From positions 4,030,001-4,094,000 of the forward strand of contig NZ_JAGF01000001.1 in the NCBI RefSeq assembly GCF_000526515.1: a stretch of DNA of 64,000 nucleotides, given 5' to 3'. The notes beneath the pieces are model-generated. The model was given only the letters and a program-made list of their open reading frames with translations, ran no database searches and was not told the origin of the DNA. This document shows, piece by piece, positions 1-64,000 of this stretch. Origin of the DNA: Cellulomonas sp. KRMCY2 (GTDB lineage: Bacteria > Actinomycetota > Actinomycetes > Actinomycetales > Cellulomonadaceae). The translations under genes and the position numbers were made by a program. Position 1 is the first letter of the stretch; every line of letters begins with the position of its first letter.

Positions 1-522
1 GCTGTTGACGACGCCGTTCTCGCTGAACATGAAGAGCCACACGGTCACTGTCGCGACCGAGGCGGTCACGTACGGGACGTAGTAGGCGACCCGGAAGAAG
101 GTCACGCCCTTGATCGCCGAGTTGAGCGCGGTCGCGAGCAGCAGGGCCAGCGCGATCGTGAGCGGGACGTTGATGACCAGGAAGATGCCGACGTGCTTGA
201 ACGATGCGATCACGTCGGGGTCCTGCAGGACGCGGGCGAAGTTGTCGAAGCCCACGAACGGTCGGTCCACCTGCGCGTTCGGCGCAGCGAACGAGTACTT
301 GTGGAACGCGATCCAGGCGCCGAGGCCGAGCGGATAGACGAACACCGCGACGAGGAACAGCGCGTACGGGGCGGACAGCAGCATGCCGATCGGGTCCCGA
401 CCGGCGAAGCGACTGAGGAGGGACGTGCGGGACGTGCGGGACGTGCGGGACGCCGATCGCGCCCGTGAGGTCGGCGGAACCGACCCCACGGGCGGCGCGG
501 ACGCCGTGGGCGACGCGCTCAT
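1..522 (-). CDS. Sugar ABC transporter permease, 3' end cut by window edge
   Basis: Inner-membrane subunit of a carbohydrate ABC importer of the MalF/UgpA class. About 174 residues are visible from an ATG at 520-522 and there is no stop before the window edge. After a Ser/Arg/Thr-rich N-terminus comes a first membrane segment (ALFLVAVFVYPLGLGAWIAF), a periplasmic stretch containing the class-typical VGFDNF, and two further segments; the last visible residues carry RVAYYVPYVTA, also typical of these permeases. It starts 11 bp after the binding-protein gene, so the two are co-transcribed. Near residues 25-34 the DNA has 9-bp tandem units (421-447) giving repeated Arg-Thr-Ser. The second permease and any ATPase lie outside the window. 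Confidence 0.9.
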   Translation of the reverse strand, partial: MSASPTASAPPVGSVPPTSRARSASRTSRTSRTSLLSRFAGRDPIGMLLSAPYALFLVAVFVYPLGLGAWIAFHKYSFAAPNAQVDRPFVGFDNFARVLQDPDVIASFKHVGIFLVINVPLTIALALLLATALNSAIKGVTFFRVAYYVPYVTASVATVTVWLFMFSENGVVNS

Positions 523-533
523 CGTCGTATCCC

Positions 534-1826
534 TCAGTCGGTCGCGAGGGAGTTGATCTCGTCGGCCGCGGCCTGCATCGTCTCCGTCGGGTCGCCCGTG
601 CCGAAGATGATCGCGCTGCTCCACGCATCACGGAAGGTCTGCCAGATCTCCGTCGAGTTCAGCGTGTTGGGCACAGCCACGGTGTGCTGGGCCTGGGCCG
701 CCCAGGAGGCGAACGCCGGGTTGGCGTCGAAGAACTCGGCGTACGCGGTCGCGACGTCGGCGCGCAGCGGGATCTGGCCGGTCATCTCGAGGAACAGACC
801 GTCCTGCTCCTCACTGGTGGAGTACTTGAGGAACTCCCACGCGGTGCCCTGGTTCTCGCACGCGGTGTACATGCCGATGTTCTTGGCGTCGTCGAACGTG
901 TACGTGTCCTCCGGGGACGTGCCCTCGGACGTCGGGACCGGAACGGTCCCCCAGTCGACCTTGCCCTCGTACGAGGCGACAGCCCACGGACCGGCGATGG
1001 CCATGGCCGCGACGCCGTCGGTGAACGAGTCACCGGTGTAGGGCTCCTGGCCGGCGAGCTTCTCGGTGTACATCGTCTGCCAGAACTCCATCGTCGCCAG
1101 GCCGGCCTCGTTCATGAACGTGGCCTCGCCGTCCTCGATGAGCTGGTTGCCCTGGCTCTCCGCAGCGAAGATCGGGTAGAAGTCGAACCAGGACTGGTAG
1201 AACTCGCTCGACGGTGCCGGGTAGATCCCGTAGTCCGCCGCCCCCGAGTCGACGATCGCCTTCGAGGTGCTGATGAAGTCGTCGAAGGTCGCGAGCTCCG
1301 GGTTCTCCGGGTCGAGCCCGGCCTCGGCGAAGACCGCCTTGTTGTAGAAGACGACCACCGGGTTGGCCTTCCAGGGGAGCTGGTAGTAGCCACCGTCGGA
1401 CGACGTGAACTGCGTGGCGCTGTCACCGGAACGAGTCTCGATGTAGCTCGCACCGTCCTCGAACTGCGCGAGGTCGACCAGGCCACCCTGCGCCTGGAAG
1501 TCGGCGACTGCTGCCGGGGCGGTGTTGTAGATGAGGCAGGGGGCGTTGCCGGCCGCAATGGCCGCACCGATGACCTCTTCGGAGGACTTGCCGGCCGGGA
1601 TCTCCTCGGCCGTGACCTTCTCATCAGGGTTCTCGGTGTTCCACGCGGCGACGACCTGCTCCCCCCACGCCACCTCCTGCTCGTTGTTGGAGTACCAGAT
1701 GGTGATCGGGCCGGTGGCGGACAGTGCTCCGTCCTCACCTGCCGGCTCGTCGGCGCCACCGCTGCACGCGGTGAGCGTCAGGGTCGCGGCCAGGCCGACG
1801 ACCAGGTATCCGAGTGGGCGCTTCAT
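534..1826 (-). CDS. Sugar ABC transporter substrate-binding lipoprotein
   Basis: Extracellular solute-binding protein (family 1, MalE-like) that would deliver a sugar to the permease encoded just downstream. The 430-residue product begins with a lipoprotein signal: Lys-Arg, a hydrophobic core and the lipobox LTAC with Cys21, so it should be anchored outside the membrane. Family hallmarks seen are IWYSNNEQEVAWGEQVVAAW near the mature N-terminus, YQLPWKANPVVVFYNK in the middle, and FTDGVAAMAIAGPWAV further on. The length is normal. The substrate cannot be told from sequence. The LacI-type gene lies 79 bp upstream on the same strand and no second operator is visible in that gap, so the three genes probably form one operon. 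Confidence 0.92.
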   Translation of the reverse strand: MKRPLGYLVVGLAATLTLTACSGGADEPAGEDGALSATGPITIWYSNNEQEVAWGEQVVAAWNTENPDEKVTAEEIPAGKSSEEVIGAAIAAGNAPCLIYNTAPAAVADFQAQGGLVDLAQFEDGASYIETRSGDSATQFTSSDGGYYQLPWKANPVVVFYNKAVFAEAGLDPENPELATFDDFISTSKAIVDSGAADYGIYPAPSSEFYQSWFDFYPIFAAESQGNQLIEDGEATFMNEAGLATMEFWQTMYTEKLAGQEPYTGDSFTDGVAAMAIAGPWAVASYEGKVDWGTVPVPTSEGTSPEDTYTFDDAKNIGMYTACENQGTAWEFLKYSTSEEQDGLFLEMTGQIPLRADVATAYAEFFDANPAFASWAAQAQHTVAVPNTLNSTEIWQTFRDAWSSAIIFGTGDPTETMQAAADEINSLATD

Positions 1827-1905
1827 TGCGTTCCTGCCTTTGCCTTGTGGTGCTCGGGACTCTTGTGTGAGGGCTTGTGCTCCACGGGAACGGATCCCGC
1901 AGGTT

Positions 1906-3006
1906 CTAGGGCGCCACCGTCGTCGGGGCCGCCGTGGTCGGCGCCACGGTCGTCGACCCGCGGACGACGAGCTCGGCCGGCCCGACGGTGGCCGTCTCGA
2001 CCCGCTGGCCGTCGTGGACGAGGTCGAGCAGGGTGCGCGCGGTCAGCCGACCCCACGCGACAGGGTCGGTGCGGATCGTCGTGAGCGCGGGATGGACGTA
2101 GGCCGCGAGCTCCGAGTCGTCGAAGCCGATCACGGACAGGTCGCGGGGCAGGCTCAACCCCAGCGCCTGCGCGACGACCATCCCGGCGACAGCCATCGAG
2201 TCGTTCGCGTAGACGATGGCGGTCGGCCGCTCGTCCGCCGGACGCTCGAGCATCGACCGGGTCGCCTCGGCGCCACCGGCAGCGGTGAAGTCCGCCTCGG
2301 CGAACAGGTTCGGCTCGAGCCCGTGGTCACGCAGGGCCGTCTCCCACGACTGCTTGCGCTGGTCGGCGTGCAGGTAGATCGACGGACCGCCGACGTGCGC
2401 GATGCGGCGGTGCCCGAGACCGATCAGGTGCTCGACGCCGGCGACCACGCCCGCCAGGTCGTCGTTGCACACGGCGATGAACGGCGAGGGGACGTCGGGC
2501 TTGTTCAGGGTGACCGCGGGCAGCCCGAGCTCGGCGAGCAGCGGGATCCGGGAGTCGTTGCAGCGCAGGTCGGCGACGATCACGCCGTCCACCCGGCGCG
2601 CGGTGGCCAGGTTCCGGTAGACGGCTTCCTCTGCCTCCACGCTCTCGACGAAGCGCAGGAGCACGGCGGCGTCGGTGCCGGCGATCCCGAGCTCCACCCC
2701 GGCGATGAACGGTGCGAAGAACGGGTCGGAGCGCAGGGTGTCCGGTGTCCGGGCCAGCACCAGGCCGATGGCGTTCGCCCGTGAGATCGACAGCGACCGC
2801 GCGAGCATGCTCGGCTGCCAGCCGAGCTCTGCCATGGCGGCGAGGACCCGCACCCGGGTCTTGGCAGCCACACCCGGTCGGTCGTTGAGCACGAACGACA
2901 CGGTTCCCTTCGAGGTCCCGGCCAGTGCGGCGACGTCGGAGATGGTCGGGCGGCGACCGGGTCCAGAGCCCTTGCTCGAGGCGACGACCGGCGGGCTCTG
3001 GGGCAC
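1906..3006 (-). CDS. LacI-family transcriptional regulator
   Basis: DNA-binding regulator, most likely the local repressor of the sugar importer. The 366-residue product has the LacI helix-turn-helix and hinge at about residues 20-60 (PTISDVAALAGTSKGTVSFV), followed by a periplasmic-binding-protein-like effector domain with RRIAHVGG and the C-terminal SVIGFDDSELAAYVHPALTT signature. It is a little long for the family (usual 330-350) because of an N-terminal extension and an unusual tail, TTVAPTTAAPTTVAP, encoded by three imperfect 15-bp units at about 1909-1953. Two operator-like palindromes lie 60-95 bp upstream of its ATG, which suggests autoregulation of the whole operon. Confidence 0.9.
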   Translation of the reverse strand: MPQSPPVVASSKGSGPGRRPTISDVAALAGTSKGTVSFVLNDRPGVAAKTRVRVLAAMAELGWQPSMLARSLSISRANAIGLVLARTPDTLRSDPFFAPFIAGVELGIAGTDAAVLLRFVESVEAEEAVYRNLATARRVDGVIVADLRCNDSRIPLLAELGLPAVTLNKPDVPSPFIAVCNDDLAGVVAGVEHLIGLGHRRIAHVGGPSIYLHADQRKQSWETALRDHGLEPNLFAEADFTAAGGAEATRSMLERPADERPTAIVYANDSMAVAGMVVAQALGLSLPRDLSVIGFDDSELAAYVHPALTTIRTDPVAWGRLTARTLLDLVHDGQRVETATVGPAELVVRGSTTVAPTTAAPTTVAP

Positions 3007-3053
3007 GGTGGCCTTTCTCGGGCTGTGCGGACCGGCAGTGTGTCGCGGCGTCT

Positions 3054-3791
3054 GTGACGCGCCTTCAAACCGGTTCAGAACACAAACTAAACCGGTTTGA
3101 CCCTTGTGCTGTCAAGCGCTGGGCCCCTGTCGAGTGCCGACCCCGTGTCGAAGGCCGGCCCCGCACCGCAGGGAGCAGGTCACCGGCAACCGGCGGCCGC
3201 ACCGGTACAGCCTGGTGGGCGCTGGTCGGCACCCTCGCCCTCGGCATCGCCGCGATCATCGCCGCGGCCGCCCTGGTCGGCGCGTCCGAGGCGGAGTCCT
3301 TCGCCTGGTCAGTGGTCGGCCAGGACGAGCGCACGAACGACGTCGTGCGGGCCACGGTCCACCTTCGGCGTGCGACCTTCCTCCCGCTGGTGACAGTCGT
3401 CTCGGCGATCCTGGCCGCGCTGTGCGGGCTCGGCCTGGTCCAGGCGCGCCTGGACGCCCGCCCGACCGCCGGGGCCTGTCGGACGCTGCCGCTGCTGTCC
3501 CTCGGGGCGGCCGCGCTCACCCTCGTCGTCCTGCCGAGCCTCGTCGGGAACGCCTGGGCGAACGACCACTACGGCTCCGGTCACCCGCTGGTGACCCTCG
3601 CCGAGGGTTGGCCCGTGCTCGTGGCAGTGGTGGGCATCGCCGTGATGCTGGTGCTCGCCCTGCGGCCGGGAGCCGCCGGTCGCGCCCGCAAGGACGCGAC
3701 GCGGGCCCGCGAGGATGCGCGCCGACGGACCGTGAGCCGTCGCCAGGAGGTCCTCGCGCGCGCCGCGCAGCGGGCACGACGCACGGACTGA
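3054..3791 (+). CDS. Small membrane protein of unknown function, start uncertain
   Basis: Not assigned to a known family. The well-supported part runs from about 3215 and encodes about 190 residues with four hydrophobic segments: WWALVGTLALGIAAIIAAAA, FLPLVTVVSAILAALCGLGL, LPLLSLGAAALTLVVLPSLV and WPVLVAVVGIAVMLVLAL. The tail is strongly basic (repeated Arg/Ala, DARRRTVSRRQEVLARAAQR), hence cytosolic. No ATG or GTG with a ribosome-binding site lies next to the first membrane segment; the only upstream in-frame GTG noticed is at 3054, which would put the twin LacI operator inside the gene. The start may be non-canonical, or a frameshift may have removed it (a TTG at 3097 opens the +1 frame). 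Confidence 0.5.
   Translation: MTRLQTGSEHKLNRFDPCAVKRWAPVECRPRVEGRPRTAGSRSPATGGRTGTAWWALVGTLALGIAAIIAAAALVGASEAESFAWSVVGQDERTNDVVRATVHLRRATFLPLVTVVSAILAALCGLGLVQARLDARPTAGACRTLPLLSLGAAALTLVVLPSLVGNAWANDHYGSGHPLVTLAEGWPVLVAVVGIAVMLVLALRPGAAGRARKDATRAREDARRRTVSRRQEVLARAAQRARRTD
3065..3100. promoter_or_regulatory. Twin LacI-type operators
   Basis: Two copies of an AAACCGGTT palindrome with central CG: 3067-3075 (TCAAACCGGTTCA context) and 3089-3098 (perfect AAACCGGTTT). Their centres are 22 bp apart, close to two helical turns, so two dimers would sit on one DNA face. A central CG with 6-8 bp of flanking symmetry is the normal LacI-family operator form, and the site lies directly upstream of the LacI gene. 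It is in the gap between divergent genes, so it could also affect the gene on the plus strand. Confidence 0.75.
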
Positions 3792-3850
3792 CCAGCACCG
3801 CGGGCACGGCGAAGGGGTGGACGCGCACGCGCCGACCGTGCAGCCGGCCG

Positions 3851-4153
3851 TCAGGCCTCGAACGCGTTGGCAGTCTCGAAGAGCTCCGCGAGCGTGCCGG
3901 GCCAGCGTTCCCACTGACCGTCGACGAACGGTCGCCCCTCGGGGTTGGTGAGCCGGGCGTACGTCTCGATCCGCACGAGCACCCGACGGATCGACAGGAG
4001 GGCCCCGGACCGGATCAGCTCGTACTCGGCGCTGCGAGCGACAGCCATCAGGCTCAACAGGCCGGTGTGGTCCTGGTCGGCCGTGTCCGCGATCCACGCG
4101 TCGAGCTCCCCCAGGTCGGCTGTCGACCTGGGGAGCGGCGGGATCGGGTACAT
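3851..4153 (-). CDS. Hypothetical protein, 100 aa
   Basis: Function not recognised. The reading frame gives a plausible soluble, mostly helical protein starting MYPIPPLPRS, with an acidic centre (LDAWIADTADQDHTG) and the ending GTLAELFETANAFEA. Amino-acid make-up is balanced rather than Arg/Pro-rich, unlike the spurious frames around it. The ATG at 4151-4153 is chosen because the longer frame upstream (to 4246) runs toward the tRNA-Leu terminator hairpin and has poor composition; no strong ribosome-binding site supports either. It lies just outside the tRNA-Leu island, on the chromosomal side. Confidence 0.5.
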   Translation of the reverse strand: MYPIPPLPRSTADLGELDAWIADTADQDHTGLLSLMAVARSAEYELIRSGALLSIRRVLVRIETYARLTNPEGRPFVDGQWERWPGTLAELFETANAFEA

Positions 4154-4246
4154 GAGGATCAGATCGGCAGGGCGCACGGTTGGCTGAGGCGATCCGGCTG
4201 AGCAACCGGACATCGGGACGACCCGCCCGCAGCCCGCTACCGGCAC

Positions 4247-4284
4247 AAAAGGCCGCGACCCGCATCTCTGCTGGTCACGGCCTT
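4247..4284 (-). terminator. Probable original tRNA-Leu terminator
   Basis: On the minus strand an imperfect hairpin with 12-base arms (AAGGCCG paired with CGGCCTT, then one mismatch, then GACC paired with GGTC) is followed by a TTTT run. It lies 8 bp beyond the left copy of the tRNA 3'-end repeat, where a terminator for the tRNA would be expected if the island were removed. Confidence 0.6.
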
Positions 4285-4292
4285 CATGCTCA

Positions 4293-4325
4293 CTGTCTCA
4301 ACGAGTGTCCGGAGGGGGACTTGAA
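4293..4325. repeat. attL-like direct repeat (tRNA-Leu 3' end copy)
   Basis: 33 bp identical to 8481-8513. It contains the last 20 bases of the tRNA-Leu gene (acceptor 3' strand and part of the T arm) plus 13 bp downstream of it. No other part of a tRNA is present here, so it is an attachment-site duplicate and not a gene. Confidence 0.85.
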
Positions 4326-4388
4326 GCGGCTGGACGGGTGATCCTGACCTGCGGAAACGCTAGCTTGTTCTAGTTTGTCTCACAGTTT

Positions 4389-4448
4389 GGGTGCATGTGG
4401 GTGCACCGGAGTGCACCTAGCGGACGGTTGGTGCACCCATGGGTGCAC
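4389..4448. repeat. Phased GTGCA repeats with an 18-bp palindrome
   Basis: GTGCA begins at 4391, 4401, 4411 and 4431, that is in exact 10-bp steps with one step skipped, and again at 4443. The last two form the perfect palindrome GTGCACCCATGGGTGCAC (4431-4448). The same 18-bp palindrome recurs at 8401-8418 near the other end of the island. Helical phasing is what binding arrays for a DNA-bending or recombination protein look like; the binder is unknown. Confidence 0.7.
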
Positions 4449-4565
4449 GGGTCGGCGACGGTCGACGGCCGTCTTCGCGATGCTCCAGGCAGGAGCCTCG
4501 AGCGGGTGACCTGGCGGCTGTAAGCCTCCCGGAGGGGACAGGGCAGCAACACGGGTAGGAGGTGG

Positions 4566-5375
4566 ATGCCCACCACGAGCGCCGCGTTGATACTGGCTGG
4601 CATCCCAGGCGTGCGGTTCACCGCAGGGTCCGACATCCGGATACCGGCGGGAGCGCTTCGCGTCTCCATCGGCGAGGACGGCAAGCCGACGATGGATCCC
4701 ATCGTCCCCCAGTTGCGCACGGACATGTGGCCGCACTGGCTCATCGAAGCGGTTGACGCAGTGCCTGCCGCCCGTAGCGCCGCCGACGAGGTCTCGAGGC
4801 TCGCTGCGGTTCCAGAACGAGACGAGGCTGCTCTCGATCTCGCGCTAGGTGCCGAGTTGCGGGCAACGATGCGCGCCATCACCGCCCCTGCGTTCGCGGT
4901 CGACTCGTTCTACTCGTCCGTCAAGGCGCGTTCGCCAGCCCATCCTCACGCAGAGGCGTGGCGCGCCCACCGAACACCGCGACACGCGCAGGTCTACGAG
5001 ACGATTCGCTACAGTCTCAAGCTCAGGAACCCAGGCGCTCGCAAAGTCCGCGAGCGCATCAGGGAGCTCTTCCGGCTCCGAGACTGGGCTGTGCACCCCG
5101 GGTCGCAGTTCCGAGACCCGATCCTGCGGGCTGACGTCGATTCGGGCGTCGACTGGCACTTCATGGTCTTCCGCGCCGACAACGCCGTAGGAGCCGTCGC
5201 CAAGACCGTGAACATGATGGACATCCTCGTAGCGCGGATGCTTCGAGGCAGCGAAGAACTGAGACGGAGCCACGCCGGCGCCCGCAAGGCAATGACGCAG
5301 GTCCTTGAGGCATACGACCGGGCCCACCTACCCGCATTCGATAGGGCCGATGAGTCGGAGGCGAGCGGGTCCTAG
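4566..5375 (+). CDS. Hypothetical protein with HEPN-like motif
   Basis: 269 residues, soluble, no membrane segment or signal. The central and C-terminal parts are predicted helical and contain LRDWAVHPGSQFRDPI at about 171-186; R172 to H177 fits the R-x(4-6)-H motif of HEPN domains, many of which are RNases or toxin/defence components. A similar R-D-x-A-V-H-P pattern is common in actinobacterial proteins of unknown role. The start is ATG at 4566, with AGGAGG at 4557-4562 just ahead (spacing is short). Codon choice is less extreme in G/C than in the flanking chromosome, in keeping with an acquired island gene. It is the largest gene of the island. HEPN assignment is a motif reading only; fold and activity are unproven. 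Confidence 0.7.
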   Translation: MPTTSAALILAGIPGVRFTAGSDIRIPAGALRVSIGEDGKPTMDPIVPQLRTDMWPHWLIEAVDAVPAARSAADEVSRLAAVPERDEAALDLALGAELRATMRAITAPAFAVDSFYSSVKARSPAHPHAEAWRAHRTPRHAQVYETIRYSLKLRNPGARKVRERIRELFRLRDWAVHPGSQFRDPILRADVDSGVDWHFMVFRADNAVGAVAKTVNMMDILVARMLRGSEELRRSHAGARKAMTQVLEAYDRAHLPAFDRADESEASGS

Positions 5376-5648
5376 GTACGCGGCACGACCCTCGGAGCGG
5401 TATGCCGCCATGCCACCCGCGGCCAGATCCGGGCGAGCGCGCCGCCCTCGGTGCGGCATGAGCGTGCAAGGGAGTGGCGACCAACCGCTCGCGCTTGTGT
5501 CTGAGGCATTCGATCGGGTGAGCGTCTGCGCCGTCGCAGGGGTGCGACCTGGCCGAAGTTGGGACCTCACGATGGCCCGGATCCGCGATCATGGAGCCGT
5601 TGCCAGCCGTACGCTCGGGTGGTCGATCCCAGGAAGGTGGCGCAGCTG
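5376..5648. other. Intergenic stretch in island
   Basis: About 270 bp between the HEPN-like gene and the lipoprotein gene. Frames on both strands are open in places but rich in Arg/Pro/Gly and look spurious. No clear promoter, hairpin or repeat was seen. Confidence 0.4.
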
Positions 5649-6050
5649 ATGCGACGGAAGTCCAAGGTCGTTCTCCCCGGCTTCGGCTTGGTGCTCCTCA
5701 CGGGTTGCGGGCAAACAGCCGCAGAGGCTGCCCCGGAAACGGCGCCGCCGAGTCCACCGGTCGCCGACTCGGTAACGGCGACCGATGAGACACCTCAGTC
5801 GGACCCGTGCGCGGATCCGGCCGTGGCGACGCGGGTCGACGAAGCGCTGGCATCAGATTCTGAAGGCCCGCACAACAGCATCCTGGTCTCTCCGGAGGAG
5901 ATGCTCGAGATGGGTCATACCGAGGCCGACGCTGCCGGACAGCTGGTGGAATGGGAGAAGCTGAGCTCCGAAGACGTCGCGTTCCAGCAGTGCCTACGCG
6001 CCCGGCAGGGCGATCCCCTGCTCGACCCGGTGCCGGGCCACGACGGGTGA
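5649..6050 (+). CDS. Small putative lipoprotein
   Basis: 133 residues beginning MRRKSKVVLPGFGLVLLTGC: basic n-region, hydrophobic core and lipobox LLTGC, so a surface-anchored lipoprotein is likely. A Pro/Ala/Thr-rich linker follows, then a folded-looking acidic region with two further cysteines (SDPCADPAV and FQQCLRARQ) that could form a disulfide. ATG at 5649 is preferred because it places the signal peptide at the N-terminus and has AGGAAG about 12 bp upstream; an in-frame GTG at 5637 is possible but too close to that site. No family recognised. It is followed 68 bp later by a membrane-protein gene on the same strand. Confidence 0.65.
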   Translation: MRRKSKVVLPGFGLVLLTGCGQTAAEAAPETAPPSPPVADSVTATDETPQSDPCADPAVATRVDEALASDSEGPHNSILVSPEEMLEMGHTEADAAGQLVEWEKLSSEDVAFQQCLRARQGDPLLDPVPGHDG

Positions 6051-6118
6051 CTGACGCGCTCTCTCACACGTCACGCTCGATGTAGCGCCCGGGCGCACCG
6101 GTGAACAGGGGGATGCAC

Positions 6119-6829
6119 ATGGGGGCTGTCGGTCCGGGCGCACGGCGTCTGGCTGCAGTGCTCGGTCCTGCCCTGGTCGTCCTCGGCGTGGTCGCCTTCG
6201 CGGTCGGTCTGGTGCACTGGCTCGAACCGACGTGGGCCTCGACGAGCGAGGTCGCCGTGCCGATGCAGGTGAGCTCCTCGGACGGCCGTGGCGCCGACCT
6301 CAGGCTTGAGGTCGACCTCGCGCCGTACTCCGAGGTCTGGGTCAGCGGCGTACCGACCGGCGGGTTACCTGACCGCGACCACCGGTCGGAACCGCTCGGG
6401 ATCGTCGTGCTCCACGCGCCCGAGGCTTCACTGACCGAACAGCTCCTCTCGCGAGCGGACCTCATGCTCCGTGGAGTCGCCCTGCTCGTCGCCGCGATCG
6501 CGCTGCGCCCTGTGCTTGTCTCCATCGCCGAGGGGGGCCCATTCCGGCCGGGGCACGAGCATCGGCTGCGCGTCGTGGCCGGCTGCGTGATCGCCGGGGG
6601 CTACCTCGCTCCGCTCCTGCCGTGGTGGGCGAGCGCGTCGGTACTGGCGCGGCTGGAGGGGGCGTACGGGCTCACGGCGACCCCAACGCACCACCTCGAG
6701 GCGTTCGTCGTGGCGGCGCTCGTCGTGCTCATCGGTGCTGTCGTACGTGCCAGCACACCTGACCCGCATGAGACAGCCGGACGGCAGGTCCGGAACTCCG
6801 ACAGCATCGAGCGGGAGCCGGACGCCTAG
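6119..6829 (+). CDS. Membrane protein, DUF2975-like
   Basis: 236 residues with about four membrane segments: LAAVLGPALVVLGVVAFAVG near the N-terminus, an extracytoplasmic stretch of about 80 residues, then LMLRGVALLVAAIALRPVLV, VVAGCVIAGGYLAPLLPWWA and FVVAALVVLIGAVV. Between segments two and three, SIAEGGPFRPGHEHRLR resembles the conserved G-G-P-F element of DUF2975 proteins, often found beside small Cro-type regulators, none of which is present here. ATG at 6119 has AGGGGG six bases upstream; earlier starts at 6101 and 6113 sit on or before that site. The role in the island is unknown. Confidence 0.65.
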   Translation: MGAVGPGARRLAAVLGPALVVLGVVAFAVGLVHWLEPTWASTSEVAVPMQVSSSDGRGADLRLEVDLAPYSEVWVSGVPTGGLPDRDHRSEPLGIVVLHAPEASLTEQLLSRADLMLRGVALLVAAIALRPVLVSIAEGGPFRPGHEHRLRVVAGCVIAGGYLAPLLPWWASASVLARLEGAYGLTATPTHHLEAFVVAALVVLIGAVVRASTPDPHETAGRQVRNSDSIEREPDA

Positions 6830-7147
6830 CGTCTGGGTGCCGACCCGCGACATCGCCACCGTCTCCTGCTGTCGAGAGCCACCGCGTGGCAGGAGAGCCG
6901 GGCTCCTCGAAACTCGCCCACAAGACCAAGGCCGACGCGGCGCGCCATCCGCACATCGGCTACGCCGGACGGTCCAGCGCCTTCGCCACGCTCCGCCCCC
7001 TCCAGAATGCGGACACGGCCGGTTGGCAAGGATCGTGTCTGCTCCGCGTGTCAACGGTCGGTTCACGCCTCCCAGAGCCGATGCAAGACCCGCCGTCCGC
7101 CCTCCCCGTCGCTCGGATACGCGGGGGCTGGCGCGATCGGGGGCACG
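6830..7147. other. Intergenic stretch in island
   Basis: About 320 bp between convergent genes. Short open frames exist on both strands but none has a ribosome-binding site or natural composition, and no remnant of an integrase or transposase could be read in any frame. No clear terminator was identified. Confidence 0.4.
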
Positions 7148-7749
7148 CTAGGTGGAGAGTGAGACGCTGAGGAGGTCGGCCGCAGCCGACTCCAGGGCGT
7201 CGACCTCGGTTTCGAAGTTGCGCAGGTAGGACCACGCTTCCCTCACGCGTGTGGCCTTGTCGACGCCTTGATCTCGCAGCGGTTCCATCATCTGGTCGGG
7301 AGCGGCGACGAAGAGGGCTTGAGCCCTCTTGAGAGGTTCCTGCAAGGGTCCGTTGCCGATCTCGAGGCGTGCCTGTCCGAAGGATGAGTGCAGGGCATCC
7401 ACGACCTGCGCAGTTCCCGACCCGAGTCGGTGTCGAGGAAGGCGGTGAGTGTCAACGACGCCTGAAAGTGAACCCCGGATCGTCGGGACCAGGGGGTCAG
7501 TCTTCAGCCGTCGTCGACAGTGAGATTGTCCGTATCGAACGTTGCCCATCCGGGAGCCAGGACCAACTGCATGTCCGCCCATCTCCTCGCGTTGCGAATC
7601 AAGTCGCTCAGAAGCGAGCGAGCGCGGTCCCGTGCGGAGTCCCGGCGTGCGCGCTCGGCGTCACGCGCTGAGAGCGCGTGGCCGAGCCAGACGCCGCCAA
7701 GTCCTGTCGCACCGACGAGCACTGAGCTGAGCACGTTCGTGATGTCCAC
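7148..7749 (-). pseudogene. Frameshifted membrane-anchored helical protein
   Basis: From a GTG at 7749 (GGTGGGG upstream) the frame reads MDITNVLSSVLVGATGLGGV, one membrane segment, then a charged helical stretch ARDAERARRDSARDRARSLL and stops at 7504 after DNLTVDDG. The neighbouring frame is open straight through that point and carries on with a protein-like sequence ending RVREAWSYLRNFETEVDALE and SVSLST at 7148. Together they give one product of about 200 residues of a type common in actinobacteria: membrane anchor plus coiled helices. One inserted or lost base near 7500-7520 explains the break; a read error or two separate small genes cannot be excluded. Confidence 0.5.
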
Positions 7750-8048
7750 GTCCCCACCATCCGGCCCCGCTGGCAGGTCGCCTGCGGCGACACGCCGTGC
7801 TTCCCGCGCGTCCAGCTCTTCGCCGCTCCAAGAGTCGTCCGGCTGGAGAGTTCTCTTCCAGCGCGCGCGTGCCCGCCGCGGCGGGCATACGACCACTGAC
7901 GTTGGGCTGTCGAGTTGGCCCCGTCGTTGGATCGCCCGAGCCCGCGGCGACCGCTGTAGACGCCGCCCAGCAGCACGGGTAGTCGGCGCTCTGGGGGCGG
8001 AATCTCTCGCGGCTCGAAGCGCTGGCGCAGCCCGGGGCGGGGATGGAC
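7750..8048. other. Intergenic stretch in island
   Basis: About 300 bp upstream of the frameshifted gene. Long frames cross it on both strands but with Arg/Ala/Pro-rich, low-complexity translations. It presumably holds the promoter of the minus-strand gene; no clear motif could be fixed. Confidence 0.35.
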
Positions 8049-8267
8049 TCAGCTGACGGCAGCCTCTGGTCCGGACCGCTTCCGCATCTCGCCCCGCTTG
8101 CCGGGCCTCAGCGATCGCGCCTCGACCTCCTCTCGTGAGAGGGCGGGCAGGATGGCTGCCTTCACGGCGTTCAAGGAGTTCGCCATTGCCTGGGCCAGCG
8201 CCAGTGGGCGGTTGCCCAACTCCTCTGACTCCACGGCGGGGGTCGACTCGCCCGTGAAGACACCCAC
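8049..8267 (-). CDS. Possible small protein, 72 aa
   Basis: From an in-frame GTG at 8267 the product reads MGVFTGESTPAVESEELGNR, then an amphipathic region LAQAMANSLNAVKAAILPAL and a basic end LRPGKRGEMRKRSG. The composition is natural and unlike the Cys/Arg/Pro-rich extension upstream in the same frame, which translates the palindromic right end of the island. No family is recognised, and a plus-strand frame over the same DNA is also open, so this is only a candidate. Confidence 0.35.
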   Translation of the reverse strand: MGVFTGESTPAVESEELGNRPLALAQAMANSLNAVKAAILPALSREEVEARSLRPGKRGEMRKRSGPEAAVS

Positions 8268-8350
8268 GCACGACCTGCTCCGCGTGTCTTGCAGAGGCCC
8301 TGGGAGTCGGGGACGTGTCGGCTGTTCGCTGCGTGACGCCCCTCGTAGGC

Positions 8351-8399
8351 GTGTCCGGAGGGGGAAGCAACAGGCCTCCCAACCCCCATCCGGACACAC
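8351..8399. repeat. Third partial tRNA 3'-end copy in a hairpin
   Basis: GTGTCCGGAGGGGGA (8351-8365) repeats the last 14 bases of the tRNA-Leu gene and one base beyond. It faces an inverted near-copy ending CCGGACAC at 8399, giving a stem of 8 plus 5 pairs with a small bulge and an 18-nt loop. The inverted arm runs directly into the 36-bp palindrome at 8392-8427. Confidence 0.6.
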
Positions 8400-8427
8400 G
8401 GTGCACCCATGGGTGCACCGTGTGTCC
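8392..8427. repeat. Perfect 36-bp palindrome near right end of island
   Basis: Every one of 18 base pairs on each side of the centre (between 8409 and 8410) matches. The arm is GGACACACGGTGCACCCA. Its core, 8401-8418, is the same 18 bp as the palindrome at 4431-4448 near the left end. Possible roles are a binding site for a recombination or replication protein, or a cruciform. Confidence 0.8.
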
Positions 8428-8436
8428 CGCCACGAC

Positions 8437-8470
8437 AAAGCCCCCAACCGCGTTTCCGCAGATCAGGGGC
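8437..8470 (-). terminator. Present tRNA-Leu terminator supplied by the island
   Basis: On the minus strand, GCCCC pairs with GGGGC around an inner stem CTGCG-GAAA-CGCGG, followed by TTTGT. It lies 24-57 bp after the tRNA 3' end and differs in sequence from the hairpin at 4247-4284, so it appears to come from the island. Confidence 0.55.
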
Positions 8471-8493
8471 AGTATCGTCGCTGTCTCAACGAG

Positions 8494-8576
8494 TGTCCGG
8501 AGGGGGACTTGAACCCCCACGCCCGTTAGGGCACTAGCACCTCAAGCTAGCGCGTCTGCCATTTCGCCACCCGGAC
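8494..8576 (-). tRNA. tRNA-Leu(GAG)
   Basis: Complete 83-nt class II tRNA. Acceptor GTCCGGG pairs with TCCGGAC (one G-U), discriminator A. The anticodon stem CTAGC/GCTAG encloses loop TTGAGGT, so the anticodon is GAG, reading CTC and CTT. A variable arm GTGCCCTAACGGGCGT is as expected for leucine, and the T arm contains GTTCAAGTC. CCA is not encoded. A TATCTT at 8621-8626 (minus strand) is a possible -10 box. Its 3' end is the integration site of the 4.2-kb island to the left. Confidence 0.95.
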
Positions 8577-8713
8577 AGGGTGCGTCGAGCGGGCCCTGGA
8601 GCCCCTCGAGCGCGGGAGCCAAGATAGCACGGAGCGGCGCCGCGCCAGGACTCGCCGACTGCGGCACACTGACCACCGACGGCGCGACAGGCGCCCTGCG
8701 ACGAGGAGCACCG

Positions 8714-9970
8714 ATGTCCGACCGCGACGAGACGGGGGCGATCGAGACCGAGCGGCCCAAGGCGTCGGTCCGCCACCTGGCCGGGGCCGGTCCCGCCGCC
8801 AAGAAGGTGGCCGGTGCCCGGCGCAACCCCTCGGCCGTCGGCTACGAGGAGGCCACACCGCAGTGGCTGCGGGTCGTCGCCGGCTGGTCCTGGCGGATGC
8901 TCGTCATCGTCGCGGCCGTCGCGCTGGTGTTCTGGGCGACGACCCGGGTGCTGCTGCTGTTCATCGCGGTGTTCCTCGCCCTGGTCTTCACCGCCGTGCT
9001 GCGGCCGGTCGTCAACGCGCTCAACCGGGTCATGCCGCGCGCGCTGGCGACCGCCCTGTCGATCGTGCTGTCCATCGCGGTGATCGCCGGTCTGTTCACG
9101 TACATCGGCCTGTCGGTCGCCGGCCAGTGGGAGTCGCTGGGCCACCAGTTCAACGACGGCATCACCGCGCTCCTGCAGCTCCTCGAGGACAGCCCGCTGC
9201 ACCTGACCGTCACCAACGCGGACGTCCAGGGCTGGCTGCAGCAGGCCCAGGAATGGATCTCCGCCAACAGCAGCACGATCGCCAGCCAAGCCCTGATCAG
9301 CGCCGGATCGGTGGCCCAGGTCTTCACGGCGCTGGCCCTGGCCACCTTCCACACGGTCTTCTTCCTGACCCGCGGGACGGAGATGTGGACCTGGTTCCTC
9401 AACCAGCTGCCGATGCGCATGCGTACGTCCTGGCACACCGGGGGCGGCATCGCCTGGTACACCTTCTCCGGCTACACGCGGGGCACGTTCATCGTGGCGG
9501 CGGCCGATGGCGTGCTGGCCGCGATCATCCTGCTCATCCTTCAGGTGCCTCTGGCGGCACCCCTCTCCGTGCTGGTCTTCATCGGCGCCTTCATCCCGCT
9601 CATCGGTGCACCGCTGGCGATGGTCGTCGCGATGGTGGTCGCACTCGCGGCGAACGGGCCGATCACGGCCGTCCTCGTGGGCGTCGGCATCGCCCTCGTC
9701 GGTCAGTTCGAGGGACACATCCTGACGCCGCTGGTGATGGGCAAGCAGGTGTCGCTGCACCCCGTGGCGGTCGCCATCTCGGTGACCGCGGGCACGCTCG
9801 TGGCCGGCATCCTCGGTGCGGTGATCTCGGTGCCGATCGTCGCGGTGGCGTGGGCGGTGTTCGCCAGGTTGCGTCGCATCGACCCACCGACCGACTTCTC
9901 CGACGAGCTGCTCGACCAGGACGAGGGCGACGAGGGCGACGAGGGCGACGAGGGCGACGAGAAGTCCTGA
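8714..9970 (+). CDS. AI-2E family transporter
   Basis: Polytopic membrane protein of the AI-2E (YdiK/TqsA/PerM) superfamily; substrates of actinobacterial members are mostly unknown. The 418 residues start with about 50 cytosolic residues, then two paired segments (VIVAAVALVFWATTRVLLLF and LLFIAVFLALVFTAVLRPVV), a large central helical part, and the family's C-terminal half with FIGAFIPLIGAPLAMVVA and EGHILTPLVMGKQVSLHPVA, the latter being the signature region. The acidic tail is DEG repeated four times, encoded by 9-bp tandem units at about 9921-9956. The start has GAGGAG 9 bases upstream. It stands alone between the tRNA and the convergent mutasome operon. Confidence 0.92.
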   Translation: MSDRDETGAIETERPKASVRHLAGAGPAAKKVAGARRNPSAVGYEEATPQWLRVVAGWSWRMLVIVAAVALVFWATTRVLLLFIAVFLALVFTAVLRPVVNALNRVMPRALATALSIVLSIAVIAGLFTYIGLSVAGQWESLGHQFNDGITALLQLLEDSPLHLTVTNADVQGWLQQAQEWISANSSTIASQALISAGSVAQVFTALALATFHTVFFLTRGTEMWTWFLNQLPMRMRTSWHTGGGIAWYTFSGYTRGTFIVAAADGVLAAIILLILQVPLAAPLSVLVFIGAFIPLIGAPLAMVVAMVVALAANGPITAVLVGVGIALVGQFEGHILTPLVMGKQVSLHPVAVAISVTAGTLVAGILGAVISVPIVAVAWAVFARLRRIDPPTDFSDELLDQDEGDEGDEGDEGDEKS

Positions 9971-10004
9971 GACCGGGTCGACCGGCGGTCGGTACGCGGC
10001 GGCG

Positions 10005-13000
10005 TCACTGGAAGTCGCGTGAGGTGCTGGGGATCCGCAGCGACAACGGTGCCAGATGCTCGGCCAGCAGGTTCGTCGCTCCGTCGGCCCGTTCGAGCCG
10101 CCCGCGCACGACGAGGGCCGCCGAGGTCCGCGCCACCCTGCGGAACCGTTGCCACAGCCCCGCGGTGCAGATGACGTTGAGCAGACCGGTCTCGTCCTCG
10201 ATGGACAGGAAGGTCACCCCGCCGGCAGTACCGGGACGCTGGCGGTGGGTCACGACACCGGCGACGGCGACGCGGCGTCCCGCCTCGTGCTCCATGGCGG
10301 CGCCGACGGTGATCACCCCGGCCGCGACCAGGCCGTCGCGCACGTACTGGGTCGGGTAGGACTCCACCGAGACGCCCGTCGCCCAGACGTCGGCCATCGC
10401 GAGCTCGACCTCGCTCATCCCGGGCAGCTGCGGCGCCTCGACCCCGACGCTGACGCCGGGCAAGGTGTCCGGACCCTCCTGCGCCAGCGCGCCGGCGGCC
10501 CACAACCCTTCGCGTCGGTCCACCCCCAACGGCTCGAGAGCGCCTGCCGTGGCCAGGGCCTCGAGCTGGGTGGTGCGCAGGCGGACCCGTCGGACGAGGC
10601 CGGACAGACCGCGGAAGGGTCCGTGCTCGGTGCGCTCGGCGACCAGCAGCTCGGCGACCGGCTCCCCCACGCCCCGGACGGCCGCAAGACCGAGCCGGAC
10701 CGCGAGCGCGCCGTCGAGGCGTTCGAGACCTGCCTGCACACCCGAGGCCTGCACGTCGGGCCGCAGGACGACCACACCGTGGCGACGCGCGTCGGCGACC
10801 AGGGACTGCGGTGAGTAGAAACCCATCGGCTGGGCCGCGAGCAGCCCGGCGTAGAAGGCCGCCGGATGGTGCACCTTGAGCCAGGAGCTGGCGTAGACGA
10901 GGTAGGCGAAGGAGTAGGCGTGCGACTCCGGGAACCCGAAGTCGGCGAAGGCCTTGAGCTTGTCGAAGATCTGCACGCCCACCTCCCGGGTCACCCCGCG
11001 GTCAGCCATCCCTGACACGAGTCGCTCGCGCAGGGCCTCCATCCGCTCGACCGAGCGTTTGGACCCCATGGCACGTCGCAGCTGGTCCGCCTCGGCCCCG
11101 GTGAACCCGGCGACGTCGATCGCCATCTGCATGAGCTGCTCCTGGAACAGCGGGACACCCTTGGTCTTGGCGAGGGACTTCTCCAGCAGCGGGTGCAGGT
11201 AGGTCACCTCCTCACGCCCGCGCACCCGGTTGATGTAGGGGTGGACCGAACCCCCCTGGATGGGGCCGGGGCGGATCAGGGCGACCTCGATCACGATGTC
11301 GTAGAAGCAGCGCGGCTGCAGCCGAGGCAGGGTGGCCATCTGGGCCCTCGACTCGACCTGGAAGACCCCGACGGTGTCCGCCGCGCACAGCAGGTCGTAG
11401 ACCGCCGGGTCCTCCTGAGGCAGCGAGTGCAGCCCGACCTCGAGGCCCTCGTGCTCGGCGATCAGCCCGAAGGCGATCCGCAGCGCGGTGAGCATGCCCA
11501 GCCCGAGCAGGTCGAACTTGACCAGCCCGGCGTCGGCGCAGTCGTCCTTGTCCCACTGCAGCACCGTGCGACCGGGCATCCGGGCCCACTCGACCGGGCA
11601 GACCTCGATCACCGGTCGGTCGCACATCACCATCCCGCCGGAGTGGATGCCCAGGTGGCGCGGCAGCCGGAGGAACCGCTCGGCCAGGTCGATCACGGGC
11701 TCGGGGATCTCGGCCAGCGCGGCAGCCGACGGCGGGCGGTGCGTCGGGACGACGTCGTGCCGGTCGTCGCTCACCGTTCCCGGGCCGGCGTGGTCGACGT
11801 GCGGGCGGTCCGGTCGCCCGGTGGACCCCGGTGGTACAGCGGGCCCGGGCCCGGCGAGCGGGCCCACCGGGCCGGCGCGCTCCACCGTCCACCACGGACT
11901 GCTGTGCTCAGGTCCGCGCAACGAGCCCCACCGTTCGATGCCCTTGCTCCAGGCGTCCTGCTGCCCGACGTCGTAGCCGAGCGCCTTGGCCGCGTCGCGC
12001 ACCGCCGAACGCGGCCGGTAGGAGATGACGTTGGCGACCTGGGCGGCATGCCGACGACCGAACCGTTCGTAGACGTACTGGATCACCTCCTCACGTCGCA
12101 CCGACTCGATGTCCACGTCGATGTCCGGTGGCCCGTCGCGTTCGGGCGCGAGGAAGCGCTCGAAGAGCAGACCGTGCCGGACGGCGTCCACGGCCGTGAC
12201 GCCCAACGCGTAGCAGACAGCGGAGTTGGCTGCCGAGCCGCGGCCCTGGCACAGGATCCCCCGCTCGCGGCAGAAGGTGACCAGGTCGTGGACGATCAGG
12301 AAGTACCCAGGGAACCCGAGCTGCTCGATGACCGCGAGCTCGTGGGCGATCTGCGCGTAGGCACCCGGGACGCGCTCGGCACCGGGCAGCCCGTAACGGT
12401 CGATCGCGCCACGGCGGACCAGCTCACGCAGCCAGCTCGCCTCATCGTGCCCGGGCGGCACCGGGTACGGCGGGAGCCGGGGCGCGACGAGCGCGAGGTC
12501 GAAGGCGCACTCGGCTGCGAGCTCCGCTGCGGTGCGCACCGCCTGGGGGTGGCGGCGATGGCGGGCGGTCATCTCGGCAGGCGAGCGCAGGTGCGCGCCC
12601 GGGCCGCCGGGCAGCCAACCGTCGATGTCCTCAAGGCTGGACCGCGCCCGGACAGCGGCGAGCGCCCCGGCGAGGTCCGCGTCCGCCGGGCCCGCGTAGT
12701 GCACGTTGCCGGTCGCGACGAGCGGCAGACCGGCACGTCGGGCGAGCTCGGCGAGCGCATCGCACCGCTCGGAGTCCCATGGATCACCCGTGTCGGTGAT
12801 CTCGACGGCAACGTTCTGGGCGCCGAACAGCGCGGTCAGCCGGTCGAGCTCGGTCCGCGCCGCCGCCAGGTCGACGACGCCGGACGGACCCGGGCCGAGG
12901 GCACGACGCACGGCACCCTTGCGGCAGCCGGTCAGCACGAGCCACTGACCGTCCGCGGCGGCAGCGAGCTCCGGCAGGCGGTGGTCGGCGCGTCCCTTGG

Positions 13001-13406
13001 TGCCGGTAGCCAGGTGCGCCTCGGCGATCGCCCTGGACAGCGCCCGGTAGCCCTGCGACCCCCTGGCGAGCACGAGCAGGTGCGTCGCCCGCGGGTCGGG
13101 TGTCCCGGTCGGCTGGTCGAGCACACCGCCGGGGGCGGGCAGGTGCAGCTCGGCACCGAAGATCGTCGGCAGCCCGGCGGCACGGGCAGCCTGGGCGAAG
13201 CGCACCACGCCGTAGAGGCCGTCGTGGTCGGTCAGCGCCAGTCCGGACAGCCCGAGCCGGACAGCCTCGTGGACGAGCTCCTCCGGCTGGCTCGCCCCGT
13301 CGAGGAAGCTGAACGCGGAGTGGGCGTGCAGCTCGGCATAGCGAGGTACGGCACCCTGCGGTGCGGCATCGCGCGATGCGGCGTCCCGGCGCGCGTGGTC
13401 AGTCAT
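10005..13406 (-). CDS. dnaE2: Error-prone DNA polymerase DnaE2
   Basis: Second alpha-type DNA polymerase, used in damage-induced mutagenesis together with ImuA' and ImuB. The 1133 residues start with a PHP domain (ELHAHSAFSFLDGAS near residue 25), contain the catalytic acidic motif PPDIDVDIES in the palm, the DnaE2-typical RHLGIHSGGMVMCDRPV, the helix-hairpin-helix region and a C-terminal OB fold (VAVAGVVTHRQRPGT). The ATG at 13404-13406 overlaps the imuB stop by 8 bp; an upstream in-frame start lies deep in imuB. It is somewhat longer than the family norm owing to a Gly/Pro/Asp-rich insert of about 60 residues (around 11735-11895) between the SKGIERWG and EIPEPVIDLAE blocks. Expression should follow the SOS box ahead of imuA'. 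Confidence 0.93.
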   Translation of the reverse strand: MTDHARRDAASRDAAPQGAVPRYAELHAHSAFSFLDGASQPEELVHEAVRLGLSGLALTDHDGLYGVVRFAQAARAAGLPTIFGAELHLPAPGGVLDQPTGTPDPRATHLLVLARGSQGYRALSRAIAEAHLATGTKGRADHRLPELAAAADGQWLVLTGCRKGAVRRALGPGPSGVVDLAAARTELDRLTALFGAQNVAVEITDTGDPWDSERCDALAELARRAGLPLVATGNVHYAGPADADLAGALAAVRARSSLEDIDGWLPGGPGAHLRSPAEMTARHRRHPQAVRTAAELAAECAFDLALVAPRLPPYPVPPGHDEASWLRELVRRGAIDRYGLPGAERVPGAYAQIAHELAVIEQLGFPGYFLIVHDLVTFCRERGILCQGRGSAANSAVCYALGVTAVDAVRHGLLFERFLAPERDGPPDIDVDIESVRREEVIQYVYERFGRRHAAQVANVISYRPRSAVRDAAKALGYDVGQQDAWSKGIERWGSLRGPEHSSPWWTVERAGPVGPLAGPGPAVPPGSTGRPDRPHVDHAGPGTVSDDRHDVVPTHRPPSAAALAEIPEPVIDLAERFLRLPRHLGIHSGGMVMCDRPVIEVCPVEWARMPGRTVLQWDKDDCADAGLVKFDLLGLGMLTALRIAFGLIAEHEGLEVGLHSLPQEDPAVYDLLCAADTVGVFQVESRAQMATLPRLQPRCFYDIVIEVALIRPGPIQGGSVHPYINRVRGREEVTYLHPLLEKSLAKTKGVPLFQEQLMQMAIDVAGFTGAEADQLRRAMGSKRSVERMEALRERLVSGMADRGVTREVGVQIFDKLKAFADFGFPESHAYSFAYLVYASSWLKVHHPAAFYAGLLAAQPMGFYSPQSLVADARRHGVVVLRPDVQASGVQAGLERLDGALAVRLGLAAVRGVGEPVAELLVAERTEHGPFRGLSGLVRRVRLRTTQLEALATAGALEPLGVDRREGLWAAGALAQEGPDTLPGVSVGVEAPQLPGMSEVELAMADVWATGVSVESYPTQYVRDGLVAAGVITVGAAMEHEAGRRVAVAGVVTHRQRPGTAGGVTFLSIEDETGLLNVICTAGLWQRFRRVARTSAALVVRGRLERADGATNLLAEHLAPLSLRIPSTSRDFQ

Positions 13407-15024
13407 ACCGCGCCTCGACCGTCCAGACCCCACCCTCCAGCGACAGCAGCAGCGCCCGGCCGTCCTCGAGGGTCACCTGCAGGTAGACCTGCGAGCGCGC
13501 CCCCTGGCTCCACCAGCGCTGCACCAGGGGCCACGGACCGGCCCAGCCCTCGACCACCGCCTCGGTGGCGTCACGCCCCGACCAGTGCACGGACGCGGGC
13601 TCTGCGCTGAGCTCGAGCCGAGATCCGATCTGAACCGGCCTGCCCTCCGGGCCCCGGACCTGGACGACCTCCGGCACGACCAGCACGGTGGCGGGCGCCG
13701 GTGGCGGCAGCCGGCCGGGCCAGGGTGGTGCGGTCGGTCGGGCTGCGGGGGCATCCTCCCCCCACGGCACCAGGTGGACCTGGTCACGGACGTCACGGCC
13801 ACCCTGCACCGCGACGGCGAGGACGGCATCGGCACCGATCAGGCCCTGGACCCGGTGCAGCGCCCGCTGGGCCCGCAGGTCCGCGCCGCTGGCGCTGCCC
13901 CAGAGCCGGCCCTGCTCCGCACCGACCGACACGACCTCCTCGGCCCGCAGCCCCAGCCGGACGAGCGGCGCAGGCGCCGGGTCGTCATCGCCCGAGCCAC
14001 GGCCCGGGCGCCGGGAGGCGCCGGTGAGCCACCCCTCGAGCTGCCAGCGCACCCGATCGGTCATCCGGGCGGCCGACAGCCCGCCGAGCACGGCGTCGGT
14101 GCGCCAGGTGCGCACGAGCTCATGACCGTCCTCGGTCCGTGCGGTGATCTGCAACCGCCCGCAGCCGGCCCCGCGGACGACCAGCTGGGTGTGCAGGTCC
14201 TCGGCCAGGCGCCGTGCGGCGAAGGCCGCCGCCTCGATCCGCTCGACCGGCGGGTCGAGGTCCTGCTCCACCGCGACGTCAGGCTCGAGCCGTCGCAGGG
14301 CCGTCGGGCGGTCGTCCTGACCGGAGGCGACCTGGTGCGCCCACGTCCCGAGCCTGCCGAACCGGGCCTGCACGTCCGAGCGGGGCAGCTGGGCGACCTG
14401 CCCGAGGGTGCGCAGCCCCAGCCGCCCGAGGAGGTCGACGAGGTCGGGGACCTGCGCCAGGATCTCGCCGGTGGCGACGTGCACGAGCTCACCGGCGGCC
14501 AGCGGGGCGAGGAACTGCGCTGCCTGCCCGGGCGGCACGATCCGCGCTGCGCGGGCGGCCAGGACAGCCGCTCCCGCCCCGTCGGCCACCCCTACCTGGG
14601 CCTCGTAGCCGGTCCGTTCGGCCACCTGCGCGACCAGGAGCTCAGCCAGGACCTGCTCGGACCCGTGGTAGCGCCCGGCCCCCTCGGCGGGCAGCAGGAG
14701 GAGTCCTGGGCGGGCCACCTCGATCCCCGCGACGACCGTCTCAGCAGCGGCTGCGACCGGTTCGAAGAGCCGGACGTCACGCCCGGGGTCGTCGGTCAGC
14801 AGGACGAGTCCCGGACAGCACTCCTGGGCATGCCGTCGGCGCATGCCCCGACGCACTCCCTGGCTCCTGGCCACGGCAGAGAGAGCGGTGACCCGTCGCC
14901 CGTCGTGCACCGCCGTCGGCTGGTGGTCCGGGACCTCCTGCGCTCTCATCGCGGCCAGCACCGGCCAGTCAGGGACCCAGAGCGCCGCGAGCCGCTGCGG
15001 TGCGGTCCCGCTCGCCGTCGTCAT
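13399..15024 (-). CDS. imuB: Mutasome protein ImuB (inactive Y-family polymerase)
   Basis: 541-residue Y-family polymerase relative that acts as an adaptor: it binds the beta clamp, ImuA' and DnaE2. The N-terminus reads RLAALWVPDWPVLAAMRAQE where active Y-family enzymes have the catalytic Asp motif, and the later acidic pair is also missing, the ImuB hallmark. The rest keeps the fold: LLLLPAEGAGRYHGSEQVLA (palm), a helix-hairpin-helix region DLLGRLGLRTLGQVAQLP and little-finger domain. ATG at 15022-15024 shares 4 bases (ATGA) with the imuA' stop. The C-terminal part contains the clamp-binding zone in this family; no exact motif was fixed. Confidence 0.9.
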   Translation of the reverse strand: MTTASGTAPQRLAALWVPDWPVLAAMRAQEVPDHQPTAVHDGRRVTALSAVARSQGVRRGMRRRHAQECCPGLVLLTDDPGRDVRLFEPVAAAAETVVAGIEVARPGLLLLPAEGAGRYHGSEQVLAELLVAQVAERTGYEAQVGVADGAGAAVLAARAARIVPPGQAAQFLAPLAAGELVHVATGEILAQVPDLVDLLGRLGLRTLGQVAQLPRSDVQARFGRLGTWAHQVASGQDDRPTALRRLEPDVAVEQDLDPPVERIEAAAFAARRLAEDLHTQLVVRGAGCGRLQITARTEDGHELVRTWRTDAVLGGLSAARMTDRVRWQLEGWLTGASRRPGRGSGDDDPAPAPLVRLGLRAEEVVSVGAEQGRLWGSASGADLRAQRALHRVQGLIGADAVLAVAVQGGRDVRDQVHLVPWGEDAPAARPTAPPWPGRLPPPAPATVLVVPEVVQVRGPEGRPVQIGSRLELSAEPASVHWSGRDATEAVVEGWAGPWPLVQRWWSQGARSQVYLQVTLEDGRALLLSLEGGVWTVEARYD

Positions 15025-15959
15025 CCCGCTCGCCGGCCCTGCGGGACCGGCCACACCTCGTCCAGGACGACCGTCCGGCTGCGCTCGGGCCCCGCACCGT
15101 CGGCCGACCGGGTGGGTCCTGGCACCAGAGTCACCGGGACGTCGTCGCCCCACGGCCGCGGTCCGTCCGGCACTGTGACATCGACCCGGTGCCCCCGGGA
15201 CGCCATCCCCCGGCCGCTGCGCTGCACGGTCAGCCGCCTGCTGCGCAACCGTCCGTACCCACGTCCCAGCCCTTCCCAGTGCGAGACCTCGGCCGTCAGC
15301 ACCACGTGCGCACCGGGCCACGCCGTCATCGAGAGCAGCACCGCTGACCGCTCCCTCGCCCGCGCGCTCAGCCGGCGCCGGTCGGCGTCACCCAGCGCGA
15401 CCTGGGGCCCGACGACGACGACGTCGACGCCGTCCAGCAGGGCCGCGACGACCGTCGGCCCGTCCGGGCCGGGCGCCGGGACCAGCACGACCCGGTCGAG
15501 ATCGAGGCCCAACTGGTGCGCAGCGAGCACGCCGACCCCCGGCAGACCCACCAGCGCGACCCAGCTGCCGGCCGCTGATGCCTGCGACAGCAGGGCGAGC
15601 GCAAGGGAGGTCGAGCCGGCGACCACGACCGTGCTCCCCCTGGCCAGCGCCCCGGCGGGCAGCAGCCGGGCGAGCGGTGCAGGGACCGGCAGCAACCGCT
15701 CGGCGGCCTCGGGGTCCACCTCGACCGGGGTGGACGGCTCCACCTCCGGCAGGTACGGCGCGGGCATCGTCTGCGGCCCGGGCAGCATCTCTGCGGGAAG
15801 CCTGCGTGCCGGCCTGACCCACGGCCCCGTCCCGGTGCGCTCCTCCACCCTGGCCAGCGCAGCCCTGGCCAGCGCGGCCCTGGTGGCCGGTGTCGCCGGG
15901 CCTGTCGTGACCTGCCCGGCGAGCTCCTCGTCCGAGGTCGTCACGCTCACCACACCCAT
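15021..15959 (-). CDS. imuA': Mutasome protein ImuA' (RecA-like)
   Basis: First gene of the three-gene mutagenesis operon; the product is a RecA-fold protein needed for ImuB/DnaE2 action. 312 residues. The visible RecA-like core has a Walker-like segment LLPAGALARGSTVVVAGSTS, then SQASAAGSWVALVGLPGVGV and DGVDVVVVGPQVALGDADRR, followed by a basic strand region LRSRRLTVQRSGRGM. The ATG at 15957-15959 is chosen because GGGAGG lies 5 bases upstream and because the earlier in-frame ATGs fall in the LexA box. The gene begins 17 bp downstream of that box, so LexA binding would block transcription or early elongation. Confidence 0.85.
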   Translation of the reverse strand: MGVVSVTTSDEELAGQVTTGPATPATRAALARAALARVEERTGTGPWVRPARRLPAEMLPGPQTMPAPYLPEVEPSTPVEVDPEAAERLLPVPAPLARLLPAGALARGSTVVVAGSTSLALALLSQASAAGSWVALVGLPGVGVLAAHQLGLDLDRVVLVPAPGPDGPTVVAALLDGVDVVVVGPQVALGDADRRRLSARARERSAVLLSMTAWPGAHVVLTAEVSHWEGLGRGYGRLRSRRLTVQRSGRGMASRGHRVDVTVPDGPRPWGDDVPVTLVPGPTRSADGAGPERSRTVVLDEVWPVPQGRRAG

Positions 15960-15976
15960 CACGCCTCCCGACATCT

Positions 15977-15992
15977 TCGAACACATGTTCGA
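15977..15992. promoter_or_regulatory. LexA-type SOS box
   Basis: TCGAACACATGTTCGA is a perfect 16-bp palindrome and fits the Gram-positive/actinobacterial LexA consensus CGAAC-N4-GTTCG. It is directly upstream of imuA', a known LexA target operon in actinobacteria, which supports SOS induction of imuA'-imuB-dnaE2. Confidence 0.9.
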
Positions 15993-16201
15993 GTATGCCA
16001 GTACACGCCGACACGTAGCAGGTGTCAAACGCCCTGCTCCCTGCCTGCTCCCTGCCTGCTCCCTGCCCCGTCGAGACGCCGGACGAGGCACCTGACGACG
16101 TCCGGCTCACGCACCGCCGGACCCGGCCGGCGCACCGCACGCGGCGCCCACGCAGGACGCGCATGATGGGCAGAACCGCCGCCCGACCACCTGGAGGACC
16201 C

Positions 16202-16732
16202 GTGGACCTCACCCGCCCGATCCCACCCGACCCCTACACCCAGCTCCCCACCGTCCCGTCGTTCACCCTGACCAGTCAGGACGTGGCCGACGGCGCCACC
16301 ATGGCCGGCCCCTTCACGGCCTCCGGCGGCAACACCTCGCCCCAGCTCAGCTGGTCCGGCTTCCCGGCGGGCACCCGCAGCTTCGTCGTGTCGTGCTTCG
16401 ACCCGGACGCCCCGACGCCCGCGGGCTTCTGGCACTGGACGGTCCTCGACCTGCCGGCCACCACGACGTCGCTGCCGCGGGGGGCCGGGAGCCCGGACGG
16501 CGCAGCCCTGCCGGCCGGGGCGCTGCAGACCCGCAACGACGGCGGCGACCTCGGCTACGGCGGCGCAGCCCCACCACGCGGCGACCGTGCACACCGCTAC
16601 GTCTTCGCCGTGCACGCGCTCGACGTCCCGACCCTCGGCCCCGACGCCTCGACGCCGCCGACGGCAGTCGCCTTCACCGCCCTGTTCCACACCCTGGCCA
16701 GGGCGACGCTCACCCCGGTCTTCGCGCGGTGA
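16202..16732 (+). CDS. YbhB/YbcL family PEBP-like protein
   Basis: Phosphatidylethanolamine-binding-protein-like small cytosolic protein of the bacterial YbhB/YbcL group, whose biochemical role is not settled. 176 residues with the family pocket motifs: NTSPQLSWSGFPAGTRSFVV, then CFDPDAPTPAGFWHWTVLDL (D-P-D-x-P and the G-F-W-H-W segment) and a late YVFAVHALDV. GTG at 16202 has GGAGGA four bases upstream; longer frames run into the SOS promoter region. It converges with the methyltransferase gene 31 bp away. Confidence 0.9.
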   Translation: MDLTRPIPPDPYTQLPTVPSFTLTSQDVADGATMAGPFTASGGNTSPQLSWSGFPAGTRSFVVSCFDPDAPTPAGFWHWTVLDLPATTTSLPRGAGSPDGAALPAGALQTRNDGGDLGYGGAAPPRGDRAHRYVFAVHALDVPTLGPDASTPPTAVAFTALFHTLARATLTPVFAR

Positions 16733-16763
16733 CCCCGAGGGCGCCGGACGCCCGAGGGAGCCG

Positions 16764-17600
16764 TCAGACGCGCAGCGCCCAGAAGGCGACCGCGGAGGCA
16801 GCGGCGACGTTCAACGAGTCCACCCCACCCGCCATCGGGATGCGGACGACCACGTCCGCTGCGGCGACCGCACCACGCGACAGACCGTCCCCCTCGGTGC
16901 CGAGCACGAGCGCGAGCCGCTGCGGGGACGCTGCGACCAGGTCGTCGAGGGTGACGGCCTCGTCGGCGAGCGCCAGAGCCGCCACGGTGAAGCCCTCGGC
17001 CCGCAGGTCCGCGAGCCCACCCGGCCAGGACTCCAGCCGGGTCCAGGGGACCTGGAAGACCGTGCCCATCGAGACCCGGACCGAACGGCGGTACAGCGGG
17101 TCGGCGCAGCGCGGCGAGACGAGCACGGCATCGACCCCGAGCGCCGCCGCGCTGCGGAAGATCGCCCCGACGTTGGTGTGGTCGACGATGTCCTCGAGCA
17201 CCGCGACCCGCCGCGCACCGGTCCCACCCCGGGCTGCTGCGAGCACCTCGGCGACCGGCAGCAGCGCCGGGCGGTGCATCGCAGCGAGCGCCCCGCGGTG
17301 CAGGTGGAAGCCGGTGACGGCCTCGAGCACCTCGGGTTCGCCGACGAACACCGGGATGTCGCCGTCCGGTCCGGCGCCCACGGCGTCGAGCAGGTCGCCG
17401 AGGTCGGCGAGCCACCTCGGTGCCATCAGGAAGGACCGGGGTCGGTGGCCGGCGGCGATCGCCCGCCGGATCACCGTCGAGCTCTCGGCGATGTACAGAC
17501 CCTTGGCCGGCTCGTGCTTGACCCGCAGCGCGACGTCGGTCAGCCGCGTGTAGTCGGCCAGGAGCTCGTCGTCGGCGGAGGTGAGACGGATGATCGGCAC
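16764..17600 (-). CDS. TrmH/SpoU family RNA methyltransferase
   Basis: SAM-dependent 2'-O-ribose methyltransferase of the SPOUT class; tRNA or rRNA target not predictable. 278 residues. An N-terminal substrate-binding domain (about 1-110) is followed by the knotted SPOUT domain with all three motifs: EDIVDHTNVGAIFRSAAALG (motif 1), LALVLGTEGDGLS (motif 2) and IPMAGGVDSLNVAAASAVAF (motif 3). It starts 4 bp after the sigma factor stop, so it is likely co-transcribed with the YCII and sigma genes upstream. Confidence 0.93.
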   Translation of the reverse strand: MPIIRLTSADDELLADYTRLTDVALRVKHEPAKGLYIAESSTVIRRAIAAGHRPRSFLMAPRWLADLGDLLDAVGAGPDGDIPVFVGEPEVLEAVTGFHLHRGALAAMHRPALLPVAEVLAAARGGTGARRVAVLEDIVDHTNVGAIFRSAAALGVDAVLVSPRCADPLYRRSVRVSMGTVFQVPWTRLESWPGGLADLRAEGFTVAALALADEAVTLDDLVAASPQRLALVLGTEGDGLSRGAVAAADVVVRIPMAGGVDSLNVAAASAVAFWALRV

Positions 17601-17604
17601 CCGG

Positions 17605-18837
17605 TCATCCTCCCAGCCGCCCGGCCTCGGCCAGACGGGCGGCGCGGGTGGTCAGGTAGTCGCGCTCCGCGGTGCTCGTCGTGCCGCTCGCCGCCGCCCG
17701 GTAGTGGCCGATCGCGGCCTCGCGCTCCCCGGCCATCTCCAGCAGGTGACCGCGGACCGCATCGAGGCGGTGGTGGCCGGCCAGCCGGTCCTCGAGCGTC
17801 GTGAGCAGCTCGAGACCCACCGCGGGCCCGTGGACCATCGCGGCGGCGACAGCACGATTGAGCTCGACGACAGGGTTCGCCGAGATCCGCACGAGCAGGC
17901 CGTAGAGCGCGAGGATCTGTGGCCAGTCGGTGTCCTGCGCCCGGGGTGCCTCGTCGTGCACCGCCGCGATCGCCGCCTGCAGCTGGTACTCCCCCACCGC
18001 GCCCTTCGCCAGCGTCGCCGAGATGAGCGCGACCCCTTCGGCGATGAGTCGCCGGTCCCACCGCGTGCGGTCCTGGTCGTCCAGCGGGACCAGCTCGCCG
18101 CGCGTGCCGGTGCGAGCCGGCCGCCGGGCGTCGGTGAGCAGCATCAGGGCCAGCAGGCCGGCGACCTCGGGGTCGTCCGGGAGGCCGTCGTGCACGATCC
18201 GGGTGAGCCGGATCGCCTCGCTGCTCAGCTCGCTGCGCGCCACCCCGGCCCCGCTGCTGCTCGCGTAGCCCTCGTTGAACATCAGGTACAGGACGTGGAG
18301 CACCGACCTGAGCCGCTCGGGGCGCTCCTGCTGCGTCGGCATGGCGAAGGGGACCCCTGATGCCTTGATGCGCGCCTTCGCCCGGCTCAGGCGTTGCGCC
18401 ATGGTCGCCTCGGGCACGAGGAAGGCCCGGGCGATCTCCGCCGTCGTCAGGCCGCCGACGGCCCGCAGGCTGAGGCCGATCGCCGACGCCGGCGACAGGA
18501 CCGGATGGCAGCACAGGTAGAGCAGGAGCAGGGAGTCGTCCTGCTCGGGCACCACCGGTGTGCCGGGCGGTTCGCGCAGGGCTGCCAGACCCTCCCGGCG
18601 GCGGCGGGCACCCTCGCTGCGCCAGCGATCGGTCAGCCGGCGGCCGGCGACCTGGACCAGCCAGCCGTACGGGTTGTCCGGCCGACCGTCGGACGGCCAC
18701 TGCGTCGCCGCCGCGAGCAGCGCCTCCTGGACGGCGTCCTCGGCGTCGTGGAAGTCACCGTACCGTCGCGCGACCGTACCGAGGACCCGCGGTGCGAGCT
18801 CGCGCAGCAGGGCCTCGATGTCGGGCCGGTCGGTCAC
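17605..18837 (-). CDS. ECF sigma factor with C-terminal helical domain (DUF6596 type)
   Basis: RNA polymerase sigma factor of the long ECF group (ECF41/42-like, with DUF6596 tail). 410 residues: region 2 at the N-terminus (FHDAEDAVQEALLAAATQWP, PYGWLVQVAGRRLTDRWR), region 4 at about 110-175 (GLTTAEIARAFLVPEATMAQ) and an extension of over 200 helical residues that replaces an anti-sigma factor in this group. The ATG shares 4 bases with the stop of the YCII gene, the pairing normally seen for this group; the YCII partner may be involved in signal sensing. A typical target promoter could not be identified. Confidence 0.92.
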   Translation of the reverse strand: MTDRPDIEALLRELAPRVLGTVARRYGDFHDAEDAVQEALLAAATQWPSDGRPDNPYGWLVQVAGRRLTDRWRSEGARRRREGLAALREPPGTPVVPEQDDSLLLLYLCCHPVLSPASAIGLSLRAVGGLTTAEIARAFLVPEATMAQRLSRAKARIKASGVPFAMPTQQERPERLRSVLHVLYLMFNEGYASSSGAGVARSELSSEAIRLTRIVHDGLPDDPEVAGLLALMLLTDARRPARTGTRGELVPLDDQDRTRWDRRLIAEGVALISATLAKGAVGEYQLQAAIAAVHDEAPRAQDTDWPQILALYGLLVRISANPVVELNRAVAAAMVHGPAVGLELLTTLEDRLAGHHRLDAVRGHLLEMAGEREAAIGHYRAAASGTTSTAERDYLTTRAARLAEAGRLGG

Positions 18838-19232
18838 ATCTCCGGGGCGGGTGCGTCCATGATCGGCCGCACCTCGATCTGCTGGCCGAGCGGGACGCCG
18901 CCAGGCCCGGGCGCCGCCGAGGTCGTCGCGGCGATCTCCAGCGCCCGTGCCTCGTCGTCGACGTCGACCACCCAGTACCCGGCGAGGAACTCCTTGGACT
19001 CGGGGAACGGCCCGTCGGTGACGACCGGCGCGCCGACCCCGGTGCTCGTCACGATCTTCGCCGCCTCCGGTCCCGAGAGCCCCTGGGCGTCGACGAGCTC
19101 ACCGCGCTCGGTCAGGTCCTGACCGAGCTGCCCCATGAAGGCGATGTGGGCGGCGATGTCCTGCGGTGACCAGGTGTCGATGGGCTCGACGCCCTCGATC
19201 GGCCCGTAGCTCATCAAGAGCATGTACTTCAT
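18834..19232 (-). CDS. YCII-domain protein (DGPF family)
   Basis: Small ferredoxin-like-fold protein, 132 residues, cytosolic. It starts MKYMLLMSYGPIEGVEP, has the family's VTDGPFPESKEFLAGYWVVD motif (DGPF) in the middle and ends with PIMDAPAPEM. Such genes very often precede ECF sigma factors of the DUF6596 kind, as here, with overlap of the stop and the next start. ATG at 19230-19232 is chosen over a start 13 codons upstream because homologues begin MKYMLL and GAGACC lies just ahead. Exact function unknown. Confidence 0.9.
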   Translation of the reverse strand: MKYMLLMSYGPIEGVEPIDTWSPQDIAAHIAFMGQLGQDLTERGELVDAQGLSGPEAAKIVTSTGVGAPVVTDGPFPESKEFLAGYWVVDVDDEARALEIAATTSAAPGPGGVPLGQQIEVRPIMDAPAPEM

Positions 19233-19359
19233 CGCGGTCTCCTTGTGTCGGGCCCCGCAGGGCAGCGTCACCGGTAGGTCGGAGCTGGGCGCCCGTTCTC
19301 GACATCCTGGCGTACCGGCCGGCCCGTGCGGCTCCCTGGCAGGCCACGACCCACGCCCG

Positions 19360-21345
19360 TCAGTCCACCGGTGCGGCAGCAGCGGCGAACTGGCTCGCGT
19401 AGAGCGCCGCGTACGCTCCCCCGGCGGCGATCAGGTCGGCGTGGCTGCCCTGCTCGACGATCGCGCCGCTCTCCATCACGAGAATCACGTCGGCGTCGCG
19501 GATCGTCGAGAGGCGGTGGGCGATGACGAACGAGGTCCGGCCGTGTCGCAGGGCCGCCATGGCGTGCTGGACGAGCACCTCGGTGCGGGTGTCGACCGAG
19601 CTCGTCGCCTCGTCGAGCACGAGGATCGCCGGGTCGGCCAGGAACGCGCGGGCGATGGTCAGCAGCTGCTTCTCGCCCGTGCTGACGTTGCCCGCCTCCT
19701 CGTCGATGACCGTCTCGTAGCCGTCCGGCAGGGTGCGCACGAAACGGTCGACGTGCGTGACCCGGGCCGCCTCGAGCACCTGCTCGCGGGTGGCTCCCTG
19801 CCGGCCGTAGGCGATGTTGTCCGCGATGGTCCCGCCGAACAGCCAGGTGTCCTGCAGCACCATCCCGATGTCCGCACGGAGCACCTCGCGGTCCATCGCC
19901 GCGACGTCCACACCGTCCAGGGTGATCCGGCCGCCGTCCAGCTCGTAGAAGCGCATGAGCAGGTTCACCAGGGTCGTCTTCCCGGCGCCGGTCGGACCGA
20001 CGATCGCCACGGTCTGACCGGGTTCGGCCACCAGCGACAGGTCGTCGATGAGCGGGGTCTCCCGCTCGTAGCGGAACGCGACGTCCTCGAACGCGACCCG
20101 GCCACGGACGGGCTCGGGCCTCGGCCCGTCGATCGGCTCCGGCGACTGCTCCTCGGCGTCGAGCAGCTCGAAGACGCGCTCGGCCGACGCGACCCCGGAC
20201 TGCAGGAGGTTCATCATCGAGGCGACCTGCATGATCGGCTGCGTGAACTGCCGCGAGTACTGGATGAACGCCTGGACGTCGCCGAGGCTGATCGCCCCCG
20301 AGGCCACCCGGAGACCGCCGACCACGGCGACGATCACGTAGTTGAGGTTGCCGAGGAACATCATCGCCGGCTGGATCAGCCCGGAGATCAGGTGGGCCTT
20401 GAACGTCGCCTCGTACAGCGCCTCGTTCTCCTCGTGGAACGCGTCGGAGGCCGCCTGCTGACGTCCGAACACCTTGACCAGCGCGTGCCCGGTGTACATC
20501 TCCTCGACGTGGGCGTTCAGCGTTCCCGTGCGCTTCCACTGGGCGACGAACTGGGGCTGGGCCCGCTTGGCGATCACCATCGTCACCACACCGGCCGCCG
20601 GGATCGTCACCAGCGAGATCACCGCGAGCAGCGGCGAGATCCAGAACATCATCACCAGGACCCCGATGATCGTCAGGGCGGCGCTGATCAGCTGGCTGAG
20701 CGTCTGCTGCAGCGTCTGGGCCACGTTGTCGATGTCGTTGGTCACCCGGGACAGCAGGTCGCCCCGAGCGTGCCGGTCGATGTAGCTCAGCGGGAGACGG
20801 CCGAGCTTGGTCTCGACGTCCTGGCGCAGGCGGTAGACGGTGCGCTGCACCAGCCCGGTGGTGATCAGGCCCTGGAGATAGCCGAAGAGCCACGCGACGA
20901 CGTACAGCCCGAGCACGAGCACCAGCACCCGGCCGAGCGCCGTGAAGTCGATGCCCTGACCGGGAACGACGCCGTCCATGGCGCCGAGCATGTCGGCCAT
21001 CGTGTCCTGACCGTCCGCCCGCAGAGCGGTGACCGCCTGCTCCTGGGAGACCCCCGCCGGGAGCATCCGCCCGACGACGCCGCCGAAGATGACGTCCGTC
21101 GCGCGCCCGAGCACCTTCGGACCGAGGACCATCGTCGCCACACTGACGACGGTGAGCCCGACGACGGCGACGAGCCGCAGGCGTTCGGGACGGAGCTCGG
21201 CGAGCATGCGCCGCAACGACGTCCGGAAGTCCTGGGCCTTGGCGACGGGCATGGCCATGCCCATCGGTCCGCCGTGCCCCATCGGTCCGCGGGGGCCCGC
21301 GGGCCGTTCGGCGGGTGCGGCCGGCTTGCGGTCGTCGGCGCTCAT
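19360..21345 (-). CDS. Heterodimeric ABC exporter subunit with canonical site
   Basis: Fused membrane-ATPase half transporter, 661 residues, partner of the gene directly upstream. A Gly/Pro/Met-rich N-terminus is followed by six membrane segments and an ATPase domain: Walker A VGPTGAGKTTLVNLL, signature NVSTGEKQLLTIARAFL, Walker B ILVLDEATSSVD with the catalytic Glu, and the H-loop VIAHRLSTI. The signature differs slightly from LSGGQ (VSTGE). Its membrane domain has an extra loop of about 60 residues between the first two segments. It overlaps the partner stop by 4 bases. The two subunits likely export a lipid or drug under control of the TetR gene upstream. Confidence 0.93.
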   Translation of the reverse strand: MSADDRKPAAPAERPAGPRGPMGHGGPMGMAMPVAKAQDFRTSLRRMLAELRPERLRLVAVVGLTVVSVATMVLGPKVLGRATDVIFGGVVGRMLPAGVSQEQAVTALRADGQDTMADMLGAMDGVVPGQGIDFTALGRVLVLVLGLYVVAWLFGYLQGLITTGLVQRTVYRLRQDVETKLGRLPLSYIDRHARGDLLSRVTNDIDNVAQTLQQTLSQLISAALTIIGVLVMMFWISPLLAVISLVTIPAAGVVTMVIAKRAQPQFVAQWKRTGTLNAHVEEMYTGHALVKVFGRQQAASDAFHEENEALYEATFKAHLISGLIQPAMMFLGNLNYVIVAVVGGLRVASGAISLGDVQAFIQYSRQFTQPIMQVASMMNLLQSGVASAERVFELLDAEEQSPEPIDGPRPEPVRGRVAFEDVAFRYERETPLIDDLSLVAEPGQTVAIVGPTGAGKTTLVNLLMRFYELDGGRITLDGVDVAAMDREVLRADIGMVLQDTWLFGGTIADNIAYGRQGATREQVLEAARVTHVDRFVRTLPDGYETVIDEEAGNVSTGEKQLLTIARAFLADPAILVLDEATSSVDTRTEVLVQHAMAALRHGRTSFVIAHRLSTIRDADVILVMESGAIVEQGSHADLIAAGGAYAALYASQFAAAAAPVD

Positions 21346-23072
21346 GCCGCCTCCTCCTCGGTGACCTGGGACAGCACGATCTCGCGGTACGTCTCGTTGC
21401 CGGCCATCAGCTCGGCATGCGTCCCGGTACCGACCACGACCCCGTCGTCGAGCACGACGATCCGATCGGCGTGGCGGATGGTGCTCACCCGTTGCGCGAC
21501 CACGATGACCGTCGCGTCCCTGGTCTCCGACACCAGGGCGGCGCGCAACGCGGCGTCGGTGGCGAAGTCCAGGGCGGAGAACGAGTCGTCGAACAGGTAG
21601 ATCTCCGGGCTGCGAACCAGCGCGCGGGCGATCGCCAGCCGCTGGCGCTGGCCACCGGACACGTTGTTCCCGCCCTGGGTGATCTCGGCGTCGAGCCCAC
21701 CCATCTCGCGGACGAAGTCGGCCGCCTGAGCCACCCTCAGGAAGTGCCAGAGCTCGTCGTCGGACGCGTCACCCTTCCCGTAGCGCAGGTTGTCGGCAAC
21801 CGTGCCGCTGAACAGGTACGGCTTCTGCGGCACCAGCCCGATCGCCCCCCACAGCGTCTCCAGGGCCAGGTCGCGGACGTTGACGCCGTCGACCAGGACC
21901 GCGCCGTCGGTGACGTCGTACAGCCGCGGGATGGCCTGCAGCAGCGTGGTCTTGCCCGAACCGGTCGAACCGATGATCGCCGTGGTCTCCCCCGGCGCGG
22001 CGACGAAGCTCACGCCCCGCAGCACCGGGTCCGCGGCCCCTGGGTAGCGGAAGCCCACGTCGCGCAGCTCGAGGTTCCCGCGGCCGCGCAGGGCGGTGAC
22101 CGGCTCGGTCGGCGGGACGACGGACGAGGAGGTACCGAGGACCTCGTTGATCCGGCCCGCCGACACCTCCGCGCGCGGGACCAGCATGAACATCATCACG
22201 GCCATCATCACGGACATCAGGATCTGCATGAGGTAGCTGAGGAAGGCCACCAGCGAGCCGACCTGCATCGAGCCGGTGTCGATCCGCTGACCGCCGAACC
22301 ACAGGACCGCGATGCTCGAGAGGTTCATCACCAGGAACACCGAGGGGAACATCAGCGACATCATGCGTCCCACACCCACCGCCACGGTCATCAGGTCGGC
22401 GTTCGCGTCACCGAACCGCTCGCGCTCGTGGGTGTCCCGGACGAAGGCGCGGATCACCCGGATGCCGGTGATCTGCTCGCGCAGGATCCGGTTGATCGCG
22501 TCGATGCGCTTCTGCATGCTGCCGAACAGCGGGCGCAGCCGCACGACGGCGAAGCCCAGGAGCGCCGCCAGGACCGGGACGATGACGAGCAGGAGGCCGG
22601 ACAGCTGCACGTCCTCCTGCAACGCCATGATCACCCCGCCGACCATCATCACCGGGGCGGCGACCAGGATCGTGAAGGTCATGAAGACGACGAGCTGCAC
22701 CTGGGTGACGTCGTTGGTCGTGCGCGTGATGAGCGTGGGTGCGCCGAACTGACCGAGCTCCCGCGCGGAGAACGTCTGCACGTGGTCGAACACGCCGGCC
22801 CGCAGGTCGCGTCCGACCGACATCGCCACCTTGGCGCCGGCGTAGACCGCCCCCACGGCACAGATCACCTGCACGAGCGTGACCGCGAGCATGATGCCGC
22901 CGAGTCGCATGATCACGGGGGTGTCCCCCTTGGCCACGCCGTCGTCGATGATGTGCGCGTTGAGGCTCGGCAGGTAGAGGTTCGCCATGGCCTGGACCAG
23001 CTGCAGCACCACGACGACGGTGATCAGTCGCACGTAGGGGCGCAGGTGATCGCGCAGGAGTCGGATCAGCAC
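21342..23072 (-). CDS. Heterodimeric ABC exporter subunit with degenerate site
   Basis: 576-residue half transporter (six membrane segments, then ATPase). Walker A IIGSTGSGKTTLLQ and signature NVSGGQRQRLAIARAL are canonical, but the Walker B is IYLFDDSFSALDF: the catalytic Glu is Asp. The switch region has VAQRVSTI where a His is expected. Together with the canonical partner this is the asymmetric pattern of heterodimeric exporters such as BmrCD, LmrCD or TM287/288, with one active and one degenerate ATP site. The start overlaps the end of the TetR gene by 7 bases, so the three genes form one operon. Confidence 0.93.
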   Translation of the reverse strand: MLIRLLRDHLRPYVRLITVVVVLQLVQAMANLYLPSLNAHIIDDGVAKGDTPVIMRLGGIMLAVTLVQVICAVGAVYAGAKVAMSVGRDLRAGVFDHVQTFSARELGQFGAPTLITRTTNDVTQVQLVVFMTFTILVAAPVMMVGGVIMALQEDVQLSGLLLVIVPVLAALLGFAVVRLRPLFGSMQKRIDAINRILREQITGIRVIRAFVRDTHERERFGDANADLMTVAVGVGRMMSLMFPSVFLVMNLSSIAVLWFGGQRIDTGSMQVGSLVAFLSYLMQILMSVMMAVMMFMLVPRAEVSAGRINEVLGTSSSVVPPTEPVTALRGRGNLELRDVGFRYPGAADPVLRGVSFVAAPGETTAIIGSTGSGKTTLLQAIPRLYDVTDGAVLVDGVNVRDLALETLWGAIGLVPQKPYLFSGTVADNLRYGKGDASDDELWHFLRVAQAADFVREMGGLDAEITQGGNNVSGGQRQRLAIARALVRSPEIYLFDDSFSALDFATDAALRAALVSETRDATVIVVAQRVSTIRHADRIVVLDDGVVVGTGTHAELMAGNETYREIVLSQVTEEEAA

Positions 23073-23866
23073 GAGGTCTCCAGATCGTTCACGGGACGGT
23101 CGTTCACGGGGCAGTCGATCACGGGCGGGGCATCCGTGGCACGGTCATTCGTGGCACGGTCATTCGTGGCACCGTCGGTCGTGGCACCGTCGGTCGTGGC
23201 ACCGTCGGTCGTGGCACCGTCGGTCGTGGCACCGTCGGTCGTGGCACCGTCGAGGAAGAGCCGGACGATCTGGGCGGTCGTCAGCTGAGGCTCCGGACCC
23301 CGGCACATCGGCCCGGAGGCCGCGAGCACGAAGGCGACGAGCAGTCGCGCACACACTCCGGGAGCGTCGCGCAGGACGGCCCGGTGCGGCTCGAGCAGCC
23401 CGGTCACGGCCTGGATCACGACCTCGATCGGGTGGGCACCGGTGTGGTCGCCATGGGGTCCGTGCGGTCGAGGGTGGTGCCCGTGCCCGCCCGCGTCCGG
23501 AACCGCCGTCCCGGCCGAGAGCTCGTGGGCGAGGCTGACCACCGCAGCGACGTCCCGCGACCGGGCGAGCATCGCACCGACCGCGGCCGTCACCACGTGG
23601 CGGAGATCGGCGTCCGGGTCGATGGCGGCGAGCTCTGCGAGGAGCGTCGTCGGGTCGAGCGCCTGGCCGACGGCGGCACGCACCAGCGCGGCCTTGTCGG
23701 GGAAGACCCGGAAGAGCGTGCCCTCGGCGACGCCGGCCGCCTGGGCGAGCTCGCGGGTCGTCACACTGACGCCGCGCTCGAGCAGCAGCGGCACCGTTGC
23801 GGCAAGGATCGCGCTGCGTCGGTCGTCCGGCGCCATGGGCGTCGCCCGGCGGGTGCTCAGGTTCAC
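23066..23866 (-). CDS. TetR-family regulator with repeat tail
   Basis: Likely repressor of the exporter operon. 266 residues from a GTG at 23866. The N-terminal helix-turn-helix is typical (RSAILAATVPLLLERGVSVT, then ELAQAAGVAEGTLFRVFPDK). The ligand domain has a His-rich stretch (GGHGHHPRPHGPHGDH), a possible metal-binding loop. The tail, after the last family-like residues QIVRLFLDGA, consists of eight pentapeptides (mostly DGATT) from a 15-bp tandem repeat and then an odd ending VNDRPVNDLETSC that overlaps the ABC gene. ATG at 23836 is an alternative start. A near-perfect inverted repeat lies 18 bp upstream. Confidence 0.88.
   Translation of the reverse strand: MNLSTRRATPMAPDDRRSAILAATVPLLLERGVSVTTRELAQAAGVAEGTLFRVFPDKAALVRAAVGQALDPTTLLAELAAIDPDADLRHVVTAAVGAMLARSRDVAAVVSLAHELSAGTAVPDAGGHGHHPRPHGPHGDHTGAHPIEVVIQAVTGLLEPHRAVLRDAPGVCARLLVAFVLAASGPMCRGPEPQLTTAQIVRLFLDGATTDGATTDGATTDGATTDGATTDGATNDRATNDRATDAPPVIDCPVNDRPVNDLETSC
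23132..23251. repeat. 15-bp tandem repeat, 8 units
   Basis: Five perfect GGTCGTGGCACCGTC units (23177-23251) preceded by three with two to four changes (23132-23176). The unit is a multiple of three, so copy-number change would lengthen or shorten the TetR tail without breaking the frame. The translation start of the ABC gene lies 60 bp beyond. Confidence 0.95.
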
Positions 23867-23883
23867 CGCAGCATCATAGCGCG

Positions 23884-23899
23884 GAGTGAGCACTCACTC
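23884..23899. promoter_or_regulatory. Probable TetR operator
   Basis: GAGTGAGC facing ACTCACTC: a 16-bp inverted repeat with one mismatched pair, followed by more CTCAC units to 23905. TGAGTGAG-type palindromes are common operators of actinobacterial TetR regulators of exporters. It is 18 bp ahead of the TetR start, suiting autorepression of the operon. Confidence 0.7.
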
Positions 23900-24012
23900 A
23901 CTCACGGGTCCCGGGCCGGCGCAGATCCCGACACGACCCGACGGGACGGCCTGGAACGCCGGGCCGGCCGCTCCGGCCCGATCGGGGTCTCGTGCCGACC
24001 GGGCGGGAGCGG

Positions 24013-25200
24013 TCAGCCCTGGTAGGGCGGAGGTGCCGGAGGTCCCTGGTCGGCCGGCCCGGGCTGCGGCGGCGCCGGAGGCGGCGGGCCCTGGGGCGAC
24101 GGCTCGTCCGCGTGCTGGCCGGCCTCGACGCGTGGGTCGAACCGGTGACCGCTCAGGGTCCCGGCGCTGGTCGCATCCGCCGTGGCCGCCTCCGACTGAC
24201 GACGAGCCTCGGCGAGCGCCTCCGACGGGTCGGTCAGCGTCGTCGGCGGGAGGTCGTCACCGAGCGGCGAGTCACCGGGCGCGCGCCACGTCACACCGTC
24301 GCCCACCCCGGGCTGCCCGCCGAAGCCCTTGCTGATCGCGCTGAGTGCCGCCGTGAACTCGGTCGGGATGAACCAGACCTTGTTCGACTGCGTCCGGGCG
24401 ACCTGCGGGAGCATCTGCAGGTACTGGTAGGCGAGCAGCTTCGGGTCGGCGTCGCCCCGGTGGATCGCGTCGAAGACCTGCAGGATCGCACGCGCCTCGC
24501 CCTCGGCGTTGAGGATGGCAGCCTGCGCGTTGCCCTCCGCCCGGAGGATCGCGGACTGCTTCTCGCCCTCGGCGGTCAGGATCGCGGACTGCTTGACGCC
24601 CTCGGCGGTCAGGATCGCGGCACGCCGGTCACGCTCGGCACGCATCTGCTGCTCCATCGAGCCCTGGATGGACTGCGGCGGGTCGATCGACTTGAGCTCG
24701 ACCCGGTTGACCCGCACGCCCCAGCGACCGGTCGCGTCGTCGAGCACGCCGCGCAGCTGCCCGTTGATCTGGTCCCGGCTGGTCAGCGTCTGCTCGAGGT
24801 CCATCGACCCCACGACGTTGCGCAGCGTGGTCACGGTGAGCTGCTCGATTCCGATGACGAAGTTGGCGATCTCGTAGACCGCGGACTTGGGGTTGGTGAC
24901 CTGGAAGTAGATGACGGTGTCGATGCTGACCACGAGGTTGTCGGAGGTGATCACCGGCTGCGGCGCGAACGAGATGACCTGCTCGCGCAGGTCGACCTTG
25001 CTGCGGACCCGGTCGACGAAGGGCACCAGCAGGTGCAGCCCGGCGTCGAGGGTGCGCGCAAAGCGACCGAGCCGCTCCACGAGCTGCGCCTCGGCCTGCG
25101 GCACGATCCGTACCGACCGGATGAGCGCGATGACGACGAACAGGATGACGAGGGCGAGAATCGCGTAGCCCGCGATCTCGCCAGGTGCCAGATCGTTCAC
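24013..25200 (-). CDS. SPFH/Band 7 membrane protein (paraslipin/QmcA type)
   Basis: Membrane-anchored stomatin-like scaffold, 395 residues. One N-terminal membrane segment (AGYAILALVILFVVIALI), the SPFH domain (VPQAEAQLVERLGRFARTL, VDLREQVISFAPQPVITSDN) and a long coiled coil built of near-repeats of A-I-L-x-A-E-G-x-K-Q-S at about 195-240. Then QYLQMLPQVARTQSNKVWFI, typical of the QmcA branch, and a disordered Pro/Gly-rich tail. Its start overlaps the NfeD gene stop by 4 bases; SPFH and NfeD proteins form a known operonic pair thought to act in membrane microdomains. Confidence 0.93.
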   Translation of the reverse strand: MNDLAPGEIAGYAILALVILFVVIALIRSVRIVPQAEAQLVERLGRFARTLDAGLHLLVPFVDRVRSKVDLREQVISFAPQPVITSDNLVVSIDTVIYFQVTNPKSAVYEIANFVIGIEQLTVTTLRNVVGSMDLEQTLTSRDQINGQLRGVLDDATGRWGVRVNRVELKSIDPPQSIQGSMEQQMRAERDRRAAILTAEGVKQSAILTAEGEKQSAILRAEGNAQAAILNAEGEARAILQVFDAIHRGDADPKLLAYQYLQMLPQVARTQSNKVWFIPTEFTAALSAISKGFGGQPGVGDGVTWRAPGDSPLGDDLPPTTLTDPSEALAEARRQSEAATADATSAGTLSGHRFDPRVEAGQHADEPSPQGPPPPAPPQPGPADQGPPAPPPYQG

Positions 25201-25700
25201 AGTGCTGTCTCCTCAGAGGTTCGGCCGTGCGGGTCCGGGCTGTTGCGGTGGGCCGCGTCGGGGTGTTCCTGAGCGTGCGCAGCCGTGACGACGGCGGTGG
25301 CACCGTCGATCCGGACGACCTGCACCTCCGCGCCCACGTCGATCACCTCGTCGTCCCTGGTGCGGGCCGTCCAGACCTCACCGGCGAGCTTGACCCGCCC
25401 GGCGCGCTCGGTGACCTGGGCGACGACGACGGCGGTCCGCCCGACGTGCGCTGCGGCGTTGGTCTCGACGAGCGGCACCCGGGTGCGCAGGTGGCGCAGC
25501 AGCCAGGGACGCAGCGTGAACAGGAGCAGCCCGGACGCGACCGCGAACCCGATGATCTGGACCCACACCGGCAGGCCGAGCGCGGCGAGCAGGGCCCCGA
25601 GGAGCGCACCCCCCGCAAACATGATCAGGACGAGGTCGACGGAGAGCATCTCGACCACCGCGAGCAGGAGGGCCGCGCCGACCCACCAGATCCAGGCCAT
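25197..25700 (-). CDS. NfeD-family membrane protein
   Basis: 167 residues of the short NfeD type (no protease domain). Membrane segments WWVGAALLLAVVEMLSVDLV, MFAGGALLGALLAALGLPVW and VQIIGFAVASGLLLFTLRPW are followed by a soluble OB-fold (HVGRTAVVVAQVTERAGRVK, then EVIDVGAEVQVVRIDGATAV). Known to work with SPFH proteins such as the one encoded immediately downstream. Starts ATG with GGAGG about 7 bases upstream. Confidence 0.92.
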   Translation of the reverse strand: MAWIWWVGAALLLAVVEMLSVDLVLIMFAGGALLGALLAALGLPVWVQIIGFAVASGLLLFTLRPWLLRHLRTRVPLVETNAAAHVGRTAVVVAQVTERAGRVKLAGEVWTARTRDDEVIDVGAEVQVVRIDGATAVVTAAHAQEHPDAAHRNSPDPHGRTSEETAL

Positions 25701-25756
25701 GCTGTCTCCCTCCGTCGGGCGTCAGCGCAATCCTAGTCGGCGGATGCAGCGGACCA

Positions 25757-25774
25757 CATGCTCGTTCGAGCATG
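25757..25774. other. Inverted repeat between ABC ATPase and nfeD
   Basis: CATGCTCG and CGAGCATG separated by TT: perfect 8-bp arms. It is 16 bp beyond the stop of the ABC ATPase gene and 57 bp ahead of nfeD, so it could be a terminator stem (no T run) or an operator. Confidence 0.5.
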
Positions 25775-25789
25775 AGATGGCCAGGGCCC

Positions 25790-26575
25790 TCACCGACCGG
25801 AGCGGGCGCTCCACCGGTCGCCGTGACGCTCGACCACGAGGTCCATGCCGAAGCACTCGGACAGGTTCTGCGCGGTCAGGACGGTGTCGAGCGGCCCGGC
25901 GGCATGGACCTGTCCGTCGCGCAGCAGCAGGACGTGCGTGAAGCCGACCGGGATCTCCTCGACGTGATGGGTCACCAGGACCAGGACCGGTGACCGCGGG
26001 TCGCGTGCGAGCTCGGTGAGCGCCGCGAGGAGCTCCTCACGCCCGCCGAGGTCCAGACCGGCCGCCGGCTCGTCGAGCAGCAGCAGCTCCGGGTCGGTCA
26101 TCAGCGCCCGAGCGATCTGGGTCCGCTTGCGCTCGCCCTCGCTCAGCGTGCCGAAGTGGCGTTCCGCCAGGTCACCGACCCCGAAGACCTCCAGCAGCGC
26201 CCGTGCGCGCTCGTGGTCCAGCGCCTCGTACTGCTCCCGCCACCGTCCGGTCATCCCGTAGGCGGCAGTCAGCACGACGTCGATCACGCTCTCGGAGCCG
26301 GCGATGCGGTCGGCGAGCGCCGCGGACGTGACACCGACCCGCGGGCGGAGCTCGAACAGGTCGACGGCGCCGAGCCTGTGCCCCAGGACGTAGGCGGTGC
26401 CGGAGCTCGGGTGCATCCGCGCCGAGGCGATCTGCAGCAGGGTCGTCTTGCCGGCGCCGTTGCGTCCCAGGAGGACCCATCGCTCACCCTCGGCGACGGT
26501 CCAGGACACCCGGTCGAGGATCGTCTTGGGCCCCCGCCGGATGCTCACGTCCTGAAAGTCCAGCACCACGTCCAT
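25790..26575 (-). CDS. ABC transporter ATP-binding protein (stand-alone)
   Basis: 261-residue ATPase of the YlmA/ModF-like soluble group, with no permease nearby. Walker A LLGRNGAGKTTLLQ, signature TLSEGERKRTQIARAL (S-E-G-E form), Walker B LLLLDEPAAGLD and H-loop VTHHVEEIP. The ending LSECFGMDLVVERHGDRWSA is typical of this group. ATG at 26573-26575 follows immediately on a 98-bp divergent gap with the gene on the plus strand. The role is unknown; such proteins occur widely in actinobacteria. Confidence 0.88.
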   Translation of the reverse strand: MDVVLDFQDVSIRRGPKTILDRVSWTVAEGERWVLLGRNGAGKTTLLQIASARMHPSSGTAYVLGHRLGAVDLFELRPRVGVTSAALADRIAGSESVIDVVLTAAYGMTGRWREQYEALDHERARALLEVFGVGDLAERHFGTLSEGERKRTQIARALMTDPELLLLDEPAAGLDLGGREELLAALTELARDPRSPVLVLVTHHVEEIPVGFTHVLLLRDGQVHAAGPLDTVLTAQNLSECFGMDLVVERHGDRWSARSGR

Positions 26576-26673
26576 GTGTCCAGACCCTAACCTGCGGAGC
26601 ACCGCCCCCGGCGCACCACCGGCAGCGTGCCGCGCTCGTCCCCACGACGCCCGGGGCGTCGTAGGTTGGTCGG

Positions 26674-27492
26674 GTGGACGACCAGGACGGCTTGCTCGCG
26701 CTGCCGCGGTCGGTGCTGCTCGCCCTGTGGCTGCAGGGCGTCGGCGCCGGGCCGGTCCAGCGAGCGGTGGACGCGGTCCAGGGCGAGGACGAGCCCCACG
26801 CCGTGGTCGGTGTGCCCGACGTCGCACCGGACGGCGGCTCGCTCGACCAGCTGATCGCGGCGTGGGCCGGCGGCCCCCGGCAGGCTGCGGCGCTGCTGCC
26901 CGTCCCGGGCGACGCGAGCGGTCTGCCGCCCGAGGTGGCCGAGCCGGCGGTCGATGCCGGCGAGTGCGTCCTGGTGCACACGGCGGACGGCGCCTGGGCT
27001 GCCGTGCCGGACGTCGTGGAGTTCGGCAGCGTCAACGACGTCGGCCACCTGGTGACGTGGCGGGTCCACCCGGTCCCGGACTGGCGCCACCGGTTGCCCG
27101 GGCTGGTCGGCAGCCTCAGCGAGGCCGAGCAGTCTCTGCGGCATGCGCTGCTGGGTGCGACCGAGGCACTGGCGAACCTCGACATCGCCCGATGGCGCCC
27201 TGACGCGGCGGCCGCCATCGTGGCGCTGCGCTCGGGCGCCGACCCGCGCTGGCCGTTGCCGGCAGGCCTGGCACCGCGGGCGGTCCGGGTGCTCGCCGAT
27301 GCCGTGCGTCTGCGGACGATCGTCGCGCTGGCCACGGCGGACGACGGCGGCGCGGTCAACCTCTGGCAGGCCGACCAGCGCACCGCCGCGCTGCGGCACA
27401 TCGACCATGCGGCCCGGCGCGCGGTCGCGGCCGCGACCCTGGCCGCCGGTCCGTCGGGTCAGACCGGCCCGTCGGTACAGACCGGCTCGTGA
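26674..27492 (+). CDS. Conserved actinobacterial hypothetical protein
   Basis: 272 residues, no signal or membrane segment. It starts VDDQDGLLALPRSVLLALWL from a GTG; the middle has a beta-rich stretch (PDVVEFGSVNDVGHLVTWRV) and a helical second half (LRHALLGATEALANLDIARW, LADAVRLRTIVALATADDGG). Similar sequences are common beside ABC ATPase and glycogen genes in Micrococcales, as far as I can recall, but no activity is known. The tail is Gly/Ser/Thr/Gln-rich (two GP.-QTG units). The stop lies 2 bp from the glycogen gene on the other strand, so the two converge. Confidence 0.75.
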   Translation: MDDQDGLLALPRSVLLALWLQGVGAGPVQRAVDAVQGEDEPHAVVGVPDVAPDGGSLDQLIAAWAGGPRQAAALLPVPGDASGLPPEVAEPAVDAGECVLVHTADGAWAAVPDVVEFGSVNDVGHLVTWRVHPVPDWRHRLPGLVGSLSEAEQSLRHALLGATEALANLDIARWRPDAAAAIVALRSGADPRWPLPAGLAPRAVRVLADAVRLRTIVALATADDGGAVNLWQADQRTAALRHIDHAARRAVAAATLAAGPSGQTGPSVQTGS

Positions 27493-27493
27493 G

Positions 27494-28699
27494 TCAGGCC
27501 AGCACCGAGCGGTAGAGCTCGAGGGTGCGCTCCGCGATCGCGTCCCAGGCGAAGTGGTCCTCGACGCGACGGCGGGAGGCCAGGCCCATGGTCGCGGCGC
27601 GGACCGGGTCGGTGGCGAGGCTCGCGAGCGCGGCGGCCAGGTCGGCGACGAAGCGGTCCGGGTCCACCGGTGTGCCGGTGCCGTCCTGCAGCTGATCGAT
27701 CGGGACGAGCAGGCCGGTCACGCCGTCGTCGACCACCTCGGGGATGCCGCCGGTCGCGGTACCGACGACGGGCAGGCCGCACGCCATGGCCTCGAGGTTG
27801 ACGATGCCGAGCGGCTCGTAGACCGACGGGCAGGCGAACACGGTGCACGACGAGAGCACAGCGACGAGGTCCGGGCGCGGCAGCATCTGCTCGATCCACA
27901 CGACGCCGTCGCGCTGGTGGCGCAGGTCGGCGACCAGGCCGGTGACCTCGGCGGCGATCTCGGGGGTGTCCGGTGCACCGGCGCACAGGACGAGCTGGAC
28001 GTCCGGCGGCAACGCCTCGGCCGCCCGCAGCAGGTAGGGCAACCCCTTCTGGCGGGTGATCCGCCCGACGAAGACCACGGCCGGGCGGTCGGGGTCGATG
28101 CCGAGACCGCGTGCCACCTCGTGGGCACGTGCGACGGCCTCGTCGCCCTCGGGCCGGCGCCAGCCCTGCAGGTCGATCCCGTTGTGGACCACGTGCACGC
28201 GCGCCGGGTCGATCGTCGGATAGCTCCGCAGGATGTCCGCCCGCATGCCTGCGCTGACCGCGATGATGGCCGCAGCGTGCTCGTACGACGTCCGCTCCGA
28301 CCACCCCGAGAGCGCGTAGCCACCACCCAGCTGTTCGGCCTTCCACGGCCGCAACGGTTCGAGACTGTGCGCACTGACCACGTGCGGGATGCCGTACAGC
28401 AGGCTCGCGACGTGGCCGGCCAGGTTCGCGTACCAGGTGTGCGAGTGCACCAGGTCGGCGCCCTCGACATCGGCAGCCATCAGCAGGTCCACGCCGAACG
28501 TGCGCAGCGCGGGGTTGCGCTCCGCCAGCGAGGCGGGCACGTCGTACCCGGTGACGCCGGGCTCCGACCGCGCGCCGTCGAAGCACCGCACGCGGACATC
28601 GACGTGTCGGCGCAGCACAGCGCTCAGCTCGGCTACGTGTACCCCGGCCCCGCCGTACACGTGCGGCGGGTACTCCCTGGTCAACAGATCGACGCGCAC
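27494..28699 (-). CDS. glgA: Glycogen/alpha-glucan GT4 glucosyltransferase (GlgA/GlgM)
   Basis: 401-residue GT4 glycosyltransferase. It opens [20 protein letters not shown] with the Gly-rich donor loop ([11 protein letters not shown]), has [31 protein letters not shown] and the C-terminal donor site [20 protein letters not shown]. Proteins of this length and sequence type in actinobacteria were annotated GlgA, but the Mycobacterium tuberculosis relative (Rv1212c, GlgM) makes alpha-maltose-1-phosphate from ADP-glucose. ADP-glucose would come from the divergent glgC. Cytosolic. The 71-bp divergent gap contains a 14-bp palindrome. Confidence 0.9.
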
Positions 28700-28706
28700 A
28701 GCGACA

Positions 28707-28720
28707 CGCTAGCGCTAGCG
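28707..28720. promoter_or_regulatory. Palindrome in glgA/glgC divergent gap
   Basis: CGCTAGCGCTAGCG is a perfect 14-bp palindrome 8 bp upstream of the glgA start and 50 bp upstream of glgC. Its position suits a shared operator, but no regulator is known to match. Confidence 0.4.
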
Positions 28721-28770
28721 GGACGGGAACGGGTGGCCGTGCAGGGCTCGACGGCCCTAGGGTCAGAGGC

Positions 28771-30012
28771 ATGGCTACGCCGCGCGTCCTGGCAATCGTC
28801 CTCGCTGGTGGCGAGGGCAAGCGACTGATGCCCTTGACCACGGACCGGGCCAAACCCGCCGTCCCGTTCGGCGGGATGTACCGCCTGGTCGACTTCGCGC
28901 TGTCGAACCTCGTGAACTCGAGCTACCTCAAGGTCATCGTCCTGACCCAGTACAAGTCGCACAGCCTCGACCGGCACGTCGCCAAGACGTGGCGCATGTC
29001 GGCCCTGCTGGGCAACTACGTCGCCCCCGTGCCTGCGCAGCAGCGGGTCGGCAAGCACTGGTACCTGGGCAGCGCGGACGCCATCTTCCAGTGCCTGAAC
29101 ATCATCGGTGACGAGCGGCCGGACGTGGTCGTGGTGGTCGGTGCCGACCACGTGTACCGGATGGACTTCGAGCAGATGGTCGAGGCCCACCTCGAGTCCG
29201 GGGCCGAGCTCACCGTCGCCGGCATCCGCCAGCCGATCGCGATGGCCGGCGAGTTCGGTGTCATCGAGACCTCCGCGGCGGACCCGACGCGCATCGCCGC
29301 CTTCCGCGAGAAGCCGTCCGACCCGATCGGCCTGTCCGACTCGCCGATGGAGATCCTCGCGTCGATGGGCAACTACGTCGCCCATGCCGACGCCCTCGTC
29401 GACGCGGTGACCCGGGACGCCGAGAACCCCACGTCCCGCCACGACATGGGCGGCGACATCGTCCCGTACTTCGTCGACAAGGGGGCGGCGGGGGTCTACG
29501 ACTTCATCCGCAACGACGTCGCCGGCTCCACCGACCGCGACCGCGACTACTGGCGCGACGTCGGGACGCTCGACTCGTACTACGACGCCAACCAGGACCT
29601 GATCTCGGTCAACCCGATCTTCAACCTCTACAACACCGACTGGCCGGTGTTCAGCGGCTACGCAGGGCTCCCGCCGGCGAAGTTCGTGCACGCCGGCCCG
29701 GGTCGGCTCGGCCACGCGTCCGACTCGCTCGTCTCCCCCGGGGTCATCGTCTCGGGTGCGACGGTCTCCGGATCGGTGCTCTCGCCGGGCGTGTACCTGC
29801 GCTCCTGGTCGTCGGTCAGTGACTCCGTGATCCTCGACGACACCGAGGTCGGGCGCCACGCCCAGGTCCATCGGGCGATCATCGACAAGAACGTCGTCAT
29901 CGAGGAGCGCGCGCGGGTCGGCCTCGACCCGGAGCAGGACCGGGCGCGAGGGTTCACCGTCACCGAGTCCGGCATCACCGTCGTGCCCAAGGGCACCGTC
30001 GTCACGGCCTGA
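28771..30012 (+). CDS. glgC: Glucose-1-phosphate adenylyltransferase
   Basis: Makes ADP-glucose from glucose-1-phosphate and ATP, the committed step to glycogen. 413 residues, the normal bacterial length. N-terminal nucleotidyltransferase with the pyrophosphorylase motif [20 protein letters not shown], the substrate-binding [11 protein letters not shown] and [20 protein letters not shown] and FREKPSDP; then a left-handed beta-helix C-terminus ([20 protein letters not shown]). It diverges from glgA/glgM, and is followed by serB 54 bp later. Confidence 0.97.
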
Positions 30013-30066
30013 GCCGGCCGTGGGATGCCCGGCCGCTGGGACGCAGCCCGGCGCTACCCTGCAGCC

Positions 30067-30768
30067 GTGAGCGACCCCGTGACGCCGACCGAGCCTCCGA
30101 GACGCCGCCTCGTGGTCATGGATGTCGACTCCACCGTGATCACCGGCGAGGTCATCGAGATGCTCGCGGCACATGCGGGTGCGCGCGCGGAGGTCGCCGC
30201 GATCACCGACCGGGCGATGCGCGGCGAGATCGACTTCGCGCAGTCCCTGCACGAGCGGGTCGCGGCGCTCGCCGGGTTGCCGGTCGGCGTGCTCGAGGCG
30301 GTCCGCGCGGAGCTCGTCCTGACCCCGGGCGCCGAGCGGCTGATCAGCGAGCTGCACCGGCGGGGCTGGCCGGTCGGGCTCGTGTCCGGCGGGTTCATCG
30401 AGGTCGTCGGGCCCCTGGCCGAGGAACTCGGCATCGCCTTCGTCCGCGCGAACAGCCTCGAGGTGATCGACGGCGCGCTGACCGGCCGGGTGACGGGTCC
30501 CGTCATCGACCGCGCGGCCAAGGCCGCGGCCCTGCGCGAGTTCGCCGCGCTGCAGGGCGTGCCGCTCCAGGACACGGTCGCGATCGGCGACGGCGCCAAC
30601 GACCTCGAGATGCTCGCCGTGGCGGGCCTCGGCATCGCCTACAACGCCAAACCGCTCGTCTGTGACCAGGCGGACGTGGCGATCCTCGACGCGCCCCTCG
30701 ACGCGGTGCTCGCGGTCCTCGGCCTCGACAGCCTCGACGCACCCGGCGGGGGCCCGGTCGACGGCTGA
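30067..30768 (+). CDS. serB: Phosphoserine phosphatase
   Basis: HAD-superfamily enzyme that removes phosphate from phosphoserine in the last step of serine synthesis. 233 residues without the N-terminal ACT domain of longer SerB proteins. Motif I is VVMDVDSTVITGEVIEMLA (nucleophile and acid Asp, then the SerB-specific E-x-I-E); motif II VGLVSGGF; motif III with Lys near RAAKAAALREFA; motif IV GDGANDLEMLAVAGLGIAYN. GTG at 30067 is chosen because it precedes the conserved core by 15 residues; longer frames overlap the glgC end. It converges with the GH105-like gene. Confidence 0.93.
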   Translation: MSDPVTPTEPPRRRLVVMDVDSTVITGEVIEMLAAHAGARAEVAAITDRAMRGEIDFAQSLHERVAALAGLPVGVLEAVRAELVLTPGAERLISELHRRGWPVGLVSGGFIEVVGPLAEELGIAFVRANSLEVIDGALTGRVTGPVIDRAAKAAALREFAALQGVPLQDTVAIGDGANDLEMLAVAGLGIAYNAKPLVCDQADVAILDAPLDAVLAVLGLDSLDAPGGGPVDG

Positions 30769-30773
30769 GCGCC

Positions 30774-31745
30774 TCAGCGGTCGTCGGCGGCCGCTGCGAG
30801 CAGGAAGAACGCCTGCGCCTCGGCCGAGCGGCCCGCACGGTCGAAGTGCGGCGAGCCGGCCACCGGACGGACGAAGCCGTCCGGGTCGACGCCGCGCGCC
30901 GCGGCCGCACGAAGGTCCTGGCCGACGACGGCCAGGTCCTGCGGCAGCCACCTGTCGGCCACCCCGGTCAGGACGGCATAGGCGAGCATCTGCGCCAGGT
31001 TCGCCTCGACGAAGGTCGTCGGGTCGTCGACGACGTCGTGGAACAGGCCGTCGGCCCGTCGGTGGGCCAGGCACGCGTCGATGACGACCCGGGCCTGCGT
31101 GGCCAGGGCCGTGCGGTGCGGCTGCGCCGCGGTCTCCCGCCAGGCCCGCGCCAGACCGGCGGCCACCCATCCGTTGCCCGTCCCCCAGTGCTGCGGCGCG
31201 ACGAGCACGCCGCTCGGCTCGTCCCACCGCGCGGCATACAGACCGGAACCGTCCTGCAGACGTCGCCGGTGCCCGTCGAGCTGGGCCATGGCCGCTGCCG
31301 GGCGGCCGAGTCGGAACAGCGCGGGCACGAGCATGTAGACCGAGTCGGTCCACATCTGCTCGTTCCCGGTCAGGTGGAAGAGCGTGCCGTCCGCGGCCCG
31401 GGGGCAACCGCGCTCGAACCAGCGGAGCTGCCGGCTCAGGCCGTCGCGCAGCCGCTCGTCGCCGGTCGTCCGCCACGCCGTCTCGACCACCTCGACGAGG
31501 GCACCGCAGTTGACCAGCCCGCCGCCGTCGACCTCACCGAGGCGACCGTCGACGTCCTGCCGCACCACGGCGTCGTCGGCGATCACCCGGACCAGGTCGT
31601 CGCGGCCGAGATCGAGGGCTGCGTGCCCGGCGACACCCTGCTCCCAGGACAGCCGCTGGAGTGCCAGCAGCGTCGTGAGGACCGCTGTCACCTGGTCCGT
31701 GCCGCCGGCCCGCGGGGGCGTGGCGCCGGGCGCCGGCTCGATCAT
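30774..31745 (-). CDS. GH88/GH105-like glycoside hydrolase
   Basis: 323 residues of the (alpha/alpha)6-barrel family that includes unsaturated rhamnogalacturonyl hydrolases (YteR/YesR). Seen are the family segment NEQMWTDSVYMLVPALFRLG, the start of the barrel LQRLSWEQGVAGHAALDLG, the later PQHWGTGNGWVAAGLARAWR and a C-terminal PHFDRAGRSAEAQAFFLLA. No signal peptide is visible, so it would act in the cytosol on imported sugar fragments. It overlaps the sixA stop region by 4 bases. Substrate unknown; no other pectin genes are near. Confidence 0.85.
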   Translation of the reverse strand: MIEPAPGATPPRAGGTDQVTAVLTTLLALQRLSWEQGVAGHAALDLGRDDLVRVIADDAVVRQDVDGRLGEVDGGGLVNCGALVEVVETAWRTTGDERLRDGLSRQLRWFERGCPRAADGTLFHLTGNEQMWTDSVYMLVPALFRLGRPAAAMAQLDGHRRRLQDGSGLYAARWDEPSGVLVAPQHWGTGNGWVAAGLARAWRETAAQPHRTALATQARVVIDACLAHRRADGLFHDVVDDPTTFVEANLAQMLAYAVLTGVADRWLPQDLAVVGQDLRAAAARGVDPDGFVRPVAGSPHFDRAGRSAEAQAFFLLAAAADDR

Positions 31746-32278
31746 CGTGGCGGTCGGACGACGTCCAGCAAGGTCGCCGTGCCCCGGGCCAGCCCCGTCC
31801 ACGTCTCGACGTCGAGCACGGCGAAGGCGCCGGTCGGTATCCCGGTCCGGACCTGCGCGAGGTGGACGCTGTCGCCGTCGGCGCGCGCCAGGAGCGCCGC
31901 CGTGCTCGACATCGTCGGCTCGTGACCGACGACCAGCAGTGTCGCGATCCGCTCGTCGAGCCCGCGTGCGAGCTCGATCAGGTCGTGCGGGCCCGCGTCG
32001 TAGACCCGGTCGGTCACCTCGACCTCGGCGGCCGGGACGTCTCCGAGCGCGGCGCGGACGAGCTCCCAGGTCTGCCGCGTGCGCACCGCTGAGGAGACCA
32101 GCACGTGCTCGGGCAGCAACCCGGAAGCGACCAGGCTGGCAGCCACGGCCGAGCACTGCCGCCGGCCGAGCAGCGCCAGTGGACGCAGGGCGTCCGGCAC
32201 GCCCCCGCTCGGCTCTGCCTTCGCGTGGCGCAGCAGGATCAGTCGACGGCCACCGGGCCGGGCGGCACCCGGCGTCAT
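31742..32278 (-). CDS. Histidine phosphatase family protein, SixA-like
   Basis: 178-residue phosphoglycerate-mutase-fold phosphatase. The catalytic RHG-type motif is LILLRHAKAEPSGG (R-H-A-K, as in SixA rather than R-H-G), and the second catalytic His lies in TLLVVGHEPTMSSTAAL. It also has SSAVRTRQTWELV. SixA removes phosphate from histidine phosphotransfer domains in Escherichia coli; in actinobacteria the substrate is open. Starts 1 bp after the fabI stop and overlaps the GH105-like start (ATGA), so all belong to one transcript from fabG. Confidence 0.88.
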   Translation of the reverse strand: MTPGAARPGGRRLILLRHAKAEPSGGVPDALRPLALLGRRQCSAVAASLVASGLLPEHVLVSSAVRTRQTWELVRAALGDVPAAEVEVTDRVYDAGPHDLIELARGLDERIATLLVVGHEPTMSSTAALLARADGDSVHLAQVRTGIPTGAFAVLDVETWTGLARGTATLLDVVRPPR

Positions 32279-32279
32279 G

Positions 32280-33047
32280 TCACAGTCCCATCGCGTGGAA
32301 TCCGCCGTCCACGTGCACGATCTCGCCGGTCGTGGCGGGGAACCAGTCGGACAGCAGCGCCGCGACGGCCCGGGCCGTAGGCTCCGGGTCGGATGCGTCC
32401 CAGCCGAGCGGCGACCGCTTCGGCCAGCCCTCGTCCAGCGCCTGGAAGCCAGGGATCGACTTGGCTGCCGTGGTCTTGACCGGCCCGGCCGCGACCAGGT
32501 TCACCCGGATGCCCTCCGGGCCGAGGTCACGGGCGAGGTAGCGCGAGGTGGCCTCGAACGCAGCCTTGGCCACACCCATCCAGTCGTAGACGGGCCAGGC
32601 GTACCGGGCGTCGAAGGTCAGCCCGACGATCGAGGACCCGCGACCGAGCAGGGGGTGCGCGGCGACGGCGAGCGCCTTGAGCGAGTACGCCGAGACGTGC
32701 AGGGCGGTCGCGACGTCGTCCCACTGGCCGGTCAGGAAGTTCCCGCCCATGACGGACTGGGGCGCGAACCCGATCGAGTGCACGACGCCGTCCAGGTGGT
32801 CGACGTGCTCGCGGACCCGGTCGGCCAGCGCGTCGAGGTCCTCGGTCGAGGTCGCGTCGAGCTGGACGACCGGCGCGGCTGCCGGCAGCCGCTTGGCGAT
32901 CGTCTCGGTCAGGCGCAGCTGACGACCGAAGGAGGTCAGCACGACCTCGGCGCCCTCCTGCTGAGCCAGCCGTGCCACGTGGAAGGCGATCGAGCTGTCC
33001 ATCAGGACACCCGTGATCAAGAGCTTCTTGCCGTCGAGCAGACCCAT
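32280..33047 (-). CDS. fabI: Enoyl-ACP reductase (NADH), InhA/FabI type
   Basis: Last reductive step of each fatty-acid elongation round (FAS II). 255 residues of the short-chain dehydrogenase fold. N-terminal KKLLITGVLMDSSIAFHVAR (nucleotide loop of the FabI/InhA class), IGFAPQSVMGGNF, active-site Tyr and Lys in YAWPVYDWMGVAKAAFEATS (Tyr-x6-Lys), and the C-terminal FPATTGEIVHVDGGFHAMGL. The sequence resembles mycobacterial InhA, the isoniazid target. It follows fabG by 85 bp, the same order as mabA-inhA in mycobacteria. Confidence 0.95.
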   Translation of the reverse strand: MGLLDGKKLLITGVLMDSSIAFHVARLAQQEGAEVVLTSFGRQLRLTETIAKRLPAAAPVVQLDATSTEDLDALADRVREHVDHLDGVVHSIGFAPQSVMGGNFLTGQWDDVATALHVSAYSLKALAVAAHPLLGRGSSIVGLTFDARYAWPVYDWMGVAKAAFEATSRYLARDLGPEGIRVNLVAAGPVKTTAAKSIPGFQALDEGWPKRSPLGWDASDPEPTARAVAALLSDWFPATTGEIVHVDGGFHAMGL

Positions 33048-33132
33048 GGACGTCGCTTCCCTTCGCGGATGCTTCTGGCTGGTGCCGGTGAGCGTGGTGC
33101 TTGTCAGGTGCAGGTGGAACGCAGGCGCGGCG

Positions 33133-34441
<1,309 letters not shown>

Positions 34442-34445
<4 letters not shown>

Positions 34446-34681
34446 TCAGCGACGACCTGCACGACGACGCCCCGGACGATCTGATGTGCAGTGCGCGCGG
34501 ATGCCGCACCTCGGCCGCATGGGGACTGCGCTGGAACAACCCGACGCTGCACGCACCCGATCGCCGCAAGGTGTGGCTGGCGTGCTCCGAGCACCGGGCG
34601 CACCTCGAGCAGTACCTCGGCGCGCGCGGGTTCCACCGGGACACCGTCGCGGTCGGCGACCTCGAGCCGACCGACGGCTGA
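34442..34681 (+). CDS. Small conserved Cys/His protein
   Basis: 79 residues, GTG start overlapping the DUF3099 stop by 4 bases. Conserved-looking core: LMCSARGCRTSAAWGLRWNN, then LHAPDRRKVWLACSEHRAHL. Cys-x4-Cys with a later Cys-x2-His could bind one metal ion. It is a well-known actinobacterial neighbour of SURF1 genes, to my recollection, without assigned function. Encoded between DUF3099 and SURF1 in the same transcript, so a link to cytochrome oxidase assembly is plausible. Confidence 0.85.
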
Positions 34682-34712
34682 CGACCGCTCACCGACGACC
34701 GACGGACTGACG

Positions 34713-35591
34713 ATGCGCCTGATGCCCGCGTTGCGCCGCTGGGCGGCAACGGTCGCCCTCGCTCTGCTGCTGGCCGCCGGCTGCGCCGCGCTCGGCGTCT
34801 GGCAGTGGAACAGGCATGTCGACCGATCGGCAGCAGTCGCCGTCGTGCAGGCCAACTACGACGCAGCACCCGTACCGCTGGCCGACGTCACCGGCGTCAC
34901 CGACGTCACCGGCGGCTCAGGGATCGCGGCCGACCAGGTCTGGCGCGTGGTGGACGTCGAGGGGCACTACCTGACCGACGCGACAGTGCTGCTGCGCAAC
35001 CGTCCGGTCGACGGCCAGGCGGGCTTCCACGTGCTCGAGCCGCTCCTCGTCCAGGGTGGTGCCCTTGACGGCTCGATCCTGGTGGTCGACCGCGGCTGGG
35101 TCCCGACCGGGTTGGATGGCTCCGGTGCGGCATCGGTCCCGACGGCCCCTGCCGGGACTGTCGAGCTGCTGGCCCGGCTGCGGGCCGATGAGCGTCCGTC
35201 GACCCGCAGCGCGCCGGACGGTCAGGTGCAGGCCATCTCCGTCGATCAGGTGCGTGCCGCGGCCGACACCCCGCAGTGGGTGGCCGACACCACGACGATC
35301 CGGGCCTATGCCATGGCGGTGACCGAGAACGGTGCCGCACCGGTCGATCTCGGTCCGCTCGCACGTCCCGACACCGGGCTCGGCTCGCACCTGTCCTACG
35401 CGTTCCAGTGGTGGGTCTTCGCGCTCGGGGCGCTCGTCGGCTGCGGCGTCCTGATCGTCCGCGACGTGCGCGACGACCGCGCGCCGGCTGCCGACGGCGG
35501 CCCTGCGGAGACCATGCCCCGGAGCCGCCGTCGGCACCGTGTCACGGCGGAGGAGGAAGAGGACGCACTGCTCGACGCCCAGACCGGCTGA
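34713..35591 (+). CDS. SURF1 family cytochrome oxidase assembly protein
   Basis: Membrane protein needed for heme a insertion into cytochrome c oxidase in many bacteria. 292 residues with the SURF1 layout: an N-terminal membrane helix (VALALLLAAGCAALGVWQWN), an extracytoplasmic domain with VDVEGHYLTDATVLLRNRPV, FHVLEPLLVQ and VVDRGWVPTG, and a second helix near the C-terminus (HLSYAFQWWVFALGALVGCG) followed by a charged tail. ATG at 34713 follows the small protein by 31 bp. The heme A synthase gene ctaA is in the same window at 49.8 kb. Confidence 0.92.
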   Translation: MRLMPALRRWAATVALALLLAAGCAALGVWQWNRHVDRSAAVAVVQANYDAAPVPLADVTGVTDVTGGSGIAADQVWRVVDVEGHYLTDATVLLRNRPVDGQAGFHVLEPLLVQGGALDGSILVVDRGWVPTGLDGSGAASVPTAPAGTVELLARLRADERPSTRSAPDGQVQAISVDQVRAAADTPQWVADTTTIRAYAMAVTENGAAPVDLGPLARPDTGLGSHLSYAFQWWVFALGALVGCGVLIVRDVRDDRAPAADGGPAETMPRSRRRHRVTAEEEEDALLDAQTG

Positions 35592-35632
35592 CGCCGCTCG
35601 GGCCCCTTACGCGCCGGGGCATGGCAGCGAGG

Positions 35633-35881
35633 TCAGGCGTTCACCTTCTTGGCCGCGGCCCGGCGAGCCTCGGCGGCCGCGCCGCGTGTCGCCCCGCCCC
35701 TGCTGCGCATCGTGACCCCGGCCTCGACGAGCACCCCGTGCACGAACCCGTACGACCTGCCGATGTCGTCGGCCATCGACCGGATGCTCTCGCCTCGGTT
35801 GTAGCGCGCAGCCAACGACGCCGAGAGGTCGTTGCGCCCCTCACCGGTGATCCGCGAACCCTTAGGCAGCTGTGCATTCAT
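35633..35881 (-). CDS. Small helix-turn-helix protein
   Basis: 82 residues, basic. After MNAQLPKGSRITGEGRNDLS comes a compact helix-turn-helix: LAARYNRGESIRSMADDIGR then YGFVHGVLVEAGVTMRSRGG, followed by an Ala/Lys-rich tail like those of histone-like proteins. Highly similar small proteins are widespread in actinobacteria. ATG at 35879-35881 has GGAGGA 10 bases upstream. It is on the same strand as, and about 100 bp after, the ABC-F gene; likely a separate transcript. Confidence 0.88.
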   Translation of the reverse strand: MNAQLPKGSRITGEGRNDLSASLAARYNRGESIRSMADDIGRSYGFVHGVLVEAGVTMRSRGGATRGAAAEARRAAAKKVNA

Positions 35882-35982
35882 GGTCGTCCTCCTGGCCAAG
35901 GTCCTTCGGCACGCGGGTCGAGCGGGTGCCCGACCGACGCCGCCCCGACCGTCTGACTTCCGTCTGACACGGTCCGGACGAG

Positions 35983-37581
35983 CTACGCGAGCGAGATCAG
36001 ATCCGCATAGCTGTCGTTCCATAGATCTTCGTCGCCATCGGGCAGGAGCACCACCCTTTCGGGGGACAAAGCAGACACCGCTCCCTCGTCGTGGGTGACC
36101 ATGACGACGGCGCCGGCATACCCGTGCAACGCACGCAGGACCTCGGCGCGGCTCGCCGGGTCGAGGTTGTTGGTCGGTTCGTCGAGCAGCAGCACGTTGG
36201 CGGACGACACCACGAGCGCCGCGAGCGCGAGTCTCGTCTTCTCGCCACCGGAGAGCACCCGCACCGGCTTCTCGACGTCGTCGCCGGAGAACAGGAAGGA
36301 GCCGAGCACGGACCGCACCTGCGTGTCGGTCAGGTCGGGCGCCGCATGACGCAGGTTCTCGACGACGGTCAGCGTCGTGTCGAGCGTCTCGTGCTCCTGG
36401 GCGTAGTAGCCGATCTTCAACCCGTGGCCCGGCAGGACCTCCCCGGTGTCCGGCGGCTCCACGCCCGCCAGGATGCGCAGCAAGGTCGTCTTGCCGGCAC
36501 CGTTGAGGCCGAGGATGACGACCCGGCTCCCCCGGTCGATGGCGAGGTCGACATCGGTGAACACCTCGAGCGAGCCGTACGACTTGCTCAGGCCGGTCGC
36601 CGTCAGCGGCGTCTTGCCGCACGGAGCCGGGTCCGGGAACCTCAGGTGGGCGACCTTGTCCGACGCACGCTCGGCCTCGAGCCCGGCGATCAACCGCTCC
36701 GCGCGGCGGGCCATGTTCTGCGCAGCGACGGCCTTGGTCGCCTTGGCCCGCATCTTGTCCGCCTGGGCGAACAGCACGGACGCCTTCTTCTCGGCGTTCG
36801 CCCGCTCGCGCTTGCGACGGCGCTCGTCCGTCTCACGCTGGGTGAGGTACGCGTCCCAGCCCAGGTTGTACTGGTCCAGCTCGCCGCGGTTGGCGTCCAT
36901 GTGGAAGACCTTGTTCACGGTCCTGCGCATCAGGCCGGTGTCGTGGCTGATCACCAGGAAGCCGCCGGCGTAGGACGACAGGTAGTCGCGCAGCCAGACG
37001 ATCGAGTCGGCGTCCAGGTGGTTGGTCGGCTCGTCGAGCAGCAGCGTCTCGGCTCCGGAGAACAGGATGCGGGCCAGCTCGACCCGTCGGCGCTGGCCGC
37101 CGGACAGGGTTCCGAGCGGCTGGCTCAGCACGCGCTCGTCGAGGCCGAGGTTGGCGGAGATCTGCTCCGCCTCGCTCTCGGCCGCGTAGCCGCCGGCGGC
37201 CGTGAAGCGGGAGTCGAGCCGGGTGTACCGCTCCATCGCCGCGTCGCGCGTCTCGTCGTCGGCGCTGGCCATCGCACCCTCGGTGGAGCGCAACGACGCG
37301 ACGATCTCGTCGAGACCGCGTGCGGACAGGATGCGGTCCATCGCCAGGACGTCGACGTCGCCGGTGCGTGGGTCCTGCGGCAGGTACCCGACGTCGCCGG
37401 AGCGGACGACCTGCCCGCCGGCGGCCTGTCCCTCCCCCGCCAGGACGCGGGTCAGGGTCGTCTTGCCGGCTCCGTTGCGGCCGACGAGGCCGATCCGGTC
37501 GCCCGCGGCGATCCGGAAGGACGCCTTCTCGAGCAGGACGCGGACGCCGACACGAAGCTCGACGTCATGAGCGGTGATCAC
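35983..37581 (-). CDS. ABC-F family ATPase
   Basis: Soluble twin-ATPase protein of the ABC-F family (ribosome-associated translation factors, some giving antibiotic resistance). 532 residues from GTG at 37581 (GGAGGA 8 bases upstream). First domain: Walker A VGRNGAGKTTLTRV, signature LSGGQRRRVELARI, Walker B LLLDEPTNHLD. Then the interdomain linker with charged helices (RRRKRERANAEKKASVLFAQ). Second domain: GLNGAGKTTLLRI, LSGGEKTRLALAAL, LLLDEPTNNLD. No membrane segments. Subfamily, and hence housekeeping versus resistance role, cannot be fixed from sequence alone. Confidence 0.93.
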   Translation of the reverse strand: MITAHDVELRVGVRVLLEKASFRIAAGDRIGLVGRNGAGKTTLTRVLAGEGQAAGGQVVRSGDVGYLPQDPRTGDVDVLAMDRILSARGLDEIVASLRSTEGAMASADDETRDAAMERYTRLDSRFTAAGGYAAESEAEQISANLGLDERVLSQPLGTLSGGQRRRVELARILFSGAETLLLDEPTNHLDADSIVWLRDYLSSYAGGFLVISHDTGLMRRTVNKVFHMDANRGELDQYNLGWDAYLTQRETDERRRKRERANAEKKASVLFAQADKMRAKATKAVAAQNMARRAERLIAGLEAERASDKVAHLRFPDPAPCGKTPLTATGLSKSYGSLEVFTDVDLAIDRGSRVVILGLNGAGKTTLLRILAGVEPPDTGEVLPGHGLKIGYYAQEHETLDTTLTVVENLRHAAPDLTDTQVRSVLGSFLFSGDDVEKPVRVLSGGEKTRLALAALVVSSANVLLLDEPTNNLDPASRAEVLRALHGYAGAVVMVTHDEGAVSALSPERVVLLPDGDEDLWNDSYADLISLA

Positions 37582-37746
37582 TGAGGTTTCCTCCGACCGG
37601 CACCCTGCCCTCTTGTGGGCGGGCACAAACGACGCTCATCCTACGACCGGCTAGCGTGAACCCCCGACCGGAAATCGGCCGATGCCGGGCACCCGCGCGG
37701 ATGTGTGCCGACACACGTTCGCCGACAACCACCTCCTGGGGGACCC

Positions 37747-38391
37747 ATGACCATCGCACCACAGGACGACGGGACGGCCCGCGACGCCGCAGCGCTGTCC
37801 CTGGCCGTTCCCGTACCGACCCTGCGCTCCTCGACCGCAACCGACGTCGCCCTGGTCGCCACCTTCGCCGCATTCATCGCCGTGTGCGCGCTCCTGCCGG
37901 GCGTCACGCTGCCCGGCATGGTCGTGCCGATCACCCTCCAGACCTTCGGCGTCATGCTCGCCGGCCTCGTCCTCGGGCCGCGCCGGGGGGCTCTCGCGGT
38001 CCTGCTGTACCTGGCCGTCGGGCTGGCCGGCCTGCCGGTCTTCTCGGGCGGGACCGGCGGGCTCGCCGTCCTCGGGAAGCCGTCGGTGGGGTACCTGCTC
38101 GCCTTCCCGCTCGCCGCCGCCCTGGCGGGGTACCTCATGACGCGGCTGCGACGCGCTCGCCCCTCGACGCTGCCCGTGATGGCCTTCCTCGCCGCCACGG
38201 CCGGCAGCCTGCTCGTCATCCACCCGATCGGCATCGCGGCGATGGGCGCCCGGCTGGGCCTGTCGGCCCAGGAGGCGATCACCGCGGGCAGCGTCTTCCT
38301 CCCCGGTGATGTGATCAAGAACGTGTTCGCCGCGATCGTGGCCGCCGCCGTCTTCCGCGCCTTCCCCGACCTGCTGACCAGGCGCCGCTGA
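37747..38391 (+). CDS. bioY: Biotin transporter substrate-binding subunit BioY
   Basis: S-component of an energy-coupling-factor importer for biotin. 214 residues with about six membrane segments. BioY features: LVATFAAFIAVCALLPGVTL, VPITLQTFGVMLAGLVLGPR (the conserved P-I-T-L-Q-T-F), AVLLYLAVGLAGLPVFSGG and GPS-like KPSVGYLLAFPLAAALAGYL, then FLPGDVIKNVFAAIVAAA. ATG at 37747 with GGGGGA just ahead. bioM and bioN follow at once, giving a complete dedicated BioMNY transporter. Confidence 0.95.
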   Translation: MTIAPQDDGTARDAAALSLAVPVPTLRSSTATDVALVATFAAFIAVCALLPGVTLPGMVVPITLQTFGVMLAGLVLGPRRGALAVLLYLAVGLAGLPVFSGGTGGLAVLGKPSVGYLLAFPLAAALAGYLMTRLRRARPSTLPVMAFLAATAGSLLVIHPIGIAAMGARLGLSAQEAITAGSVFLPGDVIKNVFAAIVAAAVFRAFPDLLTRRR

Positions 38392-38407
38392 GCCGAGGGG
38401 TCCGGAC

Positions 38408-39178
38408 GTGATCGAGCTCGTCGGTGCCACCGTCACCGCCTACGCTCCGGCCGGCGCCGGCGGTGTGGGCGGCGGCCCCGACGACCCGTCCGGGAGACCT
38501 CCGGGCGGGGAGCGGGTCGTCACACTGCTCGAGCCGACGACCTGCACGCTGACCGAGCGGCGGATCGCCGTCATCGGCGCCAACGGATCGGGCAAGTCGA
38601 CCCTGGCGAGGCTCACGAACGGGCTCGCCCTGCCGTCGGCCGGCACCGTGCGCGTCAACGGGCTCGACACCGGCCGCGACGGAGCAGCCGTGCGCCGTCA
38701 GGTCGGCTTCGTCTTCACCGACCCCGACGCGCAGCTGGTCATGCCGACGCCGGTCGAGGACGTCGCCCTCTCCCTGCGCCGGCTCGGCCTGTCCGGCGAC
38801 GAACGCGACGAGCGCGTGCGGGCGGTCCTCGCGCGCTTCGGGCTCGCCGACCGTGCCGAGCAGCCGGTGCACGCCCTGTCCGGCGGCCAGAAGCAGCTCC
38901 TGGCCCTGGCCGGCGTCCTCGCCACCGAGCCCACCGTGCTCGTCTGCGACGAACCGACCACGTTGCTCGACCTGCGGTGGCGGCGGGTCGTCGACGACCT
39001 GATCGAGAGCCTCGAGCAGCAGGTGCTGCTCGTCACGCACGACCTCGACGCCGCGGCGCGCGCTGACCGCGTGCTCGTCGTCGACCGCGCCCGGGTGGTG
39101 TTCGACGGCGAGCCGACCGCAGCCGTGGAGCACTACGTCGGGCTGATGGCGAGCGCGGTCGACGGGCACCGGCGATGA
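38408..39178 (+). CDS. bioM: Biotin ECF transporter ATPase BioM
   Basis: ATP-binding subunit that energises BioY with BioN. 256 residues, GTG start 16 bp after bioY. Walker A IGANGSGKSTLARL, the ECF Q-loop region FVFTDPDAQLVMPTPVEDVA, signature LSGGQKQLLALAGVL, Walker B VLVCDEPTTLLDLR, H-loop LLVTHDLDAAARAD. Between strand one and the Walker A it has a Gly/Pro-rich insertion of about 25 residues (APAGAGGVGGGPDDPSGRPP). The stop overlaps the bioN start by 4 bases. Confidence 0.94.
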   Translation: MIELVGATVTAYAPAGAGGVGGGPDDPSGRPPGGERVVTLLEPTTCTLTERRIAVIGANGSGKSTLARLTNGLALPSAGTVRVNGLDTGRDGAAVRRQVGFVFTDPDAQLVMPTPVEDVALSLRRLGLSGDERDERVRAVLARFGLADRAEQPVHALSGGQKQLLALAGVLATEPTVLVCDEPTTLLDLRWRRVVDDLIESLEQQVLLVTHDLDAAARADRVLVVDRARVVFDGEPTAAVEHYVGLMASAVDGHRR

Positions 39179-39846
39179 CGGGCCGCACCGTCGGGGCCGT
39201 TCGCGAAGGTCGCCCGCGGGCCGGGGCGGAGCGCCCGGCATGGGCCGGTCCGCTGGGCCTCTACCGGGCGGGCGACACGTGGCTGCACCGGTTGGGCCCC
39301 GGTCCCAAGACGGCCGGCCTCGCTGCCCTGGGGATCGCCGTAGCCGTGCTGACCGGGCTACCGGCAACCCTCGGGCTGCTGGGCATCGCGGCGGGCGTGG
39401 CCGCGAGCGCGCGCCTCCCGGTGCGCTCGACGGCACGTGCGCTGCTCCCGGTCCTGGTCACGGCCCTGGTGGTCGGGGCCTACCAGGTGTGGCAGCGCGG
39501 CCCGGTCGTCGGCATCGAGGTCGCCGCCGACCTCGTGACGCTGGTCCTCGCGGCCACCACCCTGACGGCCACCACACGGGCGGACCGCATGCTCGACGCC
39601 CTGACCCGGGCGTTGCGTCCGTTGCGCCACCTGGGCGTCGCTCCCCAGACCGTCGCGCTGGCGGTCGGACTGATGCTGCGTGCAGTGCCGGCCCTCGTCC
39701 ACACCGCCGGCGAGGTCCGCGACGCGGCTCGGGCACGCGGTCTCGAACGCAACGTTCGCGCCCTGCTCGTCCCGACCGCGATCCGGGCCGTCGGACGGGC
39801 CCGCTCCACCGGTGAGGCACTGACCGCGCGCGGCCTCGGCGACTGA
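39175..39846 (+). CDS. bioN: Biotin ECF transporter transmembrane protein BioN
   Basis: T-component of the same importer, 223 residues. After a basic N-terminus, PLGLYRAGDTWLHRLGPGPK is the usual cytosolic opening, followed by membrane segments (GLAALGIAVAVLTGLPATLG, LLGIAAGVAAS, LLPVLVTALVVGAYQVW). Two coupling Ala-Arg-Gly motifs are seen: RDAARARGLERN and ALTARGLGD at the very end, which contact the ATPases. Start overlaps bioM (ATGA). Confidence 0.93.
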   Translation: MTGRTVGAVREGRPRAGAERPAWAGPLGLYRAGDTWLHRLGPGPKTAGLAALGIAVAVLTGLPATLGLLGIAAGVAASARLPVRSTARALLPVLVTALVVGAYQVWQRGPVVGIEVAADLVTLVLAATTLTATTRADRMLDALTRALRPLRHLGVAPQTVALAVGLMLRAVPALVHTAGEVRDAARARGLERNVRALLVPTAIRAVGRARSTGEALTARGLGD

Positions 39847-39905
39847 CCGGCCGACCCGGCAGAGCGCGCCGCGCAGCGGCGCACCGGCCGCACTAGCGTG
39901 TGCGC

Positions 39906-40781
39906 ATGACATTCAGCGAGGGCGGCAGCTTCGAGGGTGGTCGGGTCCGCACGCGCCGTGGCGGCAAGGCCGCGGCCGGTGGCCTCGGGCTGGGCGTCGT
40001 GGCCTTCCTGATCTACCAGTTCACCGGTGTGGACGTCGGGCCGGCGCTGGAGGGCCTGCAGGGTGCCGGCGGGGGCGGCGGCGAGGTCGGCGAGGTCGCC
40101 GAGTGCACCGTCGAGGAGGCCAACGCCAACCGGGAGTGCCGGCTGTCGGCCACGCTCCAGTCCCTCGACGTCTTCTGGGGCGAGACCGTCGCCGCCGCCG
40201 GGACGGACTTCGTCCAGCCGGGTGCGGAGTCGTTCGAGGGGGCCACCACGACCGGCTGCGGACAGGCGTCGTCCTCGACCGGTCCGTTCTACTGCCCGGC
40301 CGACCAGTTCATCTTCATGGACGTCGGGTTCTTCGACCTCCTGCAGAGCAGGTTCGGCGCCTCCGGCGGCCCGCTCGCCGAGATGTACGTCACCGCGCAC
40401 GAGTACGGCCACCACATCCAGAACATCACCGGCCTGATGGACGGCATCGACCGCCAGGCCACCGGACCGGAGTCCGACGGCGTGCGTCTCGAGCTGCAGG
40501 CCGACTGCTACGCCGGCATGTGGGCGCGGGACGCGGCCACCCGGATCGACCCGGACCGCGGCGTCACGTTCCTCGAGCCCATCACGGACGAACAGCTCGC
40601 CGACGCGCTCTCGGCAGCCGAAGCCGTCGGCGACGACCACATCCAGGAGCAGACCAGCGGCGGCGTCAACCCGGACGTGTGGACCCACGGCTCGAGCGAG
40701 CAGCGGCAGAGCTGGTTCGTCACCGGCTACAACGAGGGCTCCCTCGCCGCGTGCGACACGTTCTCGACGACCGAGCTCTGA
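39906..40781 (+). CDS. Neutral zinc metallopeptidase (YpfJ/KPN_02809 type)
   Basis: Membrane-anchored zincin, 291 residues. Basic N-terminus (VRTRRGGKAAAGG), one membrane segment (LGLGVVAFLIYQFTGVDVG), Gly-rich linker, then the peptidase domain: YCPADQFIFMDVGFFDLLQS, the zinc motif VTAHEYGHHIQNITG with H165-E166-x2-H169, and the third ligand region RLELQADCYAGMWA. Two Cys pairs (e.g. AECTVEEANANRECR) suggest disulfides outside the cell. ATG at 39906 preferred to GTG 39900. Substrate unknown. It ends in a hairpin shared with the convergent suf operon. Confidence 0.93.
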   Translation: MTFSEGGSFEGGRVRTRRGGKAAAGGLGLGVVAFLIYQFTGVDVGPALEGLQGAGGGGGEVGEVAECTVEEANANRECRLSATLQSLDVFWGETVAAAGTDFVQPGAESFEGATTTGCGQASSSTGPFYCPADQFIFMDVGFFDLLQSRFGASGGPLAEMYVTAHEYGHHIQNITGLMDGIDRQATGPESDGVRLELQADCYAGMWARDAATRIDPDRGVTFLEPITDEQLADALSAAEAVGDDHIQEQTSGGVNPDVWTHGSSEQRQSWFVTGYNEGSLAACDTFSTTEL

Positions 40782-40806
40782 CGCCGACGGTCTCTGACGT
40801 CGGCGT
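40781..40806. terminator. Hairpin between convergent genes
   Basis: ACGCCGACG and CGTCGGCGT, 9 perfect pairs around an 8-nt loop, start on the stop codon of the metallopeptidase gene and lie 35 bp beyond the stop of the suf operon. No T run on either strand, as is usual in such GC-rich genomes. Likely serves both directions. Confidence 0.6.
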
Positions 40807-40840
40807 ACGGCGCGCGCCGACGTACCGGGCGAGCGAGCGG

Positions 40841-41178
40841 TCAGATGTTGAAGCCCAGCGCCCGCAGCTGCTCGCGCCCGTCGTCGGTGATCTTGTCCGG
40901 GCCCCACGGCGGCATCCAGACCCAGTTGATCCGGAACCCGTCGACCAGCCCGTCCAGCGCGGCCCCGGCCTGGTCCTCGATGACGTCGGTCAGCGGGCAC
41001 GCCGCCGAGGTGAGCGTCATGTCGATCACGGCATGGTTGTTCGCGTCGACCATCACGCCGTAGATCAGACCGAGGTCGACGACGTTGATGCCCAGCTCGG
41101 GGTCGATGACATCGCGCAGCGCCTCCTCGACGTCGGCCGCGGTGGGCGGTGTGGGCAGTGTGCCCGGAGCGGTCGCTG

Positions 41179-41182
<4 letters not shown>
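40841..41182 (-). CDS. sufT: Iron-sulfur assembly factor SufT-like (MIP18/DUF59)
   Basis: 113-residue DUF59 protein, last gene of the suf operon, helping maturation or delivery of Fe-S clusters. It has VEEALRDVIDPELGINVVDL (the D-P-E-L-G-I-x-V-V-D-L-G motif), MTLTSAACPLTDVIEDQA with the reactive Cys, and VDGFRINWVWMPPWGPDKIT near the end. ATG at 41182 overlaps the sufU stop (ATGA). Gene order sufR-B-D-C-S-U-T equals that of M. tuberculosis Rv1460-Rv1466. Confidence 0.92.
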
Positions 41183-43797
<2,615 letters not shown>

Positions 43798-43806
43798 GCT
43801 TGCTCC

Positions 43807-44145
43807 TCAGGCGTTCGCGACGACGTCGACGTCGACGAGCACGCGCTCGCCGTCGACAGTCAGGGGGTAGACGGGGACCGGCCGGGTGGCCGGGAGGCAC
43901 AGCGGCGCACCGGTGCGCAGATCGAAGGTCGAGCCGTGCAGCCAGCACTCGATGGTCACGCCGTCGATCTCGCCGTCGGACAACGAGACCTGGCCGTGCG
44001 AGCAGACGTCGGAGATGGCGTGCAGCTCACCCTCGTCGTCGCGCACGACGGCGACCTCGACGATGCCGGCGGGACCCTCCAGCTCGACCCGCAGGGCCGA
44101 GCTCGTCGGCACGTCCGACGTCAGGCACGCGAGCTGTGCACTCAT
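43807..44145 (-). CDS. Rieske-type non-heme ferredoxin in suf operon
   Basis: 112-residue Rieske [2Fe-2S] protein. The two ligand motifs are ISDVCSHGQVSLSD (C-x-H) and IECWLHGSTFDLRTG (C-x2-H). It resembles BphF-type ferredoxins of dioxygenase systems, but its place between sufD and sufC, overlapping sufD by 4 bases, points to electron supply to, or sensing of, Fe-S assembly. This insertion is common in Micrococcales suf operons and absent in M. tuberculosis. Confidence 0.92.
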   Translation of the reverse strand: MSAQLACLTSDVPTSSALRVELEGPAGIVEVAVVRDDEGELHAISDVCSHGQVSLSDGEIDGVTIECWLHGSTFDLRTGAPLCLPATRPVPVYPLTVDGERVLVDVDVVANA

Positions 44146-45482
44146 GCGTCGACCGGTCCGGGCAGCTCCGTGACCGTCGGGTCGAGTGCGTCGACGTCGT
44201 CGAGCTCGGCCATGCTCCGCGCGAGCTCGACCTCGATGGCACCGATCAGGCGCTCCTCGATCTCAGCGACGCCGATCTGACCGATCAGCTCGGCGAAGAA
44301 GCCGCGCACCACGAGACGGCGCGCCTCGCCCTCGGGGATCCCCCGCGACCGGAGGTAGAACAGCTGCTCGTCGTCGAACCGGCCGGTCGCCGACGCGTGA
44401 CCGGCGCCCTCGATCAACCCGGTCTCGATCTCCAGGTTGGGGACCGAGTCGGCGCGCGCGCCGTCGGACAGGACGAGGTTGCGGTTGAGCTCGTAGGTGT
44501 CGGTGCCCTCGGCGTTGGCCTGGATGAGCACGTCGCCGACCCAGACGGTGTGTGCACCGGCGCCCTGCAGCGCGCCCTTGTACGTCACGCGCGAGCGGCA
44601 GGACGGCACGGCGTGGTCGATGAAGAGCCGGTGCTCCTGGTGCTGGCCCGCATCGGCGAAGTACAGGCCGAGCGACGTGATCTCGCCGCCCTCACCGGTG
44701 AACTCGGCGTCGGGGGTGACCCGCACGACGTCCCCGCCGAGCGTGACGACGATGTGCTTGACGGTCGCGTCCCGCCCGAGCCGGATCCGGTGCGCGGAGG
44801 CGTGCACGGAGTCGGCGGCCCAGTCGTGGATGCTCACGACCGTCAGGTGCGCGCCGTCGTCCGCGACGATCTCGACGGTCTCGGCCAGCGCGACCGAACC
44901 GAGGTGGTCGATCACGACGACGGCCTCGCTGAGCGGCTCGGCATGGACCAGCAGGTGCACGGCGCTCGGCTCGGTCCCTGGGCCGGTGCCCTCGACCCGG
45001 ATGCTCGTCGCTGCGGAGGCGACGGCCTGCGCCGGGATCGTCACGATCGTCGCCTCGCGGAACGAGTTCCAGGCCGTCGCCGCGGTGCGGTCACCGGGGC
45101 GACCGGCCGTGCCGAGGCGCTCGTCGCCCCGGCCGACGATCTCGACCCGGACCTCGGGCGCGTTGACCACGGTGACCTGCGTCGACGTCCCGGCGAGTCC
45201 GGTCCCGTCGGCGTCGAACAGCGGTGCCATCCGGTTGATCGGAGCGAATCGCCACTCCTCCTCGCGGCCGGTGGGCACCGGGAAGTCGGCGAGGTCGAAG
45301 GACGTCGCGCGGGCCGCGCGCGAGCTCTGCGGCGTCCCACCCCGCCCGTGGTAGTGCGCGCCGTCGGCGACGGCCCGGCTGTGGTCGGTGGACAGGTCGG
45401 TGGACATGTCAGTTGCTGGCGCCTCTCGGGTGGAGCCGGTGGGGGTTGTGCCGGTGGTGACGGTCTGGTCGGTCAGCGCCAT
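44142..45482 (-). CDS. sufD: SUF scaffold protein SufD
   Basis: 446-residue beta-helix partner of SufB and SufC. It carries the SufBD core: YFADAGQHQEHRLFIDHAVP, SRVTYKGALQGAGAHTVWVG, LSDGARADSVPNLEIETGLI and GRFDDEQLFYLRSRGIPEGE near the C-terminus. The N-terminal 55 residues are low-complexity Thr/Ser/Asp-rich with two STD-L-ST type units and may be disordered. ATG at 45480-45482 shares one base with the sufB stop (TGATG). Confidence 0.95.
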   Translation of the reverse strand: MALTDQTVTTGTTPTGSTREAPATDMSTDLSTDHSRAVADGAHYHGRGGTPQSSRAARATSFDLADFPVPTGREEEWRFAPINRMAPLFDADGTGLAGTSTQVTVVNAPEVRVEIVGRGDERLGTAGRPGDRTAATAWNSFREATIVTIPAQAVASAATSIRVEGTGPGTEPSAVHLLVHAEPLSEAVVVIDHLGSVALAETVEIVADDGAHLTVVSIHDWAADSVHASAHRIRLGRDATVKHIVVTLGGDVVRVTPDAEFTGEGGEITSLGLYFADAGQHQEHRLFIDHAVPSCRSRVTYKGALQGAGAHTVWVGDVLIQANAEGTDTYELNRNLVLSDGARADSVPNLEIETGLIEGAGHASATGRFDDEQLFYLRSRGIPEGEARRLVVRGFFAELIGQIGVAEIEERLIGAIEVELARSMAELDDVDALDPTVTELPGPVDA

Positions 45483-46912
45483 CAGCCGACGGACCCTTCC
45501 ATCTGCAGCTCGATGAGGCGGTTGAGCTCGAGGGCGTACTCCATCGGGAGCTCGCGGGCGATCGGCTCGACGAAGCCGCGCACGATCATCGCCATGGCCT
45601 CGGTCTCCTTCATGCCCCGCGACATGAGGTAGAAGAGCTGGTCCTCGCTGACCCGCGAGACCGTGGCTTCGTGCCCCATCGACACGTCGTCCTCGCGGAC
45701 GTCGACGTAGGGGTAGGTGTCCGACCGGGAGATCTGGTCGACCAGCAGGGCGTCGCACAGCACGTTCGACGCGGAGTGCTCCGCACCCTCGAGCACCTGG
45801 ACCAGGCCACGGTACGACGTGCGTCCGCCGCCGCGGGCCACCGACTTGGAGATGATCGACGACGACGTGTGGGGCGCGGCGTGCACCATCTTCGCGCCGG
45901 CGTCCTGGTGCTGGCCCGCCCCGGCGAAGGCGATCGACAGGGTCTCGCCCTTGGCGTGCTCGCCCATGAGGTAGATGGCCGGGTACTTCATGGTGACCTT
46001 GGACCCGATGTTGCCGTCGACCCACTCCATGGTCGCGCCCTCAGCGGCGACCGCTCGCTTGGTCACCAGGTTGTAGACGTTGTTCGACCAGTTCTGGATG
46101 GTCGTGTACCGGACCCGGGCGTTCTTCTTGACGATGATCTCCACGACCGCCGAGTGCAGCGAGTCGCTCGAGTACACCGGCGCGGTACAGCCCTCGACGT
46201 AGTGCACGTAGGAGCCCTCGTCGGCGATGATCAGCGTCCGCTCGAACTGGCCCATGTTCTCCGTGTTGATCCGGAAGTAGGCCTGCAGCGGGATGTCCAC
46301 GTGCACGCCCGGCGGGACGTAGACGAACGAGCCGCCCGACCACACCGAGGTGTTGAGCGCGGCGAACTTGTTGTCCCCCGGCGGGATGATCGAGCCGAAG
46401 TACTGCTCGAAGATCTCCGGGTGCTCACGCAGACCCGTGTCGGTGTCCACGAAGATGACGCCCTGCTCCTCGAGGCTCTCCTGGATCTGGTGGTAGACGA
46501 CCTCGGACTCGTACTGCGCGGCGACGCCGGCGACCAGGCGCTGCTTCTCCGCCTCGGGGATGCCCAGCCGGTCGTACGTGTTCCTGATGTCCTCGGGCAG
46601 GTCCTCCCAGCTGGTGGCCTGCTTCTCGGTGGACCGCACGAAGTACTTGATGTTGTCGAAGTCGATGCCCGACAGGTCGGCGCCCCAGTTCGGCATCGGC
46701 TTCTTCTCGAACAGCCGCAGCGACTTGAGCCGCATCGCGAGCATCCACTCGGGCTCGTTCTTCAGCGCCGAGATGTTGCGGACGACGGACTCCGACAGGC
46801 CGCGCTGCGCCGACATGCCCGCCGCGTCGGAGTCGTGCCAGCCGTAGCCGTAGCCCCCGATGGAGGCGATGATCGCCTCGTCCTGGGTCATCGGTTCGGT
46901 GGGTGCGCTCAT
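45482..46912 (-). CDS. sufB: SUF scaffold protein SufB
   Basis: Core scaffold on which the cluster is built with SufC and SufD. 476 residues, the usual length, without intein (the M. tuberculosis gene has one). Seen: [80 protein letters not shown] with the conserved Cys, and [20 protein letters not shown] near the end. ATG at 46910-46912 overlaps the sufR stop by 4 bases. Confidence 0.97.
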
Positions 46913-47655
46913 CGTGTTCCCTCCACGGTCTCTGCTGGTGCGGGACGGTCGGCTGCGGTTCGAGCAGGGGTGCTGGTCGTCGGTACGTGGGTCGTGCAGA
47001 CATGGCCGCCACCGGCCAAGGTCGACAGGCGCTGGACGTGCACGCCCAGGAGCCTGGAGAAGAGCTGGGTCTCCGCCTCGCACAGCTGCGGGAACTGCGC
47101 GGCGACATCCTGCACGGGGCAGTGCCCCTGGCACAGCTGGACCGCTCGACCGCCCGGGACGGGCCTGGCGGTCGCCGCGTAGCCGTCTGTCGCCAGGGCG
47201 CCCGCGAGTGCTGCCGTGCGGTCGGCGACGTCGTCGCCGGCACCCGCGACCACGGCGGACAGCCGGTCCTCGAGCTCCTGCACGCGCTCGGCTGCGAAGT
47301 CCTGCACGGCAGACCCGCCACCGGTCTGGGCCAGGAAGCGGAGCACCTGGGCCGCGAGGTTCGAGTAGGCGTTGCTCAGCGCGGCCTGGCCACGGTCGGT
47401 GGCGACGAACCGCCGCGCCGGGCGGCCGCGGCGCGCCTGGCCGGCGACCCGCACGGCGTGCACGGTGATCTGACCGTCCTGCTCGAGCGCGTCGACGTGC
47501 CGGCGCACACCGGCGGCGGTCAGGTCGAGCAGCTGGGCGAGCTCGACGACGGAGACCGGACCGTCCTCCACGACGAGCCGCAGGATGCGCTCACGCGTGG
47601 TCGACTCGTGGTCGGTCGAGGGGTCGAGGGCGGACTGGTGCACCTGCGTGGTCAT
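46909..47655 (-). CDS. sufR: Iron-sulfur-dependent suf repressor SufR
   Basis: 248-residue winged-helix regulator, first gene of the suf operon. HTH at about residues 20-75 ([40 protein letters not shown]). The Fe-S-binding part has C175, C179 and C192 ([20 protein letters not shown]), with a further Cys near 221 (GGHVCTTH). SufR relatives repress suf when clusters are plentiful. ATG at 47653-47655 has GGGAGG 5 bases upstream, better than the longer frame that reads into the operator. A large inverted repeat lies 89-118 bp upstream. Confidence 0.93.
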
Positions 47656-47743
47656 GTCCACCTCCCGTCCGGAACCGAGGCCCAGGTCCGCGCCGACGAG
47701 CTCGGCTGCGGGTCGAGCGGGCGGAGCCCCGTCGGGGCCCACC

Positions 47744-47773
47744 GATATAGGCAACATAGTCGTTGCCTATATC
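47744..47773. promoter_or_regulatory. Probable SufR operator
   Basis: GATATAGGCAAC and GTTGCCTATATC form perfect 12-bp arms with a 6-bp spacer, an AT-rich island in very GC-rich DNA. It sits in the gap between sufR (minus) and the ABC ATPase gene (plus), the expected place of the suf promoter. Confidence 0.8.
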
Positions 47774-47857
47774 CTTCCGCGCAACAAAGGTGAACCTCAC
47801 TTCCGTCGTCCGGGCCCCCGCCGCGGGGCCCAGCGCGCTGGCCTAGACTCCCCGATC

Positions 47858-48862
47858 GTGCCCCTTGCGACGACCGATGCCTCTGCGCCCGATCCGCAGC
47901 ACGCCGTGGTGGTCAGCGGACTCGTCAAGCGGTACGCGGGGCGGGACGCCGTCGCCGGCCTGGACCTGATCGCCCCGAGCGGTGCGGTCACCGCCGTGCT
48001 CGGACCCAACGGAGCCGGCAAGACGACGACGATCGAGTGCTGCGAGGGGCTCCGGCGGCCCGACGGCGGCACGGTGCGGGTCCTGGGCAGCGACCCCGCG
48101 CACCAGGCCCGCAGCCTGCGCCCGCGCGTCGGCGTCATGCTGCAGGACGGCGGCCTGCCGAGCACCGTCCCGGCCGCCGAGGCCCTGCGTCATGTCGCGG
48201 CGATGTACGCGAACCCGCGCGACATCGGTGAGCTCACCGAGCGGCTCGGCCTCGGCAGCTTCGCCACGACCCAGGTGCGCCGGCTGTCGGGCGGCCAGAG
48301 CAGGCGCCTCGCCCTGGCCACCGCCGTCGTCGGACGCCCGGAGCTGGTATTCCTCGACGAACCCAGCACCGGGATGGACCCCCAGGCGCGGCTGGCCGTC
48401 TGGGACCTGGTCGGGGACCTGCGCAGCGAGGGCACGACGATCGTCCTGACGACGCACCAGATGGCCGAGGCCGAGGAGCTGGCCGACCACGTCGTGGTGG
48501 TCGACCACGGCCGGGCCATCGCGGCGGGCACCACGGCCGAGGTCGTCGGAGACGCCGGCACGGTCCGGCTGACGGTGCAGCCCACCTCGTCCGCCGCCGC
48601 GCGCGTGCCGGACGACGCCCTGGCCGCAGACCTCGCGGCGCGCCTCGTCGCGGCCCGCCCGGCGCACGGCGCAGGCCCGGCACGCGTGACGGCGACGGCC
48701 GTCGGCGGCACGCTCGAGGTGCACGCCTCGGCAGATCCGGCTCTGGTCCACCTCCTGACCGGATGGGCGCTGGACGCCGGCTTCCTGATCACGTCTTTGT
48801 CCACCGGCCGGCGAACGCTCGAGGACGTCTTCCTCGACCTGACCGGGCGGAGCCTGCGATGA
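47858..48862 (+). CDS. ABC-2 type transporter ATP-binding protein
   Basis: 334-residue ATPase of the drug-resistance DrrA class. Walker A VLGPNGAGKTTTIECCEGLR, signature RLSGGQSRRLALATAV, Walker B LVFLDEPSTGMDPQARL, H-loop LTTHQMAEAEEL, then a C-terminal domain that ends TGRRTLEDVFLDLTGRSLR, the class-typical tail. GTG at 47858 is chosen since the longer frame crosses the suf operator. It pairs with the permease gene, overlapping it by 4 bases. In M. tuberculosis the same pair (Rv1457c-Rv1458c) stands between ctaA and sufR; function unproven. Confidence 0.92.
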   Translation: MPLATTDASAPDPQHAVVVSGLVKRYAGRDAVAGLDLIAPSGAVTAVLGPNGAGKTTTIECCEGLRRPDGGTVRVLGSDPAHQARSLRPRVGVMLQDGGLPSTVPAAEALRHVAAMYANPRDIGELTERLGLGSFATTQVRRLSGGQSRRLALATAVVGRPELVFLDEPSTGMDPQARLAVWDLVGDLRSEGTTIVLTTHQMAEAEELADHVVVVDHGRAIAAGTTAEVVGDAGTVRLTVQPTSSAAARVPDDALAADLAARLVAARPAHGAGPARVTATAVGGTLEVHASADPALVHLLTGWALDAGFLITSLSTGRRTLEDVFLDLTGRSLR

Positions 48863-49683
48863 CGGCACCGACCGGCCCGACGGGGCTGAACGGACCGACC
48901 GGGCCGACCGCACCGACGCCGTCGCGGGTCGCCGGGTCCGGACGTGGCGCGGCACCGTTGCACCGACGGGTCGCGGCCCAGGCCGGCTTCGAGATGCGCA
49001 CCGTGCTGCGCAACGGTGAGCAGCTCGTCATCACGCTCGTGCTCCCCGTGCTCCTGCTCGTCGTCCTCACCCGGACGACGTTCATCGACCTGGGCACGGA
49101 CGACCGGGTCGGCCTGGTGGCCCCCGGCATCCTGGCCCTCGCCGTCATGTCGACAGCCTTCACGTCCCAGGCGATCGCTACCGGGTTCGACCGCCGCAAC
49201 GGCGTCCTGCGCCTCCTGGCGACCACGCCGCTCGGCCGTGGCGGTCTGCTCGCCGGCAAGATCGTGGCCATCCTCGCGCTCGAGGCGCTGCAGATGACGG
49301 TCCTCGTCGCGATCGCCGTCGGCCTCGGTTGGCGCCCGTCGCCGGCGGGGGTGCCGGCCGCCCTGCTCGTCCTGCTGCTGGGCACCGCAGCCTTCACGGC
49401 CTTCGCGCTGCTGATCGCCGGGACCTTGCGTGCCGAGGCCGTGCTCGCGGTCGCGAACCTCGTCTGGGTGCTGCTCCTCGCCGGCGGTGGGGTCCTGCTG
49501 CCGGCGGACCTCCTGCCCGGACCGCTGGCCGACCTCGCCGTGCTGCTGCCGTCCGGTGCGCTCGGTGAAGGGCTGCGCACAGCGCTGTCCGGCGGGGCAC
49601 TCGAGATGATCCCGGTCGCGGTGCTCGCCGGCTGGGCGGTCCTGCTCGGGGCAGCCGCCGGGCGGTTCTTCCGCTGGCACTGA
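48859..49683 (+). CDS. ABC-2 type transporter permease
   Basis: Membrane partner of the ATPase just upstream, 274 residues with six segments (e.g. LVITLVLPVLLLVVLTRTTF, GILALAVMSTAFTSQAIATG, ALQMTVLVAIAVGLGW, LLVLLLGTAAFTAFALLIAG, VANLVWVLLLAGGGVLLPAD). FDRRNGVLRLLATTPLGRGG is the usual cytosolic loop. The N-terminal 30 residues are low-complexity (GPTGLNGPTGPTAPT). Followed 88 bp later by ctaA, suggesting a link to heme or cytochrome oxidase biogenesis. Confidence 0.92.
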   Translation: MTAPTGPTGLNGPTGPTAPTPSRVAGSGRGAAPLHRRVAAQAGFEMRTVLRNGEQLVITLVLPVLLLVVLTRTTFIDLGTDDRVGLVAPGILALAVMSTAFTSQAIATGFDRRNGVLRLLATTPLGRGGLLAGKIVAILALEALQMTVLVAIAVGLGWRPSPAGVPAALLVLLLGTAAFTAFALLIAGTLRAEAVLAVANLVWVLLLAGGGVLLPADLLPGPLADLAVLLPSGALGEGLRTALSGGALEMIPVAVLAGWAVLLGAAAGRFFRWH

Positions 49684-49771
49684 CCTTCGCCGGCGCCGAT
49701 GTCCCGCCGGCACCGATCTCCTGCGGGCACCGAACCTCACCGTGCCCCCTCCGACGGATACCGTGTGACAC

Positions 49772-50764
49772 GTGAACAGCACCACCGCACCTGCAGCCCC
49801 CGACGCCCCGGTCGAACCGGCCGGCCTGCGACCTCAGCACCGACCCCGACGGACGCCGACGGCCCCCTGGGCCCGCCGGATCCTGTGGGCGAACCTCGTC
49901 GCGCAGATCGTGATCGTGGTCACCGGCGGTGTCGTGCGGCTGACCGGCTCGGGACTCGGCTGCTCGACCTGGCCCCAGTGCGAGCCGGGACAGTTCGCAC
50001 CGGCTCTGCGCGAGGCGTCGGCCTGGCACCCGTACATCGAGTTCGGCAACCGGACCCTGACGGGTGTGCTCGCCGTCCTCGCCCTCGCCGCCGCGTGGGT
50101 CGCCTGGCGCCGGCGTGACCGGGCCCTGCCCTACCGGCTCCTGGGACTCGTCCCGCTGGTCGGCGTCGTGGTTCAGGCCGTCATCGGCGGGCTGACCGTG
50201 CTCGTCGACCTGCACCCTGCCCTGGTCGGCAGCCACTTCCTGATCTCGATGGTGCTCGTCGCGGCCTCGACAGCACTCCTGGTGCGGCACGGCGAGAGCG
50301 ACGCGCCCGCCGTGCCGGCGCTCGGACGCCGGACCACTGCCCTGGCCGGGGCACTGCTCCCCCTCGGCGCACTGGTCCTGGCGCTCGGCGTGGTCGTGAC
50401 CGGTTCGGGTCCGCACTCGGGAGACGAGGACGCTGCCTACCGCTTCGCGCTCGACCCGGCCGAGATCTCCGGCCTGCACTCGGCGTCCGTGTGGCTCTTC
50501 CTCGGCGTCCTGACCGCGCTGGCCGTCGTCGTGCACCGCAGCGGGTCCGCCGCACGCGTGCGGCGTGGTGTCCACCTGCTCCTCGCGGTGACGCTCGCCC
50601 AGGGTGTGCTCGGCTACGTCCAGTACCTCACCGGGCTGCCTGAAGCTCTGGTGGCGCTGCACATGCTCGGGGCGTCGCTGCTGACCGCCACGCTCGTCGT
50701 CCAGCAGATGACCCTGCGCACGCGTGAGCCGCGACCCGTCCCCGGTACGGCCGGCGACCGCTGA
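49772..50764 (+). CDS. ctaA: Heme A synthase
   Basis: Oxidises the heme O methyl group to give heme A for cytochrome c oxidase. 330 residues, eight membrane segments. IVIVVTGGVVRLTGSGLGCS with the conserved Arg-Leu-Thr-Gly-Ser-Gly and TWPQCEPG (Cys pair), YIEFGNRTLTGVLAVLALAA, PALVGSHFLISMVLV and a C-terminal EALVALHMLGASLLTATLVV carry the heme-ligand His residues. GTG start. SURF1 is elsewhere in the window; converges with the NUDIX gene. Confidence 0.94.
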   Translation: MNSTTAPAAPDAPVEPAGLRPQHRPRRTPTAPWARRILWANLVAQIVIVVTGGVVRLTGSGLGCSTWPQCEPGQFAPALREASAWHPYIEFGNRTLTGVLAVLALAAAWVAWRRRDRALPYRLLGLVPLVGVVVQAVIGGLTVLVDLHPALVGSHFLISMVLVAASTALLVRHGESDAPAVPALGRRTTALAGALLPLGALVLALGVVVTGSGPHSGDEDAAYRFALDPAEISGLHSASVWLFLGVLTALAVVVHRSGSAARVRRGVHLLLAVTLAQGVLGYVQYLTGLPEALVALHMLGASLLTATLVVQQMTLRTREPRPVPGTAGDR

Positions 50765-50774
50765 GCCTGCTGAC

Positions 50775-51376
50775 CTAGCGGCCGGCGGCCGCCTGCAGCC
50801 CCGCCCAGCCGCGGGACCTGCTGACCTGGGCCGCCAGGACCCCCACGACTGTCGAGGGGTTGCGCAGCGACCCCCTGAGCACGGCCTCGACGGCCTCGTC
50901 GAGCGGCACCCAGCGCGGCACGATGTCACGCTCCTCGGCCTCGCGGACGTGCCGGGCGTGGTCCGCGACGGGCGAGAGGTCTCGTGCGAGGAAGATCCGC
51001 AGGGCCTCGTCGCTGCCACCCGGGCTGGTGAAGTAGTCCGCGAGCACCCACCACGAGCGGGCGACCAGATCGGCCTCCTCAGCCAGCTCGCGTGCGGCGG
51101 CGACCTGGAGGTCCTCCCCCGGGACGTCGAGCAGCCCGGCCGGCGGTTCCCAGAGCTCCTGCCGGACGGGGTGCCGGTACTGACGGAGCAGCAGGACGCG
51201 GTCCTCGTCGTCCAGCGCGATCACCGCGACGGCCCCCGGGTGACGCACGTACTCCCTGCGGACGGTGCCCGACCCGCCCAGGTCGACGGTGTCGCGCACG
51301 ACGTCCCAGATCATCCCGTCGTGCAGGAGCTCCGTGCCGAGCACCTGACGCGTGGCCGGCGCATCGGCGACCGCCA

Positions 51377-51377
<1 letters not shown>
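50775..51377 (-). CDS. NUDIX hydrolase, ADP-ribose pyrophosphatase type
   Basis: 200-residue Mg-dependent hydrolase that likely cleaves ADP-ribose. The NUDIX box is seen: GLLDVPGEDLQVAAARELAE followed by EADL. Before it come VRRVRREY-like GSGTVRREYVRHPGAVAVIA and LLLRQYRHPVRQELWEPPAG, typical of the ADP-ribose pyrophosphatases. Starts on the last base of the pyrG stop (TGATG). M. tuberculosis has the same order (pyrG then Rv1700). Confidence 0.92.
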
Positions 51378-54707
<3,330 letters not shown>

Positions 54708-54711
<4 letters not shown>

Positions 54712-55565
54712 CCGGGCCGGCCCCAGGCGTCGATCTCGCGCAGCACCGGGGTGCGGGCGATGACCTTCGTGAAGCTGATCCGCTCGCTGGCGAACGTCAG
54801 TCCGACGACCGCGGCCAGCAGGCCGAGCCGGACGGGACGCGGCGCACCGAGCACCGCCGCGGTACCGACGAGCGCTCCGAGCGCGTTCGCGCCGCCGTCG
54901 CCGAGCATGTCCCGCTCGCCGAGGTCCGGTCCGATGGCGGCGGCCGCGGCGCCGAGGCATGCCGCCGCAGCCGGCGATCCGGATGTCGCCAGGGCCGGTA
55001 CGGCCACGAGCATGCCGGCCTTCAGGGCCCGCCCGGGCCGTAGGTCGAGCAGGTTGACGAGGTTGGCCGTCGCGGCGATCAGGACGCCGGAGGCGACGAC
55101 GTCGCCGAGCCAGCGCGTACGGGAGCCCTCAGCCGCCGGCGGCACGGGCGTCGCGATCGCGGCGGCGACGAGTGCGGTCGCTCCGATGCCGAGCACCTTG
55201 AGGCCGCCGGTCGTCAGCTCACCATGGACGAGGGCACCGAGGTGGCCACGCAACCCCTTGCGGGTCCGGCCGGCGTCCTCCGACAGGTCGTCGACGAGTC
55301 CGAAGGCTGCCGCACCCGCAGCCGCGACGGCGCCCGCGGCACCGGCGCGACCGGGGCCGCCCACCAGCGCGCCGACGACGAGCCCGACAGCAACGGATGG
55401 TCCCTCGAGCAGGCTGATCGGTGCCCCGCGGTGGTTGGTCCGTGTCCAGCGCAGGTCGCCGCTCCGGGTCGCCATCTCGAGCGCGACCCGCGTGAGCCGG
55501 GTGGCGGTCGCGGCGGCCAGGCCGGCCCGGGCAGCCCGTCCGACGGTCCCGTCGGAGCAGCTCAT
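54708..55565 (-). CDS. MraY-like membrane glycosyl-1-phosphate transferase relative
   Basis: 285 residues, about eight hydrophobic segments. It resembles the MraY/WecA family but is short and diverged: HRGAPISLLEGPSVAVGLVV at the N-terminus, AAAFGLVDDLSEDAGRTRKG (the D-D-L motif), TANLVNLLDLRPGRALKAGM (N-L-x-N-L-L-D, matching the N-x-x-N-x-x-D motif) and LGERDMLGDGGANALGALVG (D-G-x-N). Since these acidic motifs are retained, activity is possible. Its place between steB and murJ suggests a role with septal cell-wall precursors. GTGA/ATGA overlaps on both sides. Confidence 0.82.
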
Positions 55566-56671
55566 CCCTGTTCCGTCTCCGGGCTCGCCGTCGGGTCGGT
55601 GCCGGGCACCGCGGTCCCGTCCCCGGGCACCCCCGGATCGACGACCTGCGGGATCCGTTCGACCGGCGGCAGGACGATGTGCGGTGGCATCGGAGCGGTC
55701 GCTCCGTCGCTGGGGCCGAAATGGCCCACCGTGCCACCCAGGCGCGCGCTGAGTGCCATCGGGACCGAGACCTGACCGGTGAGCGTGTTCACCGACTCCA
55801 CCGTGCTGATCCGGGTCGCCGCCGACTCGTCCTGCCGGAGCCGGAGCACGAGACTCGGGTCGATCAGCTCGCCGCCGGCCACGATCGCGCCGTTCGACCG
55901 GGCCTGCGCAGCGGTGGCGATCTGCATCCCGGCAGTCACCTGGGCATCGACCAGCGCTGCCGCGGCAGCCGCGGCCTCCGGGGCGACGGACGGCTGGGCC
56001 TCGGTCTCCGCGACGACCTCCTCGACGCTCACCGTCGGACCGGCGAGGATCACGACGGCGTCGGCGGGCACCGTCACGTCACCGCCGAGGACGATCAGGC
56101 CGGACTCGCTGAGCAGGTCCAGGACGACACCGGCGTCCACCGACAGCGCATCCGGGTCCGTCGGGACGGGTGTCGTCAGCGCCTGGGTCAGCGCCTCGGC
56201 GAGCTCGGTGCCGACCCCGGCATCCGCCTCCGGAGTCGGGTCGAGGTAGTCGACCAGGGTGCCGGCGAGGGACTGCCGGTAGGCCTTGCGGTCAGGGTCC
56301 GTCCACTCCTCGGTGACCTGCACGGTGGCCGTCACGCTCGCGCCGGCCTGACCAAGACGCTCGACGACCTGCGCAAGGACCTCCGGCTCGACGTCGGACA
56401 CCTCGACGATGGCCACCCTGCGCTCCGCGAGGATGCCGTCCAGGAGGCCCGGTGCGGTCGCGGCGAACGCCGTCTCGGCCGTCCTCAGATCGGCGGTCGC
56501 GGTGTTCAGCTCCTCGCGCAGGGCGTCCTTCTCGGCACGCAGCACGTCCACCTGGCCGGTGAGCGTGTCACCGATGGCTTCCTTGAGCGGACCCGCGCCC
56601 AGCGCGATGCCGACGGCAAGGGCCATGAAGACGGAGATGAGCGAGACGAGGTGGTAACGGAAATCGATCAC
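55562..56671 (-). CDS. steB: SteB/MctB-type septation membrane protein
   Basis: 369 residues. Short N-terminus, one membrane segment (YHLVSLISVFMALAVGIALG) followed by GPLKEAIGDTLTGQVDVLRA, a coiled coil to about residue 65, and a large extracytoplasmic domain ending in a Pro/Thr-rich tail. The opening VIDFRYHLVSLISVFMALAV is the signature of the actinobacterial family called SteB in Corynebacterium and MctB (Rv1698, copper export pore) in M. tuberculosis. SteB works with SteA at the division septum. GTG at 56671, 34 bp after steA. Confidence 0.92.
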   Translation of the reverse strand: MIDFRYHLVSLISVFMALAVGIALGAGPLKEAIGDTLTGQVDVLRAEKDALREELNTATADLRTAETAFAATAPGLLDGILAERRVAIVEVSDVEPEVLAQVVERLGQAGASVTATVQVTEEWTDPDRKAYRQSLAGTLVDYLDPTPEADAGVGTELAEALTQALTTPVPTDPDALSVDAGVVLDLLSESGLIVLGGDVTVPADAVVILAGPTVSVEEVVAETEAQPSVAPEAAAAAAALVDAQVTAGMQIATAAQARSNGAIVAGGELIDPSLVLRLRQDESAATRISTVESVNTLTGQVSVPMALSARLGGTVGHFGPSDGATAPMPPHIVLPPVERIPQVVDPGVPGDGTAVPGTDPTASPETEQG

Positions 56672-56705
56672 GATGATGTCTTTCGGTCGGTGACGGTCGG
56701 GCGCG

Positions 56706-57893
56706 TCATGCCCCACCGCCGAACAGTGCACGCAGCGACGACCAGACGTCGTCGAACCATGCGGCGAACAGTCCGAACATGGTCTGACCGGCCGCCGTGG
56801 AGGCCAGTGCGACGCCGAGGGCGAGCAGGCCCGCGACGACGAGCCAGGCGAGCTGCCAGCTGGAGATCCGCTGCCGGTACAGCCGCGAGACCCCCTTGGC
56901 GTCGATCAGCTTCGTACCCACGCGCAGTCGGGTCAGGAACGTGCTGGCCATGCCGGAGCGACCCTTGTCGAGGAACTCCACGAGGGTCGCGTGCGTCCCG
57001 ACGGCGACGATGAGCTCAGCACCCTTGTCGTCGGCCAGGAGCATGGCCACGTCCTCGCTCGTCCCGGTGGCCGGGAACACGATGTGCTCGACACCCAGCT
57101 TCTCGACCCGCTCGACCCCCGGTGCGCGACCGTCCCGGTAGGCGTGCACGACGATCTCCGCCCCGCAGCTCAGCGCCTTGTCCGAGACGGAGTCCATGTC
57201 GCCGACGATCAGGTGCGGCGTCCAGCCCATCTCGATGATCGCGTCGGCGCCGCCGTCGACGCCGATCAGCACCGGGCGGACCTCCTTGACGTAGTGCCGC
57301 AGCGCGGTCAGGTCCTCCTTGTAGTGGTACCCGCGCACGACGATCAGGACCTGGCGCCCGTCGATCACCGTGGAGATGTCGGGAACGCCCACTCCGTCGA
57401 GCAGCAGGTCCCGCTCGCGGCGCAGGTAGTCCATGGTGTTCGCGGCGAACGACTCGAGCTGGACGGAGAGACCGGCACGCGCCTCATCCATGGCCGTGGC
57501 GACGGACGCCTCGTCCTGCACGGTGCCTTCCGCGACCAGGGTCTCGCCGGCGTAGACCGCGCCGTCGACCACCCGCACCGAGCTGCCCTCGAGCAGCCCG
57601 AGGACGTCCGGCCCCAGGTCGTCGACCAGGGCGATGCCGGCGGCCAGCAGGATGTCGGGACCCAGGTTGGGGTACCGCCCGGACGTCGACTTCGCGGCGT
57701 TGAGCACCGCGATCGGGCCGCAGCCGACCAGCGCCTCGGCCGACACGCGGTCGATGTCGAGGTGGTCGATCACGGCGATGTCGCCCGGTCGGAGCCGCTT
57801 CGTCAGGTTCTTGGTCCGTGGGTCGACGCGGACCGGACCATGGAGTCCGGGTCCCTCAGGTGCGGCGTGGCGCCGGTGCAGGCTCAGTCTCAT
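56706..57893 (-). CDS. steA: Septation protein SteA (thiamin-pyrophosphokinase-like)
   Basis: 395 residues. The cytosolic part has a thiamin-pyrophosphokinase-like fold (RPVLIGVDGGADAIIEMGWT, PHLIVGDMDSVSDKALSCGA, FPATGTSEDVAMLLADDKGA) preceded by an N-terminal domain RRHAAPEGPGLHGPVRVDPR and KNLTKRLRPGDIAVIDHLDI. One membrane segment near the C-terminus (WQLAWLVVAGLLALGVALAS). SteA and SteB form a complex that promotes septal wall hydrolysis in Corynebacterium. Order recN-steA-steB matches M. tuberculosis Rv1696-Rv1698. Confidence 0.93.
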   Translation of the reverse strand: MRLSLHRRHAAPEGPGLHGPVRVDPRTKNLTKRLRPGDIAVIDHLDIDRVSAEALVGCGPIAVLNAAKSTSGRYPNLGPDILLAAGIALVDDLGPDVLGLLEGSSVRVVDGAVYAGETLVAEGTVQDEASVATAMDEARAGLSVQLESFAANTMDYLRRERDLLLDGVGVPDISTVIDGRQVLIVVRGYHYKEDLTALRHYVKEVRPVLIGVDGGADAIIEMGWTPHLIVGDMDSVSDKALSCGAEIVVHAYRDGRAPGVERVEKLGVEHIVFPATGTSEDVAMLLADDKGAELIVAVGTHATLVEFLDKGRSGMASTFLTRLRVGTKLIDAKGVSRLYRQRISSWQLAWLVVAGLLALGVALASTAAGQTMFGLFAAWFDDVWSSLRALFGGGA

Positions 57894-57899
57894 CGTCTG

Positions 57900-59621
57900 T
57901 CATCGTCCCACGACTGAGCGCTCGAGGAGTTCGGCCGCGTGCACGAGCGCCGTCGCGGAGTCCTCCTGGCCCGAGAGCATGCGCGCGAGCTCGGCGACGC
58001 GGTCGGTCCCCTCGACCGCTCGCACGTCCGAGACCGTGACCACGTCGACGCCGTCGGAGTGCGACTTCGTGACCACCAGATGCTGGTCGGCGAAGGCCGC
58101 GACCTGGGCGAGGTGGGTCACCACGACCACCTGCGCCTGGCGGCCCAGCTCGGCGAGCCGCCGCCCCACCTCCACAGCCGCCTTGCCACCGACGCCGGCA
58201 TCGACCTCGTCGAACACGAACGTGGGCGGGCGGGTGGCCTGGGACCCGGGCGCCGTGGCCAGCGACACCTCGATCGCCAGCATCACGCGGGAGAGCTCGC
58301 CGCCCGACGCACCGACCCCGAGCGGGCGCGCGGGCGCACCGGCGTGCGCGACGAGGAGCATCTCGACCTCCTCGGCCCCCCAGGGTCCGAGCTCGTCCGT
58401 CGGGGTGAGGCGGACCTCGAGCCGGGCAGCAGGCATGGCGAGCCCGCCGAGCTCACCGGTCACGGCTGACGCCAGACTGTCGGCAGCGCGGACGCGTGCC
58501 GTCGTCATCTCGTGGGCATGGTCGGCCAGCACGGCGTCGAGCTCGGCGACCCGGTTCCGCAGGGCCGTCGTGCGGTCCTGCCCACCATCGAGCTCGAGCA
58601 GGCGCAGGCCTGCGTCCCGCGCCCAGGTCAGCACGTCGTCGACCGTGCCGCCGTGCGTCCGGGCGAGGGAGGCGAGCTCGGAGCGGCGCTGGTGCACGGC
58701 CGCGAGCCGGGAAGGGTCGGCCTGCACCTGGTCGACGTAGCCGGACAGGTCGGTGGTGACGTCGGCGACCGCGTACCCGACCTCGGCAAGGCGCACGGCG
58801 AGCGCGCCCAAGGCGTCGTCGTGCTGGGCCACGAGCTCGAGGGCGCGGCGGGCGTGGTCGATGCCCGCCGCGGCGCCCGGGGGTCCCGCCGCGTCGTCGC
58901 CGCCGGCCAGGGCCAGGTGCGCAGTCAGTGCCGCCGTGCGGAGGTCCTCGGTGTGGGTCAGCCGCGCCTGCTCAGCGGCGAGCTCGAGGTCCTCACCCGG
59001 CTGCGGGTCGAGCCGCTCGACCTCCAGGAGTCCCAGGCGCAGCAGCTCGGCCTGCCGGAGCCGCTCGTTGGCGTGGACGACCAGCTCCTCGAGGTCGGCC
59101 GCGACCACCGCCCGCTCGGCCCACGCCGAGCGGTAGGCGGCCAGCTGCGCACCCTGCTCGGGGCCGGCGAAGACGTCGAGGGCCTCCCGCTGGCGACGCG
59201 GCGACCGCAGCCGGGCCTGGTCCTGCTGCCCGTGCACGGTGACGAGGTCCTCGGCGATCTCGGCGAGGACGGACTGCGGAACGCTCCGACCACCGAGGAA
59301 GGCACGGGAGCGTCCCGCGGCGGCGACCGTGCGGAGCGCGACGAGCGTCCCGTCCTCGTCGAGCTCCGCTCCCGCGTCGCGCGCGCGGTCGGCGACGGGC
59401 GAGTCGTGGTCCACGACGAACCGACCTTCGGCGGTCGCCTGGCGGCTACCGGTACGTACGACGGCGGGATCGGCCCTGCCACCGAGCAGCAGGGCCAGAC
59501 CGGACAGGACCATCGTCTTGCCCGCACCGGTCTCGCCGGTGATCGCGGTCAGGCCCGACCCGAGCGGGACGTGCGCCGCCCCGATCACACCGAGATTCTC
59601 GATCCGGATCTCCTCGATCAT
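57900..59621 (-). CDS. recN: DNA repair protein RecN
   Basis: SMC-like ATPase for double-strand-break repair, 573 residues. Walker A TAITGETGAGKTMVLSGLAL, the long helical arms in the middle, then the signature GVGASGGELSRVMLAIEVSL and Walker B TFVFDEVDAGVGGKAAVEVG and VTHLAQVAAFADQHL. MIEEIRIENLGVIGAAHVPL is the standard N-terminus. No LexA box is seen directly ahead because the gene overlaps nadK by 4 bases. Confidence 0.96.
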   Translation of the reverse strand: MIEEIRIENLGVIGAAHVPLGSGLTAITGETGAGKTMVLSGLALLLGGRADPAVVRTGSRQATAEGRFVVDHDSPVADRARDAGAELDEDGTLVALRTVAAAGRSRAFLGGRSVPQSVLAEIAEDLVTVHGQQDQARLRSPRRQREALDVFAGPEQGAQLAAYRSAWAERAVVAADLEELVVHANERLRQAELLRLGLLEVERLDPQPGEDLELAAEQARLTHTEDLRTAALTAHLALAGGDDAAGPPGAAAGIDHARRALELVAQHDDALGALAVRLAEVGYAVADVTTDLSGYVDQVQADPSRLAAVHQRRSELASLARTHGGTVDDVLTWARDAGLRLLELDGGQDRTTALRNRVAELDAVLADHAHEMTTARVRAADSLASAVTGELGGLAMPAARLEVRLTPTDELGPWGAEEVEMLLVAHAGAPARPLGVGASGGELSRVMLAIEVSLATAPGSQATRPPTFVFDEVDAGVGGKAAVEVGRRLAELGRQAQVVVVTHLAQVAAFADQHLVVTKSHSDGVDVVTVSDVRAVEGTDRVAELARMLSGQEDSATALVHAAELLERSVVGR

Positions 59622-60526
59622 GCGTCACCCGGTCCGGGCGGACGCGGAGCGCCCTTGTCGGGAGCCACCTCGATCCGGGTGCCGTTCGGCGCACGGCCGC
59701 GCCAGCCCGTCACCGGCAGTGCGAAGCGCGAGACGAGGCGGTCGGTGAAGGGTGCGTGAGTGAGCCGGGCGAGCCGGACCGGCACCGGACTTCGTCGGAC
59801 CTCGACCCGGGTCCCTGCCGGCAGGTCGAGCTTGCGGCGACCGTCACAGGTCAGGACGCCACTGCTCGTCGACCGGACGAGGATCTCCACGGCGAGCACG
59901 GACGACGGCCCGACCACCAGCGGCCTGGCGAACAGCGCATGCGCCGAGACCGGCACGAGCAGCATCGCGTCGACGTCCGGCCACACGACCGGTCCGCCGG
60001 CGGAGAACGCGTGCGCGGTCGACCCGGTGGACGTCGCCATCACGACGCCGTCGCACCCGAAGGTGGACAGCGGGCGCCCGTCGACCTCGATGACGACCTC
60101 GACCATGCGCGCGCGGTCGCACTTCTCGACGGTGGCCTCGTTGAGCGCCCACCCGACCTGGGTGACGCCGTCCGGTCGCATCACGCGGACGTCGATCGTC
60201 TGACGCTCCTCCACGTCGAACTTGCCGTCGGCGATCCGTCGGACCGCCTCGTCGATGTCCTCACGCTCGCTCTCGGCGAGGAACCCGATGTGACCGAGGT
60301 TCACTCCCAGCAGCGGGACCCCGGACCCGTGCGTCAGCTCGGCCGCACGCAGGATGGTGCCGTCACCACCCAGGACGATGACCATCGACAGGTCCCGGAC
60401 GTCACCGAGCATCGCCTCGGTGACCGGCGTCAGGCCCACGGCCTCGAGGGCGTGCGCGGCCTCCTGGGCGGCGTGGACGGCCTCGGGTCGACCGGTGTGG
60501 CTCACGATCAGCACGGACGCGCTCAT
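59618..60526 (-). CDS. nadK: NAD kinase
   Basis: Makes NADP from NAD, using ATP or polyphosphate in actinobacteria. 302 residues. Family motifs: VIVLGGDGTILRAAELTHGS (G-G-D-G-T), GVNLGHIGFLAES, WALNEATVEKCDRARMVEV (N-E) and DGVVMATSTGSTAHAFSAGG (T-G-S-T-A). ATG at 60524-60526 overlaps the tlyA stop (ATGA). Same order tlyA-ppnK-recN as in M. tuberculosis. Confidence 0.96.
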   Translation of the reverse strand: MSASVLIVSHTGRPEAVHAAQEAAHALEAVGLTPVTEAMLGDVRDLSMVIVLGGDGTILRAAELTHGSGVPLLGVNLGHIGFLAESEREDIDEAVRRIADGKFDVEERQTIDVRVMRPDGVTQVGWALNEATVEKCDRARMVEVVIEVDGRPLSTFGCDGVVMATSTGSTAHAFSAGGPVVWPDVDAMLLVPVSAHALFARPLVVGPSSVLAVEILVRSTSSGVLTCDGRRKLDLPAGTRVEVRRSPVPVRLARLTHAPFTDRLVSRFALPVTGWRGRAPNGTRIEVAPDKGAPRPPGPGDA

Positions 60527-61503
60527 ACGGTCCACCCCGCCGACGTCCACTCCGGTCCGCCGGTCTCGGCCGGGCCCTCTGGTCCGACCAGCGAGGCTCT
60601 CCCGTCGACGACCGCGCAGCGCACGGCCGCCACGAGCGCCGGCCCTCGGGCGGAGGCCGCCCGCGCCGGGGCAGATGTCGCCGGGTGCGAGTGGGACGCC
60701 GCAGCAGGTGCCTGGCGATCCGGTGCCGCCACGCCCTGCTGGCCGCGGGTCAGCCAGAGGAAGAACTCGTGGTTTCCCGACGGTCCGGACAGCGGGCTCG
60801 GTACGACGGCGCGCACGAGCGCCCCGGCATCGACGGCCGCCGCGGCCACCGCAAGGACGCACTCCTGGCGCAGCGCCGGCGAGCTGACCACTCCACTGGC
60901 GCCGAGCCGGTCGCGGCCGAGCTCGAACTGCGGCTTGACCAGGAGCAGGAGGTTGCCGCCGTCGGCAGTGAGGCCGAGCAGGACCGGCACGACGAGCGTC
61001 AAGGAGATGAACGACAGGTCGCCGACGACGAGGGCGGGCAGCTCCCCGACGTCGGCGGGCGTCAAGGTCCGCACGTTCGTTCCCTCGTGGACGGTCACCC
61101 TGGCGTCCTTCGCGACGACGTCGGCGATCTGCCCGTGCCCCACGTCGACCGCCAGGACGTGCGCAGCGCCGCGCTCGAGGAGCACCTGGGTGAAACCACC
61201 CGTCGACGCCCCGGCATCGAGGCAGCGCGCACCGCTGACCGTCAGGGCGCCCGGCGCGAGCGCGGCCAGCGCGTCCAGTGCGCCACTGAGCTTGTGCGCG
61301 GCCCGCGAGACATACTCGGGCCCGGCTTCGGGCTCGACCTGGACGACGTCATCCGCGAGCACCGGCTGGGACGGCTTACGGGCCACGGCGCCGCCCACGC
61401 TGACCCGGCCCTGTGAGACGAGCTCGGTCGCCCGCCGTCGCGAGCGGGCGAGCCCGCGCCGGACGAGCTCGGCATCGAGTCGCTCGGCGGCCACGGCCGG
61501 CAT
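60523..61503 (-). CDS. tlyA: TlyA family rRNA methyltransferase with long tail
   Basis: 2'-O-methyltransferase for 16S/23S rRNA (capreomycin susceptibility), 326 residues. N-terminal S4 RNA-binding domain (RLDAELVRRGLARSRRRATE), then an FtsJ-like fold: RCLDAGASTGGFTQVLLERG (SAM site), VVGDLSFISLTLVVPVLL, LLLVKPQFELGRDRLG with catalytic Lys, and SGPSGNHEFFLWLTRG. About 60 extra residues, Ala/Pro/Ser-rich then partly hydrophobic (ARGPALVAAVRCAVVDGRAS), follow the usual end near 265. Start shares one base with the stop of the 54-aa gene. Confidence 0.94.
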   Translation of the reverse strand: MPAVAAERLDAELVRRGLARSRRRATELVSQGRVSVGGAVARKPSQPVLADDVVQVEPEAGPEYVSRAAHKLSGALDALAALAPGALTVSGARCLDAGASTGGFTQVLLERGAAHVLAVDVGHGQIADVVAKDARVTVHEGTNVRTLTPADVGELPALVVGDLSFISLTLVVPVLLGLTADGGNLLLLVKPQFELGRDRLGASGVVSSPALRQECVLAVAAAAVDAGALVRAVVPSPLSGPSGNHEFFLWLTRGQQGVAAPDRQAPAAASHSHPATSAPARAASARGPALVAAVRCAVVDGRASLVGPEGPAETGGPEWTSAGWTV

Positions 61504-61667
61504 CAGTCGCGCGTCTCGGCGAGCCGGTCGGCAAGGGCGCCGTGAACCGCGTCGAAGACCGCGACGTGCTCACGCACGGGACGCCCGTCGAGGCCGTCCA
61601 GCACCGTGAGGGCGGCATCGACCGCCTGGTCCCCCGTTGACGGGATCTGCGTCTGGTCCTGCTCCAC
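61503..61667 (-). CDS. Conserved small protein, 54 aa, between HAD gene and tlyA
   Basis: GTG at 61665-61667 with TAGGAGGA five bases upstream opens a 55-codon frame ending TGA at 61503-61505, overlapping the tlyA ATG (TGATG). The product is acidic and helical: MEQDQTQIPSTGDQAVDAAL, then TVLDGLDGRPVREHVAVFDA and VHGALADRLAETRD. M. tuberculosis has a small gene of similar size at this very place (Rv1693, between the phosphatase Rv1692 and tlyA), which supports it being real. Function unknown; perhaps linked to TlyA by translational coupling. Confidence 0.85.
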   Translation of the reverse strand: MEQDQTQIPSTGDQAVDAALTVLDGLDGRPVREHVAVFDAVHGALADRLAETRD

Positions 61668-61705
61668 GAGTCCTCCTAGGCGTGCACGGTCACGGGCGCG
61701 CCACC

Positions 61706-61734
61706 GTGGGACCTGTGTCAGTCCCAGGTCCCAC
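61706..61734. terminator. Hairpin between HAD gene and small gene
   Basis: GTGGGACCT and AGGTCCCAC, 9 perfect pairs around an 11-nt loop, in the 110-bp gap after the HAD gene. No T run. Might end part of the upstream transcript or attenuate it. Confidence 0.45.
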
Positions 61735-61777
61735 GCGGTTCGCCCGCAGGCACCACGCTACCCGTCCGACCTGGTCC

Positions 61778-62797
61778 TCAGGCCTCGTGCACAGCCAGGT
61801 CAGGAATGCTTCCCGGATCGAGAGCCGAGCCGGTGTCGACGGCTTCCCACGCCGCACCACACGCCGCCCGCACGAGGTCGAGCGTTGTCGTCCGGTCCCC
61901 CTCAGGCCTCAGGTCGAGCCGGCCGTCGACCACGCGAGCGGCAGCAGCCCCGCAGACCCACCACCCGTCACCCGAGCGCTCGGGAGCCCGATGTGCGACC
62001 AGCAGGGCCCGGAGGTCGGCACCGAGGAACGACGGCCGCTCGTCCGGCGTGGCCAGGACGGCGTCACGCGCCGAGCTCACGCCGGTGAAGACGTGCAGAC
62101 CCGGGTAACCGGCAGCACGCGCACCCGCCAGGTCCGTGTCGAGACGGTCCCCGATCACCAGGGGTCGGTGGGCCCCGGCACGCTGCGCGCCCAGGGTGAA
62201 CATCGTCGGCTCCGGCTTGCCCGCACTGACCGGCGTGACACCTGTCGCGGCACGCACGACGGCAACGAGCGAGCCGTTGCCCGGAGCGAGTCCGCGCTCG
62301 TTGGGAAGCGTCAGGTCGAGGTTGCTGACCACGTGCCACGCGCCCCGCTGGACGGCGTAGGCGGCCTCAGCGAGCTCACGCCAGCCGAGCTCCGGAGCGA
62401 ATCCCTGCACCACGGCCTCAGGCTTGTCCTCGGCGGAGCCGACGACCTCGAACCCCGCAGCCCGGACTGCGGTCAGCAGTCCGGCACCGCCGACGACGAG
62501 GACCCGCGCACCCGGGGCCAACCGCCTTGTGAGCACAGCCGCCGCCGCCTGGGCCGCGGTCATCACCTCGTCCGGCTCGGCCGGTATCCCGAGGGTCGAG
62601 AGCTGGGTCGCCACCGACTCCGGCTCACGCGACGCGTTGTTGGTCACGAACAGGAGCTGCATCCCCGAGGCGCGCGCGGCCATCAGGCTCGACGCGGCAT
62701 GGTCGATCGGCTCCGGACCGCGGTAGGCGACACCGTCCAGGTCGACAAGCGCCAGGTCGAAGGCGGCCGCGAGCGGCCGGCTGCTCGCGATCAGCAT
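61778..62797 (-). CDS. HAD-IIA family phosphatase (NagD-like)
   Basis: 339-residue HAD phosphatase with a C2 cap. Motif I is DLALVDLDGVAYRGPEPIDH (D-x-D), motif II LLFVTNNASREPESVATQLS (T-N-N), cap-domain VVQGFAPELGWRELAEAAYA, motif III with Lys in VSAGKPEPTMFTLGAQRAGA and motif IV LVIGDRLDTDLAGARAAGYP. An extra C-terminal region (about 270-339) is actinobacterial. Matches Rv1692 of M. tuberculosis, reported as a glycerol-3-phosphate phosphatase. The ATG shares one base with the stop of the TPR gene. Confidence 0.92.
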   Translation of the reverse strand: MLIASSRPLAAAFDLALVDLDGVAYRGPEPIDHAASSLMAARASGMQLLFVTNNASREPESVATQLSTLGIPAEPDEVMTAAQAAAAVLTRRLAPGARVLVVGGAGLLTAVRAAGFEVVGSAEDKPEAVVQGFAPELGWRELAEAAYAVQRGAWHVVSNLDLTLPNERGLAPGNGSLVAVVRAATGVTPVSAGKPEPTMFTLGAQRAGAHRPLVIGDRLDTDLAGARAAGYPGLHVFTGVSSARDAVLATPDERPSFLGADLRALLVAHRAPERSGDGWWVCGAAAARVVDGRLDLRPEGDRTTTLDLVRAACGAAWEAVDTGSALDPGSIPDLAVHEA

Positions 62798-64000
62798 CAG
62801 CCCACGTCCTGCCGCGGCAGGTCGCCACCGACGAGATCGGTGGGCTCAGCCGGGTCGTCGCCGTCGTCGCCCGTGGCGCTGGTGACCACGGCACCCTCCT
62901 GATCGACGACCCGCACCGCGTGCTCGGCACCGTCGTCCTCGAGGTCGAAGACGAAGACGTCGTCCTCCGTACCGCCCGGCGAACCCTCATGGCCGACCGG
63001 CAGCGTGCCCAGCAGTGCGTCCGCCTCGGCATCCCGGCCCAGCGCCGCGAGCGCGGAAGCCTTGGCCTCGGTCACGCGGTGCGCGAGCTCGCCCGCTGCG
63101 CTACGCACGGTCGCGCCGGTCAGCACGGCCAGGGCGGCCTCAGGGTCACCGAGGTCGAGGCGCGCCCCGCTCACGACGATCGCCAGCTCGACCTGTGCGT
63201 CGTCCGGCAGAGCATGCGCACCGTCTTCCTGCGCGAGGGCGATGGCCCGATCGGGTCGGCCGAGACCCCGTTCACAGTCCGCCATCAACGGGAGGTGCTC
63301 GTCGGACCCGTTGAGCCGCCGAACCGTACGGAGCTCCCGCAGCGCCTCGGCGTACCGACCGGTCCGGTAGGCGGTGATCGCTGCGGCCTCGCGGACCACG
63401 TCGACCCGACCGGCTCGCCGGACCGCGGCCTGGGCGTGGGCATAGGCGAGCTCGGGGTCGTCCTCGATCAACCGACCGGCCATCACGAGGTGACGCGCGA
63501 CACCGTCCGCATTGTCCTTGCTCAACGTCCGCAGCCGCGACCGCGCCGCACGATCGAGGTCGCTCGCCAGCACATCCTCGGGGATCTCCGGAGCAATCGG
63601 CTTCCGGTCGCCTGTCGGGATGACGCGGTCCGGCCCCTGGCTCCGTGGAGCGACAGCGCGCCCACCCGACCGCCCGGCAGCACTGTCCGGACGACCACCC
63701 GACCGCCCGGGGCGACCGGCCGATGCGCCCGCCGGACGACCGGAAGTGCTACCCGCGGGACGACCGGACGAGCTGCTCGACGGACGGCCAGTAGAGCCAC
63801 CCTGAGCGCGGCCGGCGCCGCCTGCGCGACCGGGCGTCCCGCCGTCCCGCGTCCAGCCCGAGCCCGCGGCGCGCGACGGCGTGCCTGCGCGTCCGTGGTT
63901 CGGCAGACCGCTCGAGCCGGCCGACTGCGACGCACCTCCGGCCGCACCACCACGACCACCGGCGTCCCCACGGCTGGATCCACCAGACCCCGGGGTGCGC
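62797..64000 (-). CDS. TPR protein with Gly/Arg-rich N-terminal region, 5' end cut
   Basis: The frame stays open to the window edge, about 400 codons, so the start is missing. Visible order: a low-complexity Gly/Arg/Ser/Pro region with spaced GRP, GRS and GRA units (e.g. SGRPAGSTSGRPAGASAGRP at about 63675-63765), a junction PTGDRKPIAPEIPEDVLASD, then helical TPR-like repeats (ELAYAHAQAAVRRAGRVDVV, YRTGRYAEALRELRTVRRLN, LGDPEAALAVLTGATVRSAA) and an acidic tail (DDVFVFDLEDDGAEHAVRVV). It corresponds to Rv1691 by position. Cytosolic; probably a protein-binding scaffold. Confidence 0.85.
   Translation of the reverse strand, partial: RTPGSGGSSRGDAGGRGGAAGGASQSAGSSGLPNHGRAGTPSRAAGSGWTRDGGTPGRAGGAGRAQGGSTGRPSSSSSGRPAGSTSGRPAGASAGRPGRSGGRPDSAAGRSGGRAVAPRSQGPDRVIPTGDRKPIAPEIPEDVLASDLDRAARSRLRTLSKDNADGVARHLVMAGRLIEDDPELAYAHAQAAVRRAGRVDVVREAAAITAYRTGRYAEALRELRTVRRLNGSDEHLPLMADCERGLGRPDRAIALAQEDGAHALPDDAQVELAIVVSGARLDLGDPEAALAVLTGATVRSAAGELAHRVTEAKASALAALGRDAEADALLGTLPVGHEGSPGGTEDDVFVFDLEDDGAEHAVRVVDQEGAVVTSATGDDGDDPAEPTDLVGGDLPRQDVG

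Follow-up and report, generated by a model that had tools for sequence, protein, structure and literature searches.

Beside the tRNA-Leu(GAG) gene of Cellulomonas sp. KRMCY2 lies a 4.2-kb island that is very probably what remains, after decay, of a small integrative element which once encoded a tyrosine integrase. This reading is favored because the island is bounded by att repeats whose site is single-copy in relatives, its left arm is homologous to a phage-type attachment site (attP) lying beside an intact integrase gene, and the C-terminus of an integrase survives in the matching place and orientation. It is also favored because related integrases follow a tRNA, with tandem repeats in between. 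The analysis started from the window, the whole stretch of 64,000 nucleotides, and from an earlier note in which the island was described as flanked by att repeats and devoid of a recombinase. Coordinates of all features are given in Table 1.

Table 1. Features of the tRNA-Leu(GAG) island and its borders (positions in the window).
Feature	Position	Strand	Observation
T1, terminator-like hairpin next to the distal att copy, interpreted as the tRNA-Leu terminator of the host	4247..4285	-	Relatives have a similar sequence at this place
Distal att copy, 33 bp	4293..4325		Exact repeat, 0 in 100 shuffles
Left arm region (putative)	4343..4448		GGTGCAC-type sites at 4391 (imperfect), 4401, 4411, 4431 and 4443; 18-nt palindrome 4431-4448
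269-aa orphan ORF	4566..5375	+	No Pfam, NCBIfam or PADLOC match; weak PHROGs match (E 0.072)
133-aa small protein, reads as a lipoprotein	5649..6050	+	Matched in 8 of 219 other genomes of the family, most closely in G015 (67%)
242-aa predicted membrane protein	6101..6829	+	53% paralogue in the same genome, inside the tRNA-Pro island
Miniature IS21-like element, 70 bp (7450-7519)	7445..7524		5-bp target duplication GTGAG on both sides
Putative tyrosine integrase C-terminal remnant	8049..8204	-	Matched stretch 8073-8204; stop 8049-8051
Right arm (putative), 36-bp perfect palindrome	8392..8427		GGTGCAC sites at 8401 and 8413
T2, terminator-like hairpin between arm and tRNA, read as element-borne	8437..8471	-	Same layout in L113 and L149
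tRNA-proximal att copy, 33 bp	8481..8513		Exact repeat
tRNA-Leu(GAG), target gene, intact	8493..8576	-	ARAGORN, Rfam

The repeats described in the earlier note are borne out. The island is enclosed by two exact copies of CTGTCTCAACGAGTGTCCGGAGGGGGACTTGAA, 4188 bp apart, and no such match arose in 100 dinucleotide shuffles of the window, even with up to three mismatches allowed. The right copy consists of the last 21 nt of tRNA-Leu(GAG), the sole tRNA found by ARAGORN in the window, and 12 nt downstream. The left copy was also considered as the end of a second, decayed tRNA, which the note had named as grounds for giving up the insertion. This does not hold: the identity with the right copy ends after 33 bp, neither ARAGORN nor Rfam gives a match there, and a terminator-like hairpin precedes the copy, as it does at the single site of the relatives.

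Just inside both ends of the island, arm-like repeats of GGTGCACC are present, which had been overlooked in the earlier note, as had both hairpins. These sites may be integrase-binding arms. The 18-nt palindrome GTGCACCCATGGGTGCAC contained in them occurs twice in the 4.5-Mb genome (4431-4448 and 8401-8418 of the window), both times in the island, and in none of the 219 other genomes of the family. Within 8351-8397, just inside the right arm, a further 15 nt repeat the sequence of the tRNA 3' end and form an inverted pair with 8384-8397. Three stretches of viral contigs contain the palindrome. Two of them, L111 and L112, share one sequence and were taken, by eye, as chance matches in coding DNA. 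The third, L113, is a stretch of the 83-kb IMG/VR contig 3300013104_000004 and the only match of the combined att-arm pattern among the viral contigs.

The organization of L113 is attP-like: arms are followed by TTCAAGTCCCCCTCCGGACAC (the tRNA-Leu 3' end), a hairpin, GGGTGCACCGTGGGTGCACGG and then the integrase gene, and ARAGORN finds no full tRNA in the stretch. The gene starts ~45 bp inside the arm and encodes a 428-aa tyrosine integrase with a PF00589 domain at residues 200-375. L113 shares with the island the tRNA-Leu 3' end, the hairpin, GGTGCACC arms with an identical stretch of 22 nt, and an integrase C-terminus homologous to the tail found in the island. It differs in that its integrase is intact and in the 12 nt after the tRNA end. 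The left arm of the island aligns to the L113 arm with a score of 76, against a maximum of 32 in 500 mononucleotide shuffles; the right-arm alignment (score 44, reached in one of 500 shuffles) is suggestive only. The comparison spans 6.3 kb of the contig, the limit within which shared cargo was sought.

The claim that the island holds no recombinase stands for an intact one, but a C-terminal tyrosine integrase remnant was recovered at 8073-8204 on the minus strand by tblastn, a genome search and phmmer. A tblastn search of positions 4200-8600 with the L113 integrase gave one strong match (8198-8073, minus strand, 42 residues, 50%, E=2e-8). The same remnant was recovered in a separate search of the whole genome at E=5.7e-5, where the ten other matches listed all coincide with PF00589 places. 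Among 1020 ORFs of the window searched by phmmer, 8204-8073 reached an i-E of 6.3e-7, the runner-up 0.45. The remnant corresponds to residues 384-427 of the L113 integrase, beyond the PF00589 domain, and the catalytic domain is therefore absent; where an integrative element has an intact integrase, the C-terminus alone remains here. It is located just inside the tRNA-proximal end. The tail begins ~200 bp inside the arm, in comparison with ~45 bp for the start of the L113 integrase, so ~1 kb of the gene is missing. An alignment of the leader beside the right arm to L113, where the integrase N-terminus would lie, was not significant (43 of 500 shuffles scored as high). An HMM built from L113 and ten related integrases did not find the remnant, which is matched by a single integrase, that of L113. 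The assignment of 8073-8204 to a tyrosine integrase leans on one homologue together with position and orientation. Since this C-terminus survives, the puzzle of the missing recombinase is largely resolved. The first of the two options offered by the note, a remnant, is supported by the placement of the C-terminus, which is sited as the integrase is in the related viral attP.

Six integrases with 34-40% identity to that of L113 were identified in six of 394 genomes of the class. In five cases the integrase frame follows closely on a tRNA: tRNA-Leu in L146, L148 and L149, tRNA-Gly in L144 and tRNA-Ala in L147; none was found near the L145 integrase in the stretch examined. In L148, GGGCGCACGAAGGGTGCACC precedes the integrase, and other tandem repeats occupy this place in L146 and L149. 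Searches for closer integrases gave at best 40% in the 394 class genomes, 31.6% among the 30 of 610 phage records listed and 34.1% among the 10 of 39 plasmid records listed; among viral contigs, only the contig of L113 itself was found.

Another tRNA island was observed in the same genome. It is 15 kb long (L102:1581-16729, about 1851581-1866729 of the genome), is inserted at tRNA-Pro(CGG) and has an open integrase frame. Its repeats, 93 nt long and 92% identical, include the terminator, thus a terminator in the attachment region is not peculiar to the tRNA-Leu island. The two islands have in common a tRNA 3' target, a terminator in the attachment region and a membrane protein paralogue, and are distinguished by size, by the open integrase frame and by the target.

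In all 18 other genomes of the genus, both tRNA-Leu(GAG) and the AI-2E transporter gene after it (identified by Pfam) are present. In the sequence retrieved next to the tRNA, 0.8 to 18 kb per genome depending on the contig, 18 of 18 have a single copy of the 33-mer, when up to seven mismatches are allowed; 17 copies are exact and one has four mismatches. Direct repeats that include a tRNA 3' end, at a site single-copy in relatives, are in agreement with an element targeted to a tRNA, and the proposed integration is supported by this result. The comparison of the locus, which the note had put forward to reveal an empty site, confirmed the single repeat copy in full, but the empty site is seen only for the att and terminator region, because the sequence to the left of the tRNA differs from one member of the genus to another. 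The immediate left flank of the island is common to no relative examined, and the nearest conserved gene found leftward lies ~4.4-5.0 kb left of the start of the window. Among the 18 relatives (L039-L056), 17 agree in all of the 12 nt that follow tRNA-Leu(GAG) on its left side, and the hairpins and neighboring genes differ. The region left of the gene is suggested to be a variable, insertion-prone spot in the genus.

Relatives have a terminator-like hairpin ahead of the att site, and in the window one hairpin is found beside each copy. The closest matches of T1 are in G001 (92%), G013 (92%) and G006 (89%). T2, as judged by eye, most resembles the terminators of G018 and G011, which also rank among the closest relatives when the DNA to the right of the site is compared (81% and 80%). 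T2 thus looks more native than T1, the reverse of what a simple insertion predicts for this lineage. An origin of the element in a G018-like host would account for this mismatch. The likeness of T2 to the terminators of the nearest relatives, and the variability left of the tRNA, would also suit a reading in which the 4.2 kb are native DNA, the left att copy and T1 having arisen by duplication or by recombination with another tRNA-Leu locus. This is most improbable: the 4.2 kb bear the same rare palindrome at either border, the left border shows homology to the arm of a viral attP, the tail of an integrase survives, and no solid homologue of the main ORF was found in the family. Counted against the remnant reading itself are the match of the tail to one integrase, the marginal right arm, the more native-like T2 and the unshared left flank.

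The two att copies do not differ from each other, and each end retains its palindromic arm intact. These features would be expected of a working non-autonomous element, moved in trans by a co-resident or incoming integrase of the L113 type, with the tail as a leftover of its origin; the viral contig shows that such an integrase exists, next to arms that match and to this tRNA end. Such mobility is nevertheless unlikely, and it is similarly doubtful that the island lives in actinobacteria as a minimal parasite on phage integration, travelling on an L113-type phage integrase. A search of 220 genomes with the palindrome revealed no second copy of the island. The att-arm pattern has no match beyond L113 except for five in Corallococcus in the genome contigs, which were taken as chance; no tRNA is present in any of them, and the three that were read out are near-identical. 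The genome has 20 PF00589 matches, and the nearest of the 16 listed is ~183 kb away. In the 14 stretches covering these 16 matches, no arm cluster was found outside coding sequence, an arm cluster being defined as four or more GTGCACC/GGTGCAC starts within 130 bp, a definition by which degenerate arms would be missed. The sole cluster detected, in L104, was discarded since it falls within integrase coding sequence. The search proposed in the note for elements with the same ends and different cargo gave none in the genome or viral contigs, collections that may omit records near the genome of the window. Accordingly, the second option of the note, a non-autonomous element mobilised in trans and new for actinobacteria, found no backing in a second copy, an element with the same ends or an armed integrase.

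The cargo is small. The orphan ORF has short, weak matches in three of 220 other family genomes and three of 393 other class genomes, several of which cross stops, and none in phages, plasmids, viral contigs or the PDB. It contains an R-x4-H motif that may be HEPN-like; the HEPN reading was set aside, as the structure predicted from the single sequence is of too low quality (pLDDT 42.8). After this ORF, the stretch at ~5402-5468 is matched at three further places of the genome (570416, 958752 and 3645631; 85-89% over 42-66 bp) and is perhaps a dispersed intergenic repeat. The small protein gave only sub-threshold families in profile searches, and its lipobox presumably marks it as a lipoprotein. 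The membrane protein is matched in three of the 18 other genomes of the genus. The miniature IS21-like element, with both ends fused, sits between two minus-strand frames of the island. Its halves match two places of G014 that are 2.1 kb apart, and the frames between them are presumably IstA/IstB-like. The frame 7148-7582 was rejected as a shared protein, because its matches in two other family genomes are to the IS21-like end. Transfer families were found in none of the six island frames scanned, and no PHROGs match of these frames is better than E 0.0069, that one to a family of unknown function.

On the remnant reading, the element would have entered by recombination of its attP with the 3' end of tRNA-Leu(GAG). 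This attP would have comprised the tRNA-Leu 3' end, the element's own terminator hairpin and, on either side, arms of the GGTGCACC type. Integration would have restored the tRNA with the terminator of the element, T2, and the host's terminator T1 would have ended 4.2 kb away from the tRNA. About 1 kb of the integrase gene, including the catalytic domain, was then presumably lost by internal deletion. The island would now be fixed, unless a cognate integrase arrives from outside.

In a review, CIMEs are described as elements that have lost their integration and transfer genes and kept attL and attR (PMC5704250), and 15 ssrA islands without integration modules in Dehalococcoides have been suggested as possible CIMEs (PMC3146451). 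As elements with attL and attR and no integrase are already described in these texts, an integrase-less island is not new in kind. Judged by the same texts, the tRNA-Leu island fits the CIME description in form: both have kept attL and attR, here identical over 33 bp, have lost the integration genes and are located at a tRNA 3' end, and no transfer family was found in the six frames. CIMEs derive from an ICE or IME and are mobilised by accretion with a neighbour; for the island, the closest integrase found is in a viral contig, and no adjacent partner element was found. A phage satellite of the PICI type has its own integrase and genes acting on helper phage packaging or regulation; the island has lost its integrase, and no gene of the latter kind was recognized among its six frames.

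The island thus looks like an ordinary decayed mobile element, CIME-like, rather than a new kind. It illustrates how the arms of an attachment site, together with the final piece of a lost gene, can explain an island with no apparent recombinase. A rare arm motif and integrase type, for which a single viral contig was found here, are now tied to a bacterial tRNA-Leu site. Its biology would be that of a routine decayed island; if it were true that it moved in trans, it would provide a small model of integrase sharing.
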